A stretch of DNA of 64,000 nucleotides from Streptomyces sp. NBC_01276 (lineage in GTDB: Bacteria; Actinomycetota; Actinomycetes; Streptomycetales; Streptomycetaceae). Positions within the stretch are counted from its first letter, which is position 1, and each line of letters begins with the position of its first letter. Shown here one piece after another: positions 1 through 64,000 of this stretch. Below the pieces are notes generated by a model that was not told where the DNA came from, did not search any database, and was given only the letters and a program-made list of their open reading frames with translations. The DNA is taken from assembly GCF_041435355.1 (NCBI RefSeq), contig NZ_CP108442.1, forward strand, positions 2,356,001 through 2,420,000, given 5' to 3'. Both the position numbers and the translations under genes were made by a program.

Positions 1-1683
1 GGCGGGGCCGGGGTTGTGGAGCATGCCCCAGCCGGCGGCGCGGACCAGGACGTCGGCGTGCACCTGGGACGGGGGCAGCCCCTTGACCAGTTCCTGCGCC
101 CTGGCGATCTCCTCCCAGCCGTCGCCCCGGGCGAGGTTGGCCACCAGCCGGGAGCGCTCGGTCCAGAACCAGGCGGCCCGCAGCGGGTCGGAGCCGTCCT
201 CGTCGAGGATCCGCAGGGCGAGCTTGACGAGTTTCAGGGCGCGTTCGCGTTCGCCGCCGAACCGGGCGGCGACGGTGGCCTCGGCGAACAGGTCGAGGCG
301 CTGGAGCGGGGTGGTCTCCGGGTCGCAGCCGCAGGGCGGGTACACGTCGGTGTAGTCCGCGGGGCGCAGTTCCTCCCGGACCTCCTCGGGGGTGCTTTCC
401 CACAGTTCCATGGCTCGCTCCAGCAGGCTGAGCTGCTCGGAGTAGGCGTGCCGGCGGCGGGCGGTGACGGAGGCGGCGAGGACGGCGGGCAGGGCCTTGG
501 CCGGGCTGTTCGCCGCGTACCAGTAGTTGGCCAGCCGGATGACCCGCTCCTCGGCGCGCACCAGGCTCTCGTCGGCCTCCATGGCCTCGGCGTAGCGCCG
601 GTTGACGCGGGCGCGCTCGCCGGGGAGCAGGTCGTCGCTGACGGCCTCGCGGACGAGGGAGTGGCGGAAGCGGTAGCCGTCGCCGTCGGAGGTGGCGAGG
701 AGGATGTTGGCGCCGACGGCCGCCCGAAGGGCCTCGATCAGTTCGTCCTCGCCGAGCTGGACCACGGCGCGCAGCAGGGCGTACTCGACGGTGGAGCCGC
801 CCTCGGCGACGACGCGCACCACCCGCTGGGCGGCGTCGGGGAGGACTTCGACGCGGACGAGCAGCAGGTCGCGCAGGGATTCGGTGAGCCCGGTGCGGCA
901 GCCGCTCTCGCGGGAGGCGACGAGTTCCTCGACGAAGAAGGCGTTGCCGTCGGAGCGGTCGAAGACGGAGTCCACGAAGCTCTCTTCGGGCTGGGTGGCG
1001 AGGATCCCGGCGAGCTGGCGGCGGACCTCGGCCCGGTTGAAGCGGCGCAGTTCGATCCGCTGGACGGTGCGCAGCCGGTCGAGTTCGGCGAGGAGGGGGC
1101 GCAGCGGGTGGCGACGGTGGATGTCGTCGGCCCTGTAGGTGGCGACGAGGACGAGGCGGCCGCTGCCGAGGGTGCGCAGGAGGTAGGCGAGCAGGTGCCG
1201 GGTGGAGGTGTCGGCCCAGTGGAGGTCTTCGAGGACGAGGACGACGGTGCGGTGGGCGGCGAGGCGTTCCAGCATCCTGGCCGTCAGCTCGAAGAGCCGG
1301 GCGGTGCTCTCCTCGTCGTGCGGGCCGCGGGGGGTCTCGCCGAGTTCGGGGAGGATCCGGGCGAGTTCGTCCTCCTGGCCGGCGGCCGCGGCGGCGAGTT
1401 CGTCGGGCAGCTGGCGGAGCAGGGTGCGCAGGGCAGTCGAAAACGGGGCGAAGGGAAGTCCCTCCGCCCCGATCTCCACACAGCCTCCGACCGCCACCAC
1501 GGCTCCGCGGCGGGCGGCCTCACCGAGGAACTCCTCGGTCAGCCGGGTCTTGCCGACCCCGGCCTCTCCGCCGATGAGCAGGGCCTGCGGCTCCTGTTCG
1601 GCGGCGCGGGTCAGGGCGTCCACGAGTGCGGCCAGTTCGTCGGCTCGGCCGACGAACACCGGGCTGACGGATCTGGTTTCCAC
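1..1683 (-). CDS. LuxR-type AAA ATPase regulator, C-terminal part missing
   Basis: This reads as the N-terminal 561 codons of a large ATP-dependent transcriptional regulator (LuxR/MalT-like, STAND class) that runs off the left edge, so its DNA-binding end is not visible. An AAA_16-type domain carries Walker A GGEAGVGKT at about residues 38-46 and Walker B VVLVLEDLHWAD at about 147-158. The region after it is leucine- and alanine-rich and looks helical, as in TPR-like sensor domains. The GTG at 1683 gives a start METRSVSPVFVGRADEL, typical of the family; an in-frame GTG at 1746 is an alternative with a slightly better ribosome binding site. No ligand or target can be inferred. The small gene upstream on the same strand ends 92 bases before this start. 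Confidence 0.8.
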   Translation of the reverse strand, partial: METRSVSPVFVGRADELAALVDALTRAAEQEPQALLIGGEAGVGKTRLTEEFLGEAARRGAVVAVGGCVEIGAEGLPFAPFSTALRTLLRQLPDELAAAAAGQEDELARILPELGETPRGPHDEESTARLFELTARMLERLAAHRTVVLVLEDLHWADTSTRHLLAYLLRTLGSGRLVLVATYRADDIHRRHPLRPLLAELDRLRTVQRIELRRFNRAEVRRQLAGILATQPEESFVDSVFDRSDGNAFFVEELVASRESGCRTGLTESLRDLLLVRVEVLPDAAQRVVRVVAEGGSTVEYALLRAVVQLGEDELIEALRAAVGANILLATSDGDGYRFRHSLVREAVSDDLLPGERARVNRRYAEAMEADESLVRAEERVIRLANYWYAANSPAKALPAVLAASVTARRRHAYSEQLSLLERAMELWESTPEEVREELRPADYTDVYPPCGCDPETTPLQRLDLFAEATVAARFGGERERALKLVKLALRILDEDGSDPLRAAWFWTERSRLVANLARGDGWEEIARAQELVKGLPPSQVHADVLVRAAGWGMLHNPGPA

Positions 1684-1775
1684 ACCGCCGAGGATCGCAC
1701 AGAGGTGCGGGTCGGCGGCACTGCTTATCGCTGCGCTTCTGATCACGCGTCAGCTCACCTGTTCCGCGACGCTGT

Positions 1776-1940
1776 TTACGCGGCGCGGGTGAAGAGGCTG
1801 CGGTGTCCTCTCGCCGTCCTTTCGGATTCCTGGCCGCGAGAGGCGCGGTCGGCCTGCTTGGCCAGCTGGACCATCCGGAAGCGGTCGGCCTCGCGGATGA
1901 GGTCGGCGCGGCGGGCGGTGGCCATCTCGTACTCGAACAT
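1776..1940 (-). CDS. small charged protein of unknown function, 54 aa
   Basis: A 54-codon frame starts MFEYEMATARRADLIREA and ends SLFTRAA. It has a good ribosome binding site (GGGAG seven bases before the ATG) and strong third-position G/C. The protein is rich in Arg, Ala, Asp and Glu and is probably one amphipathic helix for residues 5-32, with no signal peptide or membrane segment. Similar short proteins with an early MATARRADLIREAD-like helix are, as I remember, common unannotated genes in Streptomyces. It lies just upstream of the AAA regulator and may be co-transcribed with it. Function unknown. Confidence 0.6.
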   Translation of the reverse strand: MFEYEMATARRADLIREADRFRMVQLAKQADRASRGQESERTARGHRSLFTRAA

Positions 1941-2129
1941 CTCGTACTCCCTTGTCGCGTTTCTCCGGCACCTCGTTCGGTGTGATCCAAGATTCGCTTC
2001 CCAGAGGGGTCCGCCGCATGGGGCTCATGCCGCATCTCTGCGGTGCGGGGGGCCTTAGTACCGGACCCAGGATCCCCGAAGGGACTTAGGTCCGGCCTGA
2101 GAGGGAGTGGAGCGGGCGTAAGGCGGTGC

Positions 2130-2777
2130 CTACTGGGCGGCCGTCGGGAGGGCCACGAGGAGGTCGAAGTACATGAGGCCGAACACCAGGACGCCGAGGA
2201 CGCCGAGGGCGACGGCGGCCCAGGAGACGGAGCGGACCCAGACCGGCAGCACCCGGCCGGGGGTGCCGAAGGCGGGGCGGGCGAGGACGAAGGCGGCGAG
2301 GAGGAGGGCGAGGGTGGACAGGACACCGTTGACGAGGGCGGTCATGTGCCAGGCGTCGCCGTACAGGGCGGCGATCTTCTCCTTGGCGGTGGTCGCGTTG
2401 ACCGACTCGATCTGGCCGATGAGCGTCTGGCGTTCGGCGATCACACGGGACACCCAGCTGCCGCTGAGGGCGACGAGCCCGAGGCCGGCGGCGACGATGG
2501 CGGAGGCCGCGGCGCCGACTCCGGAGCCGTGCCCGGCGTCCTCCCCGTCCTCCCGGTCCGCCCCGTCCTCGTCGAACTCCTCGTCCGCGTCCCCGGCGGC
2601 CTCGGCGCCGGCCGCGGTTCCGCCGTCGGCGGCGTCCCGTGCGGCGGACCCGGTGGTCGCGTCGGCGGGGGCGGCCTCGTCGGCCGCGGTGGTGGCGGCC
2701 GCGGTGTCCGGCGCCGCCTGCTCCTCGGCGGCGTCCGTCTCGGCGACGGTCGGGGCGAGGGTCTTCGTGGTGTCCAT
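2130..2777 (-). CDS. membrane protein with acidic, Ala-rich N-terminal tail
   Basis: A 215-residue protein. Residues 1 to about 90 are an unstructured Ala/Asp/Glu/Thr-rich tail (TAAATTAADEAAPADATTG and an ED-rich stretch). Three hydrophobic segments follow: AAASAIVAAGLGLVALSG, ALVNGVLSTLALLLAAFVLA and the C-terminal VSWAAVALGVLGVLVFGLMY. The start MDTTKTLAP at 2777 is preferred; an upstream in-frame start at 2825 would add 16 residues with less typical composition. The tail may be cytoplasmic and regulatory. I do not recognise the family and assign no function. It is the only gene between the small protein and the acetyltransferase on the same strand. Confidence 0.7.
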   Translation of the reverse strand: MDTTKTLAPTVAETDAAEEQAAPDTAAATTAADEAAPADATTGSAARDAADGGTAAGAEAAGDADEEFDEDGADREDGEDAGHGSGVGAAASAIVAAGLGLVALSGSWVSRVIAERQTLIGQIESVNATTAKEKIAALYGDAWHMTALVNGVLSTLALLLAAFVLARPAFGTPGRVLPVWVRSVSWAAVALGVLGVLVFGLMYFDLLVALPTAAQ

Positions 2778-2880
2778 GGCGGGCACCGTAGGCGGCGTTT
2801 CTGAGAGGTTCCTGAGAGGGCTCACGGCCCGGGGCGGCCGGCGGGCCGCGGGCCCGGTGAGACGCCCGCGGCCCCGGCGG

Positions 2881-3435
2881 CTACACGGCGGGGGTGTCGG
2901 TCCATTCGTGGGCCAGGAGCGACCAGACCTCGATGTCCTGGCGGACCCCGCGGTGGAGGTGGCTCTGCCGCATGACGCCCTCGCGGGTCATGCCGAGGCG
3001 CTCGGCGACCGCGATGCTCTTCTTGTTGCCGGAGGCGACGTGCCATTCCACGCGGTGCATGCCGCGCTCCCGCACGGCCCAGTCGATCAGGACCCGGCAG
3101 GCCTTGGTGACCAGGCCGCGGCCGGCCCCGGCGGGCTCCATCCAGCAGCCGACCTCGCAGTTGCCGGAGGCGGCGTCGAAGTTCGGGAAGAGGACCCCGC
3201 CGACGAGGGTGCCGTCCACGCGGATGCCGTACAGGCGGCGTCCGTCGGCGGCCGCGGACTCCGCGTTCGAGCCGAGCAGGCGGCGGGCGGATTCGAGGTC
3301 GGTGGCGCGGTCCGGGAAGCCGACGTACCGGCCGATGAACTCGCGGCCGCGGTCGATGTGGGCCAGGAACTCCTCGGCGTGCCAGATCTCCAGCGGGAAC
3401 AGCTGGGCGTCGTCGGCGAGGTCTATCGCGAACAT
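2881..3435 (-). CDS. GNAT acetyltransferase, RimJ/RimL type
   Basis: A 184-residue GCN5-related N-acetyltransferase of the RimJ/RimL (ribosomal-protein N-terminal acetyltransferase) subgroup. The fold order is visible: N-terminal substrate-binding part (LEIWHAEEFLAHIDRG), central strand GTLVGGVLFPNF, the pattern GCWMEPAGAGRGLVTKACR, which holds the acetyl-CoA pyrophosphate loop (the G-x-G/A part is GAGRGL), and the C-terminal VEWHVASGNKKSIAVAERLGM motif typical of the family. The acceptor substrate is unknown. The gene ends an apparent two-gene transcription unit with the MMPL exporter, whose stop lies 27 bases upstream of this start, so it could modify something linked to that exporter. Confidence 0.88.
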   Translation of the reverse strand: MFAIDLADDAQLFPLEIWHAEEFLAHIDRGREFIGRYVGFPDRATDLESARRLLGSNAESAAADGRRLYGIRVDGTLVGGVLFPNFDAASGNCEVGCWMEPAGAGRGLVTKACRVLIDWAVRERGMHRVEWHVASGNKKSIAVAERLGMTREGVMRQSHLHRGVRQDIEVWSLLAHEWTDTPAV

Positions 3436-3462
3436 GCGTGCTTCCTTGCGGCTCGTAACCGG

Positions 3463-5694
3463 TCAGCGGGAAAGGGGGGCCGAGGGCGCGTGGTCCGCGT
3501 TCGGCCGCTGCGTCGGAAGTGTCGCACGGGGGCGGCACTCCGGGGGTTCGATGCTGATGCGGGGCAGCCGGCGGTCCAGCCAGCGGGGTATCCACCAGTT
3601 CGCCCCGCCGAGCAGGTGCATGAGGGCGGGGACGAGCAGGGTGCGCAGGACGAAGGCGTCCAGCGCGACGGCGGCGGCGAGGGCGATGCCGAACATCGCG
3701 ATGAGGCGGTCGCCGCTGAGCACGAACGCGAGGAAGACGGAGATCATGATGACGGCCGCGGAGTTGATCACCCGGCTGGTCTCGGCGAGTCCCACCCGGA
3801 CGGCCCGCCGGTTGTCACCGGTCTCCAGCCATTCCTCGTACATCCGGCTGACCAGGAACACCTGGTAGTCCATGGAGAGCCCGAACAGCACGGAGACCAT
3901 GATCACCGGGAGGAAGGGCTCGATCGGGCCGGCGCTGCCGAGGCCCAGCAGCTCGCTCCCCCAGCCCCATTGGAAGATCACGACGACCACGCCGAAGGAC
4001 GAGGCGACGGCCGCGACGTTCATGGCGGCCGCCTTGAGCGGGATGCCGAGGGAGCGGAAGGCCAGCAACAGGAGCAGGCAGCCCAGGGTGATGACCACCC
4101 CGACGAAGAGGGGCAGCTTGCCGACGATCACCCCGGCGAAGTCGTCGTAGCCGGCCGTCACGCCGCCGACGTGGGCCTCCATGGTGCTGCCCCGCCCGGC
4201 GCGCGGGATGACGTCGCGGCGCAGGGTGTCGACCAGCTCGCTCGTGGCCCGGGACTGCGGCGCGGACCGCGGTACGACCGTGAGGACGGCGGTGTCTCCG
4301 CTGCGGTTGAAGACGGCGGGACCGGCGGAGGCGACGTTCCCGGTGGTACGCAGGGCCTCGGTCAGCCGGTCGACGGCGACGTGGTCGCCGGCCCCGTCGA
4401 GGCGGGCGACGATCGCGAGCGGGCCGTTCGTGCCGGGCCCGAACCCCTCGGCCAGCAGGTCGTACGCCTTGCGGGTGGTGGATCCGGCCGGATTGTTGCC
4501 CTGGTCGGAGGTGCCGAGGTGGAGCGAGAGGGTGGGCAGTGCCAGCACCAGCATGACCAGCGTGGCGAGCAGGCCGAGCGGCTTGGGGTGGCGCTCCACG
4601 AAGGCGGACCAGCGGGCTGCGAATCCGGTGGGCGACTCCGGGCGGGGGCCCTCGGCGGCGAGTTTGCGGCGTTCGCGGCGCGAGAGGGCCCGGGGGCCTA
4701 TGTACGAGAGGAGGGCGGGCAGCAGGGTGACGGAGGCCGCCACCGTGAGGACCACGGTGAGGGAGGCGGCCAGCGCGACGCCGTCGAGGAAGTCCAGCCG
4801 CAGCACCAGCATGCCGAGCAGGGCTATGCAGACGGTGGCCCCGGCGAAGACGACGGCCCGGCCCGTGGTGGCGACGGCGTTCTCGGCGGCCTCGGCGACG
4901 GTGAGCCCGCGGGTCAGCCCCTTGCGGTGCCGCGTGACGATGAACAGGGCGTAGTCGATGCCCACACCGAGGCCGACGAGCGTGCCCAGCATCGGCGCGA
5001 AGTCGGCGACGGGCATGGCGTGCCCGAGGAGGGTGATTGCGAAGTAGGCGCTGCCGACGCTCACCAGGGCGGTCGCGATGGGCAGCAGGCTCGCGGCGAG
5101 GGAGCCGAAGGCGAGGAAGAGGACCACGGCGGCGATGACGACGCCGATGACCTCGGCGAGGTGGGCGCTGGGCGCCTCGGTCAGCCCTATCGCGCGGCCG
5201 CCGAGTTCGACCTGGAGTCCGTCGGCCCGGGTGGCCGGGTCGCGGACCGTGTCCACGACCGCCTTGGCCTGGGAGCGGGGTACGGAGTCGGCCGGCCGGT
5301 CGAAGGTGACGACGGCGTAGGCGGTGCGGCCGTCGGGGCTGATCTGCGCGGCGCCGGCGGGGCCCGGCCCGTAGGGCCCGACGACCGATCCGACGCCGGG
5401 CAGGGCGGCGACGGCGTCCAGGGCCCGGGTCATGCGCCGTTCGACGTCCGGGGTCCGCGCGTTCTGGTGGTCCGGGGTCCGCCACACGATGGTGTCGGTG
5501 TCACCGCCCTGACCGTGGAAACCCTCCCGCAGGAGGGCGTTCGCCTTCGCCGACTCCGTGCCGGGAACCTCGTAGTCGTTGGAGAACGCGGTTCCGGCCG
5601 CGCCGGCCGCGGCGGCGGTGGCGCCGAGGGCGAGCAGCCAGATCAGGACGGTGACCAGTCGGTGCCGCATGCACCACCGTGCGATTGCTGCCAA
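3463..5694 (-). CDS. MMPL-family transporter
   Basis: A 743-residue RND/MMPL-type integral membrane exporter. It shows the family layout twice: one N-terminal helix, a large extracytoplasmic loop (from about residue 45, with VGPYGPGPAGAAQISPDG), then a bundle of helices, and the same again. The conserved pattern GLGVGIDYALFIVTRHR closes the first half and LFGLSMDYQVFLVSRMYEEW the second; the Asp-Tyr pairs are the proton-relay positions. Such proteins export lipids or toxic small molecules. The start is a TTG with GGGAG eight bases before it; an in-frame ATG eight codons on is the alternative. No MarR or TetR regulator is adjacent. A short direct repeat (AACTCGTG twice) lies upstream at about 5750-5768. 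Confidence 0.9.
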   Translation of the reverse strand: MAAIARWCMRHRLVTVLIWLLALGATAAAAGAAGTAFSNDYEVPGTESAKANALLREGFHGQGGDTDTIVWRTPDHQNARTPDVERRMTRALDAVAALPGVGSVVGPYGPGPAGAAQISPDGRTAYAVVTFDRPADSVPRSQAKAVVDTVRDPATRADGLQVELGGRAIGLTEAPSAHLAEVIGVVIAAVVLFLAFGSLAASLLPIATALVSVGSAYFAITLLGHAMPVADFAPMLGTLVGLGVGIDYALFIVTRHRKGLTRGLTVAEAAENAVATTGRAVVFAGATVCIALLGMLVLRLDFLDGVALAASLTVVLTVAASVTLLPALLSYIGPRALSRRERRKLAAEGPRPESPTGFAARWSAFVERHPKPLGLLATLVMLVLALPTLSLHLGTSDQGNNPAGSTTRKAYDLLAEGFGPGTNGPLAIVARLDGAGDHVAVDRLTEALRTTGNVASAGPAVFNRSGDTAVLTVVPRSAPQSRATSELVDTLRRDVIPRAGRGSTMEAHVGGVTAGYDDFAGVIVGKLPLFVGVVITLGCLLLLLAFRSLGIPLKAAAMNVAAVASSFGVVVVIFQWGWGSELLGLGSAGPIEPFLPVIMVSVLFGLSMDYQVFLVSRMYEEWLETGDNRRAVRVGLAETSRVINSAAVIMISVFLAFVLSGDRLIAMFGIALAAAVALDAFVLRTLLVPALMHLLGGANWWIPRWLDRRLPRISIEPPECRPRATLPTQRPNADHAPSAPLSR

Positions 5695-5888
5695 CGGACG
5701 TGCTCCCTGGTGGTTCGGATCTTCAGCGGGAGGCGGCCCGACGCAAAGAACTCGTGAACTCGTGAACTGCTGGATTTGTGAAAAGGCGGGGTGGTCTACA
5801 CCTCAAAACGCCACGATCTCAGCGTTCGGTGATCCTTGGCGCATTTCGTGTGCATCGTCACAGGCCCGCGCGGGTGCGGGGCTCCCGG

Positions 5889-6281
5889 TCAGGGGGCGGG
5901 CGGGACGGAAGGCGGGTCGGCGCGGTAGCCGGGGACCGAGGGCCAGCGCACGGTGAGGACCACCGCGTCCTCCTCGGCGTACCAGGAGTGGTCGACCCCG
6001 CGCCCCCAGACCACGTAGTCCCCCTGCTCGGCGAGGACCACGGTCCGGCCGGGGAACTCCAGCCGGAACCGGCCGCTGATGAGGACCTGGAGCGCGGTGC
6101 GGTGTTCACCGGTGACCCACCGGGCGCGTTCCTCGCCCTTGGGGTGGACGCCCCACTTGATCTCGACGTCCTCGCTGTGGCGGGGGTCGCCGGGCTCCTT
6201 GAAGTGACCGAGCAGCCAGCCCCGGTCGGCGGCGGCGTCGGGCGCGGCCTTGCCGGTGTAGATCACGGATTCGTCGTTCAC
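5889..6281 (-). CDS. cupin-domain protein
   Basis: A 130-residue single-domain cupin. The first half contains the strand HRTALQVLISGRFRLEFPGR followed by VVLAEQGDYVVWGRGVDHSW, which fits the small beta-barrel with a metal- or ligand-binding His near the second motif. The N-terminus carries a conserved-looking segment with WLLGHFKEPGDPRHSEDVEIKWG, seen in signal-type cupins of actinobacteria. No enzyme activity can be assigned. It is a single gene on the minus strand, divergent from the acetyltransferase starting at 6336, with only 54 bases between the two starts. Confidence 0.75.
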   Translation of the reverse strand: MNDESVIYTGKAAPDAAADRGWLLGHFKEPGDPRHSEDVEIKWGVHPKGEERARWVTGEHRTALQVLISGRFRLEFPGRTVVLAEQGDYVVWGRGVDHSWYAEEDAVVLTVRWPSVPGYRADPPSVPPAP

Positions 6282-6335
6282 GGGCCGAGGCTATTGCAGT
6301 TGTGGAAGCGGGCCGACAGCTGGTGAGCTGGCCCG

Positions 6336-7145
6336 ATGACGATGGATCAGGACGAACTGCTGAAGGTGCGCGACCGGTACGACGCGCAGATGCGGCGCGA
6401 CGCCGTGCCCGACGCCGCGAACGCGCGGGTGGAACGGGTGGGGGCGGTCGTCCGGCAGACCGTGCCGGGGCTCGGCTGGAACGGCGTGCTGTGGTCGGAC
6501 CTCGACGCGGACACGGCGGACGCGGAGATCGCGGCGCAGGTGGCGCACTTCGGGGCGCACGCCGACGCCGGGGGCGACGAGGAGTTCGAGTGGAAGCTCT
6601 ACTCCCACGACCGGCCCGCCGACCTCGGGGACCGGCTGCGGGCGGCGGGCTTCGTGCCGGAACCGCCGGAGACCCTGCTGGTGGGCCGGTCCGATGAGCT
6701 CGCCGCGCTGTCGGCGGAGCCGCCGGAGGGGATCACCCTGCGGGTGGTCACGGACGAGGCCGGGGTGGACCTGATGATGGAGGTCCACCGGCGGGCCTTC
6801 GGCAGGGAGCGGCCGCGGATCCGGGAGGGGATGCTGAGTCTGCTGCGGGACGAGCCGGACACGATCGAGGCCGTCCTCGCGATGGCCGGAGACGTTCCGG
6901 TCAGCGCGGCCCGCATGGAGATGCGGCCCGGCTGCTCCTTCGCCGGCCTGTGGGGCGGCGGGACCGACCCGCAGTGGCGCGGGCGGGGCATCTACCGCCT
7001 GCTGGTGGCCCACCGGGCCCGCGTCGCGGCGGCCCGCGGCATCCCGTACCTCCAGGTGGACGCCTCGGAGGACAGCCGCCCGATCCTGGAGCGGCTGGGC
7101 TTCGGGGTCCTGGGCGTGACGACCCCGTACATCCGGCGGCGCTGA
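6336..7145 (+). CDS. GNAT family N-acetyltransferase
   Basis: A 269-residue protein whose C-terminal half is a GNAT domain. The segment LWGGGTDPQWRGRGIYRLLV contains the acetyl-CoA loop (Q/R-x-x-G-x-G/A: QWRGRGI), followed by AARGIPYLQVDASEDSRPIL and the terminal LGFGVLGVTTPYI, both family signatures. Residues 1 to about 130 form an N-terminal extension with an acidic stretch (LDADTADAEIAAQVAHFG). The substrate is unknown. The start at 6336 has a weak GGTGAG upstream; a second ATG lies two codons further on. Divergent from the cupin gene. Confidence 0.85.
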   Translation: MTMDQDELLKVRDRYDAQMRRDAVPDAANARVERVGAVVRQTVPGLGWNGVLWSDLDADTADAEIAAQVAHFGAHADAGGDEEFEWKLYSHDRPADLGDRLRAAGFVPEPPETLLVGRSDELAALSAEPPEGITLRVVTDEAGVDLMMEVHRRAFGRERPRIREGMLSLLRDEPDTIEAVLAMAGDVPVSAARMEMRPGCSFAGLWGGGTDPQWRGRGIYRLLVAHRARVAAARGIPYLQVDASEDSRPILERLGFGVLGVTTPYIRRR

Positions 7146-7274
7146 CGGGGGACCGGGGTGGCGGTGGGGACCCGTCGCGGAGGTCCCGGACCGTCCCGGC
7201 CGGGGCCCACGACGGACGGACCCCCGTGGCCGGAACTCGCCCCCCGGTGGGGCCGAGGGGGGAGGATCGGGCGC

Positions 7275-7775
7275 ATGGAACGCATAGGACCTCCCCTGAC
7301 CGGGAACGAACGCGAGACGCTGCGCGCGTACCTCGACTTCCACCGGGCCACCCTCGCCTGGAAGTGCGAGGGCCTCACCGACGAGGAGCTGCGCCGCCCG
7401 GCCTCACCGCCGTCCACCCTGTCGCTGCTCGGTCTCGTCCGGCACATGGCGGAGGTGGAGCGCCAGTGGTTCCGCCGCACGATCGGCGGGGCGGTCGTCC
7501 CGCACCTGTGGTCCGAGGAGCACGACTTCCAGGCCGCCTACGACGCCTCCGGCGCGACCCGCGCCGAGGCGTTCGCCGCGTGGGAGGCGGAGGTCGAGCA
7601 CTCCCGCGCCGTCGAGGCCGCCGCAGCGTCCCTGGAGGTGACGGCGCACGTCCCGAAGTGGGAGGCGGACGCCTCGCTCCGGCTGGTGATGCTGCACATG
7701 ATCCACGAGTACGCCCGCCACAACGGCCACGCGGACTTCCTCCGCGAGGCCATCGACGGCACCGTCGGGGCGTGA
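7275..7775 (+). CDS. DinB-like (DUF664) metal-binding protein
   Basis: A 166-residue four-helix protein of the DinB/DUF664 family. The start MERIGPPLTGNERETLRAYL was chosen because family members begin directly with this helix; an upstream in-frame start would add 39 Gly/Pro-rich residues. The likely metal-binding histidines are in LVRHMAEVERQWF and in MIHEYARHNGHADFLREAID near the C-terminus, the usual His triad of the fold. Many members are thiol-dependent transferases using mycothiol (maleylpyruvate isomerase-like). The gene follows the acetyltransferase after 129 bases, with no obvious terminator between them. Confidence 0.85.
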   Translation: MERIGPPLTGNERETLRAYLDFHRATLAWKCEGLTDEELRRPASPPSTLSLLGLVRHMAEVERQWFRRTIGGAVVPHLWSEEHDFQAAYDASGATRAEAFAAWEAEVEHSRAVEAAAASLEVTAHVPKWEADASLRLVMLHMIHEYARHNGHADFLREAIDGTVGA

Positions 7776-7809
7776 ACACCCGGGGCACGGGCGCTCGGGG
7801 CGCGGGCGC

Positions 7810-8263
7810 TCAGGCCGGACGCCGGTAGCCCCGTCCGCGCACGCACCGCTTCGGCAGGGCGAGCTTCCTGCGCGGGTACGCCGTCAGGGCGCGGGGGGTG
7901 GCGGTGTCGCGGGCCGGCCAGACGTACGCCGGCGCCGGGTCCGAACCGAGCAGCTCCGGCAGCCCGGCCCGGACCCGGTCGGCCAGGGCCGTGCCGGCGC
8001 GCGGCACCCGCCGGACGTCGCGCGGGGCCTCGCCGGCCCGTACGGGCGGCTCCGCGTCCGAACCGGGCGCGGCCCCACATCGTGGGGCGTGCGGAGCCCC
8101 CGACAGCCGCCGGTGGGCCGCCGTCGGTGACGTGGACCCGGCGGACGCGCTCGGTGGCCTCCTCCGCCCCGGTCACCGTGAACGTGAAGTCCTCGCCCCT
8201 CATGAGCTTGAGGACCACGCCCTCCCAGCCCTCACCCACCGCCGCGTCCGCCCCTTCCCCCAC
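7810..8263 (-). pseudogene. decayed siderophore-interacting protein (ferric-siderophore reductase) gene
   Basis: The 5' end encodes about 50 residues ending KLMRGEDFTFTVTGAEEATE and RVHVTDGG, the usual N-terminus of the FAD-binding SIP family. The 3' end, in another frame, encodes AYVWPARDTATPRALTAYP and ends GRGYRRPA, which matches the C-terminus of the same family (normally YVWVA-DTATTRAL ... VHALGYWRA). Between them only about 75 codons remain and the frame shifts; a complete SIP has about 250-280 residues, so the flavin and NAD(P)H domains are mostly gone. This is a gene in decay by internal deletion. It faces away from the acylase gene across a shared iron box. Confidence 0.7.
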
Positions 8264-8273
8264 ACCCTTATAG

Positions 8274-8292
8274 TTAGGGCAGCCTAACCTAA
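8274..8292. promoter_or_regulatory. iron box (DmdR/IdeR-type operator)
   Basis: The 19-base element TTAGGGCAGCCTAACCTAA closely matches the actinobacterial iron-box consensus TTAGGTTAGGCTCACCTAA recognised by DmdR1/IdeR. It lies 11 bases before the broken SIP gene and 18 bases before the acylase start, so it should repress both directions when iron is plentiful. Confidence 0.85.
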
Positions 8293-8309
8293 GACTCTGG
8301 GGGAAGAGT

Positions 8310-10487
8310 GTGAGCAGTGTGACTACCGAGGCCTACGAGGTCTACCGCGACAGCTGGGGCATCCCCCACCTCCGTGCGTCCGACCCCCTCCGGCTCTCCT
8401 ACGCCCAGGGCCGCGTCACGGCCGTGGACCGGGCCTGGCAGCTGGAGGTCGAACGGCACCGCGCCCAGGGCTCCAGCGCCGCGTTCCTCGGGCCCGAGTG
8501 CGTCACCTGGGACCGGTTCGCCCGCCAGGCCCGCCTCGACGACACCGCCCGGCGCTGCCACGAGGCCCTCGACCCCGACACCGCGGCCTGGGTGCGCGCC
8601 TACGTCGACGGGGTCAACGCCGGCCTCGCCGAAGGCGCCGCCCGCGACGACCGGTTCGCGCGCACCGGCCACACCCCCACCCCCTGGGAGCCCTGGGTCC
8701 CGCTCTCGATCTGGATCGGCACCCACATCCTCTTCGCGGGCTTCGCCACCAAGCTCTGGCGCGAGCGCGTGGCCCGCGTCCTGGGCCACGGGGCCACCAC
8801 CCTCTTCGCGACGGACGGACCGGGCACCGCGGGCAGCAACGGGTGGCTGGTCCCGGGCGGGCGGACCGCCACCGGCGCGGCGATCATCGCCGGCGACCCG
8901 CACCGGTTCATCGAGGACCCCGGTGTCTACCAGCAGATACGCCTGGCCTGCCCCGAGTACGACGTCCTCGGCCTGGCGGTCCCGGGCGTCCCCGGGCTCG
9001 GCCACTTCGGGCACACGGGCGGCGTCGCCTGGGCGATCACCAACGCCATGGCCGACTACCAGGACCTCTACGTCGAGCGGCTCAGGGCCGCGGCCGACGG
9101 GGACGGGGTGGAGGCCCTCGGCCCGGACGGCACCTGGGAGCCGGTGGCCCGGCACACGGAGACCGTCACCGTGGCCGGGGGACCGGAGGTGGAGGTCGAG
9201 GTCCTGGAGACCCGCCGCGGCCCGGTGATCATCCGCCCGGACGCCCCGGAAGGCCCGGACGCCCCGGACGCCCCGATCACCGTCCGCACCACCGCCACCA
9301 CGGCCCCCGCCGACGCCGTGACCACTCCGGACGCCCCCGACGCCCCCGACACCCCCCAGACCCTCTCTCTCCGCTACCCGCCCCGCGTCCGCGCGGACCT
9401 CGGCTTCGCCGCCCTCCCCGCGCTGCTGCGCGCCCGCACCGTCGCCGACGTCGACCGCGCCCTCGACGGCTGGGCCGAGCCCGTCAACGTCGTCCACGCC
9501 GCCGACACGGAGGGCGGCCTCCTGCACCGCGTCGCGGGCGCCGTCCCGCTGCGCGACCCCGCCAACCGGCTCCGCCCGGTGCCCGCCTGGGAGCCGCGGC
9601 ACGCCTGGCGGGGCTGGACGCCCACCCCCGCCGAGCCGGTGCAGGGCTTCGCCGTCATGGCGAACGCACGCGGCATCGCCTCCCCCCTCGGCGTGGAGTT
9701 CGCGCCCCCGCACCGCGCCAACCGCATCCGCGCGCTGCTCAGCGGCTCGGCGGACTGGACGCCCGGCGCGATGGCCGACGTGCACCGGGACACGCACCTC
9801 GCGTCGGCAGCGCCCCTGCTCGACCTGCTTGCCGCGCTCGACGGCCTCTCCCCCGCCGCCGACCGGCTCCGGGCCCGGCTGCTCGCGTGGGACCGGCACA
9901 TGGAGGCCGACAGCACCGACGCCACCGTCTTCTCGGCCCTGCGCACCGCGACCGTACGCCGTCTCGCGGCCGACCCGGTCTTCGCGGGCCTGGCCGGTGC
10001 CCCGGCCGGCCCCGACGTGTTCCACCCGTGGCTGTACCTGGTCCCGCGCGTCGGCTACGCCCTGGAGGGCCTGCTCACCACCTCCCTCCTGCCCGCCCTG
10101 GACCGGGCGGCGCACGTCCGGGCCGCCCTGGAGGAGACGGCCGCCGCGGACCTCCCCGACACCCCCTGGTCCCGGGTGCACGTCCTCGCCCCGTGGCAGG
10201 CGGTCCCCGACCCGCGGGCGCAGTGGCCCGGCCTCGGCGGCGACCACGACTGCGTCAACGCCACCTCCTCCGTCCCCGGGTTCACCGACCGCACCGCCCG
10301 CGCCTCGGCCGCCCGCTACGTCTGGGACCTGGCCGACCGCCGGAACAGCCTCTGGGCCGTCCCGCTGGGCGCGGACGGCGTCACCGGCTCCCCCCACCAC
10401 CGCGACCAGCTCCCGCTCTGGGCCGACTGCGCCCTCGTCCCCGTCGTCACCGACTGGGCCCTGCTCACCAAGGAAGAGTCCGCATGA
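8310..10487 (+). CDS. penicillin acylase family (Ntn-hydrolase) amidase, iron-regulated
   Basis: A 725-residue Ntn-hydrolase of the penicillin G acylase family. It cleaves an amide between an acyl group and an amine after self-processing into two chains. The processing site is visible at Gly175-Ser176 (GTAGSNGW), and Ser176 would be the N-terminal nucleophile of the beta chain; the following PGGRTATGAAIIAGDPH and GHTGGVAWAITNAMADYQDL are family motifs. Unlike secreted acylases it has no signal peptide (MSSVTTEAYEVYRDSWGIPH), so it should act in the cytoplasm. The GTG start has GGGGGAAG upstream. It overlaps the next gene by 4 bases (ATGA) and is preceded by an iron box, so a siderophore-linked role is likely. 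I recall penicillin-amidase homologues called desG tied to desferrioxamine pathways. Confidence 0.85.
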   Translation: MSSVTTEAYEVYRDSWGIPHLRASDPLRLSYAQGRVTAVDRAWQLEVERHRAQGSSAAFLGPECVTWDRFARQARLDDTARRCHEALDPDTAAWVRAYVDGVNAGLAEGAARDDRFARTGHTPTPWEPWVPLSIWIGTHILFAGFATKLWRERVARVLGHGATTLFATDGPGTAGSNGWLVPGGRTATGAAIIAGDPHRFIEDPGVYQQIRLACPEYDVLGLAVPGVPGLGHFGHTGGVAWAITNAMADYQDLYVERLRAAADGDGVEALGPDGTWEPVARHTETVTVAGGPEVEVEVLETRRGPVIIRPDAPEGPDAPDAPITVRTTATTAPADAVTTPDAPDAPDTPQTLSLRYPPRVRADLGFAALPALLRARTVADVDRALDGWAEPVNVVHAADTEGGLLHRVAGAVPLRDPANRLRPVPAWEPRHAWRGWTPTPAEPVQGFAVMANARGIASPLGVEFAPPHRANRIRALLSGSADWTPGAMADVHRDTHLASAAPLLDLLAALDGLSPAADRLRARLLAWDRHMEADSTDATVFSALRTATVRRLAADPVFAGLAGAPAGPDVFHPWLYLVPRVGYALEGLLTTSLLPALDRAAHVRAALEETAAADLPDTPWSRVHVLAPWQAVPDPRAQWPGLGGDHDCVNATSSVPGFTDRTARASAARYVWDLADRRNSLWAVPLGADGVTGSPHHRDQLPLWADCALVPVVTDWALLTKEESA

Positions 10488-11080
10488 CCACCGCCTCCAC
10501 CCGCACCCCCGTCCACACCCACCCCGTCGAGGGCTTCGGGACGGTCACCATCACCCCCGTCGACCCCGCCGCCGATTCCGCGCTGATCCACAGCTGGGTC
10601 ACCGAGGAACGCGCCCGCTTCTGGGGCATGGGCGGGGCGAGCCGCGAGCTGGTCCAGGAGATCTACGAGGACGTCGACCGCCGCACCACCCACCACGCGT
10701 TCCTGGTCGGCCTCGACGGGGAGCCGGTGGCCCTGTTCCAGACGTACGACTGCGCCGAGGACCGGGTCGGCGAGTGCTACGAGGTCCGGCCCGGCGACGT
10801 CGGCGTGCACCTGCTGATCGGGCCGACCGGCGGCGCGGCCCGGCACGGCTTCACGGGAACCCTGGTCGCGACCTTCGTCGCCTACCTGTTCTCCGACGCG
10901 GGCGCCCGCCGGGTGGTCGCCGAGCCGGACGCCCGCAACGCCAAGGCCATCTCCCTGCTGGAGCGCTCCGGCTTCGTGCTCGGTCCGGAGGTGGAGCTCC
11001 CGGAGATCGACCTCCCCGAGGTCCACCTGCCGGCCAAGCCCGCCCGTCTCGCCTTCCTCAGCCCGCGGGCCGCTCGCTGA
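10484..11080 (+). CDS. IucB/MbtK-type siderophore acetyltransferase
   Basis: A 198-residue GNAT-fold protein of the acyltransferase group used in hydroxamate siderophore assembly (IucB, RhbD, MbtK). The signatures are SWVTEERARFWGMGG near residue 40, GDVGVHLLIGP in the middle (compare D-x-G-x-H-x-L-I-G in that family) and EPDARNAKAISLLERSGF near the end. It would transfer acetyl or another acyl group from CoA to an N-hydroxylated amine or a polyamine. The ATG overlaps the stop of the acylase gene, so the two proteins should be made together: one removes acyl groups, the other adds them. Expected to be iron-repressed through the upstream iron box. The exact substrate is unknown. Confidence 0.85.
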   Translation: MTTASTRTPVHTHPVEGFGTVTITPVDPAADSALIHSWVTEERARFWGMGGASRELVQEIYEDVDRRTTHHAFLVGLDGEPVALFQTYDCAEDRVGECYEVRPGDVGVHLLIGPTGGAARHGFTGTLVATFVAYLFSDAGARRVVAEPDARNAKAISLLERSGFVLGPEVELPEIDLPEVHLPAKPARLAFLSPRAAR

Positions 11081-11200
11081 GGAACTCCTCGACCAGCCCG
11101 GCCCGTTCGGCCGGGCGCCCGGCGAAGGGGAGGTGCCCGGTGGGCGGTTCCGCGTACCGGGCACCCGGCACGGCGCGGCCGGCTCCCGCCGGAGGGCGAG
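11058..11200 (-). pseudogene. 3' remnant of an alpha/beta-hydrolase gene
   Basis: On the minus strand, one frame ending at a TGA at 11058-11060 reads ARYAEPPTGHLPFAGRPAE followed by RAGLVEEFLSERPAG. The GHLPF...RPAE...LVEEFL pattern is the usual C-terminus of alpha/beta hydrolases, where the His is catalytic. Upstream the frame is lost; another frame shows ALVPLALRREPAA, which may be a shifted piece of the same gene. The remnant overlaps the 3' end of the acetyltransferase by 23 bases. Too short to function. Confidence 0.4.
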
Positions 11201-11232
11201 CGGCACGAGCGCGCCGCCGCCCCCGTGCGCCT

Positions 11233-11760
11233 TCAGCCCGCCGGCACCCCGAGGTCCTCGCGCATGGCGGTGCGCATCTCCCGGGTCAGGGCCCAGATGC
11301 CGTGCTGGGCCCGAGAGGCCGTCGCCATCGTCTCGCCCGCCTCGGGGGCGTCCCGCTCCAGGCGCTTGACCTGCCCGTAGACGGCGTTCAGGGACCGGTT
11401 GACGGCGGACGCGCGCTCCAGCACCGTGTCCGGGGCGATCATCTGCGCCTCCGAGTAACTGTCCCGGTGCGCGGCCTTCGCCGCGTCGAGCGCCTCCCGG
11501 TCCGTCTCCTCGACGGCGCGTTCCCGCATCACGTGCAGGTGGCGGTTGAGGGCGGTGGCGAACTGGCGGGAATCCCGGTTGAGGGCCGTGTAGCAGGCGC
11601 GCCGCAGCGTCAGGCCGGCGCGGACCTCCTCGTGCCCGCGCACGAGTTCTATCTCGCGGCGCTTCGCCCGCGCCGCACCCCGCTGGGTGAGCAGCGCCCC
11701 GCCCAGGGTCCCCGCCACGCCCACGACCGCGATGACCACCGCACCGATCTCCACCCGCAC
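11233..11760 (-). CDS. hypothetical protein, one N-terminal membrane helix and coiled coil
   Basis: A 175-residue protein. Residues 3-26 (VEIGAVVIAVVGVAGTLGGA) form one hydrophobic helix and the rest is strongly charged and helical, with many Arg, Glu and Ala residues (ALNRHLHVMRERAVEETDRE, KRLERDAPEAGE). This suggests a membrane-anchored coiled-coil protein. I recall several copies of this type (short TM, then LTQRGAARAKRREIELVRG-like linker) in Streptomyces genomes, none with a known role. The gene is downstream of the gatB terminator, on the same strand, and is probably transcribed separately. Confidence 0.75.
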   Translation of the reverse strand: MRVEIGAVVIAVVGVAGTLGGALLTQRGAARAKRREIELVRGHEEVRAGLTLRRACYTALNRDSRQFATALNRHLHVMRERAVEETDREALDAAKAAHRDSYSEAQMIAPDTVLERASAVNRSLNAVYGQVKRLERDAPEAGETMATASRAQHGIWALTREMRTAMREDLGVPAG

Positions 11761-11778
11761 ACCCCCTGTACGCAGACG

Positions 11779-11817
11779 GGCGGCCCGTACCGATCGGGTC
11801 GATCGGTACGGGCCGCC
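11779..11817 (-). terminator. strong hairpin terminator after gatB
   Basis: A perfect 17-base-pair stem (GGCGGCCCGTACCGATC at 11779-11795 and its complement at 11801-11817) with a 5-base loop starts 19 bases past the gatB stop codon. It lacks a long U tract, as usual in Streptomyces. Confidence 0.85.
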
Positions 11818-11835
11818 ACCTCACAGCCCGTGGAG

Positions 11836-13347
11836 TTACTCGGAGACGCCGAGCTTCTCCAGGATGAGCTCCTTGACGCGCGCCGCGTCGGCCTGGCCGC
11901 GGGTGGTCTTCATGACCGCGCCGACCAGGGCGCCGACAGCGGCGACCTTGCCACCGCGGATCTTGTCTGCGATGGCCGCGTTGCCCGCGATGGCCTCGTC
12001 CACGGCCGCGCCGAGCGCGCCCTCGTCCGAGACGACCTTCAGGCCGCGCTTCTCGACGACCTCGTCCGGGGTGCCCTCGCCGGCGAGAACGCCCTCGATG
12101 ACCTGACGGGCCAGCTTGTCGTTCAGGTCGCCGGCCGCGACCAGGGCCGCGACCCGGGCCACCTGGGCCGGGGTGATCGGCAGCTCGTCGACGACGACGC
12201 CCTGCTCGTTGGCGTTGCGGGCCAGCTCGCCCATCCACCACTTGCGCGCGGCGGCCGAGTCGGCGCCCGCTTCGATGGTGGCGACGATGGAGTCGACCGC
12301 GCCCGCGTTGAGGATGGACTGCATGTCGTGCTCGCTGACGCCCCACTCCTCACGGAGCCGGTTGCGGCGCACGCGCGGCATCTCGGGCAGGCCGCCGCGC
12401 AGCTCCTCGACCCAGTCACGGGCCGGGGCGACGGGGACCAGGTCGGGCTCCGGGAAGTACCGGTAGTCCTCGGCGTTGTCCTTGATGCGGCCGGCCGTGG
12501 TGGAGCCGTCCTCCTCGTGGAAGTGCCGGGTCTCCTGCACGATCGTGCCGCCGGACGACAGCACGGCCGCGTGGCGCTGGATCTCGAAGCGCGCCGCACG
12601 CTCGACGGAGCGCAGCGAGTTGACGTTCTTCGTCTCGCTGCGGGTGCCAAACTCGGACTCGGGGGTCGGGCGCAGCGACAGGTTCACGTCGCAGCGCATC
12701 TGGCCCTTGTCCATGCGGGCCTCGGAGACGCCGAGCGCCTTGATGACCTCGCGCAGCTCGGCCACGTACGCCTTGGCGACCTCGGGGGCGCGCTCGCCCG
12801 CGCCCTCGATCGGCTTGGTGACGATCTCGATGAGCGGGATGCCGGCGCGGTTGTAGTCCAGCAGGGAGTGCGACGCGCCGTGGATGCGGCCGGTGGCACC
12901 GCCGACGTGCAGCGACTTGCCGGTGTCCTCCTCCATGTGGGCGCGCTCGATCTCCACGCGGAAGATCTCGCCGTCCTCCAGCTGTACGTCGAGGAAGCCG
13001 TTGAAGGCGATCGGCTCGTCGTACTGGGAGGTCTGGAAGTTCTTCGGCATGTCCGGGTAGAAGTAGTTCTTCCGGGCGAAGCGGCACCACTCGGCGATCT
13101 CGCAGTTCAGCGCGAGACCGATCTTGATGGCCGACTCGACGCCGATCGCGTTGACGACCGGGAGCGAGCCGGGCAGACCGAGGCAGGTGGGGCAGGTCTG
13201 CGAGTTGGGCTCGGCGCCCAGCTCGGTGGAACAGCCGCAGAACATCTTGGTCTTGGTGCCGAGCTCGACATGGACCTCAAGGCCCATGACGGGGTCGTAC
13301 GACGCGAGGGCGTCTTCGTACGACAGCAGTTCGGTGAAGGTGGTCAC
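11836..13347 (-). CDS. gatB: Asp-tRNA(Asn)/Glu-tRNA(Gln) amidotransferase subunit B
   Basis: A 503-residue GatB, which binds mischarged Glu-tRNA(Gln) or Asp-tRNA(Asn), activates the acyl group with ATP and passes ammonia from GatA to it. Family marks are [20 protein letters not shown] at residues 19-38, with [14 protein letters not shown] about 15 residues further on supplying the other zinc-binding Cys pair, then [14 protein letters not shown] and the [12 protein letters not shown] segment. The C-terminal helical YqeY-like tRNA-binding tail ([20 protein letters not shown]) is complete. Length matches the family. It is last in the gatC-gatA-small ORF-gatB unit and is followed by a strong hairpin. 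Confidence 0.97.
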
Positions 13348-13363
13348 GGTGAAACTTTCCCTC

Positions 13364-13609
13364 TCAGCCCAGCAGGACGTCGTCGTCGCCCAGGCGCTTC
13401 AGCTCGCGGTACAGGATCGCGAGACCGGTGACGATGGCGGCGGCGGACACGACGGCGTCGACCAGCTTCAGCGTGTCGTGCTCGGTGCGGGCCTTGCGGG
13501 CCTGCTTGAGCACGCTGATGGCACCGAAAGCGGTGGTGCCGATCGACAGGTACGTACCGGACTTGGACTTCTTGAAGCCCTTGGCCTTGGACAGCGCACT
13601 CGAACTCAC
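13364..13609 (-). CDS. small membrane protein encoded between gatA and gatB
   Basis: An 81-residue protein starting [21 protein letters not shown] basic N-terminus is followed by a moderately hydrophobic segment ([17 protein letters not shown]) and a clear one ([19 protein letters not shown]), so it probably sits in the membrane with the Lys-rich end inside. Its start overlaps the gatA stop by 4 bases and its stop is 16 bases from gatB, so it is translated with the amidotransferase. I recall it as conserved at this place in Streptomyces; no function is known. Its composition does not suggest a fourth amidotransferase subunit. Confidence 0.8.
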
Positions 13610-15099
13610 AGCGACGGTGCCTCCTCAAGCAGCGGGTGCCCCCAGCGCTCGACGAAGGCGGCCTCGACGGCGGCACCGACCTTGTACAGCCGGTCGTCCT
13701 TCATCGCGGGGGCGATGATCTGCAGTCCGACCGGGAGACCGTCCTCCGGTGCCAGGCCGCAGGGGAGCGACATGGCGGAGTTGCCGGCCAGGTTGGTCGG
13801 GATGGTGCACAGGTCCGCGAGGTACATCGCCAGCGGGTCGTCGGTGCGCTCACCGATGGCGAAGGCGGTGGTCGGGGTCGTCGGGGAGACGATCACGTCG
13901 ACCTGCTCGAAGGACTTCTCGAAGTCCTTCGTGATGAGCGTGCGGACCTTCTGGGCGGAGCCGTAGTACGCGTCGTAGTAGCCGGAGCTGAGCGCGTACG
14001 TGCCGAGGATGACGCGGCGCTTGACCTCGTCGCCGAAGCCGGCTTCGCGGGTCAGGGCGGTGACGTCCTCGGCGGACCTGGTGCCGTCGTCGCCGACGCG
14101 CAGGCCGTAGCGCATGGCGTCGAAGCGGGCGAGGTTCGAGGAGCACTCGGACGGCGCGATCAGGTAGTACGCGGCCATCGCGAGGTCGAACGACGGGCAG
14201 TCCAGCTCGACGATCTCGGCGCCGAGCTCCTTGAGGAGCTCCACCGACTCGTTGAAGCGCTGGACGACGCCGGCCTGGTAGCCCTCGCCGGCGAACTGCT
14301 TGACCACACCGACGCGCATGCCGGCGACGGAGCCGTTGCGGGCCGCCTCGACGACCGGCGGGACCGGGGCGTCGATGGAGGTGGAGTCGAGCGGGTCGTG
14401 GCCGGCGATGACCTCGTGGAGCAGCGCCGCGTCCAGGACCGTACGGGCGCAGGGTCCGCCCTGGTCCAGGGAGGAGGAGAAGGCCACCATGCCGTAGCGG
14501 GAGACGCCGCCGTAGGTGGGCTTGACGCCGACGGTGCCCGTGACGGCGGCGGGCTGACGGATGGAACCGCCGGTGTCCGTGCCGATGGCGAGCGGGGCCT
14601 GGAACGCGGCGAGGGCCGCGGCGCTGCCGCCGCCGGAGCCGCCGGGGATCCGGGTGAGGTCCCAGGGGTTGCCGGTGGGGCCGTAGGCGCTGTTCTCCGT
14701 GGAGGACCCCATGGCGAACTCGTCCATGTTGGTCTTGCCGAGGATGACGACGTCGGCTTCCTTCAGCTTGCGCGTCAGGGTGGCGTCGTACGGCGGGATC
14801 CAGCCTTCGAGGATCTTCGAACCGACGGTGGTCGGGACCCCGACGGTGGTGAAGATGTCCTTGAGCGCGAGCGGGACGCCGGCCAGCGGGCCGAGCTCCT
14901 CGCCGGCGGCCTTCTTGGCGTCGACGGCGCGGGCCTGCGCGAGGGCACCCTCGCGGTCGACGTGCAGGAAGGCGTGGACCTTCTCGTCGGTCGCCTCGAT
15001 CCGGGCCAGGTGGGCCTCGGTGACCTCGACGGCCGTGAGCTCGCCGGAGGCGATCTTCTCGGCGGTCTGCGCGGCCGTGAGCTTGATGATGTCGATCAT
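13606..15099 (-). CDS. gatA: Asp-tRNA(Asn)/Glu-tRNA(Gln) amidotransferase subunit A
   Basis: A 497-residue GatA, the glutaminase of the transamidation complex, an amidase-signature enzyme that frees ammonia from glutamine. The Ser-cisSer-Lys triad is visible: the Lys in [12 protein letters not shown], the cis-Ser in the glycine-rich [13 protein letters not shown] and the nucleophile Ser in [14 protein letters not shown] (here [15 protein letters not shown]). The C-terminal part [20 protein letters not shown] is typical. Full length. The start is 5 bases downstream of the gatC stop, and its own stop overlaps the next small gene by 4 bases. Confidence 0.97.
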
Positions 15100-15104
15100 G
15101 ACTG

Positions 15105-15401
15105 TTAGTCCTCCCCCAGGATCTGCGGCACCTTGAAACGCTGCTGCTCCTGGGCGGGAGCGCCGGAAAGCGCCTGCTCGGGGGTGAGCGACGGACGGAC
15201 CTCGTCCGCGCGCATGACGTTCGTCAGCGGCAGCGGGTGGGAGGTCGGCGGGACGTCTTGGTCGGCGACCTCGGAAACGCGGGCGACCGCGCCGATGATG
15301 TCGTCGAGCTGTCCTGCGAAGTGGTCGAGCTCTTCGCTCTTCAGCTCCAGACGCGCCAGCCGAGCGAGGTGGGCGACCTCCTCGCGCGTGATGCCAGGCA
15401 T
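15105..15401 (-). CDS. gatC: Asp-tRNA(Asn)/Glu-tRNA(Gln) amidotransferase subunit C
   Basis: A 98-residue GatC, the small stabilising belt subunit that wraps around the GatA-GatB interface. The N-terminal helix [20 protein letters not shown] and the tail [14 protein letters not shown] motif ([17 protein letters not shown]) are characteristic. The start MPGITREEV at 15401 matches family N-termini; a longer frame would add 15 Pro-rich residues. It is the first gene of the gatCAB unit, so the promoter should lie in 15402-15498, between it and the c-di-GMP enzyme gene upstream on the same strand. Confidence 0.95.
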
Positions 15402-15498
15402 GCAGCGATCCTCTGGGGGTGGTGAGTGTGTAGGTTTCGGGCCCAATCCTATGGGGCCCGGCCCCGACCCACTAAACGGTTACCCCCGGACCCCCGCG

Positions 15499-17715
15499 TC
15501 AGGAGGGGGAACCGGTCGGCGTCTCCGACGTGGCGGCGGCCGCTGCGGCGAGTTCCGCCGTGATGTCGGCCGGGCGGCGCCAGCCGCGTTCGCCGCGCGC
15601 CAGCAGCCAGGCCGTCGCCTCCTGGGGAGGCATGGCGGCGGCGACCAGCCAGCCCTGGACCGCGTCGCAGCCCAGGTCCCGCAGGCGTTCCCAGGTCTCG
15701 TCGTCCTCCACGCCCTCGGCGACGACCAGCAGCCCCAGGGAGTGCGCCAGGTCCACCGTGCACCGCACGATCTCCGCGTCCTGCGCGTCCACCGCCAGCC
15801 GGGCGACGAAGGACCGGTCGATCTTCAGCTCGCTCACCGGGAGCCGGCGCAGGTGCACGAGCGAGGAGTAGCCGGTGCCGAAGTCGTCCAGGGACATCTT
15901 CACCCCGTGGCCGGTCAGCCCGGCCATGGTGTCGGCCGCCCGCTGGGGGTCCTCCAGCAGCACGTGCTCCGTTATCTCCAGCTGGAGGCCGCTCGCCGGG
16001 ACCCCGTGCCGGGCCAGGCGCGCCGCCACCGCTCCGGCGAAGCCCGGGGTGTGGACGTCGCGCGGGGAGACGTTGACGGCGACCGGGACCTTCAGGCCCT
16101 GCGCCCGCCAGCGCGCGACCTGCGCGAGGGCGGTCTCCAGGACGTACTCCGTCAGGTGCGGCATCAGTCCGGAGGTCTCGGCGATCGCGATGAACTCGTC
16201 GGGCGAAACCCTGCCACGCTCCGGGTGCACCCAGCGGACGAGGGCCTCCAGCCCCGCCACCTGGCCGTCGAAGCGGACCTTCGGCTGGTAGTGGAGTTCC
16301 ACCTCGCCGGCGTCCAGGGCCCGCCGCAGGTCGCCGAGGAGGCCGAGCCGGTCGGGCGTGTTGCTGTCGCGCTTGGACTCGTAGACCTCCACGCCGGTGC
16401 GGTCGCGCTTGGCCTGGTACATGGCCACGTCGGCCCGCCGCAGCAGCCCCTCCGCGTCCAGCGCGTGGTCGGGGAAGACGGCGAGGCCTGCGCTGGCCTC
16501 CAGGACGAGGGTGAGGCCGTCCAGGTCGAGGGGGGAGCTGAGCTCGGCGACCAGGTGGCGGGCGACCCGCTGGGCGCTGGTGGTGGAGTCCGCGAAGGGC
16601 AGCAGGACGGCGAACTCGTCGCCGCCCAGACGGGCCGCCTCCGCGTCGGGCGGGAGGGCCTGGCGCAGCCGGTCGGCGATCTGGAGCAGCAGCCGGTCCC
16701 CCGCCAGGTGGCCGAGGGTGTCGTTGACGGCGCGGAAGCGGTCCAGGTCGATCAGCACCAGGGCCGACCGGGTGCCCAGCCGTTCGGCCTCGTCCAGCGC
16801 GGACCAGGCCCGCTCCAGCAGCCACTGCCGGTTCGGCAGCCCGGTCAGCGGGTCGCGCAGCTGTTCCTCGGCTCGGGCCCGCGCGATCCACAGGGTGGAG
16901 TCGAGGGCGATGAGCGGTACCGCGAACAGCGGCAGCAGCACCGGCTGGGTACTGGCGACCACGCAGATCAGCGGGGCGATGCCGAGCAGGGCCGCGGCGA
17001 CGAGCGCCTGCCGGATCAGGGCGGTACGGGCCACGGTGGGCAGCCCGCCGCCGCGCGGGGTCAGCGCGAACCACAGCAGGACCCGGGTGACGAGCAGGTA
17101 GGAGACGGCGACCAGGACCACCTCGGGGACGGCCGCGAGGTCCCAGGTGGTGGGCGACCAGGGCTCCCCGACGGTCGGGGCGTCGCCGAAGGCGGCCAGG
17201 ACGAGGGCCCCCGCGCCGATGCCGAGGATGTCGACGGAGCCGTGCAGCAGGCCCTGGCGCCAGCGGTGCCGGCGGGCGGCGCCGACCAGGGAGACCACCG
17301 CGAGCGAGACGAGTCCGGCCGGAATCCACCCGTAGAGGATGAGCACGCCCAGGGTGAGGGCCGCGCCCGACCCGGTGCCGCCCCACCAGCGGTCCCGGCC
17401 CAGTGCCACGAGGTGGCCGACGATGATGCCCGTGAGCAGGGCCAGCGCCCAGCCGACGGTGCCTCCGGGGAACAGTGCCTGACGGTCGGTCAGTGCCAGG
17501 GCGATGCCGCCGAGGAGCACGACGGCGGACAGGCCCACGACGACGAGGGGCAGCACGGTGCGCCGCCGCCCCTGCCCCGTCCCGCCGCCCGATCCGGTGT
17601 CGAGGGCACGGGTCTCCGGTGTCCTGGCCCCCAGGACACCGAGCCGGCCCGCCCGCATGGGCGGGATGTCCCCGCCGAATTCAGGTGACGGGTCGGCGCT
17701 TTCGGTGGGTTTCAT
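15499..17715 (-). CDS. rmdB: membrane GGDEF-EAL cyclic-di-GMP enzyme, RmdB-like
   Basis: A 738-residue protein with about eight N-terminal membrane helices (residues ~50-280), then a GGDEF domain with the intact motif RLGGDEFAVLLP near residue 364 and an EAL domain with intact GLEALVRW near 488; the EAL domain also keeps the DDFGTGYSSL loop. Intact EAL residues mean that c-di-GMP hydrolysis is expected. Its place between gatC and ligA equals that of S. coelicolor RmdB (SCO5495), a proven phosphodiesterase that influences aerial development, so I use that name. The start MKPTESADPS has GAGAGG eight bases upstream; a further upstream start would add 12 residues. Confidence 0.88.
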   Translation of the reverse strand: MKPTESADPSPEFGGDIPPMRAGRLGVLGARTPETRALDTGSGGGTGQGRRRTVLPLVVVGLSAVVLLGGIALALTDRQALFPGGTVGWALALLTGIIVGHLVALGRDRWWGGTGSGAALTLGVLILYGWIPAGLVSLAVVSLVGAARRHRWRQGLLHGSVDILGIGAGALVLAAFGDAPTVGEPWSPTTWDLAAVPEVVLVAVSYLLVTRVLLWFALTPRGGGLPTVARTALIRQALVAAALLGIAPLICVVASTQPVLLPLFAVPLIALDSTLWIARARAEEQLRDPLTGLPNRQWLLERAWSALDEAERLGTRSALVLIDLDRFRAVNDTLGHLAGDRLLLQIADRLRQALPPDAEAARLGGDEFAVLLPFADSTTSAQRVARHLVAELSSPLDLDGLTLVLEASAGLAVFPDHALDAEGLLRRADVAMYQAKRDRTGVEVYESKRDSNTPDRLGLLGDLRRALDAGEVELHYQPKVRFDGQVAGLEALVRWVHPERGRVSPDEFIAIAETSGLMPHLTEYVLETALAQVARWRAQGLKVPVAVNVSPRDVHTPGFAGAVAARLARHGVPASGLQLEITEHVLLEDPQRAADTMAGLTGHGVKMSLDDFGTGYSSLVHLRRLPVSELKIDRSFVARLAVDAQDAEIVRCTVDLAHSLGLLVVAEGVEDDETWERLRDLGCDAVQGWLVAAAMPPQEATAWLLARGERGWRRPADITAELAAAAAATSETPTGSPS

Positions 17716-18100
17716 GCCCGTCCCTCTCACAGCCGGCGATGCCGATGTCACGCGATGGCCCCGATGTCATGCCATCACGGCCGGAAGCGCATCAGGCAGC
17801 CGTGCACGACAGGCGCACCCCACAACAGTAGGACGCGAGAGGCTCCCAGGGGCAGCTGTCGGCGGTGGTTGCCCGAATGCGACCCAGCCATCCTCATCAG
17901 TACGGTATCCGCCGAACGGGTGAGTTTGGACCAGGACCCCCGGCTCACCCATCCGATGATCCGACAGCTCACCGCCCCAGGACCAGCCCTGTACCGGCCG
18001 TTTACCACCGGACTCCGCGCCGGGCGTGCGCCCGCCCGTACGGCCGCACGCCACGCATCCGTTCGCCTTCGCCACTCCCTGCGGGCGATTCCCGTTCGGG
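17716..18100 (-). other. ligA-rmdB intergenic region, no gene seen
   Basis: The 385 bases between the ligA stop and the rmdB start hold no frame with convincing codon use on either strand. A 102-codon minus frame (17767-18075) has poor third-position G/C and an odd composition and was not called. The region should contain the rmdB promoter; I see no clear operator. Confidence 0.5.
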
Positions 18101-20335
<2,235 letters not shown>

Positions 20336-21319
20336 TCACTCAGGGTTGTCGGCGAGCGACCTCGCCGCCCTGACGCAATGGGCCTGCACCGCGCGGGCGT
20401 ACGCGGGCGAAGCGCCCGCCAGACCGCACGAGGGGGTGACCACGACGGACTCGGCGAGAGTCCCCGGAGCCAGCCCCAGCCTGCGCCAGAGCTTCCTGAC
20501 ACCCATGACGCTACCGCCCGGGTCCGACAACGGGCCGTCGGTGCCGGGCACCACTCCGGCGAAGAGTTTCACACCGCCTTCGACGGCCTCCCCGATGGCG
20601 TCGTCCTCGCGCTCGGTGAGCAAGGAGAAATCGAACGACACGCCCGTGGCGCCCGCCCGGCGCAGCAGGCCGAAGGGGACCTCGGGGGCGCAGGAGTGCA
20701 CGATCACCTCCCCGTCGTGGACGGCGAACAGGTCCCGCAGGGTGGATTCGACGACCTGCCGGTCGACGGCCCGGTAGGTGCGGTAGCCGCTGGCGGAGCG
20801 GACCCGGCCGAGCAGGACGGCGGTGAGCGAGGGCTCGTCGTACTGGAGGACGATCTCGGCGCCCGGGATCCGCTTGCGCACGTCGGCCAGGTGGTCGCGC
20901 AGGCCCTCGGCGAGGGATCCGGCGAGGTCCCGGCAGGCGCCCGGGTCCTGGAGCAGCGCCTCGCCGCCGTGCAGCTCCAGCGCGGTGGCCAGGGTCCACG
21001 GCCCGACGGCCTGGACCTTGAGCCGGCCGGTGTACCCCTGGGTGAACTCCTCCAGGGCGTCGAGGTCCTCGCCGAGCCAGGAGCGGGAGCGGCGGGTGTC
21101 GCGGCCCGGCCGGTCGCTGATCCGCCAGCCGCTCGGCTCGACGTGGGCGTAGAGGTCGACGAGGAGGCCGAGGGAGCGGCCGATCATGTCCGCGCCGGGC
21201 CCGCGTGCGGGCAGTTCGGCGAGGTAGGGGAACTCCTCGAAGGACCCGGTGACGGTCTTGGCGGCCTCGCGGGCGTCGCCGCCGGGCAGCGAGCCGACGC
21301 CGGTGGCGCTCGCGGTCAT
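20336..21319 (-). CDS. MetE-C-terminal-like (cobalamin-independent methionine synthase fold) protein
   Basis: A 327-residue protein with the fold of the C-terminal, zinc-binding half of MetE and of UroD-like proteins. It starts with GVGSLPGGDAREAAKTV (family mark: G-S-x-P) and has QYDEPSLTAVL, then VIVHSCAPEVPFGLLRRAGA, whose His and Cys would ligate zinc, and a second Cys in VVTPSCGLAGASPAYA. A full MetE has about 760 residues, so this is a stand-alone one-domain relative; methyl transfer to homocysteine is possible but unproven. It overlaps the SDR gene by 4 bases (ATGA) and precedes ligA by 30 bases, so the three are probably one operon. Confidence 0.85.
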   Translation of the reverse strand: MTASATGVGSLPGGDAREAAKTVTGSFEEFPYLAELPARGPGADMIGRSLGLLVDLYAHVEPSGWRISDRPGRDTRRSRSWLGEDLDALEEFTQGYTGRLKVQAVGPWTLATALELHGGEALLQDPGACRDLAGSLAEGLRDHLADVRKRIPGAEIVLQYDEPSLTAVLLGRVRSASGYRTYRAVDRQVVESTLRDLFAVHDGEVIVHSCAPEVPFGLLRRAGATGVSFDFSLLTEREDDAIGEAVEGGVKLFAGVVPGTDGPLSDPGGSVMGVRKLWRRLGLAPGTLAESVVVTPSCGLAGASPAYARAVQAHCVRAARSLADNPE

Positions 21320-22014
21320 CGGCCGGGCCTGACGCTCAGGTCGTTGACCTCGGCGTCGCGCGGGAGGTCCACGGCCATGACGATGGTGGTCGCCACCGAC
21401 TCGGGGTCGATCCAGTGGGCGGGGTCGTACTCCTTGCCCTCCTGGGAGTGCACCTTGGCCTGCATCGGGCTGGCCGTGCGGCCCGGGTAGACGGAGGTCA
21501 CGCGGATGCCGTTCTGCTTCTCCTCGGCGCGCAGGGAGTCGGCGAGGGCCCTGAGGCCGTGCTTGGAGGCGGCGTAGGCGCTCCAGTCCGCGTGGGCGGT
21601 GAGGCCGGCGCCGGAGTTCACGAAGACGACCGTGGCCTTGGAGGCCCGCAGGGTGGGCAGCAGCAGCCGGGTCACCTCGGCGGGGGCGATCAGGTTGACG
21701 TTGAGCTGCTGGTGCCAGGTCTTGGGGCGCAGCTCCGCGACGGGTCCGAGGTCGACGATCCCGGCGATGTGCAGGAGGGAGTCGATCCGCTCGGGGACCG
21801 GCTGCTTGGAGAAGGCCCAGGACAGCCGGTCGGGATCGGCGAGGTCGCCCACCAGGGTCCGCGCGCCGGGGTAGCGCTCGACGAGCTGCCGGGCGCGGGC
21901 GGCGTCGCGGGCGAGCAGGACGAGGTCGTCGCCGCGGGCGTGCAGGCGGGCGGCGACGGCGGCGCCGATGCCGGATCCGGCACCGGTGATCAGGTGAGTA
22001 GCCATACGGACCAT
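21316..22014 (-). CDS. short-chain dehydrogenase/reductase
   Basis: A 232-residue classical SDR. The cofactor motif TGAGSGIGAAVAARL is at residues ~9-24, the structural motif appears as LHIAGI in place of NNAG, and the catalytic Ser, Tyr and Lys are in VFVNSGAGLTAHADWSAYAASK (Ser of NSGAG, Tyr and Lys of YAASK). NADP(H) use is probable because of the basic residues after the glycine motif. The start MVRMATHLITG at 22014 has AAGGGG seven bases upstream; an ATG at 22005 lacks a binding site. Substrate unknown. It is first in a likely operon with the MetE-like gene and ligA. Confidence 0.9.
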   Translation of the reverse strand: MVRMATHLITGAGSGIGAAVAARLHARGDDLVLLARDAARARQLVERYPGARTLVGDLADPDRLSWAFSKQPVPERIDSLLHIAGIVDLGPVAELRPKTWHQQLNVNLIAPAEVTRLLLPTLRASKATVVFVNSGAGLTAHADWSAYAASKHGLRALADSLRAEEKQNGIRVTSVYPGRTASPMQAKVHSQEGKEYDPAHWIDPESVATTIVMAVDLPRDAEVNDLSVRPGR

Positions 22015-22085
22015 GCTCGCACCCCTTCGGGGCCCGGGGTCCGCCCGGTGCGCCGCCCCGGTCGCCGCCGCCGTCCCGGGAGCGG

Positions 22086-22430
22086 TCAGAGTCCGGCGGC
22101 CGCGCGCAGGGACGCGGCCGTCTTCGAGGCGTCGTAGCCGGCGGGGACGCCCTCCACGAGGATGACCTCGCCCTCGATGTGGGTGGTGCGCAGCGGCAGG
22201 ATGGCCCGGTAGGCGGGCGAGTCGTACCAGGCGCGGGCCCGCTCGATGTCGGGGAAGGCGATGACGACGACCGTGCCGGGCCAGGGGCCCTCCTTGGCCT
22301 CGACCTCCCGGCCGTGGACGAGGAAGCGGCCTCCGAAGGGGTCCATGGTGGCCTGGATCCCCTCGATGTAGCGGAGGATGTCCTGGTTCATGGTCTCGGG
22401 GCGGATGTGGCCGATGGCGTAGGCGGTCAT
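22086..22430 (-). CDS. DUF1330 domain protein
   Basis: A 114-residue protein of the DUF1330 family, a ferredoxin-like dimeric alpha+beta barrel fold. Recognisable segments are MTAYAIGHIRPETMN at the start, GGRFLVHGREVEAKEGPWPG in the middle and FPDIERARAWYDSPAYRAIL, where W-Y-x-S-x-x-Y is the hallmark. Biochemical role unknown; relatives resemble small monooxygenase or isomerase subunits. It lies between the GlxA-like regulator and the SDR gene, all on the minus strand, with gaps of 71 and 89 bases. Confidence 0.88.
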   Translation of the reverse strand: MTAYAIGHIRPETMNQDILRYIEGIQATMDPFGGRFLVHGREVEAKEGPWPGTVVVIAFPDIERARAWYDSPAYRAILPLRTTHIEGEVILVEGVPAGYDASKTAASLRAAAGL

Positions 22431-22519
22431 GTCGGTCTCCCCTGTCGTACGGCCGGTGGGTTCCGGGCCGTTGCACCGATCGTGTCAGGGGGCGGGCGCG
22501 GCGGCGATTACCTCCGGGG

Positions 22520-23485
22520 TCATGCCGACGCGGGCTGGAAGGTGCGCCGGTAGGCGATCGGGGAGACTCCGAAGGCGGTCCGCATGTGCTGGCGCAGGGA
22601 GTTGGCGGAGCCGAAGCCGGACCGGTGCGCGACCAGGTCGACGGGCAGGTCGCTGGACTCCAGCAGGTGGCGGGCCGCTTCCAGGCGCTGGGCGGTGAGC
22701 CACTGGACGGGGGTCATGCCGACCTCGTCGCGGAACCGCCGGGTGAAGGTGCGCAGGCTCATCCGGGCGTGGGCGGCGAGCTCGGCGAGGGTGACCGGCT
22801 CGGCGAGTCGTTCCAGGGCCCAGGCGCGGGTGGCGGTGGTGGTGGCGACCGTGGGGGCGGGGACGGGGCGGTCGATGTACTGGGCCTGGCCGCCGTCGCG
22901 CCAGGGCGGGACGACGCACAGCCGGGCGGCGCGGTTGGCCACGGCCGTGCCGTGGTCCTGGCGGATCATGTAGAGGCAGAGGTCGACGCCCGCGGCCACG
23001 CCCGCCGAGGTGAGGACGTCGCCGTCGTCGACGAAGAGGACCTCCTCGTCGAGCCGGACGCGCGGGAAGCCCCGCTGGAACTCGGGGGCGTGCAGCCAGT
23101 GCGTGGTGGCGGGCCGCCCGTCGAGCAGGCCGGCGGCGGCGAGGACGTAGGAGCCGGTGCAGAGGGAGACGAGCCGGGTGCCGGGCCGGATCGCGGCGAG
23201 GGCGTCGATGAGCACCTGCGACAGGGGCGCGCCGTGCGCGAGCTCGTCCATGGCGTGGGTGGGCGGGACGATCACGGTGTCCGCCGCGGCGAGGGCCTCG
23301 GGGCCCGCCGAGACGCCGATGGTGAAGCCCGCGTCGCTGGTCACGGGCTGTCCGTCGGCGGTGCAGACGGTGAGCTCGTAGAGCGGGTTCCCGGCCTCGT
23401 CGTGGGCGTTGCCGAAGACCCGGGAGGGGATGCCGAGCTCGAACGGGGGGACGCCTTCGAGGGCGAGTACGGCGACACGGTGCAT
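22520..23485 (-). CDS. GlxA-type AraC-family transcriptional regulator
   Basis: A 321-residue regulator: an N-terminal DJ-1/PfpI (class I amidotransferase-like) domain with the nucleophile-elbow Cys in LVSLCTGSYVLAAAGLL, and a C-terminal AraC/XylS domain with two helix-turn-helices (LAELAAHARMSLRTFTRRF and DLVAHRSGFGSANSLRQHM). Such proteins sense a small ligand or oxidation and activate nearby genes. The divergent neighbour, a quinone-oxidoreductase-like gene whose start is 115 bases away, and the co-directional DUF1330 and SDR genes are candidate targets. A palindrome lies 20 bases upstream of its start. Confidence 0.92.
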   Translation of the reverse strand: MHRVAVLALEGVPPFELGIPSRVFGNAHDEAGNPLYELTVCTADGQPVTSDAGFTIGVSAGPEALAAADTVIVPPTHAMDELAHGAPLSQVLIDALAAIRPGTRLVSLCTGSYVLAAAGLLDGRPATTHWLHAPEFQRGFPRVRLDEEVLFVDDGDVLTSAGVAAGVDLCLYMIRQDHGTAVANRAARLCVVPPWRDGGQAQYIDRPVPAPTVATTTATRAWALERLAEPVTLAELAAHARMSLRTFTRRFRDEVGMTPVQWLTAQRLEAARHLLESSDLPVDLVAHRSGFGSANSLRQHMRTAFGVSPIAYRRTFQPASA

Positions 23486-23505
23486 GGCCAGATCCTGTCA
23501 CATGG

Positions 23506-23519
23506 TGGCCGGACGGCCA
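23506..23519. promoter_or_regulatory. palindrome between GlxA-like regulator and oxidoreductase
   Basis: TGGCCG-GA-CGGCCA is a 6+6 inverted repeat in the 115-base divergent intergenic region. An ACCGGT-centred palindrome (TACCGGTA) lies near 23567. Either could be an operator. GC-rich palindromes arise by chance in this genome, so the call is weak. Confidence 0.3.
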
Positions 23520-23600
23520 ATACCGTGCGGTCGGGGGAGCGGCCAGAGTGGACCCGTCGGCCGGTGATACCGGTACGGAAACCCAGCAAGGAGACATTTC

Positions 23601-24524
23601 ATGCGCGCCGTCGTCGTCAGCAAGTGGGGCGGACCCGAGGTCCTCGTCGAGACCGAGGCCGAGCGTCCCGAGCCCGGCATGGGCGAGGTGCTCGTCCGGG
23701 TGCACGCGGCCGGGGTGAACCCGGTGGACTGGAAGACCCGCGAGAGCGGCGGCCTGATCCCCTGGGGTCCGGTTCCGGCGGTCGGCTGGGACGTGTCGGG
23801 CACCGTGGAGGCCGTCGGACCGGGCGTGACCCTGTACCGGGTGGGCGACGAGGTGTACGGGATGCCCCGCTTCCCGCAGCAGGCCGGCGCGTACGCCGAG
23901 TACGTGACCGCCCCCGCCCGGCACCTCGCCCGCAAGCCGGCCTCGCTGAGCCACGTGGAGGCGGCGGCCCTGCCGCTGGCCGCGCTGACCGCCTGGCAGG
24001 CGCTGGTGGACACCGCCCGGGTCTCGGCCGGGCAGCGCGTCCTGGTGCACGCCGCGGCCGGCGGGGTCGGTCACCTCGCCGTGCAGATCGCGAAGGCCCG
24101 GGGCGCGTACGTGATCGGCACGGCGAGCGCCGGCAAGCACGAGCTGCTGCGCGGACTCGGCGCCGACGAGGTGATCGACTACCGCACCACCGACTTCGAG
24201 GACGCGGTCGCGGACGTGGACGTCGTCATCGACGCCATGGGCGGGGACCACGGGGAGCGCTCGCTGAAGGTGCTCAAGCCCGGCGGGCACCTGGTGACCC
24301 TGCCCGGCCCGGACGGGATCCCGGCCGACCCGCGGGGCGTGCACGCCTCCTGGGTCCTGGTGGAGCCGGACCTGAAGGGGCTGGAGGAGATCGCCGCCCT
24401 GGTCGAGCGGGGTCTGCTCAAGCCGCTGATCGACACGGTGCTGCCGCTGGAGGAGGCCGCGAAGGCCCACGAGATCGGCGAGCGGGGCCGCACCACCGGC
24501 AAGATCGTCCTGACCGTCGCCTGA
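23601..24524 (+). CDS. NADP-dependent quinone-oxidoreductase-like protein (MDR family)
   Basis: A 307-residue medium-chain dehydrogenase/reductase without the zinc ligands of alcohol dehydrogenases. The N-terminal GroES-like domain has VRVHAAGVNPVDWKTRESG; the Rossmann part has VLVHAAAGGVGHLAVQIAKA, the cofactor motif of the zeta-crystallin/quinone reductase group. The C-terminal ERGRTTGKIVLTVA is typical. It probably reduces quinones or enones with NADPH. AAGGAG lies eight bases from the ATG. Divergent from the GlxA-type regulator, which is its most likely controller. Confidence 0.92.
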   Translation: MRAVVVSKWGGPEVLVETEAERPEPGMGEVLVRVHAAGVNPVDWKTRESGGLIPWGPVPAVGWDVSGTVEAVGPGVTLYRVGDEVYGMPRFPQQAGAYAEYVTAPARHLARKPASLSHVEAAALPLAALTAWQALVDTARVSAGQRVLVHAAAGGVGHLAVQIAKARGAYVIGTASAGKHELLRGLGADEVIDYRTTDFEDAVADVDVVIDAMGGDHGERSLKVLKPGGHLVTLPGPDGIPADPRGVHASWVLVEPDLKGLEEIAALVERGLLKPLIDTVLPLEEAAKAHEIGERGRTTGKIVLTVA

Positions 24525-24571
24525 GGGCGGCCGGCCCGGCCCGGCGGCGGTCGGGAGAGGGATCGCCCCGC

Positions 24572-24629
24572 CCCCGCTCCCGCCCCCGCTCCCGCCCGCG
24601 CCCTGGACGGGGCGGGGGCGGGGGCGGGA
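24572..24629. terminator. GC-rich hairpin between convergent genes
   Basis: A C-rich run built of CCCGCCCCCGCT units (24572-24604) can pair with the following GGGGCGGGGGCGGGGGCGGG (24609-24628). It sits between the convergent oxidoreductase and mnmA genes and probably ends transcription from both sides. Confidence 0.6.
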
Positions 24630-24637
24630 CGCCCGGG

Positions 24638-25771
24638 TCAGACCGCGGCGGCCGCGGCCTTGGTGGTGGTGGCGATGGTGGCGGAGCCGACCACGCGGGT
24701 GCCGTCGTAGAGCACGATCGCCTGGCCGGGGGCCACGCCGCGGACCGGCTCGGTGAAGGTGACGCGCAGCTCGCCGTCCACCACCTCGGCGAAGACCTCG
24801 GTCTCGCCCCCGTGGGCGCGCAGCTGCGCGGTGTAGGTGCCGGGGGCGGCCGCGGTGGAACCGCACCAGCGGGGGCGGATCGCGGTGAGGGCGCTGACGT
24901 CGAGGGCCTCGACGGGGCCGACGGTGACCGTGTTGTTCACCGGGGAGATGTCGAGGACGTAGCGGGGCTTGCCGTCGGGGGCGGGGTGGCCGATCCGCAG
25001 GCCCTTGCGCTGGCCGATGGTGAAGCCGAAGGCGCCCTCGTGGGTGCCGACCTTCTCGCCGCTCTCGTCGACGATGTCGCCCTCGGCCCGGCCCAGGCGG
25101 TTCGCGAGGAAGCCCTGGGTGTCGCCGTCGGCGATGAAGCAGATGTCGTGGCTGTCGGGCTTCTTCGCGACGGCCAGACCGCGCTCCTCGGCCTCGGCGC
25201 GGATCTCGTCCTTGGTGGTGAGGGTGTCACCGAGGGGGAAGAGGGCGTGCGCGAGCTGCTTCTCGTCGAGGACGCCGAGGACGTAGGACTGGTCCTTGGC
25301 CATGTCGGAGGCGCGGTGCAGCTCGCGGGTGCCGTCCTCGTTCAGGACGACGGTGGCGTAGTGGCCGGTGCAGACGGCGTCGAAGCCGAGGGCCAGGGCC
25401 TTGTCGAGCAGCGCCGCGAACTTGATCTTCTCGTTGCAGCGCAGGCAAGGGTTCGGGGTGCGGCCTGCCTCGTACTCCGAGATGAAGTCCTCGACGACGT
25501 CCTCGCGGAAGCGCTCGGCGAGGTCCCAGACGTAGAAGGGGATGCCGATGACGTCGGCGGCGCGGCGGGCGTCGCGGGAGTCCTCGATGGTGCAGCAGCC
25601 ACGGGCGCCGGTCCGGAAGGACTGCGGGTTCGCGGAGAGCGCCAGGTGGACGCCGGTGACGTCGTGCCCGGCTTCGACCGCGCGGGCGGCGGCGACGGCG
25701 GAGTCCACGCCGCCGGACATGGCGGCCAGGACGCGAAGGGGGCGGGCGGTGCGCGGCAGGTTCTCAGTCAT
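24638..25771 (-). CDS. mnmA: tRNA-specific 2-thiouridylase MnmA
   Basis: A 377-residue tRNA 2-thiouridylase that makes 2-thiouridine at wobble position 34 of Lys, Glu and Gln tRNAs. The PP-loop ATP site [14 protein letters not shown] is at the N-terminus; the two catalytic cysteines lie in [14 protein letters not shown] and [12 protein letters not shown]. The C-terminal beta-barrel domain ([18 protein letters not shown]) is complete. Sulfur should come from the cysteine desulfurase encoded about 770 bases upstream on the same strand, the two being separated by an amidase gene on the other strand. Normal length. Confidence 0.96.
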
Positions 25772-25839
25772 AGCACCGTCCAGAGTACGGGGAACCGCGC
25801 GGGGTCACAGCGCGTTATCGGCTCTGGGGGGTGGATCAC

Positions 25840-26547
25840 ATGACGGAGCAGGGGACGAAGGGGCCGGGGAAGCCGGGCGGGCGCCCGGCGGGCCGGACCC
25901 GCAGGGCGGTGCTCTTCGGCGGGCTCGGGGTGCTCGGGGCGGCGGCGCTCGTGGGCCGGGAGGAGATCGGGCGGGCCTGGTGGCTGCTGCCGGGCGTGCG
26001 CAAGCCGCGCAAGGAGGGTGAGCTGGACCACGCGGGGGCGAGCTGGACCGCCGCTTCCCCGGCGAACTGGCGGATGGCGGACCGGCCCGACGACTACCGG
26101 GTGGACCGGATCGTCGTGCACGTCACCCAGGGCAGTTTCGCGTCCTCGGTGGACGCCTTCAGGAATCCGTTCCACAAGGCCTCCGCGCACTACATCGTCC
26201 GCCAGGACGGCCACGTGGAGCAGATGGTGCGCGAGCTGGACGTGGCCTTCCACTCCGGGAACCGCTCGATGAACGAGCGCAGCGTGGGCATCGAGCACGA
26301 GGGTTTCGTGGACCGGCCGCAGGACTTCACCGATGCGCTGTACGCGGCGTCGGCCCGGCTGGCCGCCGATGTCTGCCGGAGGTACGGCATACCGGTGGAC
26401 CGCACCCACTTCCTGGGGCACTCCGAGGTCCCGGGCGCCGACCACACGGACCCGGGCCCCCACTGGGACTGGGACCGCTACCTCGGGCTGGTCCGCACCG
26501 AGCTCACGGCGACCGCCACGCCGGCCGCCGCTTCGCCGACGGCCTAG
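25840..26547 (+). CDS. secreted N-acetylmuramoyl-L-alanine amidase (Amidase_2)
   Basis: A 235-residue peptidoglycan amidase. The N-terminus has [21 protein letters not shown], a twin-arginine-like signal, so the protein is exported, perhaps via Tat. The Amidase_2/PGRP domain shows [20 protein letters not shown] (first zinc His in VVHVT), [16 protein letters not shown], the Glu of SVGIEHEGF and the final [14 protein letters not shown] with the remaining zinc His. It cleaves the bond between MurNAc and the stem peptide. The ATG at 25840 is preferred because GGGGGTGG lies just before it. Its stop shares the CTAG sequence with the stop of the convergent cysteine desulfurase. Confidence 0.93.
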
Positions 26548-27707
26548 CTGAGGCCCGCCGTACGGGCGCGTTCGACGGCCGGGCCGATGGCGGCGGCCAC
26601 CGCGGCGACGTCGTCGCGGGTGGAGGTGTGGCCGAGGGAGAACCGCAGGGTGCCCCGGGCCAGCTGCGGGTCCGTGCCGGTCGCCAGCAGGACGTGGCTG
26701 GGCTGGGCGACGCCCGCGGTGCAGGCCGAGCCGGTGGAGCATTCGATGCCCTGGGCGTCCAGGAGCAGCAGCAGGGAGTCGCCCTCGCAGCCGGGGAAGC
26801 TGAAGTGGGCGTTGGCGGGGAGGCGGTCCTCGGGGTCGCCGCCCAGGACGGCGTCGGGGACGGCCGCCAGGACGGCGCCGATGAGCTCGTCGCGCAGGGC
26901 GCCGACCTCGGCGGCGAAGCGTTCGCGCCGCTCGGCGGCGAGTACGGCCGCGACGGCGAAGGCGGCGACGGCCGGCACGTCGAGGGTGCCGGAGCGGACG
27001 TGCCGCTCCTGGCCGCCGCCGTGCAGGACGGGGACGGGGCTCTGGTCGCGGCCGAGGAGCAGCGCGCCGATGCCGTAGGGTCCGCCGATCTTGTGGCCGC
27101 TGACGGTCATGGCGGCGAGCCCGCTGTCGCCGAAGCGGACGTCGAGCTGCCCGAAGGCCTGGACGGCGTCGGAGTGCAGCGGGATCGCGAACTCGCCGGC
27201 GACAGCCGCGAGTTCACGGACCGGCATGACGGTGCCGATCTCGTTGTTGGCCCACATGACGGTGGCCAGGGCCACGTCCTCGGGAGCCCGCTCGACGGCT
27301 TCGCGGAAGGCCTCGGGGTGGACCCGCCCGTAGCGGTCGACGGGCAGGTACTCGACCCGCGCGCCCTCGTGCTCGCCCAGCCAGTGCACGGCGTCGAGGA
27401 CGGCGTGGTGTTCGACGGGGCTGGCGAGGATGCGGGTGCGGGCGGGGTCGGCGTCGCGGCGGGCCCAGTAGAGGCCCTTGACGGCGAGGTTGTCCGCCTC
27501 GGTGCCGCCCGCGGTGAAGACCACCTCGCTCGGGCGCGCGCCGAGTGCCTCGGCGAGGGACTCGCGGGCCTCCTCGACGGTGCGGCGGGCCCGGCGGCCG
27601 GCGGCGTGCAGGGAGGACGCGTTACCCGTGGCGGCGAACTGCGCGGTCATCGCCGCAGCGGCTTCCGGGAGCATCGGCGTGGTCGCGGCGTGGTCGAGGT
27701 AGGCCAT
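26544..27707 (-). CDS. cysteine desulfurase (NifS/IscS family)
   Basis: A 387-residue PLP enzyme that takes sulfur from cysteine for thiolation and Fe-S assembly. It begins [14 protein letters not shown], has the PLP Lys in [18 protein letters not shown] and the persulfide Cys in [19 protein letters not shown], the long-loop arrangement of IscS-like (group I) enzymes. With mnmA downstream on the same strand, supplying sulfur for tRNA 2-thiouridine is the likely job. No SUF or ISC scaffold genes are near. Its end overlaps the amidase gene tail-to-tail by 4 bases. Confidence 0.95.
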
Positions 27708-27852
27708 GATCCCCCGATTCTACGAGTCCCCGGGCGCCGGGTTTCCCGGGGTACGCGGGACCGGGGACGGCCGGGGCCGGCGAGCGGGGCGCGCCGGGGC
27801 GCGGTCCGGGCCCCGGTCCGGGCCATGGGTCGCGCCCCGGGTCGCGCCGGGG

Positions 27853-28707
27853 CTACGGGCGCGGGGCGCGGGCCAGCTGGCGGGACTGGGCCACCAGGCG
27901 GTCGGCGGAGTCCCAGACCTCGGCGTCCTCCTCCAGGAAGCCGCCGGCCAGGTTGCGGGTGACGATGCCCACCCGCAGCGGACCGGGGGCCGGGCGGCAG
28001 CGGATGTGGGTGGTCAGCTCGACGGTCGGGGCCCAGCCCAGCAGGCCGAGGTCGAAGGCGGTCGGCGGGAGCGCGTCCACCGCGAGCAGCAGCGACAGCG
28101 GGTCGGCGTCGCGGCCGTCGGCCAGCTCGAACCAGGCCCGCATCTCGCCCTTCCCGGACGGTGCGCCGACCGCCCAGCCGGCGGTCGCCGGGTCCAGGCG
28201 CAGCCGGAGCCGGTCCACGATGGCGGAGCTGCCGGGGATCGGCGCCGGGCCCGCCTCGGCGCCGAGGCAGTCCTCGTAGGGCGGGATGACGGGCGGCCGC
28301 GCCACCGTGTGCACGGCGTCGGGGAGGGCGTCGAGGTCACCGTAGGAGGCGAGCACGCGGATGCGCTCGACCTCGGCGCCGTTCTCGTCGAACTGGAAGA
28401 GGGAGGCCTGGCCCGTGGAGAGGTTCCGGCCGGCCCGGACGACCTGGGTGCGGATCACGGCGGGGCCGGGCACCGAGGAGGTCAGGTAGTGGGCCGAGAC
28501 GGTGAAGGGGTCCGGGTGCGGCAGCGCCGCGGACAGGGCCCGGCCCACCAGGGCCAGCAGGTAGCCGCCGTTGACGGCGGTGATGATCGTCCAACCGGCG
28601 GAGAGTTCCGCGTCGTACACCCCGGGCTCGCCCGCGCGCGGGGCGATGGTGGTGTCGCGGTCGAACTCGCTGTCGCCGATGGTGGCCTGGGCGGCTGTGT
28701 GTGACAT
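27853..28707 (-). CDS. acyl-CoA thioesterase family protein (double hot-dog)
   Basis: A 284-residue protein of the TesB-like thioesterase superfamily with two hot-dog folds. The first half has AELSAGWTIITAVNGGYLLALVGRAL (NGGYL is the mark of this subfamily, with the glycine-rich helix start) and VSAHYLTSSVPGPAVIRTQV; the second has DPLSLLLAVDALPPTAFDLG and VELTTHIRCRPAPGPLRV. It hydrolyses acyl-CoA or another acyl thioester; the chain specificity cannot be read. The start MSHTAAQATIGDSEFD at 28707 fits family N-termini. Single gene between the TRIC channel and the desulfurase. Confidence 0.9.
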   Translation of the reverse strand: MSHTAAQATIGDSEFDRDTTIAPRAGEPGVYDAELSAGWTIITAVNGGYLLALVGRALSAALPHPDPFTVSAHYLTSSVPGPAVIRTQVVRAGRNLSTGQASLFQFDENGAEVERIRVLASYGDLDALPDAVHTVARPPVIPPYEDCLGAEAGPAPIPGSSAIVDRLRLRLDPATAGWAVGAPSGKGEMRAWFELADGRDADPLSLLLAVDALPPTAFDLGLLGWAPTVELTTHIRCRPAPGPLRVGIVTRNLAGGFLEEDAEVWDSADRLVAQSRQLARAPRP

Positions 28708-28763
28708 GGCTCGAAGGTACACCTGCAAGCTACTAAGCGGTAGCTTTCTTTGTCGGGTGGGAC

Positions 28764-29420
28764 CTAGGGCTCTTCGGCCACACCGGAGCGGCGGTTCCAC
28801 GCCAGCGGGGCCCGCCAGTGGTAGCGCATCGCGAGCAGCCGCAGGACGAAGGTGGTGATGATGGCGACGCCGGTCGTCAGGGCGTTGAGCACCTCCAGAC
28901 CGATGAAGACGGCCACCATCGAGGCCCCGACCATGGCCGGAACGGCGTACATCTCGCGGTCGCGCAGCAGCGAGGGCACCTCGTTGACGAGGACGTCGCG
29001 CAGCACGCCGCCGCCGACGGCCGTGGCCAGGCCGAGCGCGGCGGACGCGGTCAGGCCCAAGCCGTACTCGTAGGCCTTGGTCGTGCCGGTGACGCAGAAG
29101 AGGGCGAGGCCGGCGGCGTCGCAGACGTTGATGGCCCGGTTGATCCGCTGCACCTCGGGGTGCAGGAAGAAGACGATCGCGGAGGCGATCAGGGGCGTGA
29201 CGAAGAAGCTGAGCTCGCCGAAGGCGGCGGGCGGCACGGCGCCGATGACGAGGTCGCGGAAGAGGCCTCCGCCGAGGGCGGTGACGAGGGCGAGGACGGC
29301 GATGCCGAAAACGTCGAAGTTCTTGCGGACGGCGAGCAGGGCGCCCGCCAGGGCGAAGACGAAGATGCCCGCGAGGTCCAGGGCGTGCTGGACGTCGGGC
29401 GGGAAGAGATCGTGGAGCAC
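28764..29420 (-). CDS. TRIC-type cation channel (UPF0126 family)
   Basis: A 218-residue membrane protein with seven predicted helices in two related halves, each with a glycine-rich kinked helix: ALVTALGGGLFRDLVIG and LATAVGGGVLRDVLVNEVP. These are the signatures of prokaryotic trimeric intracellular cation (TRIC) channels, which conduct potassium. The start is the GTG at 29420, giving VLHDLFPPDVQHALDLAGIF; family members start M-L-H-x-x-F-P-P, so the longer upstream frame is not used. It precedes the thioesterase gene by 56 bases and may be co-transcribed with it. Confidence 0.9.
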   Translation of the reverse strand: MLHDLFPPDVQHALDLAGIFVFALAGALLAVRKNFDVFGIAVLALVTALGGGLFRDLVIGAVPPAAFGELSFFVTPLIASAIVFFLHPEVQRINRAINVCDAAGLALFCVTGTTKAYEYGLGLTASAALGLATAVGGGVLRDVLVNEVPSLLRDREMYAVPAMVGASMVAVFIGLEVLNALTTGVAIITTFVLRLLAMRYHWRAPLAWNRRSGVAEEP

Positions 29421-29788
29421 CCCGCCATTGTCGCCCGCCGCGAGCGGTGGCTCCGCCGGTCGGCACGGGCGGGCCGCGGGGGGGGTCCCTCCCCCCACAT
29501 GCCCCCGGCCGGCCGGGCCGGGTACGCGCGGGCGGCTCCGCCGGTCGCACGGTGCGGCGGGGACGGTGGCGCGGGCCGTGGGGATGCGTCCGTGCGGGCC
29601 GGTGCGCCCGGGGCTCCGGTCCCGGAACGCCGGTGGGGCCGGTTTCCGCCGGGTGCCCACCGGAAGGGATCGGCGGGGCCCCGGGTGTGACCCGGGGTCC
29701 CGCCCGGGGGTGGTGGGTCCGTCCGCTACTCCGGACCCGCCGCCCCCACGACCGTCCTGCCCGGGTCACCGCCCGGCCAGGGCAGGGG
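29421..29788. other. intergenic region, hairpins only
   Basis: These 368 bases separate the peptide-transporter operon end from the TRIC gene (both minus strand). I see no gene. The right half holds two hairpins (listed as terminators); the left half holds a G-run/C-run element near 29478-29498 and should contain the TRIC promoter. Confidence 0.5.
29676..29738 (-). terminator. two hairpins after the peptide ABC operon
   Basis: Stem-loop one is CCCCGGGT-GTG-ACCCGGGG (29679-29697, extendable to 11 pairs with one G-U). Stem-loop two pairs GGGTCCG (29715-29721) with CGGACCC (29732-29738). They follow the end of the operon by 50-110 bases. Confidence 0.5.
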
Positions 29789-30885
<1,097 letters not shown>

Positions 30886-30889
<4 letters not shown>

Positions 30890-31980
30890 AGCTTCGGCGC
30901 AATCTCTTCGGTCCAGATCCGGGTCCGCTCCTCCTGCGACATGTGGCAGGCGGACCAGTGCCGGCTGTCGTCCTCGGTCAGCTCGGGGCGCTGGGTACGG
31001 GTGATGCCGCCCTTGGGCACGTCGGCGTAGGGGCACCGGGGGTTGAAGGCGCAGCCGCTCGGGATGTTGATGAGGCTGGGCGGCGAGCCCTTGACCGGGA
31101 TCAGGCGCTCGGTCTGGTCGCGGTCGATGCGCGGCATGGAGCCGAGCAGGCCCCAGGTGTAGGGGTGCCGGGGGCCGTAGAAGACCTTCTCGGCGGTGCC
31201 GCGCTCGACGCACCGGCCGCCGTACATCACGAGGATCTCGTCGGCCATCTCGGCGACCACGCCGAGATCGTGCGTGATCATGATGACCGCGGAGCCGAAC
31301 TCCTTCTGGAGGTCGCGGATCAGGTCGAGGATCTGCGCCTGGACGGTGACGTCCAGGGCGGTGGTCGGCTCGTCCGCGATGAGCAGCTCGGGGTTGTTGA
31401 CCAGCGCCATCGCGATCATCGCGCGCTGGCGCATACCGCCGGAGAACTCGTGCGGGTACGCGTCCACGCGCCGGTGGGGCTCCGGGATGCCGACGCGGTC
31501 GAGCATCTCGACGGCGCGGGTGCGGGCCTTCTTCTTGTCGACGTCGTGGTGGGTCCGGTAGGCCTCGACGATCTGCTTGCCGACCGTGTAGTACGGGTGC
31601 ATCGCGGACAGCGGGTCCTGGAAGACCATCGCCATCTTGCGGCCGCGCAGGCGGCGCACCCGGTCGGCGTCGGCGGCGACCAGGTCCTCGCCGTCGAGCA
31701 CGACCTCGCCCGAGATGTGGGGGCGGCTGCGGGCGTTGCCGGTGCGGTGCAGGCCCATGATGGCCAGCGAGGTCACCGACTTCCCGGAGCCGGACTCGCC
31801 CACGATGCCGAGGGTCTTGCCGCGCTCCAGGTCGAAGGAGAGTCCGTCGACGGACTTCACCAGGCCGTCGTCGGTCGGGAAGTGCACGCGCAGGTCGCGT
31901 ACGGAGAGGAAGGGGGCCGCGTCGCGCGGTCCGCCCTGCTCCGGGACGAAGGCGGGCTCGTCGGAAACGGTCTTGGTCAC
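30886..31980 (-). CDS. oligopeptide ABC transporter, ATPase subunit (DppD/OppD type)
   Basis: A 364-residue ABC ATPase and partner of the following DppF-like protein, giving the usual heterodimer. Motifs: Walker [38 protein letters not shown], signature [14 protein letters not shown], Walker [19 protein letters not shown], and the C-terminal domain with [12 protein letters not shown]. The GTG start at 31980 overlaps the permease stop by 4 bases (GTGA), and its stop overlaps the next start in the same way, so translation of the three genes is coupled. Confidence 0.95.
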
Positions 31981-32978
31981 GTCAGCCTCACGCGCGGGTC
32001 GATGACGGCGTACAGCAGGTCCACGATCAGGTTGGCCATCACCACGAACAACGCGGCGAGCAGGGTGACTCCCATGATCACGGGGAGGTCGCCCTGGCCG
32101 ATGGCGGCGACGGCCGCCGTCCCCAGACCCTGGAAGTTGAAGGTCGTCTCGGTGAGCACCGCGCCGCCGAGGAGTCCGCCGAGGTCGAGGCCGAACATCG
32201 TGACGATCGGGGTGAGGGTGGAGCGCAGGGCGTGCTTGCGGATGACCACGCCCTCCTTGAGTCCCTTGGCGCGCGCCGTGCGGATGTAGTCCTCGCCGAG
32301 GACTTCCAGCATCGTCGCCCGGGTGATGCGGGCGTAGGTGGCGGCGAAGAGGAAGGCCAGGGTGACCCAGGGCAGGATCATGCTGTTGAGCCAGGCCAGC
32401 GGATCCTCGGTCAGGGGTTTGTAGTTGGAGACGTCGAGCCAGCCGAGGCTGTAGACGAAGACCGCCGGGGCCACCATGCCGGTGAAGAAGATCGGCAGGG
32501 AGACGCCGGCGAGGGCGCCGACCATGACGGTGCGGTCGATGGCGGTCCGGCGTTTGAGCGCCGAGACCACTCCGGTCGCCACACCGGCCAGCACCCAGAT
32601 GACCGCCGCGCCGAGGGCGAGCGAGAGGGTGACCGGCATGCGGTCGAGCATGGTCTGCCAGACGGGGGCCTCGCTCTTGAAGGAGTAGCCGAAGCACGGC
32701 GCGGCGCAGTGCGTGACCTCGGTCCCCGCGTCGTAGTCGCGGCCGACGAAGATCCCCTTGAGGAACACCCAGTACTGCTCGGAGATCGGCTTGTCGAAGC
32801 CCATCTTGACCCGGATGCCCTGCAGGGCGGTCTCGCTGGTCTCGCGGCCGGCGTACATGAGCGCGGGGTCGCTGCCGGTCAGCTTGGGGACCGCGAAGAA
32901 GATGCCGAAGGTGACCGCGGAGACCACCAGCAGCGTGGCGGCGACGTTGAAAAGCCGCCGTATGAGGTAGACGAGCAC
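31977..32978 (-). CDS. peptide ABC transporter permease (DppB/OppB type)
   Basis: A 333-residue inner-membrane permease with six helices. It starts [19 protein letters not shown] as DppB proteins do; the cytoplasmic EAA loop is [20 protein letters not shown], which contacts the ATPases. A long external loop (residues ~40-110, with two Cys in [10 protein letters not shown]) is larger than in E. coli DppB, as is usual in actinobacteria. It is separated from the upstream binding-protein gene by 185 bases holding two hairpins, but no other promoter-like gene boundary is evident. Confidence 0.93.
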
Positions 32979-32984
32979 TGCAGT

Positions 32985-33026
32985 CGGCCGCCCGGGGCGG
33001 GCGGCCGCCGTCCCTCGTGGGGACGG
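32985..33026 (-). terminator. tandem hairpins between binding-protein and permease genes
   Basis: Hairpin one pairs CGGCCGCCC (32985-32993) with GGGCGGCCG (32999-33007); hairpin two pairs CCGTCCC (33008-33014) with GGGACGG (33020-33026). Lying inside the operon just after the binding-protein gene, they probably act as partial terminator or 3'-end stabiliser so that binding protein is made in excess. Confidence 0.65.
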
Positions 33027-33163
33027 CAGCCGCCGCCTGCGGCCTTCACCTGCCCTTCGGACTAGCGCACGTGCGGTGAAGGCACTTACTTGCGTACTTG
33101 CGTAGTTGCTGCTGTCTTACGGACCCTCGCGGGCCGGTACTGCTTGCCGGACTGCCCGTCCGA

Positions 33164-34921
33164 CTACTTGCCGACGCCCAGGACCGCGAGGTCGATGCGG
33201 CCCATCGAGTCGTTGAAGTAGACGTTGGTCAGACGCGGGTTGTGGTAGATCAGCGCCTTGTCGAAGTTGATCGGCAGGTAGAGCGCCTTCTCCATGACCT
33301 TCTGGTTGATCTGGCCGTAGAACGGGGCGGCGGCCTCGGGGGTGGCGGCGGCAGCGGCGGTCTTGAACAGGCCGTTGATCTCCGGGTCGTTGACCTCGGT
33401 GTAGTTGTTGTTGCCGTTCGGCAGGATGAACGATCCGTCGACCAGCGGCTGCAGGAAGCCCGAGCCGGAGTTGTAGTCGGCGCCCCAGCCCATGACGATG
33501 ATGCCGTAGTTCTTCTTCTTCACGTTCTCGGGCGAACCGATCGTGGAGGAGGAGAGCTTGCCGTCGTACTGGTCGATCGTCGCCTTGACGCCGATCTTGG
33601 CGAGCGCGGCCTGGAGGGACTCGGCGCTCTTGACCTCGGGGGCGCGGTTGTTGCGGACCGCGATGGTGGTCTCGAAGCCGTCGGGCTTGCCACAGGCCTT
33701 GAGCGCGGCCTTGGCCTTGTCCGTCTGCGGCTTGCCGCCCGTCAGGTTGAACGGGTCGTACTTCTTGTCCGAGCCGGGGATGCCGGGCGGCAGCATGTTC
33801 GCGCCGAGGTCACCGCTGGTCGGGCCACCGCGGGCGTTCTGCAGCGACTTCGGGTCGGCCGCGTAGATGACGGCCTTGCGGCACTCGATGTTGTCGAACG
33901 GCGCGACCGTCTGCGGGAAGGCGAAGTAACGGATGTAGCCCGTGTAGGGGTTGTCCGCGTTCTTCTTGAGGTTCGAGTCCTTGAGGATCTTGTTCTTCGC
34001 GGCCTGCTGGACACCGGTGCCGTCGACGGCGAGGTCGATGTCGCCGGAGAGCAGGCGCTGGTCCATGTCGTCCGGGTTGGTGGTGACCGTGAAGGTGACC
34101 TTGTCCGGCAGACCCTTGCGGATCGTGTCGGTGGCCGGGTCCCAGTTCTCGTTGCGGACGAAGGTCGCGCCCTTGCCGGAGGCGAAGGACTCCACCTTGT
34201 AAGGACCGGTGGAGACCGGCTTGTTGGTGTAAGAGGCGCCCTCGTCCTTGCCCGCCGGGACCGGCGAGGAGGACGGCATGGCCAGCAGGTACTTGAAGTC
34301 GGAGTTGGCGCTCGCCAGGTTGAAGACGATCGTGTGGTCGTCCGGCGTCTCGACGGACTTCAGGCCCATCTTGTTCGGGTCGGTGTCCTTGTAGGGACCC
34401 GGGTACTTCTGGCCCTGGTCGAGCAGGTCGATCAGGTACGTCGGACCGCCGGACAGCACGTCCTGCGCGAAGACGCGCTCGATGCCGTACTTGAAGTCCT
34501 TCGCGGTGATCGGGGAACCGTCGTCGAACTTCACGCCGTCCTTGATCTTGACGGTGTACGTCTTGCCGTCGTTGCTCAGGACGGGCTCGCCCGCGGCGAG
34601 GTCCGGGACCAGCTTGGTGCCGGCCGCGCCGGGCTTGCTGTCGTACGCGTACAGCTGGCGGATGTAGAGGCGCTGCAGGTTCCACACGAAGCCGTAGTAG
34701 GCGCGCGCCGGGTCGAGGAAGTCGACGTCCTGCGGGGACCAGAGCTTCAGCTCGCCGCCCTTGGCGTCGGAGGCGTTGACCACGGCGGCGGTGGCACCGC
34801 TGTAGCCCTTGTCGCCCTTGTCATCGCTGTCGGCCTTCTTGTCGTTGCCACCGCACGCGGCGGTCAGCGACAGGGCGGCGATCACGGCGGTGATCGCGAG
34901 TGCCTGCTTTCTGCGGATCAC
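33164..34921 (-). CDS. peptide-binding lipoprotein (SBP_bac_5)
   Basis: A 585-residue extracellular solute-binding protein of the oligopeptide/dipeptide class (cluster C). The lipoprotein signal is MIRRKQALAITAVIAALSLT with lipobox LTAAC (Cys23), followed by a Gly/Asp/Lys-rich spacer. Mature-part motifs fit the family: DVDFLDPARAYYGFVWNLQR, VKIKDGVKFDDGSPITAKDF and AKIGVKATIDQYDG. It captures peptides and hands them to the two permeases. In Streptomyces such systems (for example BldK) can import signalling peptides, but ligand specificity is not readable here. Second gene of the operon, 41 bases after the permease DppC-like gene. Confidence 0.95.
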   Translation of the reverse strand: MIRRKQALAITAVIAALSLTAACGGNDKKADSDDKGDKGYSGATAAVVNASDAKGGELKLWSPQDVDFLDPARAYYGFVWNLQRLYIRQLYAYDSKPGAAGTKLVPDLAAGEPVLSNDGKTYTVKIKDGVKFDDGSPITAKDFKYGIERVFAQDVLSGGPTYLIDLLDQGQKYPGPYKDTDPNKMGLKSVETPDDHTIVFNLASANSDFKYLLAMPSSSPVPAGKDEGASYTNKPVSTGPYKVESFASGKGATFVRNENWDPATDTIRKGLPDKVTFTVTTNPDDMDQRLLSGDIDLAVDGTGVQQAAKNKILKDSNLKKNADNPYTGYIRYFAFPQTVAPFDNIECRKAVIYAADPKSLQNARGGPTSGDLGANMLPPGIPGSDKKYDPFNLTGGKPQTDKAKAALKACGKPDGFETTIAVRNNRAPEVKSAESLQAALAKIGVKATIDQYDGKLSSSTIGSPENVKKKNYGIIVMGWGADYNSGSGFLQPLVDGSFILPNGNNNYTEVNDPEINGLFKTAAAAATPEAAAPFYGQINQKVMEKALYLPINFDKALIYHNPRLTNVYFNDSMGRIDLAVLGVGK

Positions 34922-34962
34922 GGTTGTCCAACCTCCATAGGTGGGTGAATCGAAGAAGCGGT

Positions 34963-35955
34963 TCAGCTGCCCTTGGGGTCGAGTGCGTCACGCAGCCCGT
35001 CCCCGAAGAGGTTGAACGCCAGGACGGTGATGAAGATCGTGATACCCGGGACCACCATGTACATGGGGTCGTCCTGGTAGATGGGGACGGCGTCGGAGAG
35101 CATCTTTCCCCACGAGGCCGTGGGCGGCTTGACGCCGGCGCCCAGGAAGCTGAGTGCCGCTTCCGTCAGGATGTTGGTCGGAATGATCAGCGTCGAGTAG
35201 ACGAGGATCGGCGCGATCAGGTTGGGCAGCAGCTCCTTGATCAGGATGTAGCCGCGGCCCGCGCCGAGGCTGCGTGCGGCCTCGACGTACTCGCGTTCAC
35301 GCAGGGAGATCGTCTGGCCCCGGACGATGCGGCCGATGTACGGCCAGCCGAAGAAGCCGATGACGACGATCAGCACGCCCATCCGGACGCCCGAACCCTC
35401 GAACCCCCAGAGGGAGTTGGGGACCACGGAGACCAGGGCGATGGTGAACAGCAGCTGCGGGAAGGCCAGCAGCAGGTCCATCACGCGGCTGATGACGGCG
35501 TCGACCCAGCCGCCCAGGAAGCCGGCCAGGGCACCGAGCAGGCTGCCCAGGACGACCGAGACGAAGGCCGCCAGGAAGGCGACGACCAGGGAGATGCGGG
35601 CGCCGTAGACGATCCGGCTGAACACGTCGCGACCGTTGGTCGGTTCGACGCCCAGCAGGAAGTCGGAGCTGATGCCGCCGAAGGAGCCGAGCGGCGTGCC
35701 CAGGTCCGGGTCGATCATGTCCTCGTGGAACTCGTTGGGATCGTGGCCCAGCAGGCCCACGATCAGCGGCGCGAAGACCGCCACCAGGATCAGGAGGATC
35801 ACGACCACGCCGCCGGTCAGCGCGACCTTGTCGCGCTTGAGCCGCATCCAGGCGATGCGGCCGGGCGAGCGGCCTTCGATGGCCTTGGCAGGGACGTCGG
35901 CTACGGACACGGGTGCGGGCGTTTCCGCGCTCGTGTCGTGCAGTGGTGCCGTCAT
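34963..35955 (-). CDS. peptide ABC transporter permease (DppC/OppC type)
   Basis: A 330-residue permease. After a 30-residue cytoplasmic tail, WMRLKRDKVALTGGVVVILL marks the OppC_N segment; there are six helices and the EAA loop is EREYVEAARSLGAGRGYILI. The ending NLFGDGLRDALDPKGS is diagnostic for DppC proteins. The start MTAPLHDTSAETPAPV at 35955 is preferred; a longer frame would read into the low-complexity leader. First gene of the operon dppC-SBP-dppB-dppD-dppF; the order differs from E. coli dppABCDF and matches, as I recall, SCO5476-5480. Confidence 0.94.
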   Translation of the reverse strand: MTAPLHDTSAETPAPVSVADVPAKAIEGRSPGRIAWMRLKRDKVALTGGVVVILLILVAVFAPLIVGLLGHDPNEFHEDMIDPDLGTPLGSFGGISSDFLLGVEPTNGRDVFSRIVYGARISLVVAFLAAFVSVVLGSLLGALAGFLGGWVDAVISRVMDLLLAFPQLLFTIALVSVVPNSLWGFEGSGVRMGVLIVVIGFFGWPYIGRIVRGQTISLREREYVEAARSLGAGRGYILIKELLPNLIAPILVYSTLIIPTNILTEAALSFLGAGVKPPTASWGKMLSDAVPIYQDDPMYMVVPGITIFITVLAFNLFGDGLRDALDPKGS

Positions 35956-36473
35956 CGTGGTGGGGACCCCTCTCGGCCGACGGGTGGCCGGCCCATGCCC
36001 GCCGCTGTGGCGGCGTTGGTGCGGAGTGGCGCTCGGAGTGCTCGGGACACGTGGAACGCGTGCGAAGTGCGGTGGGAGGTGCGAACTGCGGACTGCGGAC
36101 TGCGGGTGATGCGAACTGCTGTGCGAATTGCTGTGCGGAGCGAGGTGCGGTGCAGCCGAGGTGCGAGAAGTGCGGGAGGTGCGGGAAGTGCCGTGTGAAA
36201 CAACAAGCCGAGTCCACGTGCCGAGCCGCGCCCTGGAGGACTGACCGGCTCTTGGGTGGGGAGTCTTCATCGGGCGCTCGACCAGCCGCCAGACCCGCAG
36301 ATGAATGGATGCGCAACCGTGATCTGACGCCCCGGTTCCCGTTATCCGGACTCCGCTCACGGCTCAGCGGAGCAAGACCGTCCGTTCGGTACGCAAACGG
36401 ACATCACGCCCAACACGCAGGAGGAGTGCGCCAATTGGGCGCCCAACAGGGGTGATATCCGGACAAGGAGAAA
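35956..36473 (-). promoter_or_regulatory. leader and promoter region of the peptide ABC operon
   Basis: About 520 bases upstream of the first permease gene without a convincing coding frame. One minus frame stays open through it but encodes Ser/His/Arg/Thr low-complexity sequence with poor codon bias. The part nearest the gene (36060-36193) is made of short degenerate repeats; the distal part, with GTTATCCGGAC near 36339 and a similar ATATCCGGAC near 36455, is less G+C-rich and probably contains the promoter. Confidence 0.5.
36060..36193. repeat. degenerate short tandem repeats, unit about TGCGAACTGCGG
   Basis: Some 13 copies of TGCG followed by AA, GA or G at 8-12-base spacing: TGCGAAGTGCGG, TGCGAACTGCGGACTGCGGA, TGCGAATTGCTGTGCGGAG, GTGCGGGAGGTGCGGGAAG. 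In the operon's transcript this would read as repeated CGCACTTC/CGCAGTTC, a pyrimidine-rich stretch of little structure about 105-240 bases before the start codon. Confidence 0.7.
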
Positions 36474-36501
36474 GCCGCCGGGAACCGTGGTTCCCGGCGG
36501 C
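36474..36501 (-). terminator. hairpin after the first sseB-like gene
   Basis: A perfect 13-pair stem (GCCGCCGGGAACC at 36474-36486, GGTTCCCGGCGGC at 36489-36501) with a two-base centre lies 120 bases past the stop of the SseB-like gene on the minus strand. Confidence 0.7.
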
Positions 36502-36623
36502 CGAAGGTCCGTCGAAGGTGCCCGTCTCGGGGCCCGGGCACACCCGCGCGACTCCCTGTAGACGGGTCGGCACGGGGCCCCGATCCGGGTCGGGGGACCC
36601 GGTCAAGTGGTTTTCCGCGTGGC

Positions 36624-37364
36624 TCAGTACGCCGCGGCCTGGCCCTCGCGGTCGTAGAACGGCCTGGTCTGCGCCCGCAGCCACATCGCCACCGGGTCGT
36701 GCTCGTCCCCCAGCGCGACCGTGCACACCGGCACGCCCTCGGGGACCGCCCCGACCGACTGGCGCATCATCTCGCGCACGGACTCCAGCGCGGGCGCGGA
36801 GGCGTCGTACAGGTCGAGCCCCACCGCGAGGTAGGCCGTCCCGAGCGCGGGCTGGACCCACGCGCGGCGCAGCGACCTGACGGCCGGCGTGCGGTGCGCG
36901 TGCTGGGTCAGCAGCCCGTAGAACTGCGGGAGCTCCAGGGCGGGCTCGGAGAGCCGCAGCGGGCCCGCGGGCATGCGGTCCAGGCCGGTGGCGACGCGGC
37001 GCAGGTCGGCCCACGGCACGCCGAGGCCGCCGCCCGGGGCGTGCGGGTTGACCCACAGCCCCCAGCGGTCGGGGTAGAGGGCGCGGGCGATGTCCCGGCC
37101 GGTGACGACCTCGTAGCCGCGGTTCCAGCCGCTGGCGGCCAGTTCCTGCGGCGAGGTCACGCAGGGCGCGTACCCGAGGCCCTCGACCTCCATTCCGCCG
37201 TACTGGGCGTCCGGTGAGCCCGGTTGCCCCTGCCACAGCAGCATCCACAGCCTGCCCTCGGCGAGGGCGTGCAGGAATGACTCATAACTCTCATAGCGCC
37301 CGGGAGTCACCTGGCGCAGCATGTGCTCGACCTGCCCGGCCGCGGCCGTGCCTGACGCACTCAC
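36624..37364 (-). CDS. SseB-like protein (enhanced serine sensitivity family), copy 1
   Basis: A 246-residue cytoplasmic protein with SseB N-terminal and C-terminal-like regions. The N-terminal half has YESFLHALAEGRLWMLLWQG and the pattern RGYEVVTGRDIARALYPDRW, typical of actinobacterial SseB-domain proteins; the C-terminal part RQSVGAVPEGVPVCTVALGD followed by PVAMWLRAQTRPFYDRE is shared with its neighbour. E. coli SseB alters serine tolerance by an unknown route. A GTG start has GAGGGG upstream. It follows a paralogue by 56 bases, and the gcv/glyA/sdaA serine-glycine genes are about 2 kb away, which fits the family name. Confidence 0.85.
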   Translation of the reverse strand: MSASGTAAAGQVEHMLRQVTPGRYESYESFLHALAEGRLWMLLWQGQPGSPDAQYGGMEVEGLGYAPCVTSPQELAASGWNRGYEVVTGRDIARALYPDRWGLWVNPHAPGGGLGVPWADLRRVATGLDRMPAGPLRLSEPALELPQFYGLLTQHAHRTPAVRSLRRAWVQPALGTAYLAVGLDLYDASAPALESVREMMRQSVGAVPEGVPVCTVALGDEHDPVAMWLRAQTRPFYDREGQAAAY

Positions 37365-37420
37365 CCGGTACCCCTCTTCGTCCGCCCGTCGTCCACCCGT
37401 ACCAACCAGCTTAAGCGGCG

Positions 37421-38155
37421 CTAGGGAAGGTAGAAGGGGCGTACGCGCTCACGAATCCAGTCCGTGACCGGGTCCTCGGCCGCCTCCAGGAGGATCAACT
37501 GCACGGGCCAGGGCGCGGGTACGCGGGCCAGGGCGCGGCCGAGGGCCTCCAGCGGGGCGTTCCGCGTCCCGGGATCCCATCCCACCAGCTGGACGCCGAT
37601 GTAGAGCTGCGGGGGGCCGGCCTCGACGCTGGCGAGGCAGCGGTGCGCGGCGGTGACCACGCCCGTGGCGCGGAACTCCTCGGCCGCGGCGGCCAGGAAG
37701 TCGACGGGGTCCTCCTGCCAGTCGGGCTCGAAGAGCCGGACGCGGCCGCCGGTGGCGGGTCCGTCGAGCGGGGTCCGGCCGGCGCGGCACAGCTGGGCGA
37801 CGGCGGCGGGGGGCAGCGGCACCCCGACGGCGCCCTCGGGGTTCACGGCGATGCCGAGCTGCGGGGGCAGGCCGCGGGCGAACTCGACGGCGGGGGCGAT
37901 CGCGAAGTCCATGGCGGGGCCGGCGCCGTGACGGAACTGGGCCTCCGAGCTGTAGACGGGGACGTACGCCTCCCCGCCGATCAGCATCGTCGGGAGGTCG
38001 AGGGCTGCGTGGTCGGGACTGCCGCCGTGGGGCAGGGGCACCCAGAGCCGGCTGCGGCCGAGGGCATCCAGGATCTGCGGTCCGGCGTCCGGCCGGCCGA
38101 GCGCCGCCCCGAGGACCTGTTCCAACTCGTTCGCCGGCCAGCCGCTGCCCTGCAT
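37421..38155 (-). CDS. SseB-like protein, copy 2
   Basis: A 244-residue paralogue of the next gene downstream. It has the SseB N-terminal pattern LGRSRLWVPLPHGG and MLIGGEAYVPVYSSEAQFR, the middle EFARGLPPQLGIAVNPEGAV, and a C-terminal segment with VQLILLEAAEDPVTDWIRER and VRPFYLP, matching the PVAMWLRAQTRPFYD of copy 1. The start MQGSGWPANELEQVLG follows family members. The two copies probably arose by duplication and are transcribed together; they may form a heteromeric complex. Molecular activity unknown. Confidence 0.85.
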   Translation of the reverse strand: MQGSGWPANELEQVLGAALGRPDAGPQILDALGRSRLWVPLPHGGSPDHAALDLPTMLIGGEAYVPVYSSEAQFRHGAGPAMDFAIAPAVEFARGLPPQLGIAVNPEGAVGVPLPPAAVAQLCRAGRTPLDGPATGGRVRLFEPDWQEDPVDFLAAAAEEFRATGVVTAAHRCLASVEAGPPQLYIGVQLVGWDPGTRNAPLEALGRALARVPAPWPVQLILLEAAEDPVTDWIRERVRPFYLP

Positions 38156-38253
38156 GTACCCCTGCCTCCGTACGGTTCCGCCCCGATGTCGCCCCGAGGC
38201 TACCGCCCCACCCCGACCGCCCTTCGCGCGTCCCCACCCCCCGCTCACCGCCC

Positions 38254-38904
38254 TCAGAAGAACGAGATCCGCGTCACCGCCGCCGCCGCGCGGCGGTCCA
38301 GGATGACCGCGGAGTCGCATCCCGCCGGCAGGCGCCCGGCCTCGGCGTCCCGCAGCAGCCGCCCCACCGCACCCCGGTGCCGCGCGAAGGCGTACGCCGA
38401 GACCCGGCGCCCCCGCGCCGCCTGCCCGGAGCGGGCCTCCTCGGCCGTGGTGTCCAGCAGGAGCAGGTGCAGCGCCCGGCCCCGCCGCCGGGCGGCGGCG
38501 GCGAGCATCCCCCGTACCCACATCTGGGTGCCGCAGTCGTGGACCACGACGGAGTCCCCGGTGCGCAGCCGCCGCCACAGCCCCCAGTAGTGCGCGGCCC
38601 GTACCAGCGGCCGGTACGCGGCGTACGGCAGCGCCCCCGGCATCCGGCGCTCCCAGCGTTCGCGGACGTCCTGGGAGTCGATGCCGCCGTCCTCGGCGGC
38701 CCGCTTGATCAGGGTGCTCTTGCCGCCGCCGGGCAGGCCGGACACCACGACGATGTCCCCGGCGGGGAATCCGAGCCGCCGCGGCCCGGCCACCACCGCG
38801 CCGCGCAGGTCGCGGACCCGGCCGGCCGGCCGCGGCCGGGTACTGCGCCGGGCCGGGACCCCGTCCACCGCTCCCGTCGCCGCCAGCACTCCGAATCTCC
38901 GCAC
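38254..38904 (-). CDS. P-loop ATPase/kinase (AAA_33-like)
   Basis: A 216-residue protein with one P-loop domain: Walker A VVVSGLPGGGKSTLIKRA at residues ~54-71, a likely Walker B LHLLLLDTTAEEA and a lid with RGRRVSAYAFARHRGAVGRL, as in polynucleotide-kinase/gluconate-kinase-like AAA_33 proteins. Substrate unknown. The GTG start at 38904 has GGGGGGAG nine bases upstream. It is oriented with the two SseB-like genes (98-base gap) and divergent from the glycine riboswitch-gcvT unit. Confidence 0.8.
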   Translation of the reverse strand: MRRFGVLAATGAVDGVPARRSTRPRPAGRVRDLRGAVVAGPRRLGFPAGDIVVVSGLPGGGKSTLIKRAAEDGGIDSQDVRERWERRMPGALPYAAYRPLVRAAHYWGLWRRLRTGDSVVVHDCGTQMWVRGMLAAAARRRGRALHLLLLDTTAEEARSGQAARGRRVSAYAFARHRGAVGRLLRDAEAGRLPAGCDSAVILDRRAAAAVTRISFF

Positions 38905-39087
38905 AGTGATCGTCTCCCCCCGAATCGGGTCGCCTGGACCCCGTGCCCACTGAGTGTAAAGAGACGGTAATCCGGTGGCCTCGGTTCCGGTCCGTCCCTT
39001 CTTCCAGGGCCCCACTGCCCGCTCCCGAGCGTCCCGTGCAATGATGTGCGCCATCTGGACACCAACTGCATACCGGCCGCTTGAATC

Positions 39088-39332
39088 CGCGCGGGAGAGT
39101 CCCGGCACGCCGTGAGGCCGTGCCCGGGCGCCGAAGGAGCAAGTACCTCCCTTGAATCTCTCAGGCCCCGTACCGCGTGGATGAGGCAGATCTGAAAAGC
39201 GAGCGACGACGTGTCCGTCCCCCGACGGCCGCCGCGCGCTCCACCCAAGGTGCAAGCCAGGGCGTCCCGCCGTGTCGCGGGAACTCTCGGCGAACCTCTC
39301 AGGTTCCGATGACAGATGGGGAGGATCGTCCT
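39088..39332 (+). promoter_or_regulatory. tandem glycine riboswitch
   Basis: Two glycine aptamers in series. Aptamer 1 shows GCGGGAGAGTCC (39091), GCGCCGAAGGAGCAAG (39129) and AATCTCTCAGGC (39155). Aptamer 2 shows ATCTGAAAAGC (39190), CCACCCAAGGTGCAAGCC (39241), ACCTCTCAGGTTCCGATGAC (39294) and AGATGGGGAGG. These are the conserved joints of the class. The expression platform must lie in the 37 bases before gcvT or overlap its ribosome binding site GGGAG (39357-39361). Glycine binding should switch on the glycine cleavage genes. Confidence 0.92.
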
Positions 39333-39368
39333 CGTCATGTCATGCCCTGGGACCCGGGAGCCACACCC

Positions 39369-40484
39369 ATGAGCACTGCCCCCCGCCTGACCGCGCTCGA
39401 CGCGCTGCACCGCTCGCTCGGTGCGACCATGACCGACTTCGCGGGCTGGGACATGCCGCTGCGCTACGCGAGTGAGCGCGACGAGCACAACGCCGTGCGC
39501 ACCAAGGCCGGCCTGTTCGACCTGTCCCACATGGGCGAGATCACGCTGACCGGCCCCGAGGCCGTCAAGGTCCTGGACTACGCGCTGGTGGGCAACATCT
39601 CCACCGTCGGCGTCGGCCGCGCCCGCTACACGCACATCTGCCAGGAGGACGGCGGCATCCTGGACGACCTGATCGTCTACCGCCTGGGCGAGACCGAGTT
39701 CATGGTCGTCGCCAACGCCTCCAACGCCCAGGTCGTCCTGGACGCCCTCACCGAGCGCGCCGCCGGCTTCGACGCCGAGGTCCGCGACGACCGCGACGCC
39801 TACGCGCTGATCGCCGTCCAGGGTCCGGAGTCCCCCGGCATCCTCAAGTCGCTGACCGACGCCGACCTGGACGGCCTGAAGTACTACGCGGGCCTGCCGG
39901 GCACCGTCGCGGGCGTGCCCGCGCTGATCGCGCGTACGGGCTACACGGGCGAGGACGGCTTCGAGCTGTTCGTCTCCCCGGAGCACGCCGTGGAGCTGTG
40001 GCAGGCGCTGACCGAGGCGGGCGAGGGCGTCGGCCTGGTGCCGGCCGGGCTGTCCTGCCGCGACACGCTGCGCCTGGAGGCGGGCATGCCGCTGTACGGG
40101 CACGAGCTGACCACCTCCCTCACCCCCTTCGACGCGGGGCTGGGCCGGGTCGTGAAGTTCGAGAAGGAGGGTGACTTCGTCGGCCGCGCCGCGCTGGAGG
40201 CCGCCGCCGAGCGCGCCGCCACCAACCCGCCGCGCAAGCTGGTCGGCCTGATCGCCGAGGGCCGCCGCGTCCCGCGCGCCGGATTCCCGGTCGTCGCCGA
40301 CGGACAGGTCGTCGGCGAGGTCACCTCCGGCGCCCCGTCCCCGACGCTGGGCAAGCCGATCGCGATGGCCTACGTCGACGCGGCGCACGCCGCGCCCGGC
40401 ACCTCCGGCGTAGGCGTGGACATTCGCGGTACGCATGAGGCGTACGAGGTCGTGGCTCTGCCGTTCTACAAGCGGCAGAAGTAG
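39369..40484 (+). CDS. gcvT: glycine cleavage system aminomethyltransferase (T protein)
   Basis: A 371-residue GcvT. It takes the aminomethyl group from the lipoyl arm of GcvH, releases ammonia and forms methylene-tetrahydrofolate. Marks: [36 protein letters not shown], the folate-site Asp region [18 protein letters not shown], and the [19 protein letters not shown] motif. The GTSGVGVDI...FYKRQK ending is normal. The ATG at 39369 has GGGAG eight bases upstream and follows the riboswitch. GcvP is not in the window; in Streptomyces it usually lies elsewhere. Confidence 0.97.
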
Positions 40485-40488
40485 TCAG

Positions 40489-40518
40489 CACCGCCGTACG
40501 GCCGGCCGTACGGCGGTG
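40489..40518 (+). terminator. perfect 30-base palindrome between gcvT and gcvH
   Basis: CACCGCCGTACGGCC followed at once by its exact complement GGCCGTACGGCGGTG, starting four bases past the gcvT stop. In RNA it gives a 13-pair stem with a four-base loop. It may trim or partly terminate the gcvT message and protect it, or set the gcvT:gcvH ratio. Confidence 0.65.
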
Positions 40519-40596
40519 TTCCGGCGCCCCGGCGCCCGTCTCGGTCCGCGAGACCACTGTTCACATCCACTCCCCCGCATCCAGGAGAATCAGGTC

Positions 40597-40980
40597 ATGA
40601 GCAACCCCCAGCAGCTGCGTTACACCAAGGAGCACGAGTGGCTGTCGGACGCCGTGGACGGCGTCGCGACGGTCGGCATCACGGAGTTCGCGGCCAACGC
40701 GCTCGGTGACGTCGTCTACGCCCAGCTCCCCGCGGTCGGCGACACCGTGACCGAGGGCGAGACCTGTGGCGAGCTGGAGTCGACCAAGTCGGTCAGCGAC
40801 CTGTACTCCCCCGTCTCCGGTGAGATCGTCGAGTTCAACCAGGACGTCGTGGACGACCCGGCCCTGGTGAACACCGCTCCGTTCGAGGGTGGCTGGCTGT
40901 TCAAGGTGCGCCTCTCGGAGGAGCCGAAGGACGTGCTCTCCGCCGACGAGTACGCCGCGCTCACCCACTCCGACAACTGA
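40597..40980 (+). CDS. gcvH: glycine cleavage system H protein
   Basis: A 127-residue lipoyl-carrier protein. The lipoylated Lys is Lys64 in [16 protein letters not shown], at the same number as in E. coli GcvH, and the fold segments [20 protein letters not shown] and [20 protein letters not shown] are canonical. It shuttles the aminomethyl group between GcvP, GcvT and Lpd. AGGAG lies nine bases from the ATG. It follows gcvT by 112 bases across a perfect palindrome and precedes glyA by 17 bases. Confidence 0.97.
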
Positions 40981-40997
40981 CACCCCAGGGGATCCTG

Positions 40998-42254
40998 ATG
41001 TCCGTTCTGAACACCCCTCTCCACGAGCTCGACCCGGACGTCGCCGCCGCCGTCGACGCGGAGCTCGTGCGCCAGCAGTCGACCCTGGAAATGATCGCGT
41101 CGGAGAACTTCGCTCCGGTCGCCGTCATGGAGGCCCAGGGCTCGGTCCTGACCAACAAGTACGCCGAGGGCTACCCCGGCCGCCGCTACTACGGCGGCTG
41201 CGAGCACGTCGACGTGGTCGAGCAGATCGCGATCGACCGCATCAAGGCGCTGTTCGGCGCCGAGGCCGCGAACGTCCAGCCGCACTCCGGTGCGCAGGCC
41301 AACGCCGCCGCGATGTTCGCGCTGCTGAAGCCGGGCGACACGATCATGGGCCTGAACCTGGCCCACGGTGGTCACCTGACCCACGGCATGAAGATCAACT
41401 TCTCCGGCAAGCTCTACAACGTGGTCCCGTACCACGTCGACGAGACCGGCCAGGTCGACATGGCCGAGGTCGAGCGCCTCGCCAAGGAGTCCAAGCCGCA
41501 GCTGATCGTCGCCGGCTGGTCCGCGTACCCGCGCCAGCTGGACTTCGCCGCCTTCCGCCGCATCGCGGACGAGGTCGGCGCGTACCTGATGGTCGACATG
41601 GCGCACTTCGCCGGCCTGGTCGCCGCGGGTCTGCACCCGAACCCGGTGCCGCACGCCCACGTCGTCACCACCACCACGCACAAGACCCTCGGCGGTCCGC
41701 GCGGCGGTGTCATCCTGTCGACGCAGGAGCTGGCCAAGAAGATCAACTCCGCGGTCTTCCCGGGCCAGCAGGGCGGCCCGCTGGAGCACGTGATCGCGGC
41801 CAAGGCGGTCTCCTTCAAGGTCGCGGCCTCGCCCGAGTTCAAGGAGCGCCAGGAGCGCACCCTGGAGGGCGCGAAGATCCTCGCCGCCCGCCTGGTCCAG
41901 GACGACGTCAAGGCCGTGGGCGTGGACGTCCTCACCGGCGGCACCGACGTGCACCTGGTCCTGGTCGACCTGCGCAACTCCGAGCTGGACGGACAGCAGG
42001 CCGAGGACCGCCTCCACGAGGTCGGCATCACGGTCAACCGGAACGCGATCCCGAACGACCCGCGGCCCCCGATGGTCACCTCGGGTCTGCGGATCGGCAC
42101 GCCGGCGCTGGCCACCCGCGGTTTCGACGCCGAGGCCTTCACCGAGGTCGCCGAGATCATCGCGCAGGCGCTGAAGCCCTCATACGACGCCGAGGACCTC
42201 AAGGCGCGCGTCTCCGCGCTCGCCGCGAAGTTCCCGCTGTACCCGTCGCTCTAA
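40998..42254 (+). CDS. glyA: serine hydroxymethyltransferase
   Basis: A 418-residue PLP enzyme that interconverts serine and glycine with tetrahydrofolate. The PLP Lys is in [37 protein letters not shown] and [20 protein letters not shown] are family motifs, the latter with the Asp that holds the pyridine ring. Full length. It ends the gcvT-gcvH-glyA unit, so glycine can be split by the cleavage system and the methylene group added to a second glycine to make serine, which SdaA downstream can deaminate. A clear terminator follows. Confidence 0.98.
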
Positions 42255-42265
42255 CCAGCCGCGGT

Positions 42266-42303
42266 GGGGCCCGGCCGCGTTTCCACGGGGTCGGGCCCCT
42301 TTC
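42266..42303 (+). terminator. terminator after glyA
   Basis: GGGGCCCG (42266-42273) pairs with CGGGCCCC (42292-42299), with further pairing inside, followed by TTT. It lies 12 bases past the glyA stop. Confidence 0.8.
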
Positions 42304-42406
42304 GTGACCTAAGTCCCTGGTGGATGCCACCTATCGGCTCTGAAACATTCAAAAATCGGCAAATAGGGTCGCAATAAAGGCATCTCCCTCAGGACGGACA
42401 CCCTCC

Positions 42407-44062
42407 ATGGACATGAGCGCGGCGAACCGGAAGGGGCTCAGCCTCTTCGCGCTGATCATGATCGGCGTCGGCTCGATCTTCGGCTCCGGCTGGCTCTTCG
42501 GCGCCGGCACGGCCGCCCAGGTCGCGGGCCCGGCGGCACTCGTCGCCTGGGTCATCGGCGCGGTCTTCATCGGCATGATCGCCATGACCTACGCCGAGGT
42601 GGGCGCGGCCTACCCGATCCCGGGCGGCATGGCCCGCTACGGCGCCCTGTCGCACGGCCCGGTGCTCGGCTTCATCACGGGCTGGGCGGTGTGGATCGCG
42701 GTCGCCTCGCTGATCCCCATCGAGTCGATCGCCGCGACGCAGTACATGTCCTCGTGGAGCTTCGGCTGGGCCGGGGACCTGGTGGACGCCGGGTCCCACG
42801 AGCTGACCGCCTTCGGCATGGCGGTGGCGCTCGCGCTGACCGTGCTGCTGTGGCTGTCCTGCTACTGGTCGGTCCAGCTCCTCGCGAAGATCAACTCCGG
42901 TCTGACCCTGGTCAAGTTCGCCATCCCGGTCCTCGCCGTGATCGCCCTGGTCGCCTCGGGCTTCCACACCGAGAACTTCAGCGCCCACGGCGGCTTCGCC
43001 CCGAACGGCTGGACGGCCGTCCTGACCGCCGTCACCACCTCGGGCGTCGTCTTCGCCTTCAACGGCTTCCAGGCCGTGGTCAACCTCGGCGGGGCCGCCC
43101 GGAACCCCGGGCGGGCCATCCCGATCGCCCTGGTCGGAGCACTCTCCCTGGGCCTGGTGATCTACCTCGCGCTGCAGACGGCCTTCCTGGGATCCGTACC
43201 GCCGGAGCACCTGGCACAGGCCGGCGGCTGGTCGGGCGTGAACTTCAACAGCCCCTTCGCCGAGCTCGCCAAGCTGCTGATGATCCACTGGGTGGTGGTG
43301 ATGCTCCAGTTCGGCGCCTTCATCTCCCCCGCCGGCTCCAACATCGCCAACGTGGCCTCCGCCGCGTACATGGTGCAGAACCTCTCCGAGACGGGCTTCT
43401 TCCCCAAGCGGCTCAAGGAGACCCACCCGGTCTACGGCACCGCCCGCCCGGCGATGTGGACGAACCTGGGCTTCTCCGTCCTCCTGCTGGTGACCGTCGG
43501 CCACAGCTGGAAGACCCTGGCCCCGGTCATCTCGGCCGCGATGGTGATCTCGTACCTGATCGGGCCGGTGGCGGTCGGCGTCCTGCGCCGCACCCGGCCC
43601 GGCCTGCCCCGCCCCTTCCGGCTCCCCGCCGCGAAGGTCCTGTGCCCGCTGACCTTCGTCTTCGCCGCCTGCGCCCTCTACTGGTCGCAGTGGCCCAACA
43701 CCGGCATCGTCACCGCCCTGACCCTGCTGGCCGCCCCGATCGCCGCCCTGGTCCTGTACCGCAAGGGCGAACGGGACCTCCTGCGCCAGTTCGCCCCGGC
43801 CTGGTGGATCGTCTTCTTCCTGGGCGCACTGTCCCTCCTGTCCCACCTCGGCTCCACCGACTTCGGCGGCCGCGGCGTCCTGCCCGGCGGCGTCGACGTC
43901 GCCCTGGTGGCCGCCATGGCGCTCGTCACGTACTTCTGGGCTGTCCGGGCGGGTGTCCGGGCCCACCAGGCGGGCCTGATCGGCCCGGACCCGCTGCCGG
44001 ACCGCACCGGAGGCCCCGCCGGGGGCTCCACGACACCGGAGCGCGAGCTGTCTCACGTCTGA
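42407..44062 (+). CDS. amino-acid permease (APC superfamily)
   Basis: A 551-residue APC-type secondary transporter with about 12-14 helices. The first helix GLSLFALIMIGVGSIFGSGW carries the G-S/A-G substrate-binding break (VGSIFGSGWLFG). PIPGGMARYGALSHGPVLGF and SGVVFAFNGFQAVVNLGGAA are also typical. Located between glyA and sdaA with its own terminator-flanked space, it may import serine, glycine or a related amino acid; specificity cannot be read. The ORF starts MDMSAANRKGLSL; the upstream DNA (42304-42406) is relatively A+T-rich (AACATTCAAAAATCGGCAAA), likely its promoter. Confidence 0.9.
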   Translation: MDMSAANRKGLSLFALIMIGVGSIFGSGWLFGAGTAAQVAGPAALVAWVIGAVFIGMIAMTYAEVGAAYPIPGGMARYGALSHGPVLGFITGWAVWIAVASLIPIESIAATQYMSSWSFGWAGDLVDAGSHELTAFGMAVALALTVLLWLSCYWSVQLLAKINSGLTLVKFAIPVLAVIALVASGFHTENFSAHGGFAPNGWTAVLTAVTTSGVVFAFNGFQAVVNLGGAARNPGRAIPIALVGALSLGLVIYLALQTAFLGSVPPEHLAQAGGWSGVNFNSPFAELAKLLMIHWVVVMLQFGAFISPAGSNIANVASAAYMVQNLSETGFFPKRLKETHPVYGTARPAMWTNLGFSVLLLVTVGHSWKTLAPVISAAMVISYLIGPVAVGVLRRTRPGLPRPFRLPAAKVLCPLTFVFAACALYWSQWPNTGIVTALTLLAAPIAALVLYRKGERDLLRQFAPAWWIVFFLGALSLLSHLGSTDFGGRGVLPGGVDVALVAAMALVTYFWAVRAGVRAHQAGLIGPDPLPDRTGGPAGGSTTPERELSHV

Positions 44063-44128
44063 CGGACCCGTCCGGGAGCCGAACCGTTCATCTCCACGCG
44101 ATACGCTCGACTGCCGGACAAAATCCGC

Positions 44129-44180
44129 GGATCCACCCCTCTGATCCACCCCTCTGATCCACCCCCCAGATCCACCTCTC
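44129..44180. repeat. tandem 13-base repeat before sdaA
   Basis: GATCCACCCCTCT occurs twice in full (44130-44155), followed by two degenerate copies GATCCACCCCCCA and GATCCACCTCTCC. It lies 43-94 bases upstream of the sdaA start, between the permease stop and the ribosome binding site AAGGGAG. Confidence 0.85.
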
Positions 44181-44222
44181 CTGCCCCCCTCCCCACCCAC
44201 GAGCAGACAAGGGAGTCCGCCA

Positions 44223-45605
<1,383 letters not shown>

Positions 45606-45628
45606 CCGGAGCGGCTTCCTGAACCCGT

Positions 45629-45659
45629 CGAGCCCGCCCTCCCCCGGAGGGCGGGCTCG
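45629..45659 (+). terminator. terminator after sdaA
   Basis: A perfect 14-pair stem, CGAGCCCGCCCTCC (45629-45642) and GGAGGGCGGGCTCG (45646-45659), with a three-base loop, 24 bases past the stop. Confidence 0.85.
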
Positions 45660-45702
45660 TGCGCGTCCCGCTACGATCGGCCCCACCGGCGAGGAGGTAG
45701 TC

Positions 45703-45870
45703 ATGAACACGGCAGGAATGGCGTCAACCGCACTGGTTTCAGGGGCCTTTGAGCGGTGCGACCCCTTCGCTCCGGCCTCGGCGGCGGCCCCGGGGGGTCC
45801 CGGAATCAGGCCCTGCGGCCCGTCCGGCTCGGGACCTTTGGCCCCGGGGAGCACCGCCGGCGTCGACTAG
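45703..45870 (+). CDS. candidate small protein with strong ribosome binding site, 55 aa
   Basis: A 55-codon frame MNTAGMASTALVSGAFERCD ... ending STAGVD with a near-perfect Shine-Dalgarno GAGGAGGT five bases before the ATG and a possible -10 TACGAT at 45672. The product is rich in Gly, Pro, Ala and Ser with two Cys; no signal peptide or membrane helix. It ends 60 bases before the SsgA-like gene and could be a leader peptide or a small regulator. Third-position G/C is good but not exceptional, so the call rests mainly on the ribosome binding site. Confidence 0.45.
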   Translation: MNTAGMASTALVSGAFERCDPFAPASAAAPGGPGIRPCGPSGSGPLAPGSTAGVD

Positions 45871-45929
45871 CGTTCCCGGAGGGGGTCCGTGAACGGAACG
45901 CCACCCGCGCGAAGAGAGGCAGAGCCAGC

Positions 45930-46337
45930 ATGGCCACCACCGAACACCGCGTCCTGCCGCTCCGGCTGGAAGCCGCGCCGCTGTCCGTCCCCCTGGTCGG
46001 CGCCTTCGTCTACCGCACGGACCGGCCGTACGAGCTGGCCGTCGACTTCCGCGGCGCCGGGACCCACCTCGCCCGCTGGGTGTTCTCGCGCGAGCTGCTG
46101 CTCGACGGGCAGACCTGCGCCACCGGCGAGGGCGACATACAGGTGTGGCCGATGCGGCGGGGCACCGAGCCGCGCGTGTTCCTCGCCTTCAGCAACGGCG
46201 CGCAGAGCTGTGTGGTCTCCGCCCGCGCCAAGGACGTGCGCGAGCTGTGCCGACGGCTCACCGAGCTGGTCCCGCGGGGGGAGGAACGGCGCCACTACGA
46301 CCTGGACGCGGAGCTGAGCGCCCTCCTCGCGTACTGA
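45930..46337 (+). CDS. SsgA-like protein (SALP), sporulation/cell-division regulator family
   Basis: A 135-residue protein with the layout of SsgA/SsgB proteins: PVVAAFxYxxxxPYxxxxxF seen as SVPLVGAFVYRTDRPYELAV, then THLARWVFSRELLLDGQTCA, GEGDIQVWPMRRGTEPRVFL and LAFSNGAQSCVVSARAKDVR. The family is limited to sporulating actinomycetes; members recruit FtsZ or steer septation and spore-wall synthesis. Length is normal. The ATG has GAGAGG ten bases before it. It does not sit beside the known partners of ssgA-ssgG as I remember them, so orthology to a named SALP is not assigned. Confidence 0.82.
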   Translation: MATTEHRVLPLRLEAAPLSVPLVGAFVYRTDRPYELAVDFRGAGTHLARWVFSRELLLDGQTCATGEGDIQVWPMRRGTEPRVFLAFSNGAQSCVVSARAKDVRELCRRLTELVPRGEERRHYDLDAELSALLAY

Positions 46338-46412
46338 GGGAACCGCGGGCACCGCACGGGTGTCTTACCCGGTGACAGCCAGTCCCCGTCTCACGAGAAT
46401 CGGGGGGACGTC

Positions 46413-46940
46413 ATGCGTCACCTGAACCGCCCGCGCCGCCGCCGGGCCGTGGCCCTGGCCACGGGTGCCCTGCTCACCGCCGGGCTCGCGCTCGCCGCAC
46501 CGGCCTCGGCCGCCGCGTCCGCCGCTCCGTCCGTACGCACCCCGACCCCGCTCGTCGTCAACGCCCGCTGGGGCGGTCACTGCACGTACGACCGGATCGT
46601 CATCGACCTCCAGGGCTCCGTGCCCCCGGTCACCGTCACGCCCGTCTCCCAGCTGGTCTACGACGGGTCCGGCAAGCCCGTCCCGCTGGCCGGGAAGTAC
46701 TTCCTGGAGATCCGCCTGCACCCCGCCGCCGGTCACGACGACGCGGGGCAGAACGTCTACCAGGGGCCCAAGCTCCAGAAGATCTACCTCAGCAAGCTCA
46801 AGGGCCTCGCCCTGACCGGCGACTACGAGGGGTACGTGACCTTCGGCGCCGCCTTCGACACCAAGCCCGCCTTCACCACCACGGTCCTCCACTCGCCCGA
46901 GCGGTACGTGGTGGACGTCGCGCACCCGAACACCTGCTGA
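46413..46940 (+). CDS. secreted AMIN-like domain protein
   Basis: A 175-residue exported protein. The signal peptide is RRRRAVALATGALLTAGLAL with a cleavage site after ASA near residue 34. The mature part fits the actinobacterial AMIN-like domain: VVNARWGGHCTYDRIVIDLQ, GSGKPVPLAGKYFLEIRLHP, KLQKIYLSKLKGLALTGDY and the end HSPERYVVDVAHPNTC. Two cysteines (in GGHCTYD and the last residue) may form a disulfide. AMIN domains often bind cell-wall components. The gene follows the SsgA-like gene by 75 bases and may share its role in envelope growth; function unproven. Confidence 0.85.
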   Translation: MRHLNRPRRRRAVALATGALLTAGLALAAPASAAASAAPSVRTPTPLVVNARWGGHCTYDRIVIDLQGSVPPVTVTPVSQLVYDGSGKPVPLAGKYFLEIRLHPAAGHDDAGQNVYQGPKLQKIYLSKLKGLALTGDYEGYVTFGAAFDTKPAFTTTVLHSPERYVVDVAHPNTC

Positions 46941-46971
46941 AACCGGCGGCCCGGCCCGGGACGCCGCACCG

Positions 46972-47694
46972 CTAGCGGTGTTCCGGGTTCGGGAAGTCGA
47001 AGCGGCAGCCCGCGTCCCACAGGGAGCGCTGGTTGCCGTGCGCGGGGATGCCGCCCGCGCGCTTGAGGAGGGCCGCCAGGTGCATGAGGTTCCAGGACAT
47101 GAAGGCCGTGTTGCGGTTGGTGAAGTCGTTGTCGGGTCCGCCGGATCCGGGGTCCAGGTAGGAGGGTCCGGGGCCGGCCTCGCCGATCCAGCCGGCGTCG
47201 GCCTGGGGCGGGATGGCGTAGCCCAGGTGCTGGAGGCTGTAGAGGATGTTCATGGCGCAGTGTTTGACCCCGTCCTCGTTGCCGGTGATCAGCGCTCCGC
47301 CGACCCGCCCGTAGTAGGCGTACTGGCCGCGGTCGTTGAGCAGGGAGGAGCAGGCGTAGAGCCGCTCGATGACCTGCTTCATGACGGAGCTGTTGTCGCC
47401 GAGCCAGATCGGGCCGCAGAGCACGAGGATGTCGGCGTCCATGACCTGGCTGTAGAGGACCGGCCACTGGTCGCTCTCCCAGCCGTGTTCGGTCATGTCG
47501 GGCCAGACCCCGGTCGCGATGTCGTGGTCGACGGCCCGCACCAGTGAGGTCCGTGCGCCGGCCGCCTCCATGACGGCACGGCTCTTCGCGATCAGCCCCT
47601 CGGTGTTGCTGGTCTCGGGCGAGCGCTTGAGGGTGCAGTTGACGAAGACGGCGGAGAGGTCCGAGTAGTCGAAGCCCTGGGTGTCGGAAGCCAT
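46972..47694 (-). CDS. flavodoxin-fold NAD(P)H-dependent reductase
   Basis: A 240-residue protein of the NADPH-dependent FMN reductase/flavodoxin family. The FMN phosphate loop is [20 protein letters not shown] near the N-terminus; [20 protein letters not shown] is the second flavin-contact region and [20 protein letters not shown] the third. The C-terminal half contains [20 protein letters not shown]. It probably reduces quinones or other aromatic acceptors. Start [16 protein letters not shown] at 47694. Convergent with the AMIN-like gene and divergent from the cobalamin riboswitch unit. Confidence 0.88.
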
Positions 47695-47852
47695 GCGCCC
47701 CACCCTTCCCCGGGTCGGCGGGGGCCGCCAGCGGACCGCGTCCGTCCGGGCCGCGTCGCGCCGGGTGGCGCTCACGCCGGATCCGGCCACCCGAACGGCC
47801 GAATTGGGGCGGGTTGTTACCGGTCCGTCCTGGCGACTAGGGTCAGCTGGCC

Positions 47853-48032
47853 TTGGTGTTCGGGAAACCGGTGGAAAACCGGTGCGGCCCTCGCCACTGT
47901 GATCGGGAAGTCCGGCTCTACTCCTGCGGGAAGCCACTGGGCCCGCGCGGGAGACCGCACGGCCCCGGGAAGGCGGAGTCAGGGCATCAGTACCCGTGAG
48001 CCAGGAGACCGGCCGGGGCGCGTCGTCCATCC
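47853..48032 (+). promoter_or_regulatory. cobalamin riboswitch
   Basis: Conserved parts of the B12 element appear in order: TTGGTGTTCGGGAAACCGGT with GGTGGAAAACCGGTGCGG, then CTCGCCACTGTGATCGGGAAG, GCGGGAAGCCACTGG, CCGGGAAGGCGG and the B12 box AGCCAGGAGACCGGCC (47999-48014). It should shut down the cobalt-uptake genes when adenosylcobalamin is abundant. The ribosome binding site GGAGAGGT (48043-48050) follows closely. Confidence 0.95.
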
Positions 48033-48060
48033 ACGAGGTGCTGGAGAGGTCTCTCTACTC

Positions 48061-48771
48061 ATGCATATAGCCGAGGGGTTCCTGCCCCCCTTGCACGCGG
48101 TCGCCTGGGGCGCCGCGTCCGCCCCGTTCGTCGTCCACGGAGTCCGCGCCCTCACCCGCGAGGTGAAGGCCCATCCGGAGAGCACCCTGCTGCTCGGGGC
48201 CTCGGGGGCGTTCACCTTCGTCCTGTCCGCGCTCAAGATCCCCTCGGTGACGGGCAGCTGCTCCCACCCGACCGGTACCGGGCTCGGCGCCATCCTCTTC
48301 CGGCCGCCCGTCATGGCGGTGCTCGGTACGATCACCCTGCTGTTCCAGGCCCTGCTGCTGGCGCACGGCGGGCTCACCACCCTCGGCGCCAACGTCTTCT
48401 CGATGGCCATCGCCGGGCCCTGGGCCGGCTACGCCGTCTACCGGCTGCTGCGGAAGTCCGGTGCGCCGCTGATGGTGACCGTCTTCCTGGGCGCCTTCTT
48501 CGCCGACCTCGTCACCTACTGCGTGACCTCCGTCCAGCTGGCGCTGGCCTTCCCGGACCCGGGCAGCGGCTTCTGGGGCGCGCTGGAGAAGTTCGCGGGG
48601 ATCTTCGCCCTGACGCAGATCCCGCTCGCGGTGAGCGAGGGGCTGCTGACGGTGCTCGTGATGCGCCTGCTGATGCAGTCCAGCAAGTCGGACCTGGTCC
48701 GGCTCGGGGTCGCGAAGCTGACCGGCGCGGCCGGCGCGGCCGGCGCGCAGAAGGAGGCGACGGTCCGATGA
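48061..48771 (+). CDS. cbiM: ECF cobalt transporter substrate-specific subunit
   Basis: A 236-residue CbiM, the metal-binding S component of a group I ECF transporter. The N-terminus [17 protein letters not shown] is essential: Met1 amine and His2 bind the metal in this family. The remaining ligands lie in [17 protein letters not shown]. Seven helices are expected. Start at 48061 gives the obligatory Met-His. Controlled by the upstream cobalamin riboswitch, which indicates cobalt rather than nickel. Overlaps cbiN by 4 bases. Confidence 0.95.
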
Positions 48772-49151
48772 CCCGCAACGCGAAGATCAACACCCTGCTG
48801 CTGCTCCTGGTGGCCGCGCTGGCCGTGCTCCCGCTCGCACTGGGGCTCGGCGACGGCGAGGAGGAGCCGTTCACGGGCGCCGACGCACAGGCGGAGTCGG
48901 CCATCACCGAGCTGAAGCCCGACTACCAACCCTGGTTCTCGCCGCTGTACGAACCCCCGTCCGGGGAGATCGAGTCGGCGCTGTTCGCCCTCCAGGCGGC
49001 GCTCGGCGCGGGCGTGCTGGCGTACTACTTCGGCGTGCGCAAGGGTCGCCGGCAGGGCCTCGCCCAGGCGGCCGCGGCCTCCGCGGACCCGGCCGGGTCC
49101 GCCGCCGGGTCCGCCGCCGGGCCCGGCGCCACGACCGTCGCGGAGTCGTAG
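48768..49151 (+). CDS. cbiN: ECF cobalt transporter auxiliary subunit
   Basis: A 127-residue CbiN with two membrane helices: [20 protein letters not shown] at the N-terminus and [20 protein letters not shown]. The loop between them contains [20 protein letters not shown] and [19 protein letters not shown], the CbiN signature needed to load CbiM. The C-terminal 30 residues are an Ala/Gly/Ser-rich tail. ATGA overlap with cbiM; three bases separate it from cbiQ. Confidence 0.93.
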
Positions 49152-49154
49152 GCG

Positions 49155-49901
49155 GTGCTGCCGATCGACGTGGCGGCGCACTCCAGCCGCTGGCGCCGCC
49201 GCCACCCCCTGGAGAAGGCCCTGCTGGGACTCGGCCTGACCGTCACCGCCGTGTCCCTGCCGCCCTGGCCCGGCGGGCCGCTGGTCGCCGCGGCGACCCT
49301 GGCCGTGCTGCTCGGCCCGGCGGGGGTGGCGGGGCGGCAGCTGTGGCGGGCCTTCCGGGTGCCGCTCGGCTTCTGCGTGACCGGGGCGCTGCCGCTGCTG
49401 GTGTCGCTGGGCGGACCCGCCGGTTTCGTCTCCCTGGCGCCGGACGGGCCCCGGCACGCCGGGGAGCTGCTGCTGCGCACCTCGGCGGCCTCGCTCGGCG
49501 TGCTCCTGTTCGCCTTCACCACCCCGGTCTCGGACGTGCTGCCGCGCCTGGTGCGGGCGGGGGTGCCCGCACCGGTGGTGGACGTGGCCCTCGTGATGTA
49601 CCGGATCGGCTTCCTGCTGCTGGATTCGATGGCCCAGGTCCGCCGGGCGCAGGCGGCCCGGCTCGGACAGACGGGCCGGGCCGCGGTGTGGCGTTCCCTG
49701 GCCGGGCTCGCGGCGACCTCCTTCGTCCGGGCCTTCGACCGCGCGGGCCGGCTCCAGGAGGGGCTGGCCGGGCGCGGCTACGACGGCGCGCTGCGGGTGC
49801 TCGTCCCGCGGGCGGCACTGTCCTGGCGGTTCCTCGCGGCCACCGCCGCCCTGCTGACCGGCCTGGTCGCGGGGACCCTCGTACTGAAGGAGTTCCTGTG
49901 A
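49155..49901 (+). CDS. cbiQ: ECF cobalt transporter T component
   Basis: A 248-residue transmembrane coupling protein with about five helices. The second coupling motif is visible as QAARLGQTGRAAVW and the later FDRAGRLQEGLAGRGYDGAL, with the A-R-G type patterns that contact the ATPase. It starts at a GTG (MLPIDVAAHSSRWRRRHPLE); the R-x-x-x-P-x-x-K start (RRHPLEKALLG) is typical. It overlaps cbiO by 4 bases. Confidence 0.93.
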   Translation: MLPIDVAAHSSRWRRRHPLEKALLGLGLTVTAVSLPPWPGGPLVAAATLAVLLGPAGVAGRQLWRAFRVPLGFCVTGALPLLVSLGGPAGFVSLAPDGPRHAGELLLRTSAASLGVLLFAFTTPVSDVLPRLVRAGVPAPVVDVALVMYRIGFLLLDSMAQVRRAQAARLGQTGRAAVWRSLAGLAATSFVRAFDRAGRLQEGLAGRGYDGALRVLVPRAALSWRFLAATAALLTGLVAGTLVLKEFL

Positions 49902-50722
49902 CCGTGGTGGTGGAGCTGGCCGGGGCGGGCCATGCGTACGAGGACGGCCCGGCCGTGCTGTCCGGCGTGGACTTCGGGATCGAGCAGGGCCGCGCGCTGG
50001 TCCTGCTCGGCCGCAACGGCAGCGGGAAGACCACGCTGATGCGGCTGCTGAGCGGGGGCCTGCGGCCCGGTACCGGCGAGCTGCGCCTGGACGGCGCGCG
50101 GGTGGCGTACGACCGGGCGGGGCTGACCCGCCTGCGGACCTCGGTGCAGCTGGTGGTCCAGGACCCGGACGACCAGCTGTTCGCGGCCTCCGTGGAACAG
50201 GACGTGTCCTTCGGCCCGATGAACCTGGGGCTGGCGGAGCCGGAGGTCCGCGCGCGGGTCGACGCCGCCCTGGCCGCCCTGGACATCACCGCGCTGCGGG
50301 ACCGCCCCACCCACCTGCTCTCGTACGGGCAGCGCAAGCGCGCGGCGATCGCGGGGGCGGTGGCCATGGCGCCGCGGGTGCTGATCCTGGACGAGCCGAC
50401 GGCCGGGCTGGACCCGGACGGTCAGGAGCGGCTCCTGGACGTGCTGGCGGGGCTGCGGTCGGACGGCACCACGGTGGTCATGGCCACGCACGACGTGGAC
50501 CTGGCGGTCCGCTGGGCGGACGACGCGGCGGTGCTGACCCCGTCGGGCATCCGGACCGGACCGGCTCCCGAGCTGCTGTCGGATCCGGGGCTGCTGGCCT
50601 CGGCGGGACTGCGCCAGGCCTGGTCCCCCGCGGTGACGGCCTTCCTGCGCGCCCGGGGCCTCCTGTCCGGGGACGCTCCGGGCCCCCGCACCCCGGAGGC
50701 GCTGACCGGCTTCCGGCCCTGA
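49898..50722 (+). CDS. cbiO: ECF cobalt transporter ATPase
   Basis: A 274-residue ABC ATPase: Walker A LVLLGRNGSGKTTLMRLLSG, the Q-loop VQDPDDQLFAASVEQDVSFG typical of ECF ATPases, signature LSYGQRKRAAIAGAVAM and Walker B RVLILDEPTAGLDPDG. Energises cobalt uptake with CbiQ. The GTG start overlaps the cbiQ stop and has AAGGAG five bases upstream. A single ATPase gene means a homodimer. The end of the cbiMNQO operon; no obvious hairpin follows before the PadR gene 30 bases later. Confidence 0.94.
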   Translation: MTVVVELAGAGHAYEDGPAVLSGVDFGIEQGRALVLLGRNGSGKTTLMRLLSGGLRPGTGELRLDGARVAYDRAGLTRLRTSVQLVVQDPDDQLFAASVEQDVSFGPMNLGLAEPEVRARVDAALAALDITALRDRPTHLLSYGQRKRAAIAGAVAMAPRVLILDEPTAGLDPDGQERLLDVLAGLRSDGTTVVMATHDVDLAVRWADDAAVLTPSGIRTGPAPELLSDPGLLASAGLRQAWSPAVTAFLRARGLLSGDAPGPRTPEALTGFRP

Positions 50723-50752
50723 CGGGCGCGCCCCCGACCGTAAACTCCCCCC

Positions 50753-51304
50753 ATGTCGCTGCCGCACGCCATCCTCACCGCCCTGCTGGAGAAGCCCTCG
50801 TCGGGGCTGGAGCTGACCCGGCGGTTCGACAAGTCGATCGGGTACTTCTGGTCGGCGACCCACCAGCAGATCTACCGGGAGCTCGGGCGGCTGGAGGAGG
50901 CCGGCCTGATCCGGGAGCTGCCCAGCGAGGTCCCGGTGCGGGGGCAGAAGAAGGAGTACGAGGTGCTGCCCGACGGCAGCGCGGAGCTGGCCCGCTGGGT
51001 GGACGAGAGCCAGGACCCCAAGCCGATGCGTGACGCACTGCTGTTGCGGCTGCGCGCGGCGGGGGTGGTGGGGCTGCAGGGGCTCGGTCCGGAGCTGCGG
51101 CGCCATCTGGAGCTGCACCGGGAGCAGCTGGCCAAGTACGAGGCGATCGAGGCCAAGGACTTCCCGCCGGACCGGGACGCCGTGGAGGACCGCCTGCGCC
51201 GGCTCGTGCTGCACGGCGGCATCGCCCTGGAGGAGTTCTGGCTGAGCTGGCTGCGGGAGGCCCTCGCGGAGGTCGAGGCCGTCGAGGGCGCGTCCGGGGC
51301 CTGA
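50753..51304 (+). CDS. PadR-family transcriptional regulator, probably leaderless
   Basis: A 183-residue PadR regulator: N-terminal winged helix (LPHAILTALLEKPSSGLELT, SIGYFWSATHQQIYRELGRL and LIRELPSEVPVRGQKKEYEV) and a C-terminal helical dimerisation part. No Shine-Dalgarno is present; instead TAAACT (50741-50746) ends six bases before the ATG and CTGACG (50719-50724) lies 16 bases further up, so transcription probably begins at the A of the ATG and the mRNA is leaderless. The target is unknown; candidates are itself, cbiMNQO and neighbouring genes. Confidence 0.92.
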   Translation: MSLPHAILTALLEKPSSGLELTRRFDKSIGYFWSATHQQIYRELGRLEEAGLIRELPSEVPVRGQKKEYEVLPDGSAELARWVDESQDPKPMRDALLLRLRAAGVVGLQGLGPELRRHLELHREQLAKYEAIEAKDFPPDRDAVEDRLRRLVLHGGIALEEFWLSWLREALAEVEAVEGASGA

Positions 51305-51328
51305 CGGGCGCGGACGGCGCGGGGCCGG

Positions 51329-51370
51329 ACCGCGCCCCCGCCCCGGCAGGGGGACGGGGGCGGCGCGGGG
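51329..51370. terminator. GC-rich hairpin between PadR and EF-hand genes
   Basis: CGCGCCCCCGCCCCG (51331-51345) can pair imperfectly with the following GGGGACGGGGGCGGCGCGG. It lies between two convergent genes and is likely bidirectional. Confidence 0.55.
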
Positions 51371-51372
51371 GC

Positions 51373-51585
51373 CTACTTGTTCAGGGCGGCCCAGAACTCG
51401 TCGAAGCTCATCAGGCCGTCGCCGTTGGTGTCCTTGGAGGCGACCACGGCGTCCGCGACCGAGGCGGTGACGAACGCGTCGCCCATCGCCTTCATGGCCG
51501 CGCTGTACTCGTCGGCCGTGACGAAGCCGTCACCGTTCACGTCGAACTTGTTGAACGTCGCCCGTGCGCTCTCGATGTCCGCCAC
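51373..51585 (-). CDS. small EF-hand calcium-binding protein
   Basis: A 70-residue protein with two canonical EF-hand loops: DVNGDGFVTADE and DTNGDGLMSFDE, each with Asp/Asn/Asp and a final Glu at the correct places, so both should bind calcium. It resembles the short calmodulin-like Cab proteins of Streptomyces. The start at the GTG giving MADIESARATFNKF is preferred: AAGGGG lies eight bases upstream, whereas the GTG three codons earlier overlaps that binding site. Cytoplasmic, target unknown. Confidence 0.9.
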   Translation of the reverse strand: MADIESARATFNKFDVNGDGFVTADEYSAAMKAMGDAFVTASVADAVVASKDTNGDGLMSFDEFWAALNK

Positions 51586-51740
51586 TGGGTCCACCCCTTC
51601 TTGGTGCTTGTTGACCGGCTCAGGGTAGCGGCACCCGGAACGGAGCGCCGCCGCGGGTCCCGTTCAACCGGCAGAAAGAAATTCAATTACTCTTCCGTAA
51701 CGCGGAAGCGATAATTCCAGCCAACAATTCCGCCGTGCAC

Positions 51741-51770
51741 TTGTCACGCTCCGGGATCACGGCATAACGT
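51741..51770 (+). promoter_or_regulatory. putative promoter of the cyclodipeptide synthase operon
   Basis: TTGTCA at 51741-51746 and TAACGT at 51765-51770 (18-base spacing), or CATAAC at 51763 (16), form a reasonable vegetative-type promoter 45 bases before the start codon. The preceding 80 bases (51672-51735) are unusually A+T-rich for this genome. Confidence 0.5.
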
Positions 51771-51815
51771 ACCGGCATTGCCGCCACACCAGGAGCGCAG
51801 GGCTCCCAGGGACAA

Positions 51816-52637
51816 GTGGCAACAAGGGCGACCACACAGGTGACGATCACAGTTGACGCATCATTCGAAGTTCTGCCCTTCACCCGCACCTGCCGCCACA
51901 TCTGGGAAGACGGCGACCATGTGCTGATCGGAGTGAGTCCCGGCAACAGCTACTTCAGCTCCGAACGCATATCGAGCCTCGCCAGGTGGGCCACGACCCG
52001 CTTCGCGCAGGTCGACTTCGTCTACGCAGACCTCCACGTAGACCGGATGTTCGCCGCTTTCGGCTACACCCGCGAGCATGCGGAGAAGCGTTCGGCGAAG
52101 GAGATCAAGGCGGTCCGGAGAAGGATTCTCAAAGGCGTCGAGGAATCAGTACCCCAGCATGCCGAGATCCGGGTGAGGGCACTTTCGGAGTTCCAGTCGA
52201 ACCCCGTTTACCAACTACTGCACCGACGCGTTCTGCATTTCTTGGAGACCGACGACGTATTCCGCAAGGGCTGCGAGGAGATGGCCCTTCACTTTGTCGG
52301 ATCGAAGTTGCCGGAAGGTGAATCCATCACCGACGCTCAGTTGCAGGTCTGTTTCGATTACATGGCAGCGGAGCTGCCCTTCTTCGTGGACACCCCGAGC
52401 ATTCTCGACGTGCCGTCCTCGGTGGCGGCCTACCACGTCAAGATGCCGATGACCGACGTCCTCTTCGCGCGGGGCGGGGGCCTGCGCGCGACGCGCAACC
52501 AGGCGTACGCCGTCGTGCGCCCCGAGGCCGCCGGGACCACGCCCCCCGTACCGCCCCACGACACCACCGCGCGGGACACCCCCGCGCACAGCACCGCACC
52601 GACCGAGAGGACCGTCGATGAGCGTCGAGCAGCTTGA
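51816..52637 (+). CDS. cyclodipeptide synthase (tRNA-dependent, NYH type)
   Basis: A 273-residue cyclodipeptide synthase, which joins two amino acids from aminoacyl-tRNAs into a diketopiperazine. All catalytic residues of AlbC are present at a constant +4 offset: nucleophile Ser41 (AlbC S37) and Asn44 (N40) in IGVSPGNSYFS, Tyr182 (Y178) and Glu186 (E182) in CFDYMAAELPFF, Tyr206-His207 (Y202-H203) in SSVAAYHVKMP; this makes it an NYH-subfamily enzyme. VDFVYADLHVDRM, VRALSEFQSNPVYQLLH and FARGGGLRATRNQ resemble Rv2275, the cyclo(Tyr-Tyr) synthase of M. tuberculosis. Residues ~235-273 are a Pro/Thr-rich tail. Start GTG. Codon use is less G/C-biased than neighbours, hinting at transfer. It overlaps the P450 gene by 20 bases. 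Confidence 0.95.
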   Translation: MATRATTQVTITVDASFEVLPFTRTCRHIWEDGDHVLIGVSPGNSYFSSERISSLARWATTRFAQVDFVYADLHVDRMFAAFGYTREHAEKRSAKEIKAVRRRILKGVEESVPQHAEIRVRALSEFQSNPVYQLLHRRVLHFLETDDVFRKGCEEMALHFVGSKLPEGESITDAQLQVCFDYMAAELPFFVDTPSILDVPSSVAAYHVKMPMTDVLFARGGGLRATRNQAYAVVRPEAAGTTPPVPPHDTTARDTPAHSTAPTERTVDERRAA

Positions 52638-53856
52638 GGGCACGGAGGAACGGGAGCCCCTCCTGGACTTCCCCCTCTCCCGGCGCGGTGACGTGCTCCC
52701 CGAGGAGTGCTCCTGGCTGCGCGAGAAGGCCCCGGTCGCCCGGGTCCGGACCCTCACCGGGGACCCGGCCTGGCTCGTGAGCAGCTACGCGCTGGCCAAG
52801 CAGGTACTGGAGGACGAGCGCTTCAGCCTCAAGGACACCGCCAACGCCGGGGCGCCCCGCCAGTACGCGCTGACGATCCCGCCCGAGGTCGTCAACAACA
52901 TGGGCAACATCAACAGCGCCGGGCTGCGCAACGCGGTCATGAAGGCGCTCAACCCGAGGCAGAAGGGCCTCCAGGACTTCCTGCGCGCCACGGCCGGGGA
53001 GCTGATCGACGCCCTGGTCTCCGAGGGCGGGCCGGCCGACCTCCGGGCGGGGTTCGCCGACCCCTTCTCGGCGGCCCTGCACTGCCGGGTGCTGGGTGTG
53101 CCCTTCGAGGACCGGCGGCGGCTGATGTCGGGGCTGGACGTCGCGTTCATGACCGCCCGCGAGCCCTTCGCCGATTCCGCGCTCAACTGGTACAAGGACG
53201 TCGGCTACTTCGCCGACGCGTTCAAGACGCAGCTGGCGCGGCCCGCCGAGGAGCGTACGGGGCTCCTCGGAAGGTTCGCCGGACTGCGGGAGGCCGACCC
53301 GGAGTCGGCCCATCTGACGGACGAGATGTTCGCGACCGTCGCCGTCTCGCTCTTCGGCGCGGGCGCGGTCTCCACGTCCGCGTTCCTGGTCCTGGCGGTC
53401 CTCGCCCTGCTCCAGCGGCCGGAGCTGATCGGGTACCTGCGCGAGCACCCGGAGCGCATGGGCGGGGCGGTGGACGAACTGCTGCGCTGGAACCTGTCCG
53501 TGGGCGACGGCCTGCCGCGCCTCGCGATGGCGGACGTCCAGGTCGGGGACGTGCTGGTGAAGGAGGGCGAGCTGGTGCTCGTCCTGCTGGAGGGGGCCAA
53601 CTTCGACCCGGAGGCCTTCGAGCGCCCGGACGAGCTGGACCTGGAGCGGGAGGGCGCCAACGCCCACCTCGCCTTCGGCGCCGGCCGGCACTTCTGCCCG
53701 GCGTCCGCGCTGGGCCGGGCGCACGCGGAGATCGCCCTGGAGGTGCTGGTCGAGCGGCTGCCCGAACTGCGCCTGGCCGTACCCGCGGAGAACCTCGTCT
53801 GGCGGACCGGGTTCATCAAGCGGCTGCCCGAGCGGCTGCCCGTCGCCTGGCAGTAA
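52618..53856 (+). CDS. cytochrome P450, CYP121-like (mycocyclosin-synthase type)
   Basis: A 412-residue soluble P450. The heme-ligand Cys360 is in HLAFGAGRHFCPASALGR; the helix-I segment is FGAGAVSTSAF, lacking the usual acid-Thr pair but keeping the Ser of CYP121 (Ser237). Many stretches match CYP121 as I remember it: ALTIPPEVVNNMGNI, GELVLVLLEGANFDPEAF, RLAMADVQVGDVLVKEGEL, LVWRTGF-KRLPERLPVAW. The active-site Phe (VAFM) and Trp (LNWYKD) are kept, but the CYP121 pair Gln385-Arg386 is Ile-Lys here. CYP121 couples the two rings of cyclo(Tyr-Tyr) to mycocyclosin. The gene overlaps the synthase gene by 20 bases, with GAGAGG upstream. Likely phenol or aryl coupling; the product needs proof. Confidence 0.93.
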   Translation: MSVEQLEGTEEREPLLDFPLSRRGDVLPEECSWLREKAPVARVRTLTGDPAWLVSSYALAKQVLEDERFSLKDTANAGAPRQYALTIPPEVVNNMGNINSAGLRNAVMKALNPRQKGLQDFLRATAGELIDALVSEGGPADLRAGFADPFSAALHCRVLGVPFEDRRRLMSGLDVAFMTAREPFADSALNWYKDVGYFADAFKTQLARPAEERTGLLGRFAGLREADPESAHLTDEMFATVAVSLFGAGAVSTSAFLVLAVLALLQRPELIGYLREHPERMGGAVDELLRWNLSVGDGLPRLAMADVQVGDVLVKEGELVLVLLEGANFDPEAFERPDELDLEREGANAHLAFGAGRHFCPASALGRAHAEIALEVLVERLPELRLAVPAENLVWRTGFIKRLPERLPVAWQ

Positions 53857-53868
53857 CCTCATGGAGCC

Positions 53869-53903
53869 GGTGTCCCGGGAGCTGTGCGAGCTCCCGGGAC
53901 ACC
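53869..53903. terminator. bidirectional terminator after the P450
   Basis: A perfect 15-pair stem (GGTGTCCCGGGAGCT at 53869-53883, AGCTCCCGGGACACC at 53889-53903) with a five-base loop, 12 bases past the P450 stop and 15 bases from the stop of the convergent lipoprotein gene. Confidence 0.9.
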
Positions 53904-53918
53904 TCCGTGCGTACGGGT

Positions 53919-55106
53919 CTAGCGGAAGATGCCGGTGTGGCCGAGGGAGTAGCGGCCGGGCTGCGGGTAGACGGCGAGGCCGTGCGGGCCGCCGCCGACC
54001 GGGATCCTGGCCAGCTCCTTGCCGGTGACGGTGTCGATCGCGTAGACCTCGGAGTTGTAGCGGCCCGACAGCCAGAGCACCTTGCCGTCCGCGGAGACCC
54101 CGCCCATGTCGGGGCTGCCGCCGTCGGGCAGCTCCCACTTCTTGGTGAGCTTGTTCTGCTTGAAGTCGAAGACGGAGATGGAGCCCTCGCCCCGGTTGGA
54201 GACGTACATCTCCTTGGAGTCGCGGCTGACGTACAGCCCGTGGCAGCCCTTGCCGGTGGGCAGCAGCTTGGGCACGTCGAACTTGTCGCCGCTGAGCACC
54301 CACATGCCGTGCGCCATCATGTCCGCGACGTAGAAGGTCTTTCCGTCCGGGGAGATCTTCACGTCCTGCGGCATCGCTCCCTCGAAGGGGAGTTTCTGCT
54401 GGCCGACGACCTCCATCTTCTCGGTGTCGACCTTGAGGAGTTCTCCGGAGAACTCGCAGCTCACGATGAAGTAGCGGCCGTCCGAGGAGAAGTCGGCGTG
54501 ATTGACGCCGTAACAGGTCACCGGGACGGTTTTCACGCGGTTCATGGTGTGCGGATCGCGGAAGACCAGTTCGCGGTCCATGGACGCCATCACTACGGCG
54601 TACTTCCCGTTCGGGGTGAAGTACAGGTTGTACGGGTCGTGCACCTCCACGGGTTCGCCGGCCTCGCCGGTGGCCGGGTTGATCGGGGTGAGCGTGTGGC
54701 CTCGGTTGTTGTTGACCCACAGGGTCTTCATGTCCCAGGACGGCACCACGTGCTGCGGCTGGACGCCGACCGGGATGGTGTCGATGACCTTGTAGGTGGC
54801 CGGGTCGATGACGGACACCGTGTTGGAGTTGGTGTTGGGGACGTAGACGCGGGACGGGAAGTCCTTGACCACCGGGGACAGCTGGTTCGGCCGGTCCGCC
54901 GCGTACACGTCGTTGGGGTCGAGCACCGGAGGCATCCCGGGCAGTCCGGGCGGGGCGGCCGGGACGGCCTTGACCGGTCGGGCCGGCCCCTTGGAACCGA
55001 GCGCCTCGGGCTCGCCCTTTCCGCCGGATCCGCAGCCCGCCAGGGCGGCGAGGACCAGTCCGGCGAGGAGCGCGGTGGCCTTCCGTGGAAGGCGGTTCGT
55101 CGTCAT
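53919..55106 (-). CDS. YVTN-type beta-propeller lipoprotein
   Basis: A 395-residue secreted lipoprotein. Signal TALLAGLVLAALAGC with lipobox LAGC (Cys at ~26) is followed by a Pro-rich linker and a seven-bladed beta-propeller of the YVTN/40-residue class: SRVYVPNTNSNTVSVIDPAT, GKYAVVMASMDRELVFRDPH, GKTFYVADMMAHGMWVLSGD and KEMYVSNRGEGSISVFDFKQ. Some relatives are metal- or surface-binding proteins. It starts inside the last codons of the NodB-fold gene (ATGA, 4-base overlap), so the two are made together at the cell surface. Role unknown. Confidence 0.9.
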   Translation of the reverse strand: MTTNRLPRKATALLAGLVLAALAGCGSGGKGEPEALGSKGPARPVKAVPAAPPGLPGMPPVLDPNDVYAADRPNQLSPVVKDFPSRVYVPNTNSNTVSVIDPATYKVIDTIPVGVQPQHVVPSWDMKTLWVNNNRGHTLTPINPATGEAGEPVEVHDPYNLYFTPNGKYAVVMASMDRELVFRDPHTMNRVKTVPVTCYGVNHADFSSDGRYFIVSCEFSGELLKVDTEKMEVVGQQKLPFEGAMPQDVKISPDGKTFYVADMMAHGMWVLSGDKFDVPKLLPTGKGCHGLYVSRDSKEMYVSNRGEGSISVFDFKQNKLTKKWELPDGGSPDMGGVSADGKVLWLSGRYNSEVYAIDTVTGKELARIPVGGGPHGLAVYPQPGRYSLGHTGIFR

Positions 55107-55882
55107 GAGGTCAGCAGCTCCGTGGTGGTCACCGCGCGCAGCTTGCGGCGCGCGAGTTCTTCGAGGAGGGGCGGCATCGCGTCGACCGTGTCCGCGTAGC
55201 CGAAGTGCAGGCTCACCACCGATCCGCCGTGGATCGTCCCGGTGACGTTGCGGATGACGGCCGCGGCGCCGGGTGAGGTGAAGTCGAGTGAGTCCACGTC
55301 GTACGAGAGGACGTGCGGGTACCCCGCCCGCTGGGCCAGCTTCTGGACGAGCGGGGAGGCGTACTGGGTCTGGGAGGGGCGGAACCAGGTGCCGATCGAA
55401 CCGGTGAGCCGCTTGAGGCGCTCGGCGCAGCCGGTGATCTCGGCGTAGGCCTCCGCCTCGGGCAGGTCGTTGACGGCGAGGTGGCGCTGGGTGTGATTGC
55501 CCAGTTCGTGGCCGCCGTCCAGGACGCGGCGGGCCATCTTGGGGTGGGCGTCGAGCCAGGTGCCGATGGCCAGGACGGTGACCCGCGCGCCGCCCTTCTC
55601 CGCCTCGGCGAGGACGGCGCGGGCGATGGCGGGGTCCCCGTTGCCGTGGAAGGTCAGGGCGACCGCCGGACGGTCGCGCGGGCCGTGCCCGATCTCCACG
55701 GGCTGGCCGGCGAAGCGGCGGGGCGCGGGGGCGGGGCCGGCCGGGGCGGGCTTGGCCCGGACCGGGCCGGCGGATGGGGCGGGACCCGTGGCTGGCCGGT
55801 CCGCGGCACAGCCGGCGGTGAGGCCGGCCAGGACGGCGGTGCCCGCGCGCAGGGCCGCGCGGCGGCCTGGAGGTGAGAACAC
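55103..55882 (-). CDS. NodB-fold polysaccharide deacetylase-like lipoprotein with altered motif
   Basis: A 259-residue exported protein with lipobox LTAGC (residue ~25) and a NodB domain. Motif 1, normally TFDDGP, is ALTFHGNGDPAIA here, so the catalytic Asp and metal Asp are replaced by His-Gly; motif 2 is intact as HELGNHTQRHLAVND (H-x-x-x-H metal pair); motif 3 is WFRPSQTQYASPLV, where R-P-P/S is usual; the end has GGSVVSLHFGYADTVD, with the late His. It could be a divergent deacetylase using another metal set or an inactive binding protein. Coupled to the beta-propeller lipoprotein gene downstream. Confidence 0.85.
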   Translation of the reverse strand: MFSPPGRRAALRAGTAVLAGLTAGCAADRPATGPAPSAGPVRAKPAPAGPAPAPRRFAGQPVEIGHGPRDRPAVALTFHGNGDPAIARAVLAEAEKGGARVTVLAIGTWLDAHPKMARRVLDGGHELGNHTQRHLAVNDLPEAEAYAEITGCAERLKRLTGSIGTWFRPSQTQYASPLVQKLAQRAGYPHVLSYDVDSLDFTSPGAAAVIRNVTGTIHGGSVVSLHFGYADTVDAMPPLLEELARRKLRAVTTTELLTS

Positions 55883-56265
55883 CTGCCCATTTAAGAGGTG
55901 AATGGGCGAGAAGATAACGATTGACCCAATTCGGGACCCAAACGGCCCGCGTGTCGAGGGTGCGACCGTCCGCTACGTGATCAACGATTTACACAGAGCA
56001 GTCGATAGTTATTCATCGAATGAGAGGTGAGTGGTCCACCTCACCTAGGATTTAGATGGAAACTCTTAGGATATGCACACTTATGTCCGAGTAGGGACTT
56101 TTGGCGTTCGGGCCCTCGTCTGCCATAGTCGGAACCACGACTTCCCTTTGACCCGAGCGAAGTCTTCCGCCGAGGATCACACACCCCACCGATCCTCGGC
56201 GCACCCATGGAACCCCCGCAGCGCCCCATCACGGCGACAGGGGGTTTCTGGCGTTCCGGGGGTCC
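55883..56265. other. intergenic region with A+T-rich promoter DNA and dyad
   Basis: 383 bases upstream of the NodB-fold gene and downstream of the ATPase gene. No gene is visible. It is markedly less G+C-rich than its surroundings and should hold the promoter of the lipoprotein pair. An inverted repeat AGGTGAG-8-CTCACCT spans 56025-56046 and its centre GTGG-T-CCAC is itself palindromic, a plausible operator. Confidence 0.45.
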
Positions 56266-56769
56266 CTAGCGGTCGGCGACGCGCATCTCGAACCAGGTGA
56301 TCTTGCCCCGCGGCAGCAGGTCGGCGCCCCAGCGGTCGGACAGCTTGTCGACGAGGAAGAGCCCGCGGCCCGTCACGTCCAGCTCGTGGACCGGCATCAG
56401 GCAGGGCAGCCCGCGCGAGGGGTCGCGCACCTCCACGCGGATCCAGCCGCGCCGGCGCAGCATCCGTAAGCCGAAGGTGCGCGCCCCCGTGTGGCGCACG
56501 GCGTTGCCGACGAGCTCCGAGACCAGCAGGACGGTGTGCTCGGCGATCTGCGGCGAGAGGCCCCAGAAGCGGATCACCACGCTCTGCGTGAGCCGGCGGG
56601 CCGTGCTCGCCGACTCCGGCATGGACGGCAGCGTCACCTCGCCCTCGGCCGGATTCCCGTACCGGTCCAGCGCTTTGAGGCCCAGTTCCTCCTCGACCGC
56701 CGCCGTGAGCCGCACGGCCGACGCGCCGACGCGCTGCCGCGGTTGTTCCACACCCTCCAGGCCCGCCAT
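56266..56769 (-). CDS. HATPase_c anti-sigma/serine-kinase-like protein
   Basis: A 167-residue protein with a single GHKL ATPase domain of the RsbW/SpoIIAB type, numerous in Streptomyces. The N box is VLLVSELVGNAVRHTGARTF and the G box VTGRGLFLVDKLSDRWGAD; the G1-type Asp is in VEVRDPSRGLP. It may phosphorylate an anti-sigma antagonist or bind a sigma factor; no partner is adjacent. The start MAGLEGVEQPRQRVG is chosen over a frame beginning 54 codons upstream with weak codon bias. An inverted repeat CTTAAGG-CTG-CCTTAAG (56954-56970) lies 185 bases upstream. Confidence 0.87.
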   Translation of the reverse strand: MAGLEGVEQPRQRVGASAVRLTAAVEEELGLKALDRYGNPAEGEVTLPSMPESASTARRLTQSVVIRFWGLSPQIAEHTVLLVSELVGNAVRHTGARTFGLRMLRRRGWIRVEVRDPSRGLPCLMPVHELDVTGRGLFLVDKLSDRWGADLLPRGKITWFEMRVADR

Positions 56770-56953
56770 GCACCCATCATGGACGGCCGGCGCGCCCTCC
56801 CGGGCCGTTCCACGGGAAAACACCCCCCGGGACCAACGCTCCCGGAGGGTCGCCACGGCATATGCACCGGGCAATCGGAGGCCCGCGGGGGCGACTTGAC
56901 CTGCGATGACGGAGCGCTGCACTGCGATCACCGTCGGTGGATCACATGCTCTG

Positions 56954-56970
56954 CTTAAGGCTGCCTTAAG
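56954..56970. promoter_or_regulatory. A+T-containing inverted repeat upstream of the ATPase gene
   Basis: CTTAAGG-CTG-CCTTAAG, 7-base arms around three bases, in the 254-base gap between the enoyl-CoA hydratase gene and the ATPase gene. It contrasts with the G+C-rich background and could be an operator. Confidence 0.35.
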
Positions 56971-57023
56971 GCCTGGCTAATCCACCCGCAGGGGTTCTCC
57001 CCCACCGCGCCCCGAGGCGCCCT

Positions 57024-57791
57024 CTAGACGAACTTGGCCTTGCCCGGGCCCTCTTCGACGAAGCTGCGCATGCCGCGCTCACGGTCCTCGGTGGCGAACA
57101 GGCCCGCGAACCAGTTGCGTTCGATGGTCAGACCGGTGTCGATGTCGGCCTCCAGGCCCGCGTCCACGCACTCCTTCGCTGCGCGCAGGGCGATCGCCGG
57201 GCCCTGGGCGAGCTTCGCGGCCCACGCGTGCGCCTGCTCGTACACCTCGGCGGCGGGCACGATCCGGTCCACCAGACCGAGCGCGAGGGCCTCGTCGGCC
57301 TTGACCATGCGGCCGGTGAAGATGAGGTCCTTGGCCTTGGACGGGCCGACCAGCCGGGACAGCCGCTGGGTACCGCCCGCGCCCGGGATCAGGCCCAGCA
57401 GGATCTCGGGCTGGCCGAGCTTGGCGTTGTCGGCGGCGATCCGGTAGTCGGCGCAGAGCGCGAGCTCGCAGCCGCCGCCCAGCGCGTAGCCGGTGATCGC
57501 GGCGACGACGGGCTTGGGGATCCGGGCGACGGCCGTGAAGGCGTCCTGGAGGGCGCGGGACCGGGCGACCATCGCCGCGTGGTCCATCGTCTGCATCTCC
57601 TTGATGTCCGCGCCGGCCGCGAACACCTTCTCGCCGCCGTAGAGGATCACCGCGCGCACGTCGGCGCGGTCGGTGGCCTCCACCGCGAGCTCGCGCAGCC
57701 GGTCCTGGGTGGCGATGTCCAGGGCGTTCATGGGCGGGCGGTCCAGCAGGATGGTGCCGACGCCTTCGGAGACTTCGAGAGAGATGGTCAT
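57024..57791 (-). CDS. enoyl-CoA hydratase/isomerase family protein
   Basis: A 255-residue crotonase-fold enzyme adding water to trans-2-enoyl-CoA. The oxyanion-hole parts are KVFAAGADIKEMQTMD and VAAITGYALGGGCELALCAD; the two catalytic Glu of true hydratases appear as ALGGGCELAL (Glu of CEL) and KLGQPEILLGLIPGAGGTQR (Glu of PEI), so hydratase activity is likely. The ending RSFVEEGPGKAKFV is normal. Single gene with a perfect 18-pair hairpin upstream of it that ends the next operon. Confidence 0.95.
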   Translation of the reverse strand: MTISLEVSEGVGTILLDRPPMNALDIATQDRLRELAVEATDRADVRAVILYGGEKVFAAGADIKEMQTMDHAAMVARSRALQDAFTAVARIPKPVVAAITGYALGGGCELALCADYRIAADNAKLGQPEILLGLIPGAGGTQRLSRLVGPSKAKDLIFTGRMVKADEALALGLVDRIVPAAEVYEQAHAWAAKLAQGPAIALRAAKECVDAGLEADIDTGLTIERNWFAGLFATEDRERGMRSFVEEGPGKAKFV

Positions 57792-57819
57792 ACGGGGAAG
57801 GTTAGCGCCGGTTAACGGC

Positions 57820-57858
57820 AGGTGGCCCGGTGCTGTGGGTCACAGCACCGGGCCACCT
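57820..57858 (-). terminator. perfect hairpin terminator of the first L,D-transpeptidase gene
   Basis: An 18-pair stem, AGGTGGCCCGGTGCTGTG (57820-57837) and its exact complement (57841-57858), with a three-base loop, 20 bases past the stop of the transpeptidase gene on the minus strand. Confidence 0.9.
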
Positions 57859-57878
57859 CGACTACCGGGGGAGGGGGA

Positions 57879-59129
57879 CTACTTGATCCACTCCGCCCAG
57901 TCCATGTTCCAGCCGTTGAGGCCGTTGTCCGGGGCGATCTGCTTGTCCTTGGAGTTCTTCACGACGACCACGTCGCCGATCAGGGACTCGTTGTAGAACC
58001 AGGCCGCGGGCGTGCTGTCGTCGCCGGCTCCGCGCTCGTCCTCCAGGCCGACGCAGCCGTGGCTGACGTTCTCCGAGCCGAAGGTGCTGGAGGGGGCCCA
58101 GTAGTTGCCGTGGACGAAGGTGCCGGAGTTCGACAGCCGCATCGCGTGCGGGACGTCGGAGATGTCGTACTCGCCGCCGAAGCCGACGGTGGCGCCGTTC
58201 ATCCGGGTCACCTTGTACTTCTCGCTGATGACCATCTGCCCGTTGTAGGTGGTCGTCGCCGGGGCGCCCGCGGTGATCGGGATGTCCTTGAGGACCTGGC
58301 CGTCACGGACGACCTGCATCGTGTGCGCGCTCGCGTCGACGGTGGTGACCTGCGAGCGGCCGACGGTGAAGGTGACCGTACGGGTCTGCTTGCCGTAGAC
58401 CCCGGGGCGGCCCTCGACGCCGTCGAGGGCGAGCTTCACGGTGACCTTGGTGCCCGCGGCCCAGTACTTCTCGGGACGGAAGTCGAGCCGGTCGTTGCCG
58501 AACCAGTGGCCCTCGACCTTCACGGACGGCTCCGCCGTCACGGTGATGGCCTTCTCGACGGCCTCCGTGTTGGTGATGCCGCGCGTGAAGTTGATGGAGA
58601 CCGGCATGCCCACGCCGACGGTCGTACCGTCCTCCGGCGTGTAGTGGCCGACGAAGGTGTTCTGCGGAGTGAGGGTGGTGAAGGTGGTGTCCTTGGCGGA
58701 CTCCCGGCCGGACTCGTCCTTCGCGACCGCGTGCACCTTGTACTCGGTGGCGGCGGCCAGGTTGCGGGCGGGCTCCCAGCTCGCGCCGTCACCGGCCAGC
58801 TTGCCCTCCACCGCGTTGCCCTTGGTGTCGGCGACCGTCACCGTGGTCAGCTTGCCGCCGGTGCTGGAGATCTTCAGGATGCCGCTCGTCGCGACCTCCT
58901 TGGCCCCGTCGTCCGGCTTGACGCTCACCACGGCCTTGGACGCCTCGGTGCCGGTCTTGGCACCGGCGGCCGTCCCCTTGGCGTCGCTCCCGCCGCTGCC
59001 CCCGCTGTTGCTTCCTCCGCCGCCGCTGCAGGCGCTGGTGAGCAGCAGGGCCGCTCCCAGCAGAAGGGCCGGCAGGCCGGTGCGGGCGCGGCCGCGTATC
59101 GGCTGCAGGTTCACTCGTGTTCTCCCCAT
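57879..59129 (-). CDS. L,D-transpeptidase lipoprotein with Ig-like domains (copy A)
   Basis: A 416-residue cell-wall cross-linking enzyme. Lipobox LTSAC (about residue 34) and a Gly/Ser spacer lead into two Ig-like domains (residues ~75-270, e.g. NTFVGHYTPEDGTTVGVG and HWFGNDRLDFRPEKYWAAGT), then the YkuD domain with VDASAHTMQVVRDGQVLKDI and the catalytic SHGCVGLED. The C-terminal tail DNGLNGWNMDWAEWI is typical of Ldt(Mt2)-like enzymes. It forms 3-3 links between meso- or LL-diaminopimelate residues. Start MGRTRVNLQPIRGRAR at 59129. Paralogous to copy C at 62436-63665. Confidence 0.94.
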   Translation of the reverse strand: MGRTRVNLQPIRGRARTGLPALLLGAALLLTSACSGGGGSNSGGSGGSDAKGTAAGAKTGTEASKAVVSVKPDDGAKEVATSGILKISSTGGKLTTVTVADTKGNAVEGKLAGDGASWEPARNLAAATEYKVHAVAKDESGRESAKDTTFTTLTPQNTFVGHYTPEDGTTVGVGMPVSINFTRGITNTEAVEKAITVTAEPSVKVEGHWFGNDRLDFRPEKYWAAGTKVTVKLALDGVEGRPGVYGKQTRTVTFTVGRSQVTTVDASAHTMQVVRDGQVLKDIPITAGAPATTTYNGQMVISEKYKVTRMNGATVGFGGEYDISDVPHAMRLSNSGTFVHGNYWAPSSTFGSENVSHGCVGLEDERGAGDDSTPAAWFYNESLIGDVVVVKNSKDKQIAPDNGLNGWNMDWAEWIK

Positions 59130-59241
59130 GTCCCCCGCGCGCGGGCAGTCGCGCGCATGTCGACAGGAAATCACACGGGTGGACCACGAAAAGGCACGGT
59201 CGTGTCACCGTTCCGTCCCAAGTGGGACGTACGGCGGCGTG

Positions 59242-59946
59242 TCAGCCTTCGGTCCCGGGCTTGGTACCCCAGACGTAGACCACGTCCCCTTCCGTCAGCA
59301 GGTTCCACAGACGTTCGGCGTTGGCCACCGAGAGGTTGACGCAGCCGGCCGATCCGCCGTGCGCGTACAGGTCGCCGCCGCGCCCGTGCAGGGCCTGGCC
59401 CCCGTCGAAGAACTGGGCGTACGGCATCGGGGAGTCGGGGTAGAGCGTGGAGACGTGGTCCTTGTGCCGCCAGTAGATCTCGTGGCGGCCGGGACGGGTC
59501 TCCTGGTCGTCGCGGCCGGTGCGGACGGGCACCGGCGCGAAGACCACGCGGCGGCCCTCCTGGACCCACAGGAGCTGGCGGTCCAGGTCCACGCACGTCA
59601 CGCGGTCCTCGTCGGCGGGGCAGCGGCCCGCGGCGTTGGGGTTCGCGCGGGCGGCGACGGCCGTCATCGTGCGGAACGTGGCGAGGCCGGCGTAGCCGTC
59701 GGCGGGGGTGAGGCGGTTCGCGCGCTGGAAGGCTCGGACGGCGGTGCAGTCGCCCGGTGACTGCACCCCGTCGGCCTTCCGGTGCAGGTGGGCCTCCAGC
59801 TCCCGCTGGTAGGGGCCGGTCCCGGCGGTGCAGGCCGTCTCGGGGTCGGGATCGAGGGCGGCCGCGAGCGCCGGGCCCGGCAGGACGAGGACGGCGAGGA
59901 AGGCGGCCAGGACGGCCGTGGGTCCCATCGCCTGACGTACGGTCAT
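59242..59946 (-). CDS. L,D-transpeptidase with peptidoglycan-binding domain (copy B)
   Basis: A 234-residue secreted protein. Signal peptide AVLAAFLAVLVLPGPALAA, then a PG-binding-type domain (CTAVRAFQRANRLTPADGYA, with GLATFRTM) and a YkuD domain. Its catalytic region is QALHGRGGDLYAHGGSAGCV: the nucleophile Cys and an upstream His are kept, but the usual S-H-G-C is S-A-G-C, so the second conserved His is missing. VTCVDLDRQLLWVQEGRRVV opens the YkuD fold. Start MTVRQAMGPTAV at 59946. It lies 112 bases from copy A and 142 bases from the large surface-protein gene. Confidence 0.88.
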   Translation of the reverse strand: MTVRQAMGPTAVLAAFLAVLVLPGPALAAALDPDPETACTAGTGPYQRELEAHLHRKADGVQSPGDCTAVRAFQRANRLTPADGYAGLATFRTMTAVAARANPNAAGRCPADEDRVTCVDLDRQLLWVQEGRRVVFAPVPVRTGRDDQETRPGRHEIYWRHKDHVSTLYPDSPMPYAQFFDGGQALHGRGGDLYAHGGSAGCVNLSVANAERLWNLLTEGDVVYVWGTKPGTEG

Positions 59947-59990
59947 CGGTCCTCCTCCGGTCCGCCCGCCGGACCCCGCGACCCAGCCAA

Positions 59991-60057
59991 CCCGCGCGGG
60001 CGGGGGAGCGCCCGCGCGGGTGCGCCGGTGGAGTGAGGGGTCCACTCCACCGGCGCA
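59991..60057 (-). terminator. two perfect hairpins after the surface-protein gene
   Basis: Hairpin one: TGCGCCGGTGGAGTG (60021-60035) with CACTCCACCGGCGCA (60043-60057). Hairpin two: CCCGCGCGGGCG (59991-60002) with CGCCCGCGCGGG (60009-60020). They lie 32 bases past the stop of the large surface protein. Confidence 0.85.
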
Positions 60058-60088
60058 GCGGAAGGCCGGACGGCCGTGCGCGGAGCGC

Positions 60089-62281
60089 TCAGGCGTCGGG
60101 ACGCTTGTCGTGCTGCTTGCCGTGCTGCTTGCCGTCGTGCTTCGCGGGGTCCTTGCCGTGTTCCTTGCCCGGGTCCTTGCCGTACTCGTCCCGCTTGTTC
60201 TGGAGCGTGACCACGACGTGGCTGCCGGGGGCCGCCGCCGTGACGCGCACCGGGCCGGTCACCCGGTCTCGCGGCAGCACGTAACCCTCGGGGACGTCCG
60301 TCTCGACCAGGTAGTACAGGCCTTCGGAGAGCCCGTCGAAGTCGCAGACGCCGTTGCGGTCGGTCGCGCAGCCGTCCTTGACCTTCTGGTCGGCGTTGAC
60401 GCCGCGGGTCTGGAGGCCGCCGGTGCGGTTGGTCTCCTTCCAGAGCTCGAACACCGCGCCGCGCAGCGGCCGCTTCGTCTTGGCGTCCTTCTTCACGAGG
60501 TGCAGGGAGCCGGGGTGCTCCGCGTTCTCCTTGCGGTTCGCGACGGTGACGACGATGCCCTGGACGAGGTCGCCCCGCGTCAGGTCGAACGGGGTGACGG
60601 GGTCGGCGGGCCTCTCGTAACCGGCCGGGAAGCCGGTCTCCCGCCAGTAGTACGTCTCGTCGACCGGCAGCTCGACCGTGCAGGTGCCCTGGGCGTCGGT
60701 CACGCAGACCCCTTCCAGCCGCTCGTCGGCATCGTCGCCGGTGGTCTGGAGGCCGGTCCGGTCGTTGGTCTCGCGCCACAGCTCGAAGCGGGCGCCGGGC
60801 AGTCCGGCCCCGGTGTCCCGGTCGGTCTTGCGCAGCACGACCCTGGCGCCCGGCGTCTCGGTGCGGGTGTTCACGGCCCGCGCCAGGGCCCCGGCCGCGG
60901 CGTTCTCGCGGGTCAGCGTCAGCTCGAAGACCGGGTTCGCGGGCAGGTCGTGGCCCGCCGGCGGCACGGTCTCGCGCCAGTGGTACGTACCGGGCGCGGC
61001 GCCGGTGTGCGCGCAGCGGCCGGTGGCCGGGGTGGTGCAGTCGGCCACCTTCGTGTCGGGGGACGCGGTGTCCGTCTGGAGGCCCGGCACCCCGTTCGTC
61101 TCGTGCCACAGCTCGAAGCGGGCGCCGCCCAGGGGACGGCCCTCACCGTCCACCTTGGCCACGGCCACCGTGCCGGTCGGGGCGGGGGTGGGACCGCAGT
61201 CGGGGAGGTCGCCGGTGAAGGGGTAGGCGTGGAACTCCTGGCCGCCGCCCCCGATGGTCGCGCTGCCGTGGGTGACGGAGCCCGTGGTGAAGAAGCGGCC
61301 GTTGATCCCGGGCAGGGTGACCAGGGTCTCGGAGGCCCGGTTGCCGATCAGGAAGCTGCCCTGGAACTGGCCGCTGCCGGTCAGGTTGACCGCCGAGGCG
61401 TCCGGGAAGTTCCACAGCAGCCGCTCGCGGTACGCGTTGAGCGGGTCGCCGCCCCGGTCGGCGAGCGTGCCGCTGTAGGTGTTGAGGGTGCGGGTGCCGG
61501 TGCCCAGGACGTTGACGAGGATGGTCGCCGTGGGCGGGATCTGTGTGAAGCGGATGCCCTGTGCGCCGCCGCCGGTGGGGTTGACCAGGTCCGCGTCCAC
61601 GTTGAAGACCTGGAGCGGGTCGCGGTTGTTGCCGGTGAAGACGGTCTCGAAGCCGCTGTTGACGACGGTGCCGGTCGGCGGGCGCGGGCTGCCGTCGACC
61701 TTGGCGTAGCACTGGCTGGCGGCGCCGAGCCGGCCGCGCAGGCCGGCGTACGGGGCGACGGCGTTCGGGTCGGGGGTGCGGGTGCCGGTCACGGTGCCGC
61801 TGAGCGCGCCCCCGTAGCGGACCACACCCCGGTCGGCGATCAGGGTCTCGCCGGTGGCGACGGTGACGTCGGCGCCGGTGGTGAGGAAGTCCGCGCCGTC
61901 GGGGGGCGGGACCAGCGAGCCGGCGCCGACGATGCCGACGTTGTAGCGGGAGTCCCCGCCGGCCGCCTTGTCCTGGTCGAAGCTGCCGAGGACGACCAGC
62001 CGGCCCTCGGCCTCGGAGGCACGCCCCCGGACCCGGAACCGACCGCCGGCGAAGATGTTGACGGCGTTGTCGCGCCCCTTGACGCTGCCGTCGCTGCCGA
62101 TCGGCGGGAAGGGACGGGGGCAGTCGCCCGGGACGCAGGGGCCGAGTCCGCCGGGCAGCGGTGCCCGCAGGGCGCGGGCGGGCGGGGGGCCGGGGGCGGG
62201 AGCCGCCGCCAGGGCCGTGGGGGACCCGGCGGCCAGTACGGCCCCGATCGCGAGTCCCAGGGTCCAGTTCCTTGCCGACAT
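60089..62281 (-). CDS. large secreted surface protein: anchor-A-type domain plus three SpaA/CnaB repeats
   Basis: A 730-residue exported protein. Signal peptide TLGLAIGAVLAAGSPTALAA (residues ~6-25); a choice-of-anchor-A-like domain (residues ~55-355: NAVNIFAGGRFRVRG, SEAEGRLVVLGSFDQDKAAG, RLLWNFPDASAVNLTGSGQF, GSFLIGNRASETLVTLPGIN); then three SpaA/prealbumin-type repeats, each with F-E-L-W-x-E-T-N-x-x-x-G-L-Q-T and an E-box (YHWRETVPPAGHDL, YYWRETGFPAGYE, YYLVETDVPEGYVL), so internal Lys-Asn/Asp isopeptide bonds are possible. The tail GKDPGKEHGKDPAKHDGKQH is Lys/His/Asp-rich and there is no LPXTG motif or terminal helix, so sortase anchoring is unlikely. It sits between three L,D-transpeptidase genes. 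Confidence 0.88.
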   Translation of the reverse strand: MSARNWTLGLAIGAVLAAGSPTALAAAPAPGPPPARALRAPLPGGLGPCVPGDCPRPFPPIGSDGSVKGRDNAVNIFAGGRFRVRGRASEAEGRLVVLGSFDQDKAAGGDSRYNVGIVGAGSLVPPPDGADFLTTGADVTVATGETLIADRGVVRYGGALSGTVTGTRTPDPNAVAPYAGLRGRLGAASQCYAKVDGSPRPPTGTVVNSGFETVFTGNNRDPLQVFNVDADLVNPTGGGAQGIRFTQIPPTATILVNVLGTGTRTLNTYSGTLADRGGDPLNAYRERLLWNFPDASAVNLTGSGQFQGSFLIGNRASETLVTLPGINGRFFTTGSVTHGSATIGGGGQEFHAYPFTGDLPDCGPTPAPTGTVAVAKVDGEGRPLGGARFELWHETNGVPGLQTDTASPDTKVADCTTPATGRCAHTGAAPGTYHWRETVPPAGHDLPANPVFELTLTRENAAAGALARAVNTRTETPGARVVLRKTDRDTGAGLPGARFELWRETNDRTGLQTTGDDADERLEGVCVTDAQGTCTVELPVDETYYWRETGFPAGYERPADPVTPFDLTRGDLVQGIVVTVANRKENAEHPGSLHLVKKDAKTKRPLRGAVFELWKETNRTGGLQTRGVNADQKVKDGCATDRNGVCDFDGLSEGLYYLVETDVPEGYVLPRDRVTGPVRVTAAAPGSHVVVTLQNKRDEYGKDPGKEHGKDPAKHDGKQHGKQHDKRPDA

Positions 62282-62321
62282 GACGCTCCGTCCGTATCCG
62301 CGCTGATCGCCCTGCCAGGCT

Positions 62322-62352
62322 CTGGGGGCGCCCCGGTGCGGGGCGCCCCCAG
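62322..62352 (-). terminator. hairpin terminator of L,D-transpeptidase copy C
   Basis: A perfect 13-pair stem, CTGGGGGCGCCCC (62322-62334) and GGGGCGCCCCCAG (62340-62352), with a five-base loop, 84 bases past the stop of the gene on the minus strand. Confidence 0.8.
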
Positions 62353-62435
62353 TTCTAGGGCAGAGCGTCGGCGCGGCGGACGGAGGACACTCTCGCGCCA
62401 CGGCATTGCGGTCCGACAATCACTCGATTGCGGGG

Positions 62436-63665
62436 TCAGCTGACGGCGGATCCGGCGACCCAGTCGGCCCAGGACATGTTCCAGCCGCCCAGTCCGTTGT
62501 TGGGGGCCACGACGCGGTCCTGCGAGTTCACGACCTCCACCACGTCCCCGACCAGCGTCCGGTCGAAGAACCAGCCCGCCGGGGTGTCCGAGCCGCCGCC
62601 CTTGTCGTCGCGCAGGCCCACGCAGCCGTGGCTGGTGTTGCTGGAGCCGAAGGTGTCCGGGCTGGCCCAGTAGTTGCCGTGCAGGAAGGTCCCGGAGTTG
62701 GTGAGCCGCATGGCGTGGGGCACGTCGGGGATGTCGTACTCGCCGCCGAAGCCGACGGTCTGGCCGTTCATCCGGGTGACGTCGAACATCTCCATCACCA
62801 CCATCTTCCCGTTGTAGGTGGTGTTCTTGGGCGCCCCGGCGCTGATCGGGATCGTCGACAGCAGCTGCCCGTCCCGGCGGACCTCCATGGTGTGCGCGGC
62901 GGCGTCGACGAGGGAGACCTGGGAGCGGCCGACGGTGAAGCGGACGGTCTTGTCCTGGATCCCGTACGAACCGGACGCGCCCTCGACATCGCGCAGGGCC
63001 ATCTTGACGGTGACCTGGGTACCGGGCTTCCAGTACTCCTTGGGCCGGAAGTCGAGGCGCTCGTCGCCGAACCAGTGGCCGACGACCGGCACGGCCGGGT
63101 CCGAGGTGACGGTGATGGCCCGTTCCACCTCGGCCCGCTGCTTGATGGCGCGGCTGAACTTGAAGGAGACGATCATGCCGGTGCCGACGGTGGAGCGGTT
63201 CTCGGGCTTGAAGTAGCCGATGAACCTCTCCTCGGGGACGTAGGTGGTGAAGGTGGTGTGCCGGGCCTGACGGCGGTCGTGCCCGTCGCGGGCGACGGCG
63301 TCGACGGTGTACTTGGCGGCGAGCGAGAGCCGCCCGGCCGACGGTGCCGGGCTCCAGCTGAGCCCGTCGGGGGCGATGGACCCGGGGACCTGCTCCTCCT
63401 GGGCGTCCTCCACCTTGGTGACGACGACCCGTTCCAGCCGGCCCTCGGGCACGTTCACCCGCAGCGGCCCCTCGGCGGGGACCCCTTTGGCGTTGTCCGC
63501 GGGGGTGATCCGGATGGCCTCGTCGGGCAGGCGGGGTTTGCCGGGCAGGGCGATCTCCACCGGGGATCCGCCGTCCTTGGTGCAGCCGGTGAGCCCGCCC
63601 AGCAGGCCCGCCCATGCCGCCACGGCGGCCAAGCCCGCCCCTGCCCGCCTCGTCAGAAGAGTCAC
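62436..63665 (-). CDS. L,D-transpeptidase lipoprotein with Ig-like domains (copy C)
   Basis: A 409-residue paralogue of copy A. Lipobox LTGC near residue 29 (GLLGGLTGCTKDG), two Ig-like domains (ERFIGYFKPENRSTVGTGMI, HWFGDERLDFRPKEYWKPGT), YkuD domain with VDAAAHTMEVRRDGQLLSTI and catalytic SHGCVGLRDDKGG, and the same C-terminal GLGGWNMSWADWV tail. Expected to make 3-3 cross-links in the cell wall. The GTG start (VTLLTRRAGAGLAAV) at 63665 places the signal peptide correctly; a frame open further upstream has no signal-like sequence. It is the first gene of the minus-strand surface island. Confidence 0.93.
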   Translation of the reverse strand: MTLLTRRAGAGLAAVAAWAGLLGGLTGCTKDGGSPVEIALPGKPRLPDEAIRITPADNAKGVPAEGPLRVNVPEGRLERVVVTKVEDAQEEQVPGSIAPDGLSWSPAPSAGRLSLAAKYTVDAVARDGHDRRQARHTTFTTYVPEERFIGYFKPENRSTVGTGMIVSFKFSRAIKQRAEVERAITVTSDPAVPVVGHWFGDERLDFRPKEYWKPGTQVTVKMALRDVEGASGSYGIQDKTVRFTVGRSQVSLVDAAAHTMEVRRDGQLLSTIPISAGAPKNTTYNGKMVVMEMFDVTRMNGQTVGFGGEYDIPDVPHAMRLTNSGTFLHGNYWASPDTFGSSNTSHGCVGLRDDKGGGSDTPAGWFFDRTLVGDVVEVVNSQDRVVAPNNGLGGWNMSWADWVAGSAVS

Positions 63666-63828
63666 GCACCGTCCAACGACCGGCCCCCTCCGGGGGAAAC
63701 GTGAGGGCCGGGCACGTTCCGGGCAGAACTGTTCGGGCAGAACAGTGGGAAGGACCAGACGGGGACGGGCCTGGCCGGGACGCCGGGCCGCACTCCCCCG
63801 CCGGTACCAGGAGCCGTGGAGGCGGGCA

Positions 63829-64000
63829 GTGTCGAGCGCAGCCGAGCAAGAGGCGGTGGATGCCGCCGCCAGCAGTGCCGTGGGCGGCCCCGCGGCAAGG
63901 GACGCCATGGACTCCGTGCGCGAGCGGGTCCAGGCACAGGTGTTACGGGCCGCCGCGCATCCGGCGCCACCCGTGTGGCCCGGGTCCGCGCATCCGCTGG
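63829..64000 (+). CDS. 5' end of an unidentified gene with a TTA codon
   Basis: From the GTG at 63829, with GGAGG six bases upstream, a frame stays open for 57 codons to the window edge (VSSAAEQEAVDAAASSAVGG then PAARDAMDSVRERVQAQVLR). Third-position G/C is about 80%. Codon 40 or so is TTA (within CAGGTGTTACGG), the rare leucine codon read by bldA tRNA, so expression may be tied to development. Divergent from the transpeptidase copy C. No family can be recognised from this part. Confidence 0.5.
   Translation, partial: MSSAAEQEAVDAAASSAVGGPAARDAMDSVRERVQAQVLRAAAHPAPPVWPGSAHPL

Follow-up and report, generated by a model that had tools for sequence, protein, structure and literature searches.

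A cyclodipeptide synthase–CYP121-family P450 gene pair of Streptomyces sp. NBC_01276, very probably of the guanitrypmycin type rather than a mycocyclosin pathway

Both branches of the pathways that pair a cyclodipeptide synthase (CDPS) with a CYP121-family cytochrome P450 have already been published, i.e., the guanitrypmycins on the Trp side and the gym clusters on the Tyr side, and the gene pair described here probably represents a pathway type known in close relatives. The gym clusters of Streptomyces are two-gene CDPS-P450 clusters reported to give cyclo(Tyr-Tyr) (cYY), mycocyclosin and guatyromycines (PMC10092475). On the Trp side, the P450 GutD5737 of S. purpureus (cluster gut5737) is described as joining guanine to cyclo(Trp-Trp) (cWW) through a C8-N1 bond, the product being guanitrypmycin C3-1 (PMC7954767). 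The same source gives identities to GutD5737 of 75% for GutD2774 and 57% for GutD5414. Guanitrypmycin C3-4 has once been named as the product of GutD2774 (PMC13122648), which does not fit the account in PMC7954767. For the cluster of S. xanthophaeus NRRL B-5414, reviews give hypoxanthine-cWW as the main product and the guanine adduct as a minor one (PMC7954767; PMC10092475), and its enzyme is reported to give mainly the hypoxanthine C2-indole C3 adduct. PtmB is reported to couple cWW with both guanine and hypoxanthine (PMC13122648).

We have analysed a stretch of 64,000 nucleotides (the window) from Streptomyces sp. NBC_01276, whose genome (9.37 Mb, 5 contigs) contains this one CDPS only. As an earlier, sequence-only reading had noticed, the frames of a CDPS and of a CYP121-family P450, both open and intact on the forward strand, overlap here by 20 bases (52618-52637). 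The CDPS matches PF16715 (4.9e-86), and the P450, from the ATG at 52618 to the stop at 53856 (412 aa), matches PF00067 (3.6e-16). The same reading had started the CDPS at the GTG at 51816, which gives 273 aa up to the stop at 52637. The GTG located 24 bases downstream, at 51840 (265 aa), is the more likely start, judging from its conservation: an equivalent start codon was found in 25 of 25 sequences (the window plus 24 loci; 24 GTG and one TTG), compared with three of 25 for the GTG at 51816. Around the latter position the frame is shifted by indels in four other sequences and in the S. xanthophaeus locus (L010) an ATG follows two codons later, while three loci (L009, L014 and L019) are interrupted by an in-frame stop shortly before the equivalent of 51840. 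With this start, the Pfam match and the catalytic and pocket residues described below, the gene at 51840..52637 is predicted to code for a GutA-like cyclo(Trp-Trp) synthase. The one at 52618..53856, by its identities, its position in the tree and the retained haem Cys, would code for a GutD-like cyclo(Trp-Trp) nucleobase transferase. The overlap was identical in the 23 close orthologues checked (23/23), occurred in 24 of the 78 CDPS-containing loci, and is consistent with translational coupling of the two genes. The dN/dS values against 10 loci were between 0.09 and 0.25 for each gene, i.e., both are under purifying selection. Taken with the conserved overlap, these values indicate that the gene pair is more than a chance arrangement.

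The NYH-type CDPSs are recognized by Ser37, Asn40, Tyr178, Glu182 and Tyr202 (AlbC numbering), the NYH signature itself being Asn40, Tyr202 and His203. In the window CDPS the five residues are S41, N44, Y182, E186 and Y206, the constant +4 offset that had been read from the sequence before, and together with the Pfam domain they identify the protein as an NYH-type enzyme. The positions of the substrate pockets P1 and P2 were taken from PMC5816076. They read LGVALFFA and MHFSVMP in the window CDPS, VGVTMLFN and LRFTQLP in Rv2275 (PDB 2x9q), and LGVVLLFL and MAVNITP in AlbC. The motif LGVALFFA is listed twice in PMC5816076, with Trp as the accommodated residue. The group of enzymes synthesizing cW2X (Trp in P1) is characterized by (V/I)A at positions 3-4 of an LG(V/I)ALF-type P1, and the window enzyme, with V-A at this place, belongs to it; the V-A pair is also carried by a Phe-type enzyme, CDPS 66 (PMC5816076). 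In the window CDPS an Ala occupies the position of N251 of Rv2275, the Asn that is reported to be indispensable for the recognition of Tyr (PMC5816076). As to the second residue of the cyclodipeptide, the P2 motifs are reported not to reveal it for these enzymes (PMC5816076), and one other than Trp is possible. In that source the CDPS 63 of S. lavendulae makes 62% cWW plus cWP, cWA, cWL and others, and the CDPS 64 of S. purpureus makes 100% cWW (Table 1). The pockets that we found in the S. purpureus locus (L035), LGVALFFS/MTFPQIP, are labelled Trp/Tyr in Table 2 of PMC5816076, at odds with Table 1 for CDPS 64.

Among proteins of the PDB, the best matches of the window P450 were 9o4d (650 bits, 77% identity), PtmB (8yxt, 568 bits, 67%), GymB1 (8q6z, 503 bits, 60%) and M. 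tuberculosis CYP121 (1n40, 489 bits, 57%). By the rules of P450 nomenclature, more than 40% identity places two proteins in the same family, and the window P450 is thus a member of CYP121. The CYP121-like stretches quoted in the sequence-only reading are present in it, and the Gln385-Arg386 pair of CYP121 is Ile-Lys, also as described there. None of the NCBIfam P450 models reached its cut-off with this protein (92 vs. 500 bits for the CDPS-associated TIGR04538), and a search of viral contigs gave 28 pattern matches and no relative. S. lavendulae subsp. lavendulae CCM 3239 has a P450 96% identical to that of the window. The PDB entry 9o4d is labelled just “Cytochrome P450 121”. It shares 99% identity with the P450 found in S. 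purpureus JCM 3172 (L035), the species that is the source of GutD5737, and is therefore probably the guanine-coupling enzyme; its deposited name invites the same misreading, CYP121 taken to mean mycocyclosin, as happened with the window.

A scan of a genome collection gave 206 relatives, and the best 80 of these 206 were kept as loci, 78 of which had a CDPS that could be read. P1 was of the Trp type in 51 of the 78, all 51 with Ile-Lys at the positions of CYP121 385-386, and of the Tyr type in the other 27, all of them with Met-Lys. Two of the Tyr-type loci were imperfect: the CDPS of L063 is broken between frames, and that of L077 deviates at the N-terminal pocket and catalytic Ser positions. 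P1 of the CDPS and residues 385-386 of the P450 therefore separate a Trp (nucleobase) from a Tyr (mycocyclosin) branch across the 78 loci as one split of the tree; the 78 loci do not count as independent events, and the residue pair marks a clade without proving a mechanism. In the genus of the window, CDPS genes were found in 107 of the 295 genomes searched. Two Streptomyces loci (L027 and L028) have Ile-Lys in an intact P450 without an intact CDPS, and a shrunken CDPS-like remnant lies beside it (about 4789-4998 and 4784-5014, respectively), so that the P450 looks like an orphan tailoring enzyme. In two of the 80 loci the CDPS and P450 form a single uninterrupted frame, L041 (4215-6224, Streptomyces sp. 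MspMP-M5) and L056 (1155-3596, Streptomyces sp. ISL-98), possibly coding for a natural fusion protein.

The phylogeny of the P450s was computed carefully over 45 rows (the window, four PDB rows, 36 of the 80 loci and four outgroups). GymB1, CYP121 and the 10 sampled Tyr-type loci formed one clade (100/100), with the window P450 outside it, which is the result that the sequence-only reading had itself named as speaking against mycocyclosin. The window grouped with L002 (100/95), within a set of seven rows that included the S. xanthophaeus row (100/99), i.e., with a GutD-type P450 paired with a Trp-type CDPS. The set holding the window and the S. purpureus row (98/99) also contained the Tyr clade, and PtmB fell outside this set. 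A quick tree of all 89 rows had the same outcome.

The chromosomal surroundings give a similar picture. Downstream of the pair, on the opposite strand, there are genes for a YncE-like beta-propeller protein and a polysaccharide deacetylase, and upstream there is a PadR-type regulator and, by eye, a small EF-hand-like frame. We recognized no further biosynthetic gene among the neighbours examined around the pair. Among the best 80 of the 206 relatives, YncE and the deacetylase were found downstream in 35 (those of S. purpureus and S. xanthophaeus included), and 27 had PadR upstream; all the loci with either kind of neighbour were of the Trp type or the orphan P450 loci L027 and L028. None of the three genes was found beside the 27 Tyr-type loci, within up to 5 kb on each side (some shortened by contig ends). 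These common neighbours indicate that the pair is orthologous by position to that of S. xanthophaeus. That many Streptomyces have kept the locus at the same place in the chromosome suggests a product of importance to them. The EF-hand-like frame (about 51370-51594, minus strand) lies between the PadR gene and the CDPS and has similar counterparts in L027 and L028. Adjoining the PadR gene there are cobalt/nickel-uptake-like genes (CbiM, CbiN, CbiQ and CbiO by eye; 47899-50722), and 19 of these best 80 loci have a CbiQ-like gene on the upstream side of the pair.

The Trp-type P1, the match of all pocket residues with the S. xanthophaeus enzyme, the position of the P450 in the tree and the common neighbours lead us to read the pair as very probably a two-gene cluster of the guanitrypmycin type, in which cyclo(Trp-Trp) would be made and then joined to a purine. 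The CDPS would use two Trp-tRNAs to form cyclo(L-Trp-L-Trp) through an aminoacyl intermediate on Ser41. The P450 would then oxidize the indole and attach the purine to it through a C-C or C-N bond, with no oxygen being inserted. Hypoxanthine is the most likely partner, with guanine as a minor one. We infer the substrate, the nucleobase and the chemistry by analogy with the published relatives, and the exact indole-purine bond is not predictable from the present data.

The sequence-only reading had proposed instead a mycocyclosin-type pathway, with a cyclo(Tyr-Tyr) synthase and a P450 that makes an intramolecular C-C bond. The resemblance behind this proposal is real, as the P450 shares 57% of its residues with M. 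tuberculosis CYP121 and 60% with GymB1, the best PDB match of the CDPS is Rv2275 (2x9q, 3.7e-63) and the NCBIfam model with the best E-value is that of cyclodityrosine synthases (NF052540). However, the score with this model, 269.2 bits, falls below its cut-off of 300, whereas the cut-off of the general CDPS model TIGR04539 is exceeded (268 vs. 45 bits). The pockets point in the same direction: for the cYY (Rv2275-like) group, four table rows of PMC5816076 give a P1 of VG(V/I)TMLFN, with Asn at position 8, and a P2 resembling L..(F/Y).QLP, and the window CDPS departs from both, with Ala in the place of the Asn. A Tyr-type reading of the CDPS was rejected on these residues and on the NF052540 score. 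The P450, with Ile-Lys and neither Met-Lys nor Gln-Arg, is outside the clade of the mycocyclosin synthases (CYP121A1 and GymB1), and the published P450s nearest to it are reported to couple cWW with purines (PMC7954767; PMC10092475; PMC13122648). A mycocyclosin pathway is therefore highly improbable here, and what could have been a plausible misannotation is corrected: a P450 that resembles CYP121 need not make mycocyclosin. The warning attached to that proposal, that Ile-Lys might mean another substrate or coupling mode, fits the Trp-type CDPS and the purine-coupling relatives well. Nor was such a two-gene cluster new outside mycobacteria, since gym pairs of Streptomyces making mycocyclosin are already in print (PMC10092475).

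Two other possibilities keep Trp in the first pocket. The cyclodipeptide coupled to guanine or hypoxanthine might be mixed, i.e., cyclo(Trp-Tyr), cyclo(Trp-Phe) or another Trp-Xaa, as would be allowed by the uninformative P2 and by the several cW-X products of the S. lavendulae CDPS 63 (PMC5816076), and guanitrypmycins derived from cWY and cWF are reported (PMC7954767). We consider this unlikely, because all 15 pocket residues are shared with the enzyme of S. xanthophaeus NRRL B-5414, and the products reported for the cluster of that strain are adducts of cWW. A dimerization or simple oxidation of cyclo(Trp-Trp), with no transfer of a nucleobase, is suggested by the CDPS-linked P450s NzeB, AspB and TtpB1, which dimerize Trp-containing cyclodipeptides (PMC7954767), but these enzymes are far from the window P450 (PDB bit scores of 166-191 vs. 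650 for 9o4d and 568 for PtmB) and this outcome seems extremely improbable.

The gene trees also bear on the direction of evolution. In both of them the Tyr pairs, with Rv2275 and CYP121, were drawn nested among the Trp pairs, from which it could be argued that the mycocyclosin pair of M. tuberculosis descends from ancestors similar to the window pair, with Trp as substrate and a nucleobase as coupling partner. We regard this descent as a tentative and rather doubtful proposal; if true, the window would lie near the ancestral condition of an important drug target instead of being a copy of it. The Trp rows formed a clade in none of the 200 bootstrap trees of the careful P450 analysis, and the trees would not support clade status for the Trp-type P450s. 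In the AU test, however, a Trp clade was not rejected (p 0.418), a result compatible with two sister clades. For the CDPS, the Tyr rows nested inside the Trp rows in a quick tree rooted on AlbC. A careful tree that included BtCDPS rejected the Trp clade (p 0.0004), a test that is not clean as to direction, since the BtCDPS row is very long and of odd composition and AlbC fell among the Trp rows beside L056. A search for CDPS outgroups gave 30 loci, all 30 with a P450 of at least 270 bits nearby, so that none was usable as an outgroup lacking a CYP121-like neighbour.

Among the known systems, Rv2275-Rv2276 of M. tuberculosis is, like the window, a two-gene arrangement of a CDPS and a CYP121-family P450 (57% identity), but it has Tyr-type pockets and the Gln-Arg pair, and its P450 forms one clade with GymB1. 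The gym clusters share the same two-gene design (GymB1, PDB 8q6z, 60%) and differ from the window in the Met-Lys pair, the VGVTMLFN pocket and the separate clade that they form with Tyr-type CDPS loci. The Kitasatospora systems, ptmA/ptmB of K. mediocidica and gut24283 of K. azatica, are closer in that they are reported as two genes acting on cWW and guanine/hypoxanthine and have Ile-Lys. PtmB is 67% identical to the window P450, the linkages formed by these systems are reported as different (PMC13122648), and the locus used for the comparison (L046) has a CDPS only 51% identical to that of the window and no flanking genes in common. The gut5737 cluster of S. purpureus shares the downstream neighbours and the Ile-Lys pair, with a P450 76–77% identical to that of the window, although its CDPS is only 60% identical with different pockets (LGVALFFS/MTFPQIP), and the reported nucleobase (guanine) and bond (C8-N1) also differ. 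Of the published systems, that of S. xanthophaeus NRRL B-5414 comes closest. The genome of this strain contains a single CDPS and one close P450 (tblastn identity of 91%, against 38% for the following one), so that L010 should be the published gut5414 pair, and we have taken it as such. The identity between the P450s of L010 and L035 is 74%, which does not match the 57% published for GutD5414 and GutD5737, and there must be an error either in a published number or in our identification of L010 as GutD5414. The L010 proteins are 92% (P450) and 89% (CDPS) identical to those of the window, the P450s thus differing in 8% of their residues, and all 15 pocket residues, the gene order, the 20-base overlap and the chromosomal site are the same in both.
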